Shown here in pieces: positions 1 through 39,741 of a DNA stretch of 39,741 nucleotides. Below the pieces are notes generated by a model. That model saw nothing but the letters and a program-made list of their open reading frames with translations. It was not told the DNA's origin and made no database searches. Position 1 is the stretch's first letter, and every line of letters begins with the position of its first letter. The DNA lies in contig JAUNMN010000007.1 of assembly GCA_030531795.1 (NCBI GenBank), positions 10,842 to 50,582 on the forward strand, in the 5' to 3' direction. Source of the DNA: Neisseria sp. GTDB taxonomy: Bacteria > Pseudomonadota > Gammaproteobacteria > Burkholderiales > Neisseriaceae. A program made the position numbers and the translations under genes.

Positions 1-1700
1 ATTTATCCGAATATTTGCCTGCACACTGGCAAAGTCGTCAATATTTATCGGGCTTTACTGGCTCGGTGGCGACTTTAGTGATTAAACGCGACAGCGCCGA
101 TTTGTGGGCAGACAGCCGCTACTGGGAACAGGCGGAAAAACAACTCGCTGGCACGGGCATTGCCTTGCAAAAACTCGGTTTGGGCAAAACTCATATTGAC
201 GATTTGGCAAACAGTTTGCCTGCAGATGCGCGTGTTGGCGTTGCGCCCGACCAACTGTCTTTAGCCGCCAAAGCGCAGTTGCAGACGGCATTTGCCGCCA
301 AAAACATTGTTTTGCAACACGACACCGATTTGGTAAACGCAATTTGGGCAGAACGCCCTGCTTTGCCGTCTGCAGAAATTTATGTTCACGATGCCGCTTT
401 CGTGTCGGAAACCGCCAGCGAAAAACTCGCACGCGTGCGTGCCGCCATGCAAGCGAAAAACGCGCAACATCATCTGCTTTCATCATTAGACGACATCGCG
501 TGGCTGTGTAATTTGCGCGGCAGCGATGTGCCGTACAACCCTGTTTTCGTGTCATTTTTACTGATTAGCGAAAACGCTGCTACTTTATTTGTGGACGAAA
601 GCAAACTCAATGCCGCCGCTCGTGCCGAATTACAACAAGCAGGCATCGCATTAGACGCATATGAAAATATCATTGCTGCTTTAGCAAAATTAAGTGGCAA
701 CTTATTGATAGATTTCAATAAAACCGCAGTCAGCACGCTGACACAATTGCCTGATTCGGTGCAACGCATCGACAGCATCGCCCCCAGCACGCTGTTCAAA
801 TCGATTAAATCCGCCGCCGACATGGCAAATATTCGCGAAGTGATGCGCCAAGACGGCGCGGCGTTGTGCGAATTTTTCAGCGATTTTGAAGCACGTTTAG
901 CCGCTGGCGAAGCGTTGAGCGAGCTAGATGTAGACCGTTTGCTCACCGCCGCACGCGCACGCCGTCCGCATTACATTTCCGACAGTTTCAACACCATCGC
1001 AGGTTTCAATGCCAACGGCGCATTGCCGCACTACGCCGCCACGCCCGAAAGCTACAGCATGATTGAAGGCGACGGTTTATTGCTGATTGACTCGGGCGGT
1101 CAATACCAAGGCGGCACAACCGACATCACGCGCGTCATCGCCATCGGCACGCCCAACGCCGAGCAAAAACGCGATTTCACGCTGGTTTTGAAAGCACACA
1201 TCGCGCTGGCACAAGCGGTGTTCCCCGAAAACATCGCATCGCCGATGTTGGACGCGATTTGCCGTGCACCTTTGTGGCAAGCACAATGCGATTACGGGCA
1301 CGGCACGGGACACGGCGTGGGCTATTTCATGAATGTACACGAAGGCCCGCAAGTGATTTCGTATTACGCCCAGCCCAACCAAAATCACGCGATGAAAGCA
1401 GGCATGTTCACATCTAACGAACCTGGTTTGTATCGCCCAGGTAAATGGGGCATTCGGATTGAAAACTTGGTGTTCAATCAGCCCGTTGCCCAGCCAGCGG
1501 AAACCGCGTTCGGACAATATTTGTGTTTTGAAACCGTAACCTTGTGTCCGATTGACACGCGTTTGATTAGCAAAGATTTGCTGAACGACAATGAAATCAA
1601 ATGGTTAAACGACTACCACGCACGCGTGCGCGAACAGCTGTCGCCGCTGGTTTCGGGCGCGGCTTTGGCTTGGTTGGAACAACAAACCGAAGCGATTTAA
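1..1700 (+). CDS. Xaa-Pro aminopeptidase (peptidase M24), 5' end cut by window
   Basis: Aminopeptidase P removes an N-terminal residue that precedes proline, using a two-metal centre. The reading frame is open from base 3 (LSEYLPAHWQ...), so the start codon lies outside the window; the first in-window TTG at 15 is not a real start. The visible part is about 566 residues and has the long three-domain layout of eukaryotic-type aminopeptidase P: two creatinase-like N-terminal domains, then a catalytic M24 domain from about residue 300. Metal ligands are seen as the Asp pair in LIDSGG and GTTDITR, His in GHGTGHGVG, Glu in NEPG, and Glu in IRIENL. Two DUS copies lie inside the coding region (about 282 and 365). 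It stands alone; yebC follows after 229 bases on the same strand. The family call is firm; the exact peptide substrate is unknown. Confidence 0.93.
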   Translation, partial: LSEYLPAHWQSRQYLSGFTGSVATLVIKRDSADLWADSRYWEQAEKQLAGTGIALQKLGLGKTHIDDLANSLPADARVGVAPDQLSLAAKAQLQTAFAAKNIVLQHDTDLVNAIWAERPALPSAEIYVHDAAFVSETASEKLARVRAAMQAKNAQHHLLSSLDDIAWLCNLRGSDVPYNPVFVSFLLISENAATLFVDESKLNAAARAELQQAGIALDAYENIIAALAKLSGNLLIDFNKTAVSTLTQLPDSVQRIDSIAPSTLFKSIKSAADMANIREVMRQDGAALCEFFSDFEARLAAGEALSELDVDRLLTAARARRPHYISDSFNTIAGFNANGALPHYAATPESYSMIEGDGLLLIDSGGQYQGGTTDITRVIAIGTPNAEQKRDFTLVLKAHIALAQAVFPENIASPMLDAICRAPLWQAQCDYGHGTGHGVGYFMNVHEGPQVISYYAQPNQNHAMKAGMFTSNEPGLYRPGKWGIRIENLVFNQPVAQPAETAFGQYLCFETVTLCPIDTRLISKDLLNDNEIKWLNDYHARVREQLSPLVSGAALAWLEQQTEAI

Positions 1701-1776
1701 GCGTTTGACTGAAAACGCGTTCATCATGCGCGAACATTTTTGCTGTTCAGGCAAACGGTTTGCCGTATGAATAGCG

Positions 1777-1844
1777 ATGCCGTCTGCAATGTAAAGCTGT
1801 CTCTATAGCTTCTCTATGAGATTTCTTTCAGTCGCAGACGGCAT
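1777..1844. repeat. DUS-bounded structured repeat, copy A
   Basis: A DUS at 1777-1788 and an inverted near-DUS at 1834-1844 enclose about 45 bases. The inside aligns with the reverse complement of 37858-37927, sharing CTGTCYCTATAGCTTC and more. A short inner stem, GTCTC at 1799-1803 with GAGAT at 1818-1822, encloses a 14-base loop. In the other copy the same stem is GTCCC/GGGAC, so one base pair has changed on both sides. It lies between the aminopeptidase gene and yebC and could act as a terminator, but it lacks a clear T-tract. Confidence 0.6.
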
Positions 1845-1859
1845 CGTTTATTCGGTTTT
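1824..1859 (+). repeat. 36-bp direct repeat flanking yebC, left copy
   Basis: TCTTTCAGTCGCAGACGG and the following CATCGTTTATTCGGTTTT recur at 2706-2740 with one base missing and one substitution. The match runs well beyond the DUS core that it contains. The two copies lie in the same orientation on either side of yebC. Confidence 0.7.
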
Positions 1860-1882
1860 CACGCAACAAAACAAGGCGAACG

Positions 1883-1891
1883 TGGTAAAAT
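1883..1891 (+). promoter_or_regulatory. Candidate extended -10 promoter of yebC
   Basis: TGGTAAAAT is an extended -10 element (TGnTAnnnT) 39 bases before the yebC start codon. No convincing -35 hexamer sits at the right distance, which is tolerated with extended -10 promoters. Confidence 0.4.
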
Positions 1892-1929
1892 GTCGCCCTT
1901 TCAGTTTCAGCAACACAAGGACAAACACC

Positions 1930-2658
1930 ATGGCAGGTCATAGCAAGTGGGCGAATATTCAGCACAAAAAAGCCCGCGTTGATGCCAAACGCGGCAAAAT
2001 TTTCACCAAATTGATTAAAGAAATCACGGTTGCGGCAAAATTAGGCGGCGGCGACCCTGCGTCGAATCCACGCTTGCGTTTGGCGATGGACAAGGCGTGG
2101 GACGCGAATATGCCCAAAGACAACGTACAACGCGCGATTGACAAAGGCACGGGCAATTTGGAAGGCGTGGATTATGTGGAATTGCGCTACGAAGGCTATG
2201 GCATCGGCGGTGCGGCTTTGATGGTTGATTGCATGACCGACAACAAAACGCGCACGGTTGCCGATGTACGCCATGCCTTCAACAAAAACGGCGGCAACTT
2301 GGGCACAGACGGTTGCGTCGCGTTCAATTTTGAACATCAAGGTTATTTGGTTTATGCCGATGTGGACGAAAACGCTTTAATGGAAGCGGCTTTGGAAGCA
2401 GGCGCGGAAGATGTGATTGCCGATGACGAAGGCATGATTGAAGTCATCACTACGCCAGCCGACTGGGCAACAATTAAAGCGGCTTTGGAAGCGGCAGGTT
2501 TTACTTCGCAAGACGGCGACGTGACCATGCGCGCCCAAAATGAAACGGTTTTAACAGGCGAAGACGCGCTGAAAATGCAAAAACTGATTGATGCGTTGGA
2601 AGATTTAGACGATGTGCAAAACGTCTACACTTCTGCCGTGTTGCATTTTGACGAGTAA
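1930..2658 (+). CDS. yebC: YebC/PmpR family protein
   Basis: A 242-residue protein of the YebC/TACO1 family. Members have been described both as DNA-binding regulators and as translation factors that help ribosomes through stalling motifs such as polyproline, so the precise role here is open. The start was chosen at 1930 because the family always begins [14 protein letters not shown], which is exactly what follows; the open frame extends upstream to 1816 but that part is DUS and leader sequence. Three-domain architecture and full length match the family. It is a single-gene unit: the aminopeptidase lies upstream on the same strand, and a DUS-pair hairpin separates it from the convergent universal stress gene. 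It is bracketed by a near-identical 36-bp direct repeat. Confidence 0.95.
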
Positions 2659-2682
2659 TCATAGCATTCAAAACCAAAAATC

Positions 2683-2726
2683 ATGCCGTCTGCGATTGAG
2701 AAAAATCTTTCAGTCGCAGACGGCAT
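2683..2726. terminator. DUS-pair hairpin between convergent yebC and usp
   Basis: Two inverted DUS variants, arms 2683-2695 and 2714-2726 (13 bp, ATGCCGTCTGCGA with its complement), are separated by 18 bases. The hairpin is followed on the plus strand by CTTTATT. Its position between two converging genes suggests a bidirectional terminator. Confidence 0.7.
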
Positions 2727-2740
2727 CTTTATTCCGTTTT
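2706..2740 (+). repeat. Direct repeat flanking yebC, right copy
   Basis: Second copy of the 36-bp sequence at 1824-1859, differing by one deleted base and one G/C change. It forms the right arm of the terminator hairpin plus its downstream tail. Confidence 0.7.
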
Positions 2741-2754
2741 ATCTAAACTTCAAA

Positions 2755-3210
2755 TCAAGACGCGTGTTTCAACACCAACAGCGGCAAATGGCTTTCACGA
2801 ATCACGGTTTCGGCAAAACTGCCCATCAGCAAGTGCATCAAACCCGTGCGGCCGTGCGTGCCCAACACCAACAAATCCACGCCCTGCTCGTCGGCATAAC
2901 GCACCAACTCTTGCGCCATTTCGCGCGCACCTTTGCTCGCCACCAACAAATGCGTTTTCAAAGCGTCCACACCAAACTCCGCCGCCTTTTCTTTCGCCTT
3001 GCCCAACACCGTTTTGCCGCCTTCAACCGCCGCTTCTTCATAGCTTGCGTGCTGCAAATATTCTGGCGCAAGCGCCATGTATTCCGCAGGGTTGGCAACG
3101 TGTGCCAAAGTCAAACTCGCGCCCGTGCTTTTCGCCAAAGCGCAAGCGTGTTGCAAAGCGTGTAAAGAAGTGTCACTACCATCAACTGCAATCAATAAAT
3201 GTTTGTACAT
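2755..3210 (-). CDS. Universal stress protein, UspA family
   Basis: A 151-residue, single-domain UspA protein, cytoplasmic and probably dimeric. The start MYKHLLIAVDGSD at 3210 is the family start and has GGAGAAAA as ribosome binding site; the frame upstream of it overlaps the neighbouring promoter and is not used. The C-terminal nucleotide-binding signature G-2x-G-9x-G-S/T is intact (GTHGRTG...MGS), so it should bind ATP like the MJ0577 subgroup rather than being an ATP-free UspA. It is divergent from the membrane-protein gene at 3304, with a 93-base shared upstream region. The specific stress it answers to cannot be read from sequence. Confidence 0.93.
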   Translation of the reverse strand: MYKHLLIAVDGSDTSLHALQHACALAKSTGASLTLAHVANPAEYMALAPEYLQHASYEEAAVEGGKTVLGKAKEKAAEFGVDALKTHLLVASKGAREMAQELVRYADEQGVDLLVLGTHGRTGLMHLLMGSFAETVIRESHLPLLVLKHAS

Positions 3211-3245
3211 GGTTTTCTCCTTGATTGAAAAAGACAGAAAGCAGG

Positions 3246-3262
3246 TATAATGCCGTCTGCAA
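3246..3262 (+). promoter_or_regulatory. Perfect -10 box fused to a DUS
   Basis: A consensus -10 TATAAT (3246-3251) shares its last two bases with the start of a full DUS (3250-3261). Upstream TTGATT at about 3223 is a possible -35, but the 19-base spacing is long. It points to the membrane-protein/tcdA unit beginning at 3304. Confidence 0.45.
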
Positions 3263-3303
3263 CGCCATTCTAAACCCATTTAGCATCAATAAGGCATTTT
3301 GCC

Positions 3304-3792
3304 ATGAAAATTTTTCGCCCCAAACTCATCGCTTGCCTGATTTACTTGTTTATCGCGCCTGCGGTCGCTTTTATTGCCAATGTCATCTACATGATTTTTA
3401 CCACAATCGACATGCCTTTCTCTGATTCACTCAATGGGCACCCTTATTACGGCAACCCCGAATGGTTTACCAACTTCGCAGAAAAAACCTACGGCATTCT
3501 CACTGCAAGCACTTTCATCGCTTCTGTAACCCTTGTTTTCGGTTTCATTCCTGCCCTGTTCACTTATTTGCTACACAGCCACATACAAGACCAGTTTTCC
3601 ACACGTCAAAACCTATTTGCTGCGCCGTTTATCGGTGCCAGCATCAGCATGATGTTCGCCTTAAGCATGGATGAAGAGCCTTTTGACGCACTCGCTTTCA
3701 TGGGCGGCGCAGGCGCAATCGCCAGTTTGCTCGCTTATTTATGCACCCAATATTTTTTCAAACGAATACAACACAAGAAAGACAAGCCATGA
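3304..3792 (+). CDS. Hypothetical four-helix membrane protein
   Basis: I do not recognise a family for this 162-residue protein. It shows four likely membrane helices: about residues 9-33, 65-90, 103-120 and 128-150. Between the first two is a soluble, aromatic-rich loop of about 30 residues (SLNGHPYYGNPEWFTNF). There is no obvious signal cleavage site or catalytic motif; a short lysine-rich tail probably sits in the cytoplasm. The stop codon overlaps the ATG of tcdA (ATGA), so the two are probably translated together, although nothing links them functionally. The gene is preceded by a DUS that overlaps a -10 box. Confidence 0.75.
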   Translation: MKIFRPKLIACLIYLFIAPAVAFIANVIYMIFTTIDMPFSDSLNGHPYYGNPEWFTNFAEKTYGILTASTFIASVTLVFGFIPALFTYLLHSHIQDQFSTRQNLFAAPFIGASISMMFALSMDEEPFDALAFMGGAGAIASLLAYLCTQYFFKRIQHKKDKP

Positions 3793-4571
3793 CCACACCT
3801 TCATCGCGCCGCTTCGGCGGCATCGCCCGTTTATACGGACAAAACGCCCTAAACGCGTTTGCCCAAGCCCATGTTTGCGTGGTGGGCGTGGGCGGCGTGG
3901 GTTCGTGGGCTGTGGAAGCCTTGGCACGTTCAGGCATCAGCAAGCTCACGCTGATTGACTTGGACAATGTCGCCGAATCCAATGTCAATCGCCAGCTTCA
4001 CGCTTTAACAGACGATTTTGGTAAAGCCAAAGTGCTCGCCTTAAGCGAACGCATCGCCCAAATCAATCCCGATTGCCAAGTAATTGAAATTGAAGACTTT
4101 ATAGACGAAAACAATTTAAGCCAAATTTTTGCCCAACCATTTGATTTTGTGATTGATGCCATCGACCAAGTGCGGGTTAAAGCGGCGATGGTGGCGTATT
4201 TTGTACAACACAAACAACCATTTATCATCAGTGGCGGTGCAGGTGGACAACGCAATCCTGCCCTAATTGAAACCGCCGATTTAAGCCAAGTCAGCCACGA
4301 CCCTTTGCTGGCAAATTTGCGTTACACTTTACGCAAAAAATACGGTTTCAGTCGCGACACCAGCAAAAAAATGCGCGTGCCATGCGTGTTTTCACGCGAA
4401 AGCATCACGCCGCCGCAGTTGAGCGAAGAAAGCTGCGCTGCAGACGGCAACGCTGCGCCGCAAGGTTTATCATGCGCAGGTTATGGCGCGAGCATGTTGG
4501 TAACGGCTTCTTTCGGTTTGCACTGTGCCACCGCTGCGATGGAACACATCGTCAAAACCACAAAAGGCTAA
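3789..4571 (+). CDS. tcdA: tRNA threonylcarbamoyladenosine dehydratase (TcdA/CsdL)
   Basis: TcdA is an E1-like, ThiF-fold enzyme that uses ATP to cyclise t6A to ct6A at position 37 of ANN-decoding tRNAs. The protein is 260 residues. The nucleotide-binding loop GVGGVGSWAVEALARSG lies near residues 35-51, followed by LIDLDNVAESNVNRQ, typical of the ThiF/MoeB/TcdA group. TcdA rather than ThiF or MoeB is favoured by length, the N-terminal RRFGGIARLYG and the C-terminal SYGAS-like segment (CAGYGAS). The start at 3789 was chosen over upstream frame because it overlaps the preceding stop as ATGA. A DUS lies inside the gene at about 4439. A further DUS follows the stop, with no inverted partner. Confidence 0.9.
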   Translation: MTTPSSRRFGGIARLYGQNALNAFAQAHVCVVGVGGVGSWAVEALARSGISKLTLIDLDNVAESNVNRQLHALTDDFGKAKVLALSERIAQINPDCQVIEIEDFIDENNLSQIFAQPFDFVIDAIDQVRVKAAMVAYFVQHKQPFIISGGAGGQRNPALIETADLSQVSHDPLLANLRYTLRKKYGFSRDTSKKMRVPCVFSRESITPPQLSEESCAADGNAAPQGLSCAGYGASMLVTASFGLHCATAAMEHIVKTTKG

Positions 4572-4638
4572 AATGCCGTCTGCAGTTTGTGCGAACAGCA
4601 TTTTTTAAAACAAAATATCATTTTAAATCAATGATTTT

Positions 4639-5472
4639 ATGAATAATCTCGTTCCAACCGACACACAACCAAACGAAGCGATTGCTTGGATTTTCGGGCA
4701 AGCCGTTACCGATTTGCCGCAAGATTTGTTCATTCCACCCGATGCTTTGAAAGTGGTGTTAAGCAGTTTTCAAGGGCCGCTAGATTTGCTTTTGTATTTG
4801 ATTCGTAAGCAAAATATTGATGTTTTGGACATTCCGATGGTGAAAATCACCGAGCAATATTTAAGCTATATCGAGCAAATGCAAGCGCATCAATTTGATT
4901 TGGCGGCGGAATATTTGCTGATGGCGGCGGTGTTGATTGAAATCAAATCACGCTTATTGCTACCGCAAGTGCAACACGATGAAAACGAAGAAGAAATTGA
5001 CCCGCGTGCCGAGTTGGTTAAACGTTTGTTGGCATACGAACAAATGAAGTTGGCAGCACAAGGTTTGGACGCGTTGCCACGTGCGGGACGCGATTTCGCG
5101 TGGGCATATTTGCCGTTGGAAATCGCTGCCGAAACCAAATTACCCGAAGTGCAAATCGCCGATTTAACCCAAGCATGGCTGGCGATTTTATCGCGTGCCA
5201 AACACAATAAAAGCCACCAAGTGATTCAAGAAAGAATTTCGGTGCGCGCCCAAATGACGGCGATTTTGCGCCGTTTGCAACAAGGAAAATGTGTGTTTTC
5301 TGCCTTGTTCAATCCCGAAATGGGCGTGAGTTATGTCGTTATCAATTTCATTGCTTTGTTGGAACTGGCAAAAGAAGGTTTAGTGCGCATTGTTCAAAAT
5401 GAAGCGTTTACCGAAATTGAAATTGAAGCGGCGGAAAACGACAAAAGTTTAAGCGAAGAAATCGTTCATTAA
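4639..5472 (+). CDS. scpA: Segregation and condensation protein A (kleisin)
   Basis: ScpA is the kleisin that, with ScpB, bridges SMC heads in the bacterial condensin. The 277-residue protein has the family N-terminal block (FQGPLDLLLYLIRKQNIDVLDIPMVKITEQYL, residues about 45-75), the acidic middle and the C-terminal winged-helix region ending around VVINFIALLELAKEGLV, which contacts the SMC head. The first 35 residues are an N-terminal extension compared with Bacillus ScpA. No strong ribosome binding site precedes the ATG. No scpB is in this window. The gene converges on galU across a DUS-pair hairpin. Confidence 0.93.
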   Translation: MNNLVPTDTQPNEAIAWIFGQAVTDLPQDLFIPPDALKVVLSSFQGPLDLLLYLIRKQNIDVLDIPMVKITEQYLSYIEQMQAHQFDLAAEYLLMAAVLIEIKSRLLLPQVQHDENEEEIDPRAELVKRLLAYEQMKLAAQGLDALPRAGRDFAWAYLPLEIAAETKLPEVQIADLTQAWLAILSRAKHNKSHQVIQERISVRAQMTAILRRLQQGKCVFSALFNPEMGVSYVVINFIALLELAKEGLVRIVQNEAFTEIEIEAAENDKSLSEEIVH

Positions 5473-5491
5473 GCGAATACAGATAAACAAA

Positions 5492-5525
5492 ATGCCGCCT
5501 GCGATTATCAAACTGCAGACGGCAT
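5492..5525. terminator. DUS-pair hairpin between scpA and galU
   Basis: Arms 5492-5502 and 5515-5525 (11 bp with one G-U pair) separate the two convergent genes. The left arm is a DUS variant with GCCGCC; the right arm is exact. Confidence 0.65.
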
Positions 5526-5551
5526 CTTATTAATCTAAACATTTAATTTAA

Positions 5552-6424
5552 TTACAATTTATCCGCATATTGTCGCAACAAATCACGGAAAGCATCGCCT
5601 GTTTCGGGGTGTTTCAAACCATAAGCAATGGTCGCTTCCAAATAACCCAGTTTGCTGCCGCAATCGTAACGCGTGCCGTCAAAAGCGTGTGCCAACACAA
5701 ATTCATGGTCGAGCAAACGGGCGATGCCGTCGGTCAATTGAATTTCATTGCCTGCGCCGCGTGGCAAATTAGTCAGCAAATCAAAAATGCGCGGCGTTAA
5801 AATATAGCGTCCCACCACTGCTAAATTTGACGGCGCATCTGCTGGCTTCGGTTTTTCCACGATATTCGTTACGCGCTGATACGATTTGAGTTGCTCCACT
5901 TCCACAATGCCATAAGAGCCAGTTTGCGATGGGTCAACCGTTTCCACGCCCAACACGCTATTGCCACTTTCATTATACAAATCAACCATTTGCTTTAATG
6001 CACCTTGCGGTGCGTCAATCAAATCGTCTGCCAACACCACCGCAAACGGATTGTCGCCCACCGCCGCACGCGCACACAAAACAGCGTGCCCCAAACCCAA
6101 AGCCTCGGCTTGGCGAATGTACAAACAAGTGATGTTTGACGGCAAAATATCGCGAACGTGTTCCAATAATTTTTCTTTATTGCGCTGCTCCAGCTCGGTT
6201 TCCAGCTCGTAGGCTTTGTCAAAATGGTCTTCAATGCTGCGCTTATTGCGTCCTGTTACGAACACCATTTCAGTACAACCTGCTGCCACTGCCTCTTCAA
6301 CTGCGTATTGAATCAGAGGTCTATCGACAATCGGCAACATTTCCTTTGGGCTGGCTTTAGTTGCTGGCAAAAAGCGCGTGCCCATTCCTGCCACAGGGAA
6401 AACACATTTTCTAATTGGTTTCAT
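5552..6424 (-). CDS. galU: UTP-glucose-1-phosphate uridylyltransferase
   Basis: GalU makes UDP-glucose from UTP and glucose 1-phosphate, supplying lipooligosaccharide and capsule synthesis. The protein is 290 residues from [10 protein letters not shown]; this start has AAGGGA seven bases upstream and matches the family, so the 15-codon upstream extension is rejected. The nucleotidyltransferase signature [18 protein letters not shown] lies at residues 12-29, with VEKP and the Asp of VLADDLID further on. Length equals that of other neisserial GalU proteins. It is followed by scpA in convergent orientation and preceded by ligA on the same strand with a 104-base gap. Confidence 0.95.
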
Positions 6425-6528
6425 CGAATGTCCCTTAAATTTTTTCATAATCTCGTAATATGCCATCATATGGAATTAAATTTTTCCAAAATGACTTTCA
6501 GTTAATAAAACCTGCTAATTATATCTAT

Positions 6529-8976
<2,448 letters not shown>

Positions 8977-8990
8977 TCAATATTTGATGT

Positions 8991-9019
8991 AAAAAACGAG
9001 CGCGAACAGCACTCGTTTT
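8991..9019 (-). terminator. Intrinsic terminator between zipA and ligA
   Basis: On the minus strand AAAACGAGTGC pairs with GCGCTCGTTTT (arms 9009-9019 and 8993-9003, 11 bp with one G-U) around a five-base loop, and the right arm runs into six T. It should end zipA transcripts, implying a separate ligA promoter in the 24 bases before its start or partial read-through. Confidence 0.7.
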
Positions 9020-9033
9020 AAATGTACACATTT

Positions 9034-9073
9034 TGCAGACCCGTGCAATTTCACGCAGGGCAAATGTAGCATC
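9034..9073. repeat. 40-bp transition-diverged repeat, copy A
   Basis: TGCAGACCCGTGCAATTTCA and the next 20 bases match 12315-12354 at 32 of 40 positions. All eight differences are transitions. It lies between the zipA stop and the terminator upstream of ligA. The ends (TGCAGAC and CATC) resemble a DUS split by an insertion. Confidence 0.65.
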
Positions 9074-9075
9074 GT

Positions 9076-10386
9076 TTACAAAAACAAACGTTTTGCCAAC
9101 TCGCCACCAGGTTCAATGCCGATTTTTTTCATTTCGGCTTGGCGTTCCACCACATAAGTGCCGACATTTTTCAGCCATGTGGTTGAAAGCTCTTCCAATT
9201 TATCGTTCACCAAATCCAAACGCAATTCGGTTGCCAAACCAATCACCAAGTGCATGAAGTGGTCAAAACTTTTCGCGCCATTTGGCACGCGCGGAATGTC
9301 GAGCAACACGCTGAAACCGCGATAGGCTTTGTTGTCCAACAAGCTCGGCGTGAACACGCTTTTATCGATATTAACGATGCTGAACATGGTGTCGCCCTGT
9401 TCGTTTTCAAAATGGAATGCGCCATCTTCGCTCAAAACAAAGCCCACTTCTTCCACCGCGCGACGCAATTCTGTTCCACTCACTGAACTTTGCGACACCA
9501 AATGAATCGCAATAGCGTGGTCTACGCGCGCGCACACATCATCAAGCGGACGCGCCACGTCCAAAAAGCTGTCAATATCAGTCAAACGCAAGCCCGCATT
9601 GAGTTTTTGCGCAAACGCGTTTGCCTGTTCGCCAAAGGCTTCCAACTCTTGCGCCGTAATCAAACCCATGCGCGAAATTGCTTGCACACCCACCACAAAA
9701 CCTTGGTAATACACGCTTGGAATCGGTTCAGCAAGTTGCCAGCGATTATCCATCGTGCAACCCACAATCTGAAAACGGCGTTTACTCAAACGCGGCAAGC
9801 TGTGCAATTCCATCGGTTCGCGCAAAGAAATGAACGCCAAATAATCAAAACGCGGGTCAAACCAGCCCAATTCTTGTTTCGCCATCGCGTCCAAATCCAA
9901 GAGCAAACCGTCTTTCGCCACTTTGGCTTGCGAAGGCGTTGGCACTTGCACCGTTTCAAACTGAAAATGTTGCGTTTGTACTTGCTCATCGCTTTGCAAC
10001 ACCGTTTCAGCAACTTCTTCCGTGCGCTCGGCTGGAGTTGCAGACGGCATCACAAACAAATCACGCTCTGGCGCGTTGCTATTTTCAGCTTCCACTGCTG
10101 CCGTTTTAGGCACGTTAATCGGCGCAACTTTAGGCTTTGCCATCGTCGGCTGAAACTGCGACAAATCAGCTTCTCGACGTTCTTTTTGCGGCTGTCCTTG
10201 TTTGCCCAAAACGCGACCATCACGCGCCGATTCGGTTTTGCTGTCTAACAAAACATCTTTGTCCGAATGCGAAAATTGCGCACGCACGCGCTGGCGTTCC
10301 TGATTTTCGCGATACATATTATATGCAATCACCGCCAAAATAATCGCCAAACCCAAAACCACAAAAATCCAGATATTGTCACCCAT
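9076..10386 (-). CDS. zipA: Cell division protein ZipA homologue
   Basis: ZipA anchors FtsZ to the inner membrane during septation. The 436-residue protein has one N-terminal membrane helix (about residues 5-22, IWIFVVLGLAIILAVIAY), a charged, Gln/Glu-rich flexible linker to about residue 280, and a C-terminal FtsZ-binding domain ending with ELSTTWLKNVGTYVVER. This N-out topology is characteristic of ZipA. The sequence is diverged from E. coli ZipA, as in other Neisseria, so the call rests on architecture and on its place immediately upstream of ligA. A DUS inside the linker encodes SATPAERT-side residues near 10039. Confidence 0.85.
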   Translation of the reverse strand: MGDNIWIFVVLGLAIILAVIAYNMYRENQERQRVRAQFSHSDKDVLLDSKTESARDGRVLGKQGQPQKERREADLSQFQPTMAKPKVAPINVPKTAAVEAENSNAPERDLFVMPSATPAERTEEVAETVLQSDEQVQTQHFQFETVQVPTPSQAKVAKDGLLLDLDAMAKQELGWFDPRFDYLAFISLREPMELHSLPRLSKRRFQIVGCTMDNRWQLAEPIPSVYYQGFVVGVQAISRMGLITAQELEAFGEQANAFAQKLNAGLRLTDIDSFLDVARPLDDVCARVDHAIAIHLVSQSSVSGTELRRAVEEVGFVLSEDGAFHFENEQGDTMFSIVNIDKSVFTPSLLDNKAYRGFSVLLDIPRVPNGAKSFDHFMHLVIGLATELRLDLVNDKLEELSTTWLKNVGTYVVERQAEMKKIGIEPGGELAKRLFL

Positions 10387-10425
10387 AAACGATGCCTGTT
10401 ATATAGTTACAGATAAATGTTAAGA

Positions 10426-10431
10426 ATTATA
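10426..10431 (-). promoter_or_regulatory. Candidate -10 box of zipA
   Basis: On the minus strand TATAAT occurs 40 bases before the zipA ATG, in CGTTATAATTC. The -35 region is poor. No other start signal is visible in the 120-base gap to ampD. Confidence 0.45.
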
Positions 10432-10506
10432 ACGGATTTTGGCGGTTTATCGTGTAAAAACTGGCTTTTTACCGCAAATTTTTCCGTTATTATTTTTGTG
10501 ATGAAC

Positions 10507-11064
10507 TCAAGATGCCGTCTGCAATGCCAAGGCAAAACCTTTTTCTTCTAAACGTTGCCAGTCAAAAAAATGCCCAGGGTCGGTTTTGCGATTCGGTGCG
10601 ATGTGTTGATGTCCCGTAATCGCTTCAATCGGATAATGTTCACACAAAGCAGTAAGTATTTGTTCTAATGACAAATATTGCGACTCAATAAACGGTTCAA
10701 AATCGCAACCTTCCAACTCAATGCCCACAGAAAAATGATTGCATTTTTCGCGTCCACGAAACGATGACACGCCTGCGTGATACGCCATTTCATCACAAGA
10801 AACAAACTGCACCACTTCGCCATCGCGTCTAATCAAAAAATGACTGGACACGCGCAACTCAGTCAAAATGCTGAAAAAGGGATTTTCGGCAGGATTGATG
10901 CGGTTGGTGAACAGCTGTTCAATCGCGTTTGAGCCATATTCAAACGGCGCAAGCGAAATATTGTGCAACACAATTAAGCTGATTTCATCGGTTGGACGCG
11001 CTTCGCAGTTGGGTGAAAACGCTTGGCGCGCGCCACTCCAGCGTCCTTGTTGCCATGTGTGCAT
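10507..11064 (-). CDS. ampD: 1,6-anhydro-N-acetylmuramyl-L-alanine amidase AmpD
   Basis: AmpD is a cytoplasmic zinc amidase that splits the peptide from anhydro-muropeptides during wall recycling. The 185-residue protein shows the zinc ligands: His in IVLHNIS, His in HQHIAPNRKTDPGH (last His) and the adjacent Asp of KTDPGHFFDW. The start at 11064 (MHTWQQGRW) has AGGAAA upstream; the longer frame begins in DUS sequence and is rejected. The last codons, LQTAS, are provided by a DUS running into the stop. It is divergent from mltG, whose product generates wall fragments at the other side of the membrane. Confidence 0.93.
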   Translation of the reverse strand: MHTWQQGRWSGARQAFSPNCEARPTDEISLIVLHNISLAPFEYGSNAIEQLFTNRINPAENPFFSILTELRVSSHFLIRRDGEVVQFVSCDEMAYHAGVSSFRGREKCNHFSVGIELEGCDFEPFIESQYLSLEQILTALCEHYPIEAITGHQHIAPNRKTDPGHFFDWQRLEEKGFALALQTAS

Positions 11065-11180
11065 GATGTTTCCTGTGTTGAGTTGGTTGGCAAAAGATGC
11101 CGTCTGCAAGTGCGGCATCGCTGTGCATTTTAAACCTTGTTGCGATTTATCGCTAATTTGGCGAGTTCCGCGGCGAACAG

Positions 11181-11189
11181 TGTTATACT
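11181..11189 (+). promoter_or_regulatory. Candidate extended -10 promoter of mltG
   Basis: TGTTATACT forms an extended -10 (TG, one base, TATACT at 11184-11189), 40 bases before the mltG start codon. TTGGCG lies upstream at about 11158 with a long 20-base spacing. Confidence 0.5.
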
Positions 11190-11228
11190 TCGCGTTTTCG
11201 TTTCCTCTCCGTTTTCAGGTAAACCATC

Positions 11229-12218
11229 ATGAAAAAACGCACTTGGCTGATTCTGATTGCGCTTGTGTTGCTCGGCATTTACGCGGCTTTGTTGTTTGTT
11301 CCCAAAAACAATGCCCAAAGCGTGCGCATGAAAGTGGAAAAAGGACAAGGCATCGCTTCGGTTAGCCGCAATTTGGCGAAAAATGATGTGGTGTTCAGCC
11401 GCCCTGTTTTGGTTGCCACTGCTTATTTATTAGGCATTCAAAACAAATTACACGCGGGCAATTATCGTTTACCGAAAACCGTTTCCACTTGGCAAATCAT
11501 CCGCCGCCTGCAAAACGGTCGCCCCGATAGCGTGAGCGTGCAAATCATTGAAGGCATGCGTTTTAGCCAAATGCGCCGCATCATCAATCAAACCGAAGAT
11601 TTGCAACACGAAACGCGCGGCTGGAGCGACGAGCAATTATTGAAGGCAATAGACCCCAACGCTGTGAGCAAAAATCCCGAAGGTTTGTTTGCGCCCGACA
11701 GTTATGAAGTGGATGCCGACAGCAGCGATTTGGCGGTTTACCGTTTGGCGTATCGCAATTTGCAAAAAAATCTGGCAAACGCATGGGACGACCGACAAAG
11801 TGGTTTGCCTTACAAAAATCCTTATGAAATGCTGATTATGGCGAGTTTGATTGAGAAAGAAACCGCCAACGAAAAAGACCGCAAAAACGTCGCTTCGGTG
11901 TTTGTGAACCGCCTGAAAATCAATATGCGCCTGCAAACCGACCCAACCGTGATTTATGGCATGGGTGCAAACTACAAAGGCAAAATCCGCAAAGCCGATT
12001 TGCGCCGCGACACGCCGTACAACACCTACACGCGCAACGGTTTGCCGCCCACGCCCATCGCCCTGCCCAGCGAAGCGGCACTGGAAGCAGCAGCACACCC
12101 AGCCAGCAGCGACTATTTTTACTTCGTTTCCAAAATGGACAACACGGGCGAGAGCTATTTCAGCAAGGATTTAGACGAACACAATGCCGCCGTGCGCAAA
12201 TACATTTTGAAAAAATAA
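11229..12218 (+). CDS. mltG: Endolytic murein transglycosylase MltG (YceG)
   Basis: MltG cleaves nascent glycan strands in the membrane and is proposed to set their length. The 329-residue protein has an N-terminal membrane helix (about residues 5-24), a LysM-like region (VEKGQGIASVSRNL) and the YceG catalytic domain. The catalytic glutamate is the first Glu of LIEKETA (about residue 209), and the conserved QTDPTVIYG and DTPYNTYTRNGLPPTPI blocks are intact. Start at ATG 11229 with AGGT nearby. Downstream are tmk-holB, the same order as in many proteobacteria (yceG-tmk-holB), here separated from tmk by 157 bases with a DUS and a 40-bp repeat. Confidence 0.95.
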   Translation: MKKRTWLILIALVLLGIYAALLFVPKNNAQSVRMKVEKGQGIASVSRNLAKNDVVFSRPVLVATAYLLGIQNKLHAGNYRLPKTVSTWQIIRRLQNGRPDSVSVQIIEGMRFSQMRRIINQTEDLQHETRGWSDEQLLKAIDPNAVSKNPEGLFAPDSYEVDADSSDLAVYRLAYRNLQKNLANAWDDRQSGLPYKNPYEMLIMASLIEKETANEKDRKNVASVFVNRLKINMRLQTDPTVIYGMGANYKGKIRKADLRRDTPYNTYTRNGLPPTPIALPSEAALEAAAHPASSDYFYFVSKMDNTGESYFSKDLDEHNAAVRKYILKK

Positions 12219-12314
12219 ACAATGCCGTCTGCACATCAAATCGGCAAACATTCCATTCGTTTGGAAAACACCATTTGAACACACAAACACACGCGGTTTA
12301 TCTCAAACCCAAAC

Positions 12315-12354
12315 TGCAGACCCATGCGACTTCGCGCAGGGCAAGTGCGACATC
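12315..12354. repeat. 40-bp transition-diverged repeat, copy B
   Basis: TGCAGACCCATGCGACTTCG and the next 20 bases are the second copy of the element at 9034-9073. CCC-A-TGCG and CGCA-GGG can pair into a small bulged hairpin. It ends 21 bases before the tmk start codon, so it lies in or just before the tmk leader. Confidence 0.65.
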
Positions 12355-12375
12355 ATAAACCTTTGAAAGACAAGC

Positions 12376-13008
12376 ATGAATGCTCAATTCATCACTTTAG
12401 ACGGCATAGACGGTGCAGGCAAAACCACCAACCTAGCCATCATCAAAAACTGGTTTGAACAGCAAAATTTTCCCGTGATTTTCACGCGCGAACCTGGTGG
12501 CACAAAGCTGGGCGAGCAGTTGCGTCAAATCTTGCTCAACCCCGAGACTCAAGCCGATTTGCGTAGCGAAACGCTGTTGATGTTTGCCGCACGCGCCCAG
12601 CACATCAGCGAAGTGATTTTGCCTGCTTTACAAAACGGCGTGAACGTGGTGTGCGACCGTTTTACCGACGCGACCTTTGCCTATCAAGGCGGCGGACGCG
12701 GCTTGCCCTTTGCCGATATTGAAATTTTGGAAAACTGGGTGCAAGGCGATTTGCGCCCTGATTTAACGATTTTGCTGGATTTGCCGCTTGAAATTGCGAT
12801 GCAACGCGTTGCCCAAACCCGCGACAAAGACCGTTTTGAACAAGAGGAAAGCGACTTTTTCGCTCGCGTTCACGCCGTCTATCATCAACGCGTTCAACAC
12901 AATCCCAAACCTTATTCCATCATCAACAGCGCGCAAGATTTGGATTCGGTCAAACGCGATATTGAAGCGGCTTTAGCTCAACATTTTCAAGTGCAGACGG
13001 CATCATGA
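12376..13008 (+). CDS. tmk: Thymidylate kinase
   Basis: Tmk phosphorylates dTMP to dTDP. The 210-residue protein has the P-loop GIDGAGKTT (residues 10-18), the DR(Y/F) motif in VVCDRFTDATFAYQG, and a lid region with RDKDRFEQE. FTREPGGTKLGEQLR matches the bacterial type. The coding region ends in ...VQTAS, encoded by a DUS (about 12992-13003), and its TGA overlaps the holB ATG as ATGA. It is the first gene of the tmk-holB-pilZ-tatD operon. Confidence 0.97.
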   Translation: MNAQFITLDGIDGAGKTTNLAIIKNWFEQQNFPVIFTREPGGTKLGEQLRQILLNPETQADLRSETLLMFAARAQHISEVILPALQNGVNVVCDRFTDATFAYQGGGRGLPFADIEILENWVQGDLRPDLTILLDLPLEIAMQRVAQTRDKDRFEQEESDFFARVHAVYHQRVQHNPKPYSIINSAQDLDSVKRDIEAALAQHFQVQTAS

Positions 13009-13982
13009 TTTATCCATGGCACACCGAAGCGTGGCAAAAAATTCGTGAACACTGGCAACAAGCCGCCCACGCTTGGCTGTTTGTCGGACAAGAAAACACG
13101 GGCAAAACCGCGTTCGCACGCCACATGGCACAAGCCCTACTCTGCGAAACGCCGCAAGCAGACCATCAAGCCTGCAACACTTGTTCATCTTGTCATTTGT
13201 TCACCCAAAACAGCCACCCCGATTTTTACGAACTCACGCCCGAAATCCCCGAAGGCGAAAGCCTTGGGCGCAAATTATTGCAAATCAAAATTGACGAAGT
13301 GCGCCAGTTGATTGAACCTTTACAGCTCACTTCAGTTCGTGGCGGCAAACGTGTGGTACTCATTCACCCAGCCGAAAGCATGAATCTGCAGGCAGCAAAT
13401 GCCCTGCTCAAAGTGTTGGAAGAACCGCCCGAAAACGTGGTGTTTTTGCTGGTTTCACACGCACGCGACAAACTGTTGCCCACGATTAAAAGTCGCTGTC
13501 GCCAGTTTGCCCTACCCTCACCCAACAAAGACGAAGCACTGGCTTTTGTCGCCCAACAACATCCCGAAAACGCCGCGGAACTGTTGGCGTTTCACAGCAA
13601 CGCGCCACTGTTTGAACACCAGCCCGAATTAGATGTGTTGCGTGAAAACTTACTGGCGATTTTGTTGCAACCGCGTTTGTTAGCGATTTTGGATTACGCT
13701 CAACAGTTTGACCAAAAAAAGTTAGCCTTAGAACATTTTCTCGCTTTGATTCAAAAATTTTTGGCAGATTTGGCTTTAAGCCAGCAAAATTTAAACATTT
13801 TGTATTACCCAAAATACGCCACCGAAATTGCCCAAGTCGCCAACAAAACCGATACGATGAAATTGTTTCAACTGCAGACGGCATTGAACGCACTCGCGCC
13901 CTACGGACGGCACACTTTAAACGTTCGCCTGCAAATTGAAAGCGTGTTGCTGGATTATTTGAACTTTTATCAAAACAAATAA
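13005..13982 (+). CDS. holB: DNA polymerase III subunit delta'
   Basis: HolB is the delta' subunit of the clamp loader that places the beta clamp on DNA. At 325 residues it is the normal length. It has a degenerate P-loop (GQENTGKT, residues 28-35) and a four-Cys zinc module (Cys47, 57, 60, 63). The AAA+ region contains NALLKVLEEPPENVVFLL, where an SRC motif (IKSRCRQF) follows. Delta' normally does not hydrolyse ATP. Its start overlaps the tmk stop. An in-frame DUS near 13873 encodes LQTAL. Confidence 0.95.
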   Translation: MIYPWHTEAWQKIREHWQQAAHAWLFVGQENTGKTAFARHMAQALLCETPQADHQACNTCSSCHLFTQNSHPDFYELTPEIPEGESLGRKLLQIKIDEVRQLIEPLQLTSVRGGKRVVLIHPAESMNLQAANALLKVLEEPPENVVFLLVSHARDKLLPTIKSRCRQFALPSPNKDEALAFVAQQHPENAAELLAFHSNAPLFEHQPELDVLRENLLAILLQPRLLAILDYAQQFDQKKLALEHFLALIQKFLADLALSQQNLNILYYPKYATEIAQVANKTDTMKLFQLQTALNALAPYGRHTLNVRLQIESVLLDYLNFYQNK

Positions 13983-13991
13983 GGACAGAGC

Positions 13992-14330
13992 GTGAACACA
14001 CAATTTGAATTACACATCAAAGACATACATCAACTCGCTTTGCATTATGTGCCGTTTTTCAAAAACGGCGGCATTGCCCTGTCCAGCGAAACCGATTTCG
14101 CCTTGCCGCAAGGACAAGAAGTAACGCTACGCTATTCCGACTACAACACGCCGCCGCTGACCTTGCAAACCCATGTTGCCTTCATCACCTTTCAAGCACC
14201 GTTCAGCATCGGTTTGGCATTTGGCACAGACGAAGCGGCGCGCCAGCTCAATCAAAAAATGAAAAACGAGTTGCAACACATTTTGAGCGACCCGAGCAAA
14301 ATGCTTGCGATTCCCGCCTTTAAACCTTAA
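13992..14330 (+). CDS. pilZ: PilZ-domain protein, type IV pilus assembly
   Basis: A 112-residue PilZ protein of the pilus-assembly subgroup, required for type IV pili in Neisseria and Pseudomonas. Translation begins at GTG 13992 with AAGGA about eight bases upstream. The short domain contains GGIALSSETDF and IGLAFGTDEAARQLNQKMKNEL. The N-terminal RxxxR and the D/NxSxxG motif for cyclic-di-GMP binding are not recognisable, in keeping with pilus PilZ proteins that do not bind it. The position between holB and tatD is conserved in Neisseria. Type IV pili are also the DNA uptake machinery that would read the abundant DUS. Confidence 0.88.
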   Translation: MNTQFELHIKDIHQLALHYVPFFKNGGIALSSETDFALPQGQEVTLRYSDYNTPPLTLQTHVAFITFQAPFSIGLAFGTDEAARQLNQKMKNELQHILSDPSKMLAIPAFKP

Positions 14331-14342
14331 TAAGCGATAAAT

Positions 14343-15122
14343 ATGTATCTCATTGATTCACATTGCCATTTGAATTTTGACGGCTTGAGCAACCGTTTAC
14401 CCGAAGTGTTTGCCAATATGGAAAATAATCAGGTGAAACAAGCGCTTGCTATTTCAGTGAGCAAAAGCAGTTTTGCCGAAGTTTTGACGCTTGCCGAACA
14501 AAACGAACACATTTTCGCCAGCGTGGGCATACACCCAGACGACCCGAATGCGGAAGAGTTTACCCTAGATGAATTATTGCAACACGCCCAGCATCCGAAA
14601 GTCGTTGGCATCGGTGAAACGGGTTTGGATTATTACTGGTGCAAAGGCGATTTGGCGTGGCAACACCAGCGTTTTCGCACCCACATTCAGGCGGCAAATC
14701 AAAGCGGTTTGCCACTGATTATCCACACTCGAGATGCCGCCGATGACACGATGGCGATGCTCAAACAAGAAAACGCCCATGCAGGCGTTATCCATTGTTT
14801 TACCGAAGATGTTCGCGTTGCCAAACTGGCTTTGGATTTGGGTTTTTACATTTCGTTTTCGGGCATTGTTACCTTCAAAAATGCACCACTCATTCAAGAA
14901 GCCGCGCGTTATGTGCCGCTGGACAGAATGCTGGTTGAAACCGATGCGCCGTTTCTCGCGCCCGTTCCCAAACGCGGCAAGCAAAACGAACCTGCTTATG
15001 TGTTGCACACCGCCGAATTTCTTGCCAAATTGCGCGATGACAGTTTGGAAAACATCGCGGCGGCGACCTGTGAAAACTTTTATCGTTTATTCAATAAAGT
15101 GCCGCGCTTGCAGACGGCATGA
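14343..15122 (+). CDS. TatD family metal-dependent hydrolase
   Basis: A 259-residue TatD/YcfH-type deoxyribonuclease-like amidohydrolase, cytoplasmic. Metal ligands are visible: DSHCHLNF (residues 5-12), the Glu of GIGETGLDYY, His of IHTRDA, His of VIHCFT, and Asp of VETDAPFLAP. It is the last gene of the tmk operon, as is usual for YcfH in this position, so YcfH is the likelier orthologue than TatD proper. The last codons (RLQTA) come from a DUS that runs into the stop. A strong bidirectional terminator follows. Confidence 0.9.
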   Translation: MYLIDSHCHLNFDGLSNRLPEVFANMENNQVKQALAISVSKSSFAEVLTLAEQNEHIFASVGIHPDDPNAEEFTLDELLQHAQHPKVVGIGETGLDYYWCKGDLAWQHQRFRTHIQAANQSGLPLIIHTRDAADDTMAMLKQENAHAGVIHCFTEDVRVAKLALDLGFYISFSGIVTFKNAPLIQEAARYVPLDRMLVETDAPFLAPVPKRGKQNEPAYVLHTAEFLAKLRDDSLENIAAATCENFYRLFNKVPRLQTA

Positions 15123-15174
15123 TTTGGCTGAAAACGGTTGCCGTCTGCAGATTAAGCGAACGCGCAGACGGCAT

Positions 15175-15206
15175 AAAAAAACGAACCGAAACGGTTCGTT
15201 TTTTGT
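15175..15206. terminator. Strong bidirectional terminator between tatD and the PepSY gene
   Basis: A perfect 13-bp stem (AAAAAACGAACCG, arms 15176-15188 and 15192-15204) with a three-base AAA loop has T-runs on both strands. It is preceded by a DUS-pair hairpin at 15139-15174, so two hairpins lie in series between the convergent genes. Confidence 0.85.
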
Positions 15207-15226
15207 TGGTTTCATTTTTTGTTGCT

Positions 15227-15523
15227 TTAATCGTCTTGAGTTCGCGAAAGAATTTTGCCTGTTTTGGCATCGACTATTACGTCCCACTCGCCTGAATTTC
15301 CTAAAATTTCTACTTCAAAAACAGCTCGACTGCCTTTGTTTTCAAAATCCACTTCTTTCACTCTGCCGCCGCCAACCGCCGCCACCGCCGCTTTAGCCGC
15401 CGCATCATGCGAAATAAATGACGCACGATTTTTTTCGTAATACGCACGGTCGTCATCGGCTAAAGCTGAAGTTGTGGAGAACAAAGCCGCCGCAGCCAGA
15501 AGCGTGAGTGTTAATTTTTTCAT
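15227..15523 (-). CDS. Small secreted PepSY-domain-like protein
   Basis: A 98-residue exported protein. The start at 15523 (MKKLTLTLLAAAALFS) has AAAGG upstream and gives a clean signal peptide cleaved after SALA; the frame upstream is rejected. The mature part has the PepSY pattern: SHDAAAKAAVAAVGGGRVKEVDFE, then FEVEILGNSGEWDVIVDAKTGKILSRTQDD. PepSY domains occur in protease inhibitors and in periplasmic proteins of unknown role. No peptidase is adjacent, so function is open. It is a single-gene unit convergent with tatD. Confidence 0.8.
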   Translation of the reverse strand: MKKLTLTLLAAAALFSTTSALADDDRAYYEKNRASFISHDAAAKAAVAAVGGGRVKEVDFENKGSRAVFEVEILGNSGEWDVIVDAKTGKILSRTQDD

Positions 15524-15612
15524 GATATGCCTTTTGGAATAAATAAAAAGTGTGTGTGTTTGTGTGATTTTTCGCATGATAAACGCCGAAAATTAGGCTT
15601 TGATTAGCGATT

Positions 15613-15646
15613 TGCCGTCTGCACATTCAACACACTGCAGACGGCA
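15613..15646. terminator. DUS-pair hairpin downstream of argF
   Basis: Arms 15613-15623 and 15636-15646 (11 bp) with a 12-base loop, nine bases past the argF stop. No T-tract follows on the minus strand. Confidence 0.55.
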
Positions 15647-15654
15647 CAGCCAAA

Positions 15655-16647
15655 TTATGCCAACAAATACACCAACACCGCTTTAATGGTGTGCATACGG
15701 TTTTCGGCTTGGTCAAACACTATGCTGGCTTCGCTTTCAAACACTTCTTCGGTCACTTCCACACCATCTAAACCGAAGGTTTGGTAAATCCATTCGCCAA
15801 CTTTGGTTTCGCGGTTGTGAAAAGCGGGTAAACAGTGCATAAACTTCACATTCGGATTATTCGCCGCCGCCATCAAATCGCTGGTAACACGATAATCTTT
15901 CAATAAATCAATGCGTTCACGCCACACTTCAGTCGGCTCGCCCATGCTCACCCACACATCGGTGTGAATGAAATCCACGCCGTTCACCGCCGCTTTCGCG
16001 TCTTCTGAGATGGTGATTTTTGCACCACTTTCTTGTGCCAACACTTCGGCTTTGGCGATGATTTCGGCACTTGGCCACAGCGATTTCGGCGCGGCAATGC
16101 GTACGTCCATGCCCAAAATCGCCCCCACCAACAACAGCGAATTGCCCATATTGTAACGGGCATCGCCAACATAAGCGTAAGCGATTTGTGATAAAGGTTT
16201 GTTGGCGTGTTCACGCATGGTCAACACATCTGCCAGCATTTGAGTGGGGTGAAATTCGTCGGTCAAACCGTTGAATACTGGCACTCCTGCATACGCCGCC
16301 AACTCTTCCACAATATGTTGCCCAAAACCGCGATATTCGATGCCGTCATACATTCTGCCCAATACGCGCGCGGTGTCTTTGATGCTTTCTTTGTGTCCGA
16401 TTTGGCTGCCGCTCGGTTCAAGATAGGTTACGCCTGCGCCTTGGTCGCGTGCCGCCACTTCAAAAGCACAACGCGTGCGCGTCGATGTTTTTTCAAAAAT
16501 CAAAGCGATGTTTTTGCCACGCAAACGCTGCTCTTCGCGTCCTGCTTTTTTGTCGGCTTTTAGCTGGCTGGATAGGTTTAAGAGTTCTTCAATTTGTTCG
16601 GCGGAATAGTCTAATAATTTCAAAAAATGGCGAGGTTTCGGGTTCAT
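15655..16647 (-). CDS. argF: Ornithine carbamoyltransferase
   Basis: Catalyses carbamoyl phosphate plus ornithine to citrulline. The 330-residue protein contains the carbamoyl-phosphate motif STRTR (residues 55-59), the FHPTQMLAD block, and HCLPAFHN for ornithine binding. The start at 16647 ([15 protein letters not shown]) has AAAGGACAAG upstream and fits the family; the 13-codon extension upstream is rejected. It begins 36 bases after the dapE stop on the same strand, so the two are probably cotranscribed. I cannot separate biosynthetic from catabolic OTCase by sequence, but no arcA/arcC is nearby. Confidence 0.95.
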
Positions 16648-16682
16648 TTTCTTGTCCTTTATACTCATCAATTGTTTCATTA

Positions 16683-17893
<1,211 letters not shown>

Positions 17894-17947
17894 GATTCGG
17901 TAAACAGGCTTTATAACGATATTTGCCGCATTTGACAAGCCACGCGC

Positions 17948-19126
17948 TCATCGCACTAGCGTGTAAACCAGCATGCCGATGTAGTTGCCGATGATGTAGC
18001 CGACTGTGCCGACCAGTAAAATCGGGCCGACCAAACCACGCCAACCTTTGCTGATGGCAAGCGCGGCGGCGGTTGTTGGGCCGCCGATGTTGGCATTACA
18101 CGCCAACACGATTTCTTCCACGCTGAATCGCAACAACTTGCCCACTAAAAGCGTGAACAGCAAATTCAATACCGCGATGATTAAGGTAAACACAAACAGC
18201 AAAGGCGCGTTGGCAAAAATCAACTCAATCGACGCGGGAATGCCGATGACCACAAAAAACAAATAAATGCCATACATGCCCAGCTCTTGACTGCCCACCA
18301 GTTTGCGACTTTGTCCGCGAAACACCGTAATGAACAGCAAAGTCAAGCTGGTGAGCAGCAAATATTTGTCGCTCACCAAAGCAAACAGCAATTCTTCCGC
18401 CACATTGTCGCCCGCGCCCAGCCACGCTTTCATCGCTTTAGACACGCTAAACGCAATCGCCACCAAAGCCACCGCCGCCGCAAACGACAAAGCAATGTTT
18501 TGCAAAGAAATTTCTTTGGCTTTCCAGTAATTGCCCTGTTCAACTTCGTATGAAGCGTTGGCAGAACTGCCCCAGGTTCGGCGCACCCAAGCGCTGCCTG
18601 CCACGCCGATTAAGATGAAAAAGTAACACGCCATCATCAAATTATCGGCAACAATCGCTGCGGCGGTCATGGTTTGGCTGGGTTCTAAACGCGCCGTCAT
18701 TGCCGCGAAATTCACGCCACCGCCCGTGTATGATGCCGAAATCATGCCAGCGAGTTTGTCCAACTCGGGAATGTGTTTGGACAATAAAGCAAACGCCGCC
18801 AGCGTGCCAATAATCGTGCCAAGCGAGCTAATCAGAAAAATAATCAGCAAACGTCCGCTTTCCTTAAACAGCGCGTGCATGTCCAGCTGAAACAGCAAAA
18901 GCGGAATCGCCAGCGGCACGATGTAGCCCCAAACCGCGTCGTAAACAGGCGCATCGGTTGGAATCAGCCCCAAATTAGATGCGCCCAAACCGATGATGAG
19001 CGCAATCACCGCCCCAGGAATTTTGCCACCAAAGCGCGGATGTTGTTCGAGCAAGATGGACACTGTTGCGCCCACCATCAAAAATGCCCACAAAAGCAAA
19101 TGGTTGTCGGCTGCGATTAAAGTCAT
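17948..19126 (-). CDS. DUF819 family integral membrane protein
   Basis: A 392-residue polytopic inner-membrane protein of the DUF819 (YjcL-like) family, with roughly ten to eleven helices. The start at 19126 (MTLIAADNHLLLWAFLMVG) has the strong ribosome binding site AAAGGAGAA; the 43 codons upstream begin in a DUS (MPSA) and are rejected. Typical blocks are GGKIPGAVIALIIGLGASNLGLIPTDAPVYD, ASYTGGGVNFAAM and ACNANIGGPTTAAALA. The glycine-rich re-entrant motifs resemble those of secondary transporters of the CPA/sodium-glutamate type, so a carrier role is possible; substrate is unknown. Confidence 0.88.
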   Translation of the reverse strand: MTLIAADNHLLLWAFLMVGATVSILLEQHPRFGGKIPGAVIALIIGLGASNLGLIPTDAPVYDAVWGYIVPLAIPLLLFQLDMHALFKESGRLLIIFLISSLGTIIGTLAAFALLSKHIPELDKLAGMISASYTGGGVNFAAMTARLEPSQTMTAAAIVADNLMMACYFFILIGVAGSAWVRRTWGSSANASYEVEQGNYWKAKEISLQNIALSFAAAVALVAIAFSVSKAMKAWLGAGDNVAEELLFALVSDKYLLLTSLTLLFITVFRGQSRKLVGSQELGMYGIYLFFVVIGIPASIELIFANAPLLFVFTLIIAVLNLLFTLLVGKLLRFSVEEIVLACNANIGGPTTAAALAISKGWRGLVGPILLVGTVGYIIGNYIGMLVYTLVR

Positions 19127-19311
19127 GATGTTCTCCTTTGTTGTAGATGATGTTTTGATTTTATGACTTGATTTGAATAATTTTATGAAACAAGCTGCAG
19201 CGAAATAGTAGCCGAAAAAACAGGCTCGCTTCAAGCAAGAAACTGCAGACGGCATCGCAACGCTTGCACTTCGCCTGCAGACGGCATCAAAAACAAATAA
19301 TAAACAGCGTG

Positions 19312-20022
19312 TTACTCAAAACTTGCCTGACCATAAATCGCATGCGATTCATCGTAAAAATACGCCCAGTTTTGATTGCCATAATCAAAATGCCACCACT
19401 CGGTTGGCAAATTGCTGAACCCCGCCGCCGCCATGCCGTGTATCAACACGCGCCGCGCGATTCTGGCGCGTTCATCGCACGCTGCCGTCTGCACTTCCAA
19501 AGCCGCGCTGTGTGAACGTTCATGCGTTTCGTCAAACGCCGTTCCCATCTCCACCGCTTTCCCTGTTGCCAAATCCAACAAGGTAACGTCCACCGAACCG
19601 CCCGTATTGTGCGGCGGACACATGGCGGCATTATCGGGGTCGGCAACGAAATCATTCAATTCCGCCAACACTTGTTCCGCCGTCCAGTTTGGGTGTTGCG
19701 CGACAATGGTTTGCCGAAATTGCGCACGCAAAGCCTGTTGCACCGCAATCGGTCGCCAGCCGTCCAACACCAGCAAACCAAAACCGCTTGGCATGCCGTC
19801 TGCAGCTTGCTGCAAACGCGCCGCCACGCTTTCACGCAACACGATGTGCGGCAAGGCATGAGCGATGCCTTGTTCAAAATAAGCGGGGCGAATTTTCAGG
19901 CGTTCGCTTTCCTGCACAATCCGTAATTTTTCGCCCGATTCAATGATTTTTTGCGCCGCCATCGCTGCCCAGTCCAAGGGTTTGCGGCTGATGACGGCTT
20001 GTTGTGCGTGGCTTGTGTTCAT
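19312..20022 (-). CDS. ddpX: D-alanyl-D-alanine dipeptidase (VanX/DdpX family)
   Basis: A zinc dipeptidase that splits D-Ala-D-Ala. Family motifs are present: zinc ligands in PPHNTGGSVDVTLLD (His and Asp) and the catalytic Glu and third ligand in TEWWHFDYG, with the substrate Arg in VLDGWRP. Length is 236 residues from MNTSHAQQ (start 20022, weak ribosome binding site); a coupled TTG start overlapping the alr stop at 20088 is possible and would add 22 residues encoded partly by a DUS. No signal peptide is evident, so it is probably cytoplasmic. It directly follows alr, suggesting use of recovered D-Ala-D-Ala. There is no vanH/vanA-like ligase nearby, so it is unlikely to be a resistance cassette. 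Confidence 0.88.
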   Translation of the reverse strand: MNTSHAQQAVISRKPLDWAAMAAQKIIESGEKLRIVQESERLKIRPAYFEQGIAHALPHIVLRESVAARLQQAADGMPSGFGLLVLDGWRPIAVQQALRAQFRQTIVAQHPNWTAEQVLAELNDFVADPDNAAMCPPHNTGGSVDVTLLDLATGKAVEMGTAFDETHERSHSAALEVQTAACDERARIARRVLIHGMAAAGFSNLPTEWWHFDYGNQNWAYFYDESHAIYGQASFE

Positions 20023-20084
20023 GTGTGTGTCCAAATAAAAAAACGGCATTCTTGTTGCCAATGATGCCGTCTGCAGGTTGATGT

Positions 20085-21140
20085 TCAATCGATGTAAACC
20101 ATTTTTGCGCGTTTGAGATGGGTCAGCACTTCATAAGCAATCGTGCCTGCACGCGCGGCAACTTCGTTCACGCTCACCGTGTCGCCCCACAATTCCACTT
20201 CCGAGCCGATGCCTTGATGGTCGTTCAATTCCACCGTCAGCATGTCCATGGACACGCGTCCGATGATGCGGCTGCGCGTGCCATCAATCGCGACAGGCGT
20301 GTCAGTTAAAGCGCGACGCGGATAGCCGTCTGCATAACCGCCCGCCACCAAACCCACGCGCGTAGAACGTTTGGTGTAAAATGTTGCACCATAGCCTATC
20401 GGTTCTTGCGGTTGCAACACGCGTTCGGCAAACACCTTGCTCACCAAACGCATCACAGGTTGCAAACGTGGGTCGTTTGCCAAAAACGGGTCTACGCCAA
20501 ACAATGCCAAACCCGTGCGCCCCCATTCGCGTCGCGCAGTCGGATACGCCAACACGCCTGCGGAATTGCACAAACTCGCTTCGCCCTCCAAACCTTCAGT
20601 TGCCAAATCAAAGATTTCAATTTGTCGTTCGGTTGTGGCGCGTTCTTCTTCGTCAGCACAGGCAAAATGCGTCATTTTCACGATATTTTCTACTTTGCCA
20701 CTTTGTTGCAAAGCGGTGTAAGCCGCCGCAAAATTATGCGGAAAAATGCCAACTCGGTGCATACCGCTGTCCATTTTCAGCCAAACTGTAGCTTTTTGTT
20801 GCCAATCGTGTTGCAACAAGGCTTCCAGTTGCCACTGATTGCCAACCACGGGCGACAAACAATATTCGTCCACCAAAGCATATTCGCTCGCTTCAAACAC
20901 GCCCTCAAGCAACACAATTGGATTGGCTATGCCGTGTTCACGCAAAGCAATCGCTTCTTCTATGCTTGCCACGCCAAAACCGTCTGCCAAGTCCGCCAAA
21001 GCATGCGCACAACGCAAAGCGCCGTGTCCATAAGCATCGGCTTTGACCACCGCCAACAGCTTGCCACCTTGAATTTCACGCAAAGTTTGATAGTTTTGAC
21101 GCAAACGGTCTAATCTGATTTCAGCACGCAATGGACGCAT
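20085..21140 (-). CDS. alr: Alanine racemase
   Basis: A PLP enzyme interconverting L- and D-alanine. The 351-residue protein has the PLP lysine in VVKADAYGHG (Lys33) and the second catalytic tyrosine in IGYGATFYT. The start at 21140 (MRPLRAEIRLDRLRQNY) has AAAGGAAA; the longer frame starts in a DUS and is rejected. It lies after dadA and before ddpX on the same strand. Next to dadA and lrp it could serve as the catabolic racemase (DadX role) as well as the biosynthetic one; sequence alone cannot separate these. Confidence 0.94.
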   Translation of the reverse strand: MRPLRAEIRLDRLRQNYQTLREIQGGKLLAVVKADAYGHGALRCAHALADLADGFGVASIEEAIALREHGIANPIVLLEGVFEASEYALVDEYCLSPVVGNQWQLEALLQHDWQQKATVWLKMDSGMHRVGIFPHNFAAAYTALQQSGKVENIVKMTHFACADEEERATTERQIEIFDLATEGLEGEASLCNSAGVLAYPTARREWGRTGLALFGVDPFLANDPRLQPVMRLVSKVFAERVLQPQEPIGYGATFYTKRSTRVGLVAGGYADGYPRRALTDTPVAIDGTRSRIIGRVSMDMLTVELNDHQGIGSEVELWGDTVSVNEVAARAGTIAYEVLTHLKRAKMVYID

Positions 21141-21178
21141 GATTTTTCCTTTTGATTTCGCGAATGACGGCAAACCCA

Positions 21179-21213
21179 TGCCGTCTGCAATGATACAAAA
21201 TGCAGACGGCATC
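21179..21213. terminator. DUS-pair hairpin between dadA and alr
   Basis: An ATGCCGTCTGCA arm (from about 21179) and its inverted copy (to about 21213) enclose about 11 bases. It lies 70-100 bases past the dadA stop and 40 bases before the alr start, so it could damp read-through from dadA to alr. No T-tract follows on the minus strand. Confidence 0.5.
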
Positions 21214-21282
21214 AAGATTTTAGCCTAAATGGTTAGCCAAAAATAAAGATGAAATTCTATTCAAATCGGCTACAAACTTCAA

Positions 21283-22536
21283 TCACAGATAACGATTCAA
21301 ACCCAAATCATCGGCTTGAATTTCGGGCGTGTTACCACTCACCAAATCCGCCGCCAACTTGCCCGAACCCGCGCCCATCGTCCAACCTAAAGTGCCGTGT
21401 CCTGTGTTGAGCGTTAAATTTTCCCAACCACACGCGCCAATCAGCGGTACGCTGTCGGGTGTCATCGGACGCAAACCGCTCCAAAAACGCGCGTTTTTCA
21501 TGTCGCCGCTGTTCGGAAACAAATCATTGACCACCAACTCTAAAGTTTGGCGACGCGCTGGACTTAAATGAATTTCGTAGCCCGACAATTCCGCCGTACC
21601 GCCCACGCGAATGCGTTCGCCCAAACGCGTCAATGCCACTTTATACGTCTCATCCAACACCGTAGACTGCGGTGCGGCGGCGGCATCGGTAATCGGAATC
21701 GTCAGTGAATAGCCTTTCACAGGGTAAACAGGCAATTTCAAACCCAATTGTTCCAAGGCTGGGCGACTGAAACTGCCCAAAGCGCACACAAAATGGTCGG
21801 CTTCAAAACGTTTGCCGCCTGCACGTACTGCCGTAATCCGTTTGCCTTCAAATTCCAAACGTTCAATCGCGTGATTGAAATAAAATTTCACGCCATTTTC
21901 TTGGCACAAAGCCGCCAATTTTTGGGTGAACAAATGACAATCGCCCGTTTCGTCGTTCGGCAAATGCAAAGCCCCAGCCAATTTGCCTGCAGTTTTCGCC
22001 AAAGCGGGTTCAAATTGCACGCACTCGCTGGCACTCAATTCCTGAAACGGCACGCCATATTCCGCCAACACCGCCATATCGCTTTTTGCCGCCTGCACTT
22101 CTTTTTCGGTGCGAAAAATCTGCAAAGTGCCTTTTTGTTGACCGTCAAACTCAATGCCCGTTTCGTTCACCAAATCGCGAAACATCGCACGGCTGTATTC
22201 CGAAATCCGCACCATGCGTTCTTTGTTTTTCTTGTAACGCGCGTTGGTGCAGTTGTGCAACATTTGGCGCATCCACTCAAACTGAAAACAGCTGCCATCG
22301 GGGCGCATAATCAAAGGCGAATGCGGACGCAACAACCATTTCGCTGCCTTCAAAGGAATGCTTGGCGCTGCCCAAGGCGTGGTGTAGCCATAAGACAATT
22401 GCCCCGCATTCGCAAAACTGGTTTCCTCCGCTGCCCCTGAAGCACGGTCAATCACCACCACTTCATGCCCAGCTTGCTGCAAAAACCACGCGGTGTTCAC
22501 GCCAATCACGCCCGCGCCCAAAACCACGACTTTCAT
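21283..22536 (-). CDS. dadA: D-amino acid dehydrogenase, small subunit
   Basis: DadA is a membrane-associated FAD enzyme that oxidises D-amino acids, mainly D-Ala to pyruvate and ammonia, passing electrons to the respiratory chain. The 417-residue protein begins with the Rossmann FAD motif [17 protein letters not shown] (G7, G9, G12) and contains [18 protein letters not shown] and, near the C-terminus, [14 protein letters not shown] and [18 protein letters not shown], all characteristic. The start at 22536 has AAGGAGAA. It is divergent from lrp across 149 AT-rich bases, the classical place for Lrp control of dad genes. Confidence 0.95.
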
Positions 22537-22593
22537 CTTTTTCTCCTTGATGTTGTGTTTCAATTGTGTGTCAAAATTGTTTGTTTAGTGAAG

Positions 22594-22653
22594 TTCATAA
22601 GTTTATTTCAAAATGAATAGTTTTATTTCCTTATTTTTCGGTTAAAATAAACC
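22594..22653. promoter_or_regulatory. AT-rich dadA-lrp control region with inverted repeats
   Basis: The 149-base divergent gap is strongly AT-rich. Two inverted repeats stand out: TTCAT and ATGAA (22594-22598 and 22613-22617) and GGTT and AACC (22640-22653). Such loose palindromes fit Lrp-type operators in size, and Lrp proteins often control their own gene and dadA. Promoter hexamers cannot be assigned with confidence. Confidence 0.35.
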
Positions 22654-22685
22654 ATAAAACCTATTTTTTAACAAAAATACAGTGA

Positions 22686-23156
22686 ATGACCATGAAAGAA
22701 TTAGACAAAACCGACCGCAAAATTCTTGCCCAACTCCAAGAAAATGCACGTATTCCAATGACCGAATTAGCAGAAAAAGTGGGACTGTCCACCACGCCCG
22801 TAACCGAACGCGTTCGCCGTTTGGAACGCGAAGGCATCATCACAGGCTACCACGCCCACTTAAATCCACACGCTTTAGGGCAAAGTCTGCTGGTTTTTGT
22901 AGAAATAAAACTACAATCCAAATCAGGCAACATCTTTGAAGAATTTCGTCGCGAAGTGTTGAAAGTGCCGCAAATTTTAGAATGCCATTTGGTTTCAGGC
23001 GAATACGACTACCTAATCAAAGTCCGCCTGCCCAATATGTCGGCGTACCGCAATATGCTCGGCAATATTTTGCTGCAACTGCCTGCCGCCAGCGAAAGCC
23101 GCAGCTATGTGGTGATGGAAGAAGTGAAAGAAGACAGCTTGCTGAAATTAGATTGA
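22686..23156 (+). CDS. lrp: Lrp/AsnC family transcriptional regulator
   Basis: A 156-residue feast/famine regulator. The N-terminal winged helix-turn-helix (LDKTDRKILAQLQENARIPMTELAEKVGLSTTPVTERVRRLEREGII, residues about 5-52) is followed by the ligand-binding RAM domain (VFVEIKLQSK ... CHLVSGEYDYLIKVRLPNM). It closely resembles enterobacterial Lrp, including the ligand-pocket GEYDYL. A second ATG at 22692 is an equally possible start; neither has a clear Shine-Dalgarno sequence. It is divergent from dadA, and two small RNAs on the opposite strand converge on it. In Neisseria meningitidis, as I recall, the sibling sRNAs also lie beside an lrp gene. Confidence 0.93.
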   Translation: MTMKELDKTDRKILAQLQENARIPMTELAEKVGLSTTPVTERVRRLEREGIITGYHAHLNPHALGQSLLVFVEIKLQSKSGNIFEEFRREVLKVPQILECHLVSGEYDYLIKVRLPNMSAYRNMLGNILLQLPAASESRSYVVMEEVKEDSLLKLD

Positions 23157-23249
23157 ACCAACTCATCGCCAGCCAAACCCAAATCGCAGCTTGAAAATTG
23201 AAAAATTGAATGGCTTTGTGAAATTTATTCGCTTTAAAAAGCAAAACCT

Positions 23250-23329
23250 TGCCGTCTGCATTGCCGTTTCCAACGATGAAACCCGTTTTTCATTTCACAT
23301 TCATCGTTGCCCAACATCGCAGACGGCAT
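23250..23329. terminator. Nested hairpin downstream of lrp
   Basis: An outer DUS pair (23250-23260 and 23319-23329) encloses a perfect inner 10-bp inverted repeat, CAACGATGAA at 23271-23280 with TTCATCGTTG at 23300-23309. It lies 94 bases after the lrp stop and about 110 bases beyond the end of the nearer small RNA, so it could stop transcription from either side. Confidence 0.55.
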
Positions 23330-23438
23330 CGTCTATTCAGCCAAACGAAAAAACAAAACAACAATTTTCGATTTCAAACACAATTCATTCAATAAACAAC
23401 AAAAAATCGCAGAAAACGAAAATCTGTAAGCAAAAGAC

Positions 23439-23530
23439 AAAAAAATGCACACATTTTTTCAAATGTGTGCCAAGTCTACAAAGGAGAAATAGAGGAGAAA
23501 CTGTCAAGCAGCCAGCTCAGCTACTCAACG
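23439..23530 (-). ncRNA. Sibling small RNA 1 (NmsR/RcoF-like), promoter-distal copy
   Basis: A minus-strand sRNA of about 91 nt. Promoter: -35 TTGACG (23560-23565), 17-base spacer, -10 CATAAT (23537-23542), start near 23530. Stem-loop 1 pairs 23520-23529 with 23503-23512 (10 bp with three G-U) around a seven-base loop. Then comes a single-stranded CU-rich stretch with two anti-SD motifs (TTTCTCCTCTATTTCTCC). The terminator is GCACACATTT/AAATGTGTGC (23447-23470) with a GAAA loop and a run of seven T. The 3' 70 bases (23435-23504) are identical to the second copy at 23773-23842. Architecture, tandem pairing and the lrp neighbour match the meningococcal and gonococcal sibling sRNAs that repress metabolic mRNAs by covering ribosome binding sites. 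Homology was not tested by alignment. Confidence 0.85.
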
Positions 23531-23536
23531 GACGCA

Positions 23537-23565
23537 ATTATGCGCCAAAGCATTTTACACGTCAA
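23537..23565 (-). promoter_or_regulatory. Sigma70 promoter of sibling sRNA 1
   Basis: TTGACG and CATAAT with a 17-base spacer on the minus strand. The segment between the -10 box and the start (TGCGTCC) is GC-rich, a feature often linked to stringent control. Confidence 0.8.
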
Positions 23566-23776
23566 GACAATATCTTAAACTTTGCAATTCTTAAGCCGAT
23601 ATTTGCACATCTCAACGGTTTAGAAAAAATGTTTAAAAGAAAACTTCATTTTGTATTCAAAACAACAAAAAATTTTCGTTTATATTCAAATTTCATCTAT
23701 CGAATTCTCAACCGCCGATTTTCAGCAAAATATTCAGCCAAACCGCGCAAAACAAATCCAAACAAAATCTGCAGAC

Positions 23777-23864
23777 AAAAAAATGCACACATTTTTTCAA
23801 ATGTGTGCCAAGTCTACAAAGGAGAAATAGAGGAGAAACTGTTCAATTGCCTAACAACTGAACG
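23777..23864 (-). ncRNA. Sibling small RNA 2 (NmsR/RcoF-like), promoter-proximal copy
   Basis: A minus-strand sRNA of about 87 nt, 338 bases from its twin. Promoter: TTGACG (23894-23899), 17-base spacer, TATAGT (23871-23876), start near 23863. Stem-loop 1 pairs GTTCAGTTG (23855-23863) with CAATTGAAC (23841-23849), nine bp with one G-U, loop TTAGG. The anti-SD stretch and terminator (hairpin 23785-23808, seven T at 23777-23783) are identical to copy 1. The stem-loop 1 sequences differ between twins yet both fold, so the hairpin itself is conserved. An open frame of 239 codons runs across both sRNAs on the other strand but is low-complexity and not a gene. Confidence 0.85.
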
Positions 23865-23870
23865 AAGCGA

Positions 23871-23899
23871 ACTATACGCCTTCGTTTTTGCAACGTCAA
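23871..23899 (-). promoter_or_regulatory. Sigma70 promoter of sibling sRNA 2
   Basis: TTGACG, 17 bases, TATAGT: near-consensus on the minus strand. The discriminator TCGCTTC is GC-rich, as in the twin. Confidence 0.82.
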
Positions 23900-24027
23900 G
23901 CGTATTTTGAAATAATCCAACAAATTTACACTCAAAACCGCTTTTTTAACGAAAATTTATTACCTTTATTGTTTTGTTTTATCAAAAATGGCTTTGTGTT
24001 ATTCATTTCAAACGCTCTTCAAAGCAT

Positions 24028-24059
24028 ATGCCGTCTGCAATTTCAAACTGCAGACGGCA
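24028..24059. terminator. DUS-pair hairpin downstream of the DUF3482 GTPase gene
   Basis: DUS at 24028-24039 and inverted copy at 24049-24059 with a nine-base loop, 32 bases past the stop on the minus strand and upstream of the sRNA promoters, which it may insulate. Confidence 0.6.
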
Positions 24060-24090
24060 CGCATGACACTTTGATTTTAAAGTATATTTT

Positions 24091-25428
24091 TTATCCACTT
24101 TTCAATGTTCGGCTCAATTGTTCCGCATATTCCGCTCTAGCTTCTTGCGCACTTGGTTCAGAATAGCCGTTCAAAGCCGACCATTTTTCACGACTACGCG
24201 CTTTGTTGAGTGCAGACGGCAACTCGCCATTTTGCCAAGGTGCGTGCTGATTTTGCACCACCACCGCTTGTTGTGCCGCGTGTCCACGCGCTTGTAATGC
24301 CTGCAACACTTCCAAAGCACGCGCGGCAAGCAAAGTGAGCGTGGCTGCGTCTAAAAACAAGGTTTGTTTGCCCTGCAATTTGTCGCTGATGCTTTGCACA
24401 TTCGGCAACACGCCGCCGATGACGCTGCCGATTGCCGTTCCCAAACCCAAAGTGCCGCCCAAGCTGATGATGTCTATGCCCATGCCGAGCAACGCACCTG
24501 TCGCCGCGCCTTTGCCCGTGCGTATGCCGTAGTTTTGCAATAAATCCAAATCAAATGGATCTTGACGCAAGGTTTTGAGTTCCAAATCCGCCAAAGTCAA
24601 GCTGGGCTGATAAAAGCGATACAATTGAAACAGCTGATGATGCAGCTGACGTTCCAGTTGTCGCACGGTGTTTTGCATTTGATTGAATGTGGCACTATTA
24701 TCTTCATCTTCGTCAATTTCTTGCTTGTACGCGGCAATATTGAGCAGAAAATGGCTGATTTGCAAACGTGCTTGCTCGTCAAGTTGCGCCCACTCTTTGC
24801 GTCGCGTGTGCATCAAATTATCCAACACTTCGCGTTGCGTCCCCATCGCCGCCAAGTTGTCCCACAAACGCATTTCTCCTTCAAAATCAAAGGCAACCGT
24901 ATCAAAACTGCTGTAAACATGCAGGCTGCGTCTTGCCAACATTTCCACCCACTCGCTCAAATCTTGTTCGGCAATGAAATTAAACACAGGCATCACAGGC
25001 TTGGCACACCACGACAACACACTCAATTCGTCTTTGTATTTCGCCAACACAGGTTCGCGCGCGTCAATCACATACAAAGCCACTTCGCTTTGCAACAGTT
25101 GGCGCAACACTTTAGCTTCTTGATTGAAATCGCCCGCCGACGCTTCGCTCGCCAAAAACGCTTCGATGCGTTCGATGCCGTCTGCACGTGGCGAGGTGTG
25201 CTGTTCCAGCCAGTCCAACACGCCGCCAGCGTCTTCCAAACCTGGCGTGTCAAACAAATACACAAAGGTTTGCTCGCCATCGACTATGCTGGCACGTTCC
25301 ACATGCCGCGTGGTCGCTGCTGCATTTTTCACTTCTCCAAACTCACCATCGCGCAATAAAGTGCGCAGCAGCGAAGTCTTGCCTGTGTTGGTATGCCCCA
25401 CCACTGCTAAATTCAAAGGTTTACTCAT
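24091..25428 (-). CDS. GTPase with DUF3482 C-terminal domain
   Basis: A 445-residue protein: an N-terminal Era/YjeQ-like GTPase domain followed by a DUF3482 region. G1 is GHTNTGKTS (residues 11-19), G3 is DTPG in YLFDTPGLEDAG; the G4 position reads NFIAEQD instead of NKxD, so base specificity is uncertain. The C-terminal half has a glycine-rich hydrophobic segment (GAATGALLGMGIDIISLGGTLGLGTAIGSVIGGVLP) that can insert in or lie on a membrane. It is 41 bases behind the DUF2868 gene on the same strand. The two families are typically encoded side by side. The cellular role is unknown. Confidence 0.85.
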   Translation of the reverse strand: MSKPLNLAVVGHTNTGKTSLLRTLLRDGEFGEVKNAAATTRHVERASIVDGEQTFVYLFDTPGLEDAGGVLDWLEQHTSPRADGIERIEAFLASEASAGDFNQEAKVLRQLLQSEVALYVIDAREPVLAKYKDELSVLSWCAKPVMPVFNFIAEQDLSEWVEMLARRSLHVYSSFDTVAFDFEGEMRLWDNLAAMGTQREVLDNLMHTRRKEWAQLDEQARLQISHFLLNIAAYKQEIDEDEDNSATFNQMQNTVRQLERQLHHQLFQLYRFYQPSLTLADLELKTLRQDPFDLDLLQNYGIRTGKGAATGALLGMGIDIISLGGTLGLGTAIGSVIGGVLPNVQSISDKLQGKQTLFLDAATLTLLAARALEVLQALQARGHAAQQAVVVQNQHAPWQNGELPSALNKARSREKWSALNGYSEPSAQEARAEYAEQLSRTLKSG

Positions 25429-25469
25429 CTTAATGCTTGTTTTCTCATTATTTTTTGGAAATATTCACA

Positions 25470-26798
25470 TCAAACACGTTGATTTTGCGCATAGCGTGCG
25501 GGCAATAAAAACGACACGCCCCACTCGTTCAAAGCATTTTGCCACTGCTCAACCGCGTGTTCGCTGCCGCCTGCAGCGTCTTGTTCCGCCAATAATTGCA
25601 CCATCACGCCCGCCGACGCTTCTTGCAAACGCACAATTTGTCGCAACGCGCCGCGGTCTGGCACGGCATGCACCGACACCCCCAACAAAAGCTGTGCTTT
25701 TGTGCTTACCAGCTTATCAACATAGGCTTGCAACTGAATCCTATCCGCCAACACGCCATCATCGCGCCAATTTTGCCCCAACACACCTGCAAACCAACGC
25801 GCATCGTGCCACGTTCGCTCCAATAAAACCGCCCATTTTTCAGCCGCCTCATCTAATTCAAACAACTGATTTGTAATTATTTTTTTCTCTTGCTGCGTAT
25901 CCGCGTCCACCACCACTTTTTGCCACGCTTGCTGCAATTTTTGGTAATACGGCAAAGAAAAATCCAACGCGATTTGCGCTTTTTTCGCCCGATAAGCACA
26001 AAACAAAAATGCCAATAAACGCGGCAGAATACCGTATAAAATCAGGCTAGCAAGCAATAAACTGCTCCATTCTCGTGCATAAACAATATGATGTTGCACA
26101 CGGCTAGCGGTAATTTGTTCCGCACTTGGCACAGCAAAACCCAGCAAATCAGGCAGCCAAGCCAAACCTTGCACCACCGCAAGCAACACGCCATCAGGCA
26201 AAATCGTGCTTTCCCAGTTAAACGTATATTGACGCACCGAAAGCAAGAGCAAACACGCCAACAGCATGCCTGTTAAACTGGCAAGCCAAAAGCGATGACT
26301 GGATTTACCAACAAACCATTTTATTGCGTCTTTTTGCCATTCTTGGCGATAAACTTGCAGCAATAAACGTTCTTTTGTTTGACGCGGACGCAACCAAAGC
26401 GCTGGCGACAACAAACTGCTTGGCGTTTTTTTGCTGCTCAATAACAGCAGCCAAAGCACAAAAGTCAGGCTGTTCACGCCCAAAACCGAAAGCAACAGCA
26501 AAAAGAAATTCTGCCCAGCTTGTTGCAACAGCAAAGCGGTGCTGGCAAAACCCAGCACCAGCCACAGCAAGGTCAGCCCTAATAAAGCCAGTTTTGCCCA
26601 TTGCTGATGACGGCTCAAAACATCGCGCAATTCTTGTTTTGCATCCATCATTGTGGCACGTTTGAGCAATTTTTCGTCAAACTCTAGCTTTTCCTGCTGC
26701 AGAGCTTGCGTAATCGGCACGGGGTCTGCAGCAAACACCTGCCCTGCTTCTTCCAGCAAACGCACCCATTCAATTAAACGTTTATCTTGTTGATTCAT
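25470..26798 (-). CDS. DUF2868 family membrane protein, partner of the DUF3482 GTPase
   Basis: A 442-residue inner-membrane protein of DUF2868. It has about five membrane helices (roughly residues 70-92, 98-122, 175-196, 210-235 and 255-280), then a soluble C-terminal domain of about 150 residues rich in Gln and Leu. The start at 26798 (MNQQDKRLIEWVRLLEEAG) is chosen because the frame upstream starts inside a DUS palindrome; the ribosome binding site is weak. The DUS palindrome ends ten bases before the start codon. Gene order with the DUF3482 GTPase suggests a membrane-tethered GTPase complex. No function is established to my knowledge. Confidence 0.83.
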   Translation of the reverse strand: MNQQDKRLIEWVRLLEEAGQVFAADPVPITQALQQEKLEFDEKLLKRATMMDAKQELRDVLSRHQQWAKLALLGLTLLWLVLGFASTALLLQQAGQNFFLLLLSVLGVNSLTFVLWLLLLSSKKTPSSLLSPALWLRPRQTKERLLLQVYRQEWQKDAIKWFVGKSSHRFWLASLTGMLLACLLLLSVRQYTFNWESTILPDGVLLAVVQGLAWLPDLLGFAVPSAEQITASRVQHHIVYAREWSSLLLASLILYGILPRLLAFLFCAYRAKKAQIALDFSLPYYQKLQQAWQKVVVDADTQQEKKIITNQLFELDEAAEKWAVLLERTWHDARWFAGVLGQNWRDDGVLADRIQLQAYVDKLVSTKAQLLLGVSVHAVPDRGALRQIVRLQEASAGVMVQLLAEQDAAGGSEHAVEQWQNALNEWGVSFLLPARYAQNQRV

Positions 26799-26807
26799 GT
26801 TTTTATC

Positions 26808-26827
26808 ATGCCGTCTGCAGACGGCAT
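26808..26827. repeat. Two DUS fused into a perfect 20-bp palindrome
   Basis: Two inverted DUS copies overlap by four bases (the central TGCA), giving a gap-free palindrome. It lies ten bases before the DUF2868 start codon and 69 bases past the HAD gene stop. Confidence 0.85.
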
Positions 26828-26895
26828 CAGTCATTCTTTTTTAAAATTTTTAACTAATAAAACAATAAGTTAATTATTTCATCATCTCTTCAAGC

Positions 26896-27708
26896 TCACG
26901 CTTCAATCACACCCAAATCGCATAAAGCCTGCCAAATGCCGTCGTTTTCAATGCTTGGGCAAACGTAATCGGCAATCGCCTGTAAATCTGGGTGCGCATT
27001 GCCCATCGCCACGCCAAAACCCACGGCTTGCAGCATTTCCAAGTCGTTCAAACCATCGCCAAACGCCATCGCATCGCTCATTTGCAAACCTAATTTGTCC
27101 AAAGCGGCGGCAATACCGCGTGCTTTTGAACCGTTCGCATCCAACCAGTCCACGCCCTCTTTGTGCCAACGCACGCTTTTGATGTTGCTCGGTAAATTCG
27201 CTTCAATTTCAGCAGCTTGTTCTTGGCGATAAAATGCCAGCATTTGATAAATCGGCGCATTTTCTTGCTCGGAAGCAGGCGGAATGTAGGCGATATTCAA
27301 ATCACGCATCGCGTTGAGCAAACCTTCGCTTTCATGCGAAACGCGTATGCCATCGTGCGACACGCCTGCGTAAGCCACATCAAACTTCTTCAAATATTCT
27401 ATAATTTCAAAAACTTGCTGCTCAGGCATGGCAAAGGAAACCAGCTCTTGATTTTGATAACGCACATATTGTCCGTTAATCGCCACCAACATTTCCATGC
27501 CGACTTCTGCCATCAATTCGCACACTGCAGACGGCAAAACGGCTGGCGTGCGCCCTGTTGCAATCGCGGTGATGATGCCTTTGTCGCGCAATTTTTGCAA
27601 AGCCAAACGGGTGCTTGACGCAATTTGCTGCGTTTTGTGATTGAGTAAAGTGTCGTCTATATCAAAAAAGACGATTTTCGGAAGACGAGATAAGGTTTGG
27701 CGATTCAT
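26896..27708 (-). CDS. Cof-type HAD-IIB family phosphatase
   Basis: A 270-residue cytoplasmic HAD hydrolase. Motif I is FFDIDDTLL (residues about 14-22) with the nucleophile and acid Asp; motif II is ATGR; the lysine and GDGLNDLEML (motif III/IV) come late. A type C2 cap lies between motifs II and III, placing it in the Cof/YbiV group of sugar-phosphate or FMN phosphatases. Substrate cannot be predicted. It stands between the DUF2868 and HerA-type genes, all on the minus strand, but with DUS hairpins on either side. Confidence 0.9.
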   Translation of the reverse strand: MNRQTLSRLPKIVFFDIDDTLLNHKTQQIASSTRLALQKLRDKGIITAIATGRTPAVLPSAVCELMAEVGMEMLVAINGQYVRYQNQELVSFAMPEQQVFEIIEYLKKFDVAYAGVSHDGIRVSHESEGLLNAMRDLNIAYIPPASEQENAPIYQMLAFYRQEQAAEIEANLPSNIKSVRWHKEGVDWLDANGSKARGIAAALDKLGLQMSDAMAFGDGLNDLEMLQAVGFGVAMGNAHPDLQAIADYVCPSIENDGIWQALCDLGVIEA

Positions 27709-27726
27709 GTTTTCTCAAATTAAACC

Positions 27727-27798
27727 TGCCGTCTGCAACTGAATATTTTGCCCGCTGATGTCTATCGGTTGGAACAAATTTCAAATTGCAGACGGCAT
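27727..27798. repeat. Inverted DUS pair with long spacer between herA-like and HAD genes
   Basis: A DUS variant at about 27727-27738 and an inverted exact copy ending near 27798 enclose about 47 bases with no strong internal pairing. Its interior does not match the repeat at 1777 or 37858. Confidence 0.5.
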
Positions 27799-27814
27799 CG
27801 CTTATATCACGCTG

Positions 27815-29338
27815 TTATTTAAGCATATTTTTAATCACGCCCATCACGCTACGCGAAATGGCGTTGGTTACTTGCTTATTGATTTGGCTGCCAATCGCAT
27901 CGGCAACATTGTAGCCCACGCCTTGATTGCTTTTCTTGCGACTGCCAAGCAAACCGCCCAAAAAACCATCAAACATCCCTGGTTCGGATTTTTCTTCAGC
28001 TTGTTGTTGCGTCGCTTGCTCTTGCGCTGCAGCTTGTTCCGCCGCGGCTGCTGCCGTCTGCGCTTCGCCTTGCAAGGCTTCATAAGCCGAGAAATTGTCT
28101 ACTGCAGTTTGATAGTGGCGATACAAAATATCGCTTTGGAAACGCTGATTGCGCTCGTCTTCGCTCAAAGGTGACAGCTGCGATTGTGGCGGCAAAATCC
28201 ACGCGCGTTGCACAATGCCTGGCATACCTTTTTCGTCCAAAAACGACACCAAAGCCTCGCCCACGCCCAACTCAATAATCACATCTGCCACTTTCAAATC
28301 GGGATTGCTGCGAAAGGTTTCGGCGGCTGAACGCACCGCTTTTTGGTCGCGCGGCGTGAACGCACGCAAAGCGTGTTGCACGCGATTACCGAGTTGCCCC
28401 AAAATTGTGTCGGGCAAATCCAACGGATTTTGGGTAACAAAATACACGCCCACGCCTTTTGAACGAATCAAACGCACCACTTGTTCTACTTGTTCCACCA
28501 AAGCAGGCGCTGCATTATCAAACATCAAATGTGCTTCATCAAAAAACATCACGAATTTTGGTTGCGCCAAATCGCCTACTTCTGGCAGATTTTCAAACAA
28601 TTCCGCCAAAAACCACAATAAAAATGCGCTGTACAAACGTGGCGAACGCATCAATTTTTCAGAGTTCAAAATATTGATGACACCTTTACCGCCTTCAGTT
28701 TGCAACCAGTCTTGCAAATTGAGTTCGGGTTGTCCGAAAAATTGCTCCGCACCTTCGTTTTCCAAAGTCAGTAATTGACGCTGAATCGCGCCCACACTCG
28801 CCGCCGACACATTGCCATATTGTGCGCGAAAATCTTTTGCATTATCAGAGATATACTGCAACATTCCACGCAAATCTTTCAAATCCAACAAGTGCCAACC
28901 TTTATCGTCGGCAACTTTGAACACGATGTTGAGCAAACCTTCTTGGGTGTCGTTCAAATTCATCAAACGCGCCAACAACATCGGTCCCATTTCTGAAATG
29001 GTAACGCGCACAGGAATGCCTGTTTCGCCAAACACGTCCCAAAAACGCACAGGAAAACCTTGCAAATGACTGGCTGCGTCCAAACCAAATTCGGCGATTT
29101 TCTCGCCCACTTTGCCCTGTCCGTCGCCTGCTTTGGCGATGCCCGACAAATCGCCTTTCACGTCCGCTAAAAACACGGGAATGCCCGCTGCACTGAAGTT
29201 TTCTGCCATTTTACGCAGAGTTACGGTTTTGCCTGTACCTGTTGCGCCTGCGATTAAGCCGTGGCGGTTTGCCATTTTGCCGATGATGTTTAAATCTGTG
29301 TTGCTGTTCACCGAACGTGCGATATTAAATTCTGCCAT
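27815..29338 (-). CDS. HerA-type ATPase, DUF853 family
   Basis: A 507-residue ATPase of the FtsK/HerA superfamily, DUF853 (YjgR-like). Walker A GATGTGKT is at residues 31-38, Walker B is [10 protein letters not shown], and an arginine-finger region follows ([28 protein letters not shown]). The start at 29338 (MAEFNIARS) has AGGAAG; the 30 codons upstream begin in a DUS and are rejected. The C-terminus has a low-complexity Ala/Gln/Glu linker (about residues 425-455) and a Gly/Asn-rich tail. No NurA nuclease or SIR2 partner is adjacent, so it is not a HerA defence or repair pair; the role is unknown. Confidence 0.88.
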
Positions 29339-29482
29339 GTTTTTCTTCCTATTTAAGCGACTCAAACGAGCCAAATGACGGTATTGTAATGCAATTTTTC
29401 TGCGAACCCAAACAAATGCCGTCTGCACTTTGCGGGTTCACCGCAAAAATGATTTTGTTCACGCGATTCTTGTTCACAAACA

Positions 29483-30139
29483 TCAAACTGCCGAGCCGTT
29501 GGCTTTGAGTTCGGCTTCCACGCTGGCTAATTCGGCTTGATGTGCCGCCGCGATGTACGGTCGCATCAAACTCAAATTACGCAACACGCCCAGTTGTTTC
29601 ACGCTTGCTTGCATTTTGTTTTTGCCACGCAGTGAGCGGTCGAAGTCAAACCAATACTTGCTCACCAGCCACAAATTCAAACACAAATCTTGCAAATCGC
29701 GTTCATTTGCTTGCAACACACCAGCCTGATTGAGTTCCAATAAATGCCGCAACATCAGCGGCCAAGCCTTGTCTTTAGTCAATTCATTGTGTTCGCCCAA
29801 TAATTCGGCACTGCGCGACAATAAAAAATTCATATCGCTAAACAAAAAGCGATAAGTCCACATAATGTCAAAAATGCCACTCAAATAATGAACCGTGTCG
29901 GCGATGTTTTTCGGCAAAGGCGCATCTTGCAGCCAAGCCATGATTTCGGTGCTGTACTGGCGATAAAGCTGAACAATGATTTCTTCTTTATTGCGAAAAT
30001 GGTAGTACAAATTACCTGGGCTGATGCCCAAATGCGCCGCGATGTGGTTGGTGCTGACATTGCGTTCGCCCTCATCGTTAAACAGCTGCAAAGCCGCAGC
30101 GATGATGCGTTCATAAGTGTTCAAACGGGTTTTAGTCAT
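29483..30139 (-). CDS. TetR family transcriptional regulator
   Basis: A 218-residue repressor. The N-terminal helix-turn-helix is plain: IIAAALQLFNDEGERNVSTNHIAAHLGISPGNLYYHFRNKEEII (residues about 12-55). The C-terminal half is helical and rich in Trp, Tyr and Leu, consistent with a ligand or dimerisation domain. It starts with AAGGGGGCGAG as ribosome binding site and overlaps the 3' end of murB by eight bases, so it is translationally coupled to murB. Its target is not evident; no efflux gene is immediately adjacent, though a MATE exporter lies 1.3 kb upstream on the same strand. Confidence 0.88.
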   Translation of the reverse strand: MTKTRLNTYERIIAAALQLFNDEGERNVSTNHIAAHLGISPGNLYYHFRNKEEIIVQLYRQYSTEIMAWLQDAPLPKNIADTVHYLSGIFDIMWTYRFLFSDMNFLLSRSAELLGEHNELTKDKAWPLMLRHLLELNQAGVLQANERDLQDLCLNLWLVSKYWFDFDRSLRGKNKMQASVKQLGVLRNLSLMRPYIAAAHQAELASVEAELKANGSAV

Positions 30140-31175
30140 GACTCGCCCCCTTCGCTGGCAACCAATTCGGCTCGGCTTCCAAAGCAATGCCAAATCGCGT
30201 TTGCACCGCGTTTTGAATGTGTTGCGCCAAGGCTTTCACATCACCAGCACTCGCCTGATTTTTGTTCACTAACACCAATGCCTGCTTCTCATGCACCGCC
30301 GCGCCGCCCATCGCAAAACCTTTCAAGCCGCACTGGTCAATCAGCCAACCAGCCGCCACTTTCACGCTGCCGTCTGCTTGCGGATAGCGTGGCATATTCG
30401 GATAAACTTGTTGTAAATCATCGGCTTGCTGCGCCGAAATCACAGGATTTTTGAAGAAACTGCCGACATTGCCCAACACTTTTGGGTCGGGCAATTTTTG
30501 TGAACGCAAACTGCAGACGGCATCGGAAACGTCTTTAGCGGTTGGTTTACGTTCGCCACAAATCGCCTGCAAAGTTTGCGCCAAATCGCCGTATGCCGCC
30601 TGCAATGTGAAGTTTTCTGATAAAACAAACACCACAGCACAAATCACATATCGCCCTTTGCCTGCTTGTTTGAACAGACTTTCGCGATACGCAAACTGAC
30701 AATCGGCATTAGACAAAGTAATGAATTGTTGGTTTTCCAAATCAAAACATTCAACCGAATCAATCACATCTTTTACTTCCACGCCATACGCGCCGATGTT
30801 TTGCACGGGCGATGCGCCGACCGTCCCAGGAATTAAACTCAAGTTCTCCAAACCGCTCAAACCCAAGTCGATCGTGTGCAACACAAAATCGTGCCACACT
30901 TCGCCAGCCTGCGCTTGCAGCCACACTTTGCCGTCTGCACGTTTGATTTCGCTCACGCCCTTATTCGCCATCAACACCACCAAACCCGCATAATCGCCTT
31001 GCAACAAAACATTGCTGCCGCCGCCCAAAAACAGCACCGTATCGCGTGAGAAACACTGCAGACGGCATAATTCAGGCAAATCACGGCTGTTTTCCAGCTT
31101 CACAAAAGCATCGGCTTTCGCTGGCAAAGTAAAAGTGTTAAACGGTTTTAAATCCACATCATATTGAATATTCAT
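30132..31175 (-). CDS. murB: UDP-N-acetylenolpyruvoylglucosamine reductase
   Basis: MurB is an FAD and NADPH enzyme that makes UDP-MurNAc in peptidoglycan synthesis. The 347-residue protein has type I features: NTFTLPAKAD at the N-terminus, the FAD loop LGGGSNVLL, IGAYGVEVKD, the catalytic YRESLFKQ segment, and GSFFKNPV. The start at 31175 (MNIQYDVDLKP) was preferred over an in-frame TTG four codons upstream. Four exact DUS copies lie inside or near its ends (about 30509, 30932, 31058). The tetR gene begins within its last codons. Confidence 0.95.
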   Translation of the reverse strand: MNIQYDVDLKPFNTFTLPAKADAFVKLENSRDLPELCRLQCFSRDTVLFLGGGSNVLLQGDYAGLVVLMANKGVSEIKRADGKVWLQAQAGEVWHDFVLHTIDLGLSGLENLSLIPGTVGASPVQNIGAYGVEVKDVIDSVECFDLENQQFITLSNADCQFAYRESLFKQAGKGRYVICAVVFVLSENFTLQAAYGDLAQTLQAICGERKPTAKDVSDAVCSLRSQKLPDPKVLGNVGSFFKNPVISAQQADDLQQVYPNMPRYPQADGSVKVAAGWLIDQCGLKGFAMGGAAVHEKQALVLVNKNQASAGDVKALAQHIQNAVQTRFGIALEAEPNWLPAKGASHD

Positions 31176-31199
31176 TATTTTTTCCAAATTAACACAAGG

Positions 31200-31475
31200 T
31201 TATTGCTGATATTTCCAGCCACTTGTGTCTGCAACAAAACCTTCAAATCCATTTTCACATCGAATGGAGATAAATTTATCTACTTTCCCATAAACTTCAT
31301 TGCCCAAAAAACAAACTTGCCCACGTTCAATCATAAAATCTGCCTTCAGAAAAACCGCATCTGCATCTGCATAGGCTGGTATAGATTGTGTCGCTTGCAC
31401 TTTTCTTTCATCATTTTGGCATGACATCAGAAACAACAATAAACTCATCTTCAAACATTTTATTATTTTAATCAT
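31200..31475 (-). CDS. Small putative lipoprotein downstream of the MATE exporter
   Basis: A 91-residue protein I do not recognise. The N-terminus MIKIIKCLKMSLLLFLMSC ends in a lipobox-like LMSC, so a lipoprotein with a cut before Cys is likely. The rest is soluble, with two further Cys (QVCFLG and IRCENG) that could form a disulphide, and a C-terminal WKYQQ. It resembles an SH3-like fold only loosely. Its ATG overlaps the MATE stop by eight bases, so translation is coupled to the exporter. It ends 24 bases before the murB start. Confidence 0.7.
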   Translation of the reverse strand: MIKIIKCLKMSLLLFLMSCQNDERKVQATQSIPAYADADAVFLKADFMIERGQVCFLGNEVYGKVDKFISIRCENGFEGFVADTSGWKYQQ

Positions 31476-32856
31476 TTGTTTTAAAAACTTTTTGCTGTGC
31501 AATTATTTTGCTGTGTTTTTCCAAAAACCACACCAGCAAAGTCGCCGCCGCCGCCAAAGACACAATCAAAGCCCACCAAAAACCAAAAATTTCCAAGCCC
31601 TGCGCGTTCGCCAAATAATAGCCTGGCAACAAACCCACGCCCCAAAACGCCAAACCGTGTATCAGCATCGGCGCTTTGGTGATTTTGTAGCCACGCAAGG
31701 CATAAGACGCAATACATTGAGTAAAATCAAAGAATTGAAAAAATGCCGAAAACAGCAAAACCTGCACCGCAATCGCGATAATCGCCGCATCATCGGTGTA
31801 CATATTCGCCAAAGGATAACGCATAAACACCAAAAACAGCATGGTAAACACCGCCAAAGCACAACCAAACACCAAGGAAACGCCCGAAATATAACGCGCT
31901 TTTTGCGTCCAACCTTTGCCCAAAGCAAAACCAACGCGCACCATGCTCGCCGCGCCTAAAGCCTGTGGAATCATGTAGATAATACCCGTCAAACTGATGA
32001 CAACTTGCTGCGCCGCCACTTGGTCTGCCCCAAATTTGGCAATCAAAAACACGATAAAAGAGAATAAACTCACTTCCAAAAAGTAAGAAAAACCAATCGG
32101 CCAGCCCAGTTTCCAAATCTGTTTTAAACGCGTCCAATCGGGTTTATCAAATCGCTCAAATAAGGCAAATTTTTGAAAATAATGATTTTTTTTGATATAA
32201 ATCCACAAAGCAGTGGCATTAAACCAAAACACCAACATCGTCGCCAAACCGCAACCCGCACCGCCCAAAGCAGGCATGCCGAATTTGCCGTAAACAAAAA
32301 TATAGTTCAGCGGAATATTCAACAACAAAGCCGCCCAACTCACCCACATCATCGGTTTTGGGCGATTCAAACTCGCCGCGTAGGCGTGCAAAGCGCGATG
32401 CACCATCGCCGCGGGCATGGCAAGAGCAACAAAAAACACATATTGCCCGAACATGCTTTCCACTTTGTCGGGCAAATCCAAATACCACATAAACGGCTGA
32501 ATCAAAAGCAATAATAACGCCATGCCAGCCAAGCCTAAAAAGCAGCCAAACCACAAACCTTGTCGCCCCGTTTGCCCCACTTCTGGCAATTTTCCTGCGC
32601 CGAAAAGCTGGGCAATCAAAGGGTTGAGTGCGGTCATGATGCCCAAAAAAGTAACATAAGTTGTGGCGAACACAGACGAGCCCAAAGCCACCGCCGCCAA
32701 ATCGTCTTTGCCAGCCGCACCCGCCATCACAGTATCGACAAAACCCGTGCCAATGGCGGCGATTTGCGCCAACATCATCGGCCACGCCAATTTGGTCAGC
32801 GCCGCGATTTCACGCATGAATACGCTCAAACTATAGCGATTAATATCCAATAACAT
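31468..32856 (-). CDS. norM: MATE family multidrug exporter (NorM type)
   Basis: A 462-residue inner-membrane antiporter with twelve helices, using a Na+ or H+ gradient to export cationic drugs. The N-terminal block MLLDINRYSLSVFMREI and TGFVDTVMAGAAGKDDLAAVALGSS match the neisserial NorM layout, which also supports the start at 32856. Internal symmetry of the two six-helix halves is visible, with LGWPIGFSYFLEVSLFSFIVFLIAKFGADQVAAQQV starting the second half. The 3' end overlaps the small lipoprotein gene. Confidence 0.93.
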   Translation of the reverse strand: MLLDINRYSLSVFMREIAALTKLAWPMMLAQIAAIGTGFVDTVMAGAAGKDDLAAVALGSSVFATTYVTFLGIMTALNPLIAQLFGAGKLPEVGQTGRQGLWFGCFLGLAGMALLLLLIQPFMWYLDLPDKVESMFGQYVFFVALAMPAAMVHRALHAYAASLNRPKPMMWVSWAALLLNIPLNYIFVYGKFGMPALGGAGCGLATMLVFWFNATALWIYIKKNHYFQKFALFERFDKPDWTRLKQIWKLGWPIGFSYFLEVSLFSFIVFLIAKFGADQVAAQQVVISLTGIIYMIPQALGAASMVRVGFALGKGWTQKARYISGVSLVFGCALAVFTMLFLVFMRYPLANMYTDDAAIIAIAVQVLLFSAFFQFFDFTQCIASYALRGYKITKAPMLIHGLAFWGVGLLPGYYLANAQGLEIFGFWWALIVSLAAAATLLVWFLEKHSKIIAQQKVFKTND

Positions 32857-32884
32857 ACTGATTTTTTAATTTCAAAATAAAAAC

Positions 32885-32909
32885 GCAGACGGCATCATTC
32901 GCCGTCTGC
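32885..32909. repeat. Tail-to-tail DUS inverted pair
   Basis: GCAGACGGC (32885-32893) and GCCGTCTGC (32901-32909) are oriented away from each other, opposite to the usual DUS terminator. It lies 30-50 bases before the norM start codon on the minus strand. Confidence 0.6.
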
Positions 32910-32935
32910 TGATATTGTACGCTAATTTTGTCAAA

Positions 32936-32975
32936 CTTGCCGTCTGCAGTCATCCAAGCAACTGCAGGCGGCAAG
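32936..32975. terminator. Extended DUS-pair hairpin ending the ABC importer operon
   Basis: Arms 32936-32950 and 32961-32975 pair over 15 bp, including CTT/AAG beyond the DUS, with one G-U pair and a ten-base loop. It begins 14 bases past the ATPase stop. Confidence 0.65.
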
Positions 32976-32988
32976 TTCATCATGGGCT

Positions 32989-33783
32989 TTAACCCAATAA
33001 TAAAGCATCGTCCGACACTTTTTCGCCGCGCGTTTGTTCAAATAAATTCAATAAATCAGGCACGTCCAAACCCGCGCGTTTTTCGTCTGCCACGTCCAAC
33101 ACCACTTTGCCTTGGTGCAACATCACGGTGCGATTGCCGTGGTCGAGTGCTTGGCGCATCGAGTGCGTTACCATCATCGCGGTTAAACCATTTTCGTGAA
33201 CAATTTGGTCGGTCAATTCCAACACAAAAGCAGCGGTTTTCGGGTCAAGCGCGGCGGTGTGCTCGTCGAGCAACAGGATTTTTGAAGGCTGCAAACTTGC
33301 CATCAATAAGCTCACTGCTTGACGTTGTCCGCCCGACAATAAGCCGATTCGGTCGCTCAAACGGTTTTCCAAACCCAGCTTCAACACCGACAATTTTTCG
33401 CGGAACAATTCGCGCTTTTCCTTGTTCAAGGCAAAACCCAAACCTCGTTTTTGCCCACGTGAATATGCCAAAGCCATGTTTTCTTCAATGCTCAAGGCTT
33501 CGCAAGTGCCAGCCAAAGGGTCTTGAAACACGCGTGCCACCAAGCCTGCACGCTGATGCGCTGGCATTTTGGTTACATCAACACCATCAATGTGCAAGCT
33601 ACCGCTGTCCACCAATAAATCGCCGCTGATGGCGTTCAAAAATGTGGATTTGCCTGCGCCGTTACTGCCAATCACGGTTACAAACTCGCCTTTTTTGATG
33701 TGCAAAGTCATGCCGCGCATGGCTGGGTTTTCAATCGGCGTACCTGCGTTAAAGGTGATTTTTAAATTTTCTGCTCGCATCAT
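32989..33783 (-). CDS. ABC transporter ATP-binding protein
   Basis: A 264-residue ABC ATPase. Walker A is GSNGAGKST (residues about 39-47), the Q-loop follows in VFQDPLAG, the signature is LSGGQRQA, Walker B is ILLLDEHTAALDPKT and the switch His is in MVTHSMRQAL. The start ATG at 33783 overlaps the permease stop as ATGATG; 33780 is an alternative. It is the third gene of a binding-protein, permease, ATPase operon. The set resembles the TrpXYZ-type importers (PF04392 binding proteins), some of which are linked to tryptophan or other aromatic compounds; substrate is not established here. Confidence 0.9.
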   Translation of the reverse strand: MMRAENLKITFNAGTPIENPAMRGMTLHIKKGEFVTVIGSNGAGKSTFLNAISGDLLVDSGSLHIDGVDVTKMPAHQRAGLVARVFQDPLAGTCEALSIEENMALAYSRGQKRGLGFALNKEKRELFREKLSVLKLGLENRLSDRIGLLSGGQRQAVSLLMASLQPSKILLLDEHTAALDPKTAAFVLELTDQIVHENGLTAMMVTHSMRQALDHGNRTVMLHQGKVVLDVADEKRAGLDVPDLLNLFEQTRGEKVSDDALLLG

Positions 33784-34685
33784 GATGTTTGCTTCCTTTT
33801 CAAATAACGCTTAATCGCAGGCAAACGCAAGGCAATCACCACCAAAACGGCGGTAATCAAGTTCAAATCGGTTGGCTTCACGCCTATGCCTTGCAAAAAT
33901 TCGTTGCCCAAAGCAAATGAAATCACCAAACGGTAAACCAAAGCACCGAAAATCGCTGATAAGGTAATCCACAAAATTTGGCGTTTGGCGACCAAGTTTT
34001 CGCCGATAATCACAGCTGCCAAGCCAATCACAATCGTGCCGATGCCGCTTGCCAAGTCTGCGCTGCCTGTTGTTTGTGCAAACAAGGCACCTGCCAAAGC
34101 AATCAAGGCGTTAGAAATCGCCATGCCCAACACAATCATTTTGGAAGTTGCCACGCCCTGCGCTTTTGCCATGCGCGCGTTCACGCCTGTGGCACGCATT
34201 GCCAAACCTGTTTTGGTGTTGAAAAACCAGTCCAAAGCCAGTTTAGCGGCAATCACAAACAGCAAAATAATCGCTGGCTGAACCCAAAATTGATTGCTCA
34301 AATCTTCAGCCACAAAAGGCGAAAACACGCTAGGCGTATTGATTAAAGGAATGTTTGGCGTGCCGTCGGTGATGCGCAAATTGATGGAATACAAAGCAAC
34401 CATCACCAAAATACTCGCCAACAAAGGCAAGATTTTCAAGCCCACGTTCAGCCATGCGGTTAGCATACCCGCCAAGGCACCTGCCACCGCCGCAATCGCA
34501 CACGCCAACCATGGATTCACGCCCGCCATGATGCAGATGGCAAACACCACCGCACCCAAAGGAAAACTGCCGTCTGCAGTTAAATCGGGGAAATCCAAAA
34601 TCCGAAACGAAATCAACACACCCAGTGCCACCAAGGCATAAATCAAACCTGCCTCAATGCCACCAAAAAAAGCAATGATGCTCAT
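33780..34685 (-). CDS. ABC transporter permease
   Basis: A 301-residue inner-membrane permease of the branched-chain/sugar type (BPD_transp_2-like), with about eight to nine helices. FRILDFPDLTADGSFPLGAVVF in the N-terminal third and AMRATGVNARMAKAQGV (the coupling-loop region) are typical of the permease paired with PF04392 binding proteins. The start at 34685 has AGGAGC. It overlaps the ATPase gene downstream. It is separated from the binding-protein gene by 167 bases containing a hairpin. Confidence 0.9.
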   Translation of the reverse strand: MSIIAFFGGIEAGLIYALVALGVLISFRILDFPDLTADGSFPLGAVVFAICIMAGVNPWLACAIAAVAGALAGMLTAWLNVGLKILPLLASILVMVALYSINLRITDGTPNIPLINTPSVFSPFVAEDLSNQFWVQPAIILLFVIAAKLALDWFFNTKTGLAMRATGVNARMAKAQGVATSKMIVLGMAISNALIALAGALFAQTTGSADLASGIGTIVIGLAAVIIGENLVAKRQILWITLSAIFGALVYRLVISFALGNEFLQGIGVKPTDLNLITAVLVVIALRLPAIKRYLKRKQTS

Positions 34686-34800
34686 CGGATGCTCCTAATC
34701 TTTACTCAAAACTCAAACCGAATACATTTTGCCGTCTGCAGATTTGGGTTTGAGCGCAAACCCACGCCAAACCCAAAATCAAACGCATAAATGCGAAAGT

Positions 34801-34823
34801 CAGCCGACCCGAACAGTCGGCTG
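34801..34823 (-). terminator. Intra-operon hairpin between binding-protein and permease genes
   Basis: CAGCCGAC (34801-34808) and GTCGGCTG (34816-34823) form a perfect 8-bp GC-rich stem with a seven-base loop, 30 bases past the binding-protein stop. There is no T-tract, so partial termination or 3'-end protection of the upstream mRNA is more likely than full stop. Confidence 0.55.
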
Positions 34824-34852
34824 AAATCCAAATTTAATCAAGCGTTAAGCCA

Positions 34853-35881
34853 TTATTCTTGAACTTCTTTCGCTTCTTTCAACAAGGCATCAGACAAAGT
34901 CGCGCCCGTTGCTGCCGCGTTTTTCTTGCTCAAGAACAAGTCCAAAGTGTCCATGCGAACTGGGGCAATCTCGCCTGCTTTTTTGCCTGCAAAAATTTCC
35001 AGCACTTGACCACCTGCTTTGCGACCCATGTCGTAGTAGTTCACGCCCAAAGCCGCAGTTGCGCCACGTTTAACCGAATCCGTGTCCGCAGCTACCAACG
35101 GCGTTTTCATTTCCACCGCCGCTTTGTACATAGATTCAAATTGCGACACGACATTGTTGTCCAAAGACGTGTAAATCATGTCCACTTTGCCGTTCAAGCT
35201 ACGCGCGGCAGTCAAAACATCAGACGAACGTTGTGCAGGCGCAACCACCAATTTGATGCCTTGTGGCTCTAATTTGGCTTTCAATTGCTCCAAAACCGTT
35301 GTCGAATTCACTTCGCCAGGGCTGTACACATAGCCGATGTTTTTCACAGTTGGCACGATTTTTTTCATCAAATCAATTTGCGGCTCAAGCGGCAATTCGT
35401 CTGAAACGCCCGTTACATTGCCACCAGACGCTTCCCAACTTGGCACCAATTTAGCTGCCACAGGGTCGGTTACCGCACCAAACACCACAGGAATGGTTTT
35501 GGTTGCCGCCACCACAGACTGCGCACTTGGTGTCGCAATCGCCACAATCACATCAGGATTGTCGCCCACAAATTTCTTCGCGATTTGCGCCGCGTTGGCG
35601 GTGTTGCCTTGCGCACTTTGGAAATCAATGCTCAAGTTTTTACCTTCTTCGTAGCCTTTTTCTTTCAGCTCATCAATCACGCCCTTGCGCACCGCATCCA
35701 AAGCTGGGTGTTCCACAATCGCGGTAATCGCCAATTTTTTCGGCGCGGCAGCACTGGCTGCGCTGGCATCAGACGCAGCTGGCGCAGACGCATCGGCTTT
35801 TTTCTCACTAGGCGAACAAGCTGCCAACAAAGCGGCTGCCAAAGTGCCTAAAACAAATTTGGTGGTTAATGCTGGATTCAT
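34853..35881 (-). CDS. ABC transporter substrate-binding lipoprotein (PF04392 type)
   Basis: A 342-residue lipoprotein. The signal LGTLAAALLAAC ends in a lipobox (LAAC) with Cys at about residue 21, followed by an Ala/Ser-rich tether. The mature part has the two-lobe binding fold of the TrpX/YtfQ-like ABC_sub_bind family: AITAIVEHPALDAVRKGVIDELKEKG, then PDVIVAIATPSAQSVVAATKTIPVVFGAVTDP. The start at 35881 has GAGGAGAAT; the 17 codons upstream read through the leader hairpin and are rejected. First gene of the importer operon. A structured leader and a palindrome lie upstream. Confidence 0.9.
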   Translation of the reverse strand: MNPALTTKFVLGTLAAALLAACSPSEKKADASAPAASDASAASAAAPKKLAITAIVEHPALDAVRKGVIDELKEKGYEEGKNLSIDFQSAQGNTANAAQIAKKFVGDNPDVIVAIATPSAQSVVAATKTIPVVFGAVTDPVAAKLVPSWEASGGNVTGVSDELPLEPQIDLMKKIVPTVKNIGYVYSPGEVNSTTVLEQLKAKLEPQGIKLVVAPAQRSSDVLTAARSLNGKVDMIYTSLDNNVVSQFESMYKAAVEMKTPLVAADTDSVKRGATAALGVNYYDMGRKAGGQVLEIFAGKKAGEIAPVRMDTLDLFLSKKNAAATGATLSDALLKEAKEVQE

Positions 35882-35905
35882 GTTGATTCTCCTCATGGTA
35901 GTGTG

Positions 35906-35935
35906 AAAAAACATCGTGATTAACATAATCACGAT
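35906..35935 (-). terminator. Terminator-like hairpin in the leader of the importer operon
   Basis: On the minus strand ATCGTGATTA, TGT, TAATCACGAT (35913-35935) form a perfect 10-bp stem with a three-base loop, then six T. It lies 25-50 bases before the start codon of the binding protein, and probably downstream of the promoter. It can be read as an attenuator or, as DNA, as an operator palindrome. Two tandem 10-bp repeats (TTTATGTAAG, 35935-35954) abut it. Confidence 0.6.
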
Positions 35936-35959
35936 TTATGTAAGTTTATGTAAGTGTGC

Positions 35960-35988
35960 ATAATAGGACAGTCTTTTTAAAAAATCAC
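35960..35988 (-). promoter_or_regulatory. Possible promoter of the importer operon
   Basis: On the minus strand TATTAT (35960-35965) with GTGATT 17 bases upstream (35983-35988). The -35 is poor. A start near 35953 would place the leader hairpin inside the transcript. Confidence 0.3.
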
Positions 35989-36005
35989 GCTTTTTTTGTG
36001 ATTAC

Positions 36006-36027
36006 TTTTGGGGTGCACACCCCAAAA
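36006..36027. promoter_or_regulatory. 22-bp palindrome upstream of the importer operon
   Basis: TTTTGGGGTG, CA, CACCCCAAAA: perfect 10-bp arms with a two-base centre. Neither strand has a following T-tract, and a two-base loop is tight for RNA, so a protein-binding operator is the likelier reading. It is GC-rich inside an otherwise very AT-rich 370-base gap (35882-36250), which otherwise holds only the leader features, one DUS at about 36156, and the next gene's -10 box. Confidence 0.5.
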
Positions 36028-36217
36028 AGTTAGCATAAAATTGCATTAAAAAATATTTTTTAAAATATTATTTTACTATTATAGCAAGTTATCCATTTTC
36101 ATTCTACTTGATATTCTTTTTTGCAATAAAATAGCTATTTTTAAAAAAACATAAAACTGCAGACGGCATTCGTTTATTAGCAAAATATTGCGTGCCATAA
36201 ATGCGCAATAAATCGGC

Positions 36218-36223
36218 TATAAT
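36218..36223 (+). promoter_or_regulatory. -10 box of the GHCxGMCGG membrane protein gene
   Basis: A consensus TATAAT 28 bases before the start codon at 36251. No clear -35 at 16-18 bases. Confidence 0.5.
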
Positions 36224-36250
36224 TCGCTCAAATTAAAACGTTTTTTCATC

Positions 36251-36928
36251 ATGAACACAGACTTTTCTTTTTTCACGCTTTTTTTGCTCGGTTTTTTTGG
36301 TGGCGGGCATTGTGTTGGCATGTGCGGTGGTTTGTCATCGGCTTTTGCTTTGCAACTTCCACCTAATTTAAATCGCATAACGCTTATTTTCTTGCTGAAT
36401 TTTGGGCGTGTGAGCAGTTATGTTGCCATCGGCGTGGTTTTGGGCGCATTAGGTGGCTTGGGCATTTCTTTAGACCAAACGCGCAATCTGCAAAACGGTT
36501 TGTTCATCGGCGCGAATGTTTTGTTGCTGTGTTTGGGTTTGTATTTGGCAGGCATCGCAGGTTTTGCGCGTCATATTGAAGCCATCGGCAAACCGATTTG
36601 GCGACAACTCAATCCGCTGCTCAATCGCCTGTTGCCGATTAAGAGTACGGCTGGCAGTTTTGCGGTTGGTTTGTTGTGGGGCTGGCTGCCTTGCGGTTTG
36701 GTGTACAGCGCGTCTTTATACGCTTTGGGCAGCGGCGGCGCATGGCAAGGCGGCTTGGCGATGGCAGCGTTTGCTTTGGGCACTTTGCCTAATTTGTTGG
36801 CAATGGGCGTGTTTGCCAGCCAGTTAAAAAGTTTCTTGCAACACAAAGCGGTGCGCTTCGTTGCAGGTTTGAGCGTGAGCGCGTGGGCGGTTTGGCAACT
36901 CGTCGGCTTTTTCGGCTGGCTGAACTGA
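36251..36928 (+). CDS. Membrane protein with GHCxGMCGG motif (SafE/UreH-like)
   Basis: A 225-residue protein with six likely helices, in the family annotated as sulfite exporter TauE/SafE or UreH-like/DsbD_2. The first helix carries GGGHCVGMCGG (residues about 17-27) and a later helix carries LWGWLPCGLVYSA; the paired Cys and His suggest metal handling. In other proteobacteria, proteins with this motif are encoded near cbb3 oxidase and copper genes and are linked to copper delivery; the sulfite label is probably wrong for this type. No such gene neighbours are seen here. It converges on an unrelated TauE-type gene. Confidence 0.82.
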   Translation: MNTDFSFFTLFLLGFFGGGHCVGMCGGLSSAFALQLPPNLNRITLIFLLNFGRVSSYVAIGVVLGALGGLGISLDQTRNLQNGLFIGANVLLLCLGLYLAGIAGFARHIEAIGKPIWRQLNPLLNRLLPIKSTAGSFAVGLLWGWLPCGLVYSASLYALGSGGAWQGGLAMAAFALGTLPNLLAMGVFASQLKSFLQHKAVRFVAGLSVSAWAVWQLVGFFGWLN

Positions 36929-36949
36929 TGCACTGATTTTGCAAAACAA

Positions 36950-36987
36950 ATGCCGTCTGCAATTCAACACTGCAGACGGCATATTTT
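36950..36987. terminator. DUS-pair terminator between convergent membrane protein genes
   Basis: Exact 12-base DUS arms (36950-36961 and 36971-36982) with a nine-base loop are followed on the plus strand by ATTTTTC. The best example here of a DUS pair with a T-tract. Confidence 0.8.
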
Positions 36988-37004
36988 TCTTTCAAATCAT
37001 TTCT

Positions 37005-37814
37005 TTAGTTCGCCAACACTTTAAACAACATGCGCAAAGCGATGACCATCAATAGTAAACCAAAACCGAGCTTAAGCCGTTCAGGCGAGAGTTTGTGCGC
37101 GGTTTTCACGCCCAAAGGTGCGCCTATGGTTGTGGCAATCGCCAAAATCGCCACCGCTGGCAAGTAGACAAAACCCACCGCCTGCGCTGGCAAGTTTGCC
37201 ATACCCCAGCCCGACCAAATGTAGCCCAGCGTGCCTGCCACCGCAATCGGCCAACCGAGCGCGGCTGACGTGCCAACCGCACGATGCACGGGCACATTGC
37301 AAAAAGTCAAAAATGGCACGGTCAGCGAACCGCCACCGATGCCAACCCAACTCGACAACACGCCGATGATGCCGCCTGCACCGAACAAACCGCCCGTTTT
37401 AGGCAAAGCGCGTGTTGGTGTGGGTTTTATGCCCATCAAAGCGCGAACCGCGATGATGACCGTGAACACGATGAAAAAAATTTGCAAACCCGTGTTCGGC
37501 AAATATTGCGCGATGATTGCGCCCAAAGCCACGCCGATTAACACACCACCCGACATAGACCGAAACACAGCCCAGTCCACCGCCTGTTTTTTGTACTGCG
37601 CGCGCGCGCTGGAAAACGAGGTGAACACCATCACCGCAAATGATGTGCCGATGGCAAGATGTTGCGCGTAGCCATTGTCTATGCCCTGCACTTGCAACAG
37701 CCACAACACTACAGGCACCAAAATCAAGCCGCCACCCACGCCGAACAAACCCGCGATAAAACCTGCGAACACGCCCACCGCCAACAATGCCGCGATGATT
37801 TCCCAACCCCACAT
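37005..37814 (-). CDS. TauE/SafE family transporter (PF01925)
   Basis: A 269-residue polytopic membrane protein with about eight helices. It has the duplicated family motif: AGLFGVGGGLILVPVVLWLL in the first half and SSWVGIGGGSLTVPFLTFCNVPVHRAVGTSAALGWPIAVAG in the second. Such proteins are proposed to move sulfur oxyanions or small organic anions; substrate is unknown. The start MWGWEIIAALLAVGVFAG at 37814 has GGGAGAGAG upstream. It is unrelated in sequence to the convergent GHCxGMCGG protein although databases often give both the same name. Confidence 0.88.
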   Translation of the reverse strand: MWGWEIIAALLAVGVFAGFIAGLFGVGGGLILVPVVLWLLQVQGIDNGYAQHLAIGTSFAVMVFTSFSSARAQYKKQAVDWAVFRSMSGGVLIGVALGAIIAQYLPNTGLQIFFIVFTVIIAVRALMGIKPTPTRALPKTGGLFGAGGIIGVLSSWVGIGGGSLTVPFLTFCNVPVHRAVGTSAALGWPIAVAGTLGYIWSGWGMANLPAQAVGFVYLPAVAILAIATTIGAPLGVKTAHKLSPERLKLGFGLLLMVIALRMLFKVLAN

Positions 37815-37857
37815 TTCTCTCTCCCGAAATTATTCTCAAATATGGTTCAAAAAAATC

Positions 37858-37927
37858 ATGCCGTCTGCAGCCGAAGAGCGTCCCATTGCGAAGCTATAGG
37901 GACAGTTTACGGTGCTGCAGACGGCAT
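37858..37927. repeat. DUS-bounded structured repeat, copy B
   Basis: Exact inverted DUS arms with GC/GC extension (37858-37871 and 37914-37927) enclose 42 bases. In the reverse complement the inside aligns with 1777-1844: TAAACTGTCCCTATAGCTTC versus TAAAGCTGTCTCTATAGCTTC. The inner stem GTCCC/GGGAC (37899-37903, 37880-37884) keeps the same 14-base loop, 12 of 14 bases identical. It lies between pssA and the TauE-type gene on the minus strand. Confidence 0.65.
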
Positions 37928-37938
37928 CATTCATTCGC

Positions 37939-38688
37939 TTAACGTTTTTTGCGCCACCATCTGCGTGCAAACCAAACATAGCCCGACAGACTGTAGCCCA
38001 AGAAAAACAAAAACAAAACCAAAGACGGCGACACGGCAACCACTGCCACCACCAACATCGCCAAAATCATCATGAAAAACGGCACTTTGCGACGAACATT
38101 GATTTCTTTGAAACTCCAAAATGGAATTTGCACCACCATAGACAAACCCGCAAACAAAGTGAGCAGCAGCGCAAACCATTGCACGCCGTCTAAACCGCCG
38201 TAGCTGTGGTTCACCCAAATCAAACCAACCAACAAAGCCGCTGCCGTTGGACTGGGAATGCCGATGAACCAGCGTTTATCCACTTTGCCAATCAGCGTGT
38301 TGAACAATGCCAAACGCAAAGCGGCGCAAGCACAATACACAAACGCCACCGAATAACCCAGTTTGCCAAATTGCCAAAGCTGCCATTTGTATACAATCAA
38401 AGCGGGCGCAACGCCAAAACTCACCATGTCCGCCAAGCTGTCTAATTGTTCGCCAAACGCGCTTTGTGAGTTTGTCCAACGTGCGACCCTGCCGTCCATG
38501 CCGTCTAACAACATGGAAATGAACACCGCAATCGCCGCCGATTCAAAATGCCCGTGCATGGCTTGAGTGATGGCAAAAAATGCCGAAAATAAAGCGGCGA
38601 TTGTGAACGAGTTGGGTAAAAGATAAATGCTGTTTTGTCGCCAACGTGCGCGAATCGCGCCCGTTTCGCTGTTTTTTTCTGTTTCCAT
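37939..38688 (-). CDS. pssA: CDP-diacylglycerol-serine O-phosphatidyltransferase
   Basis: PssA makes phosphatidylserine from CDP-diacylglycerol and serine, the precursor of phosphatidylethanolamine. The 249-residue membrane protein carries the CDP-alcohol phosphotransferase motif DG-x2-AR-x8-G-x3-D-x3-D in MDGRVARWTNSQSAFGEQLDSLAD (starting about residue 65), with about seven helices. The start at 38688 (METEKNSETGAIRARWRQNS) follows the family pattern; no clear ribosome binding site is seen. The 49-codon upstream extension passes through two DUS and is rejected. This is the small integral type, not the soluble E. coli PssA. Confidence 0.92.
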   Translation of the reverse strand: METEKNSETGAIRARWRQNSIYLLPNSFTIAALFSAFFAITQAMHGHFESAAIAVFISMLLDGMDGRVARWTNSQSAFGEQLDSLADMVSFGVAPALIVYKWQLWQFGKLGYSVAFVYCACAALRLALFNTLIGKVDKRWFIGIPSPTAAALLVGLIWVNHSYGGLDGVQWFALLLTLFAGLSMVVQIPFWSFKEINVRRKVPFFMMILAMLVVAVVAVSPSLVLFLFFLGYSLSGYVWFARRWWRKKR

Positions 38689-38748
38689 CGCGCAGAAACT
38701 CAATTCGTATCCAAGAAAACGGCAAATTATACACCAAAATGTTTGTGC

Positions 38749-38790
38749 TGCCGTCTGCAGTTTGCGCTGACAAAGTGTGCAGACGGCATC
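38749..38790. repeat. Inverted DUS pair upstream of pssA
   Basis: A DUS (about 38749-38760) and an inverted copy (about 38779-38790) lie between the ilvC terminator and pssA. No internal pairing was seen. Confidence 0.6.
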
Positions 38791-38800
38791 AAAACCCAAA

Positions 38801-38849
38801 AACAAAAATCGGGCAAAAACTGTGTTAGCACACAATGTTTACCCGATTT
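38801..38849 (-). terminator. Intrinsic terminator of ilvC
   Basis: On the minus strand AAATCGGG (38842-38849) pairs with CCCGATTT (38806-38813), with an inner AAA/TTT and TGTG/CACA extension, followed by TTTTGTTTTTGG. It lies 78 bases past the ilvC stop. Confidence 0.8.
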
Positions 38850-38926
38850 GATGAACAACAAACTTTTAAATTAAATGAAACGCTTGCTTTTCAATGAATT
38901 AAATCAACTCAATCCGCTTTAGCAAA

Positions 38927-39741
<815 letters not shown>

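Follow-up and report, generated by a model that had tools for sequence, protein, structure and literature searches.

The window analysed here, 39,741 nucleotides of a Neisseria sp. genome, carries two small RNA genes in tandem, which very probably are sibling trans-acting sRNAs of the NmsR (RcoF / NgncR_162-163) family and would work by that family's mechanism. Anatomy, family membership, conservation and place of the locus were observed directly. The locus is a new member of a family already known from N. meningitidis and N. gonorrhoeae, and nearly all of the 83 Neisseriaceae genomes examined contain this regulator, which has been studied in those two pathogens.

Two NmsR-family genes in the window

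A cmscan search of the whole window against Rfam 15 returned two matches above the gathering score, both to RF02877 NmsRb (RcoF1/NgncR163). They score 100.2 bits (23531-23441) and 95.3 bits (23865-23779) against a gathering score of 52, with the full model covered, and a search of the whole genome, an 86%-complete draft, found only these two copies. NmsRA/NmsRB (RcoF) of N. meningitidis and NgncR_162/NgncR_163 of N. gonorrhoeae are likewise tandem siblings, with three hairpins and two anti-Shine-Dalgarno (anti-SD) motifs. An earlier note on this DNA had proposed orthology with these RNAs, which is borne out by the two scores and by an architecture and place as in the meningococcal siblings, the Rfam model, N. 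bergeri and named loci standing in for the N. meningitidis and N. gonorrhoeae sequences themselves. Assigned by position, sRNA 1 would be the counterpart of NmsRB and sRNA 2 that of NmsRA. The features of the locus are as follows.

23441..23531, minus strand: sRNA gene 1, lrp-proximal sibling (RF02877 100.2 bits, model 1-91; fold z -3.8)
23779..23865, minus strand: sRNA gene 2, lrp-distal sibling (RF02877 95.3 bits, model 1-91; fold z -5.0)
23537..23565, minus strand: promoter-like site of sRNA 1, TTGACG-17-CATAAT (10/12 consensus positions; comparable sites upstream of relatives)
23871..23899, minus strand: promoter-like site of sRNA 2, TTGACG-17-TATAGT (10/12 consensus positions)
23435..23504, minus strand: 70-bp repeat copy 1 (last part of hairpin 1, core and terminator, plus a few further bases)
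23773..23842, minus strand: 70-bp repeat copy 2
23475..23500, minus strand: 26-nt core TTTCTCCTCTATTTCTCCTTTGTAGA of sRNA 1 (anti-SD motifs 23494-23500 and 23483-23489)
23813..23838, minus strand: 26-nt core TTTCTCCTCTATTTCTCCTTTGTAGA of sRNA 2 (anti-SD motifs 23832-23838 and 23821-23827)
23447..23470, minus strand: intrinsic terminator stem-loop of sRNA 1
23785..23808, minus strand: intrinsic terminator stem-loop of sRNA 2
22686..23156, plus strand: lrp (Lrp/AsnC regulator), convergent neighbour; start may be 22692 (Pfam HTH_AsnC-type, AsnC_trans_reg)
21283..22563, minus strand: dadA (D-amino acid dehydrogenase), likely start 22536 (NF001933 654.8 bits); predicted target
24091..25428, minus strand: DUF3482 GTPase gene, promoter-side neighbour (PF11981)

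The 70-bp perfect direct repeat from which the earlier note set out lies exactly where it had been placed (23435-23504 and 23773-23842, spacing 338 nt) and is beyond chance. On the minus strand, the order in each unit is promoter-like site, hairpin 1, a linker with CUCC, a short hairpin with CUCC in its loop, and terminator. The near-consensus promoters with a 17-base spacer that had been claimed are recognizable as two promoter-like pairs, matching at 10 of 12 positions each, and both pairs sit outside the repeat, within diverged sequence; a 5' hairpin and an intrinsic terminator were likewise recovered for each copy in scans and folds. The claim of two CTCC motifs in a single-stranded stretch stands in part: both motifs are present in each copy, but the stretch is not one unbroken single strand, the first motif lying in the linker after hairpin 1 and the second, according to the fold, in the loop of the short hairpin. 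This pair of anti-SD motifs in linker and hairpin-2 loop is an NmsR feature present in both window RNAs, and the arrangement as tandem siblings with separate promoter-like sites beside lrp is another. Both RNAs fold better than 200 of 200 shuffles (z -3.8 and -5.0). Scans of 23000-24500 gave 7 promoter-like sites where 2.5 are expected and 4 terminator-like sites where 2.7 are expected, two of the latter being the sRNA terminators; taken alone, these scans mean little.

Since 26 nt of the repeat are a core that is near family-wide, the distinctive feature of this genome is that both copies have the same 3' part, terminator included. Of 53 within-genome pairs, 8 (from 8 genomes) have the same 3' segment in both copies and 45 differ there, and no pair has the same hairpin-1 segment. 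Identical 3' parts beside diverged hairpins 1 and promoters suggest gene conversion of core and terminator between siblings, and the pattern in genus g10, where the terminators are identical within each of two genomes and different between them, is as gene conversion would give. Siblings converted in this way would keep one target set, and the regulation of each would be free to differ.

The genome was also said to have a different DUS dialect, and its DUS-like words agree, with 403 GCCGTCTGCA against 3 GCCGTCTGAA in 327,685 bases. The DUS-like word ATGCCGTCTGCA occurs in the window, e.g. at 23251, 24030, 24049 and 24211; the string is absent from the text of PMC3630211, its figure with eight dialects apart.

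Mechanism and predicted targets

By analogy with the relatives, each RNA would be transcribed from its own sigma-70 promoter, and its two CU-rich anti-SD motifs (linker; hairpin-2 loop) would pair with the Shine-Dalgarno (SD) region of mRNAs for glycine, serine and alanine use, D-amino-acid oxidation, the citric and methylcitric acid cycles, and transport. Such pairing would block 30S binding and lower translation. Repression by occlusion of the ribosome-binding site (RBS) is described for N. meningitidis and N. gonorrhoeae, including dadA, glyA and gcvT, in the available portions of PMC5362039, PMC9973317 and PMC13104608; PMC9973317 reports glyA as a target in N. gonorrhoeae, and in PMC5362039 sdhC is a putative target only.

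The neighbouring dadA mRNA is a likely target in this genome. The dadA RBS in the window is CAUCAAGGAGAAAAAGAUG, with AAGGAGAAA complementary to the anti-SD loop, and its predicted duplex with the core ranks 13 among 269 genes from the window and 20 further stretches of this genome. For the other literature targets the predicted ranks are 24 (gcvT), 58 (gltA), 94 (glyA) and 131 (sdhC). The set consists of five genes chosen from papers, the AGCS symporter being left out since it was picked after its high rank; gene starts were set by rule, and some top-ranked pairing entries are probably wrong starts. Target prediction for the window sRNAs is suggestive only.

The window RNAs might be NmsR homologues in sequence with a mainly different target set here, in which case the dadA complementarity would reflect a strong SD only. 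The ranking lends this some weight, as the five targets are enriched at p 0.02 but no longer after correction for SD strength (p 0.18; SD strength alone 0.004), and sdhC and glyA rank poorly; the anti-SD core is, however, unchanged in nearly all family copies, and predicted pairing of dadA exceeds that of alr in 8 paired loci (p 0.016), where the dadA SD is also the stronger. A different target set is considered unlikely, and the preferred reading remains that of NmsR siblings with the family's mechanism.

Further glycine-cleavage genes outside the five, named by sequence reading, rank 64 (gcvP-like frame) and 121 (gcvH-like frame). Predicted pairing with the core also places an AGCS amino acid carrier at rank 5, an ActP acetate symporter at rank 3 and a gene without an NCBIfam match at rank 12 of 269.

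L274:10081-11457: AGCS amino acid carrier gene
L274:13037-14722: ActP acetate symporter gene
17948-19255 of the window: gene without NCBIfam match

A search for citrate synthases in this genome found gltA and no second gene that could be prpC, and the chaperone Hfq, an expected partner of NmsR RNAs, had no match in the 86%-complete draft.

Conservation and neighbourhood of the family

A covariance-model search of Neisseriaceae, as the earlier note had advised, places the family in 78 of 83 genomes. RF02877 matches 74 of them, 71 above the cut-off, with no match in 9 of the 83 and in none of 14 control genomes. The Betaproteobacteria toxic sRNA model RF02278 matches at 122 places in 75 of the 83 genomes, and 118 of these overlap RF02877 places; the only ones away from RF02877, in G058, G061, G063 and G064, are weak NmsR-like matches which add four genomes, and three of these loci (G058, G063, G064), read directly, contain an NmsR-like core. 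Neither model matches in G018, G041, G057, G060 and G073, three of which are 58-81% complete. Among 399 sampled genomes of the order, RF02877 matches 56, in 30 cases above the cut-off. In 45 Neisseriaceae genomes, at least two copies have a near-intact core; they lie in tandem in 36 and apart in 9, and each of three genomes in genus g4 of this family carries three copies.

An exact core TTTCTCCTCTATTTCTCCTTTGTAGA is present in 116 of 123 Neisseriaceae copies and in 13 of 16 loci of three further families of the order (f28, 5/5; f51, 5/7; f33, 3/4), and in none of four loci of family f14, where 15 of 26 positions match. That the core passes unchanged into other families suggests that this RNA, an imitation of the ribosome's anti-SD end, is under strong constraint. 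Hairpin 1 and the terminator are variable, with pairing mostly kept. Covariation supports the structure: in 27 sequences from 4 families, hand-picked for spread from 143 NmsR-type sequences, 94.0% of cells are paired and 75 cells are changed on both sides, where shuffles give 26.3 and none of 500 reaches 75; a weaker count, of pairs with both-side change, gives 10 against 7.0 (3 of 500), a value reached also by two slid controls. The core hairpin, because it is invariant, says nothing on covariation. Among the 143 upstream regions, 83 match a promoter at 10 or more of 12 positions, against 4 of 715 shuffled ones, and 127 have a 17-nt spacer, which the scoring favoured. Relatives with conserved promoter-like sites, anti-SD stretch and terminator were found across the family. 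Two variants were seen: an sRNA of Neisseria genome G048 (L160:3981-4083) has an additional CTCTATTTCTCC unit and with it three CUCC motifs, and an NmsR-like RNA of family f5 (L257:4017-4104) seemingly lacks one CUCC motif, with a DUF2863-like neighbour kept.

In the window, the sRNAs and lrp are convergent, and 278 nt separate the lrp stop from the repeat; the best NCBIfam match of this lrp is Lrp itself, at 207 bits, below the cut-off of 233. Beyond lrp, downstream of the sRNAs, lie dadA and alr, and on the promoter side the DUF3482 GTPase gene and a DUF2868 gene. Synteny with lrp, dadA and alr counts in favour of the NmsR reading. Promoter-like sites, terminator and a convergent place beside lrp are common to this locus and the NmsR siblings, which in N. 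meningitidis lie between dsbB and lrp according to the available text of PMC5362039; in the window, dsbB is not a neighbour and the DUF3482 gene stands there instead. Records of N. bergeri and N. polysaccharea have both siblings beside lrp, and genomes G013 and G031 have dsbB on the other side. The gene dsbB was not counted as defining NmsR, since just 6 of 87 Neisseriaceae loci have it as one of the three closest genes.

The link to lrp that had been put forward holds for the window and N. meningitidis and is partial across the family. Of 74 genomes with a match, 37 have a gene with at least 60% identity to this lrp in the fetched flank (including G050, matched by a short piece alone), always on the opposite strand and within 1 kb in 27; the 37 without it include G005 and G007, where the contig ends close by. 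Nine named loci from the lrp search, in Neisseriaceae or relatives, have RF02877 within the fetched flank in five (L032, L033, L035, L036, L037) and no match there in four (L034, L038, L039, L061). Outside Neisseriaceae, none of 21 NmsR-type loci read has an lrp like that of the window. As a general partner of the family, lrp was consequently not upheld.

Convergence at this distance, and the frequency of a nearby lrp on the opposite strand in Neisseriaceae, could also mean that the link is functional and that the sRNAs have a local effect on lrp, through antisense pairing with a long 3' UTR of its mRNA or through transcription interference. This is very improbable, given the half of the genomes without lrp in the flank and its absence from the loci outside the family, and given that NmsR levels were not significantly changed by Lrp deletion or overexpression in meningococci, according to the portion of PMC5362039 available. 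Least credible of all, to the point of being negligible, is the view that a mobile or intergenic element, or a piece of coding sequence, accounts for the repeat: an open frame of 239 aa (23191-23910, plus strand) does cover it, but this frame has no Pfam match even at E 1 and the draft genome holds only two copies, on which grounds the coding and mobile-repeat readings were rejected, and relatives keep the structure, promoter-like sites and terminator of an sRNA pair. The RF02877 scores, the spread of the family through Neisseriaceae and the covariation contradict this view as well.

For the NmsR-family RNAs outside Neisseriaceae, the commonest neighbour is a DUF2863-like gene, beside or near the RNA in 12 of the 21 loci (f28, 4/5; f33, 3/4; f51, 3/7; f14, 1/4; f5, one locus), the DUF2863 assignment of that protein cluster being weak at 22 bits against a cut-off of 25. 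The gene glyA is near the RNA in 2 of 5 loci of f28 and 2 of 7 of f51. In genus g4, glyA and a DUF2863-like gene lie on one side, with lrp on the other in the two genomes whose contig is long enough. These patterns suggest that the DUF2863 side came first and that the lrp side is a Neisseriaceae feature.

Relation to the RF02278 RNAs

Grouped with RF02278 are ncS03, ncS05, ncS27, ncS62 and bdhR1 of Burkholderia and S17 of Bordetella. Like NmsR, these RNAs have a pair of CUCC-type anti-SD motifs separated by a short hairpin, together with a strong terminator; unlike those of the window, they mostly have a CUCCUCCAUCCUCC-type core and are often near coq7, osmC or argC. The window RNAs score 32.9 bits with RF02278, under its gathering score of 50, and do not belong to it. 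The comparisons moderately favour the view that NmsR and RF02278 are ancient paralogues within one class of anti-SD sRNA. Three families would keep both at different loci, NmsR often by a DUF2863-like gene and the S17 type near coq7, osmC or argC; Neisseriaceae would have lost the S17 type, moved NmsR beside lrp and duplicated it, and in some species, this one included, gene conversion would keep the shared part of the siblings alike.

Both types coexist in all 12 genomes read for both (f28, 5; f33, 3; f51, 4). RF02278 is above its cut-off in none of the 83 Neisseriaceae genomes, against 143 of 399 in the order; several S17-type copies in f28, f33 and f51 genomes fall below that cut-off, so that this absence is weaker than proof. 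Outside Neisseriaceae, f28, f33 and f51, at least 22 of 24 RF02877 places coincide with RF02278 places, the remaining two being in G126 and G371. A model built from 27 NmsR-type sequences only, R1, matches 39 of 40 loci of the RF02278 type or of the intermediate f14 and f5 types (E at most 0.0083); these loci were preselected by Rfam matches, and the test concerns a match at the expected place, not its frequency. Its one miss, L221, is itself a weak RF02278 match (31.8 bits), and two further matches of R1 lie elsewhere (E 0.11 and 0.48). In 42 control loci (509,870 bases of lrp neighbourhoods, mostly Pseudomonas), R1 finds nothing at E at most 1. In a third search, a match at the Aquitalea locus L039 (19 bits, E 0.065) was not counted.

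The likeness of NmsR and RF02278 may be convergence of two anti-SD RNAs. Sass et al. describe the Burkholderia RNAs as structurally similar to NmsRs in the available part of PMC5688073, and a preprint ties S17 to bdhR1, the word Neisseria being absent from its text as available (PMC11722255); within the texts accessible, a literature search found no paper joining the Neisseria, Burkholderia and Bordetella RNAs. If common ancestry of NmsR and RF02278 is true, the work on these three genera concerns one regulator, and the target lists become comparable.

Run across the class, R1 produced 5 weak matches outside the order among 274 genomes. Four loci found by R1 outside the order (L286, L287, L288 and L289) all have a sub-threshold RF02278 match as well.
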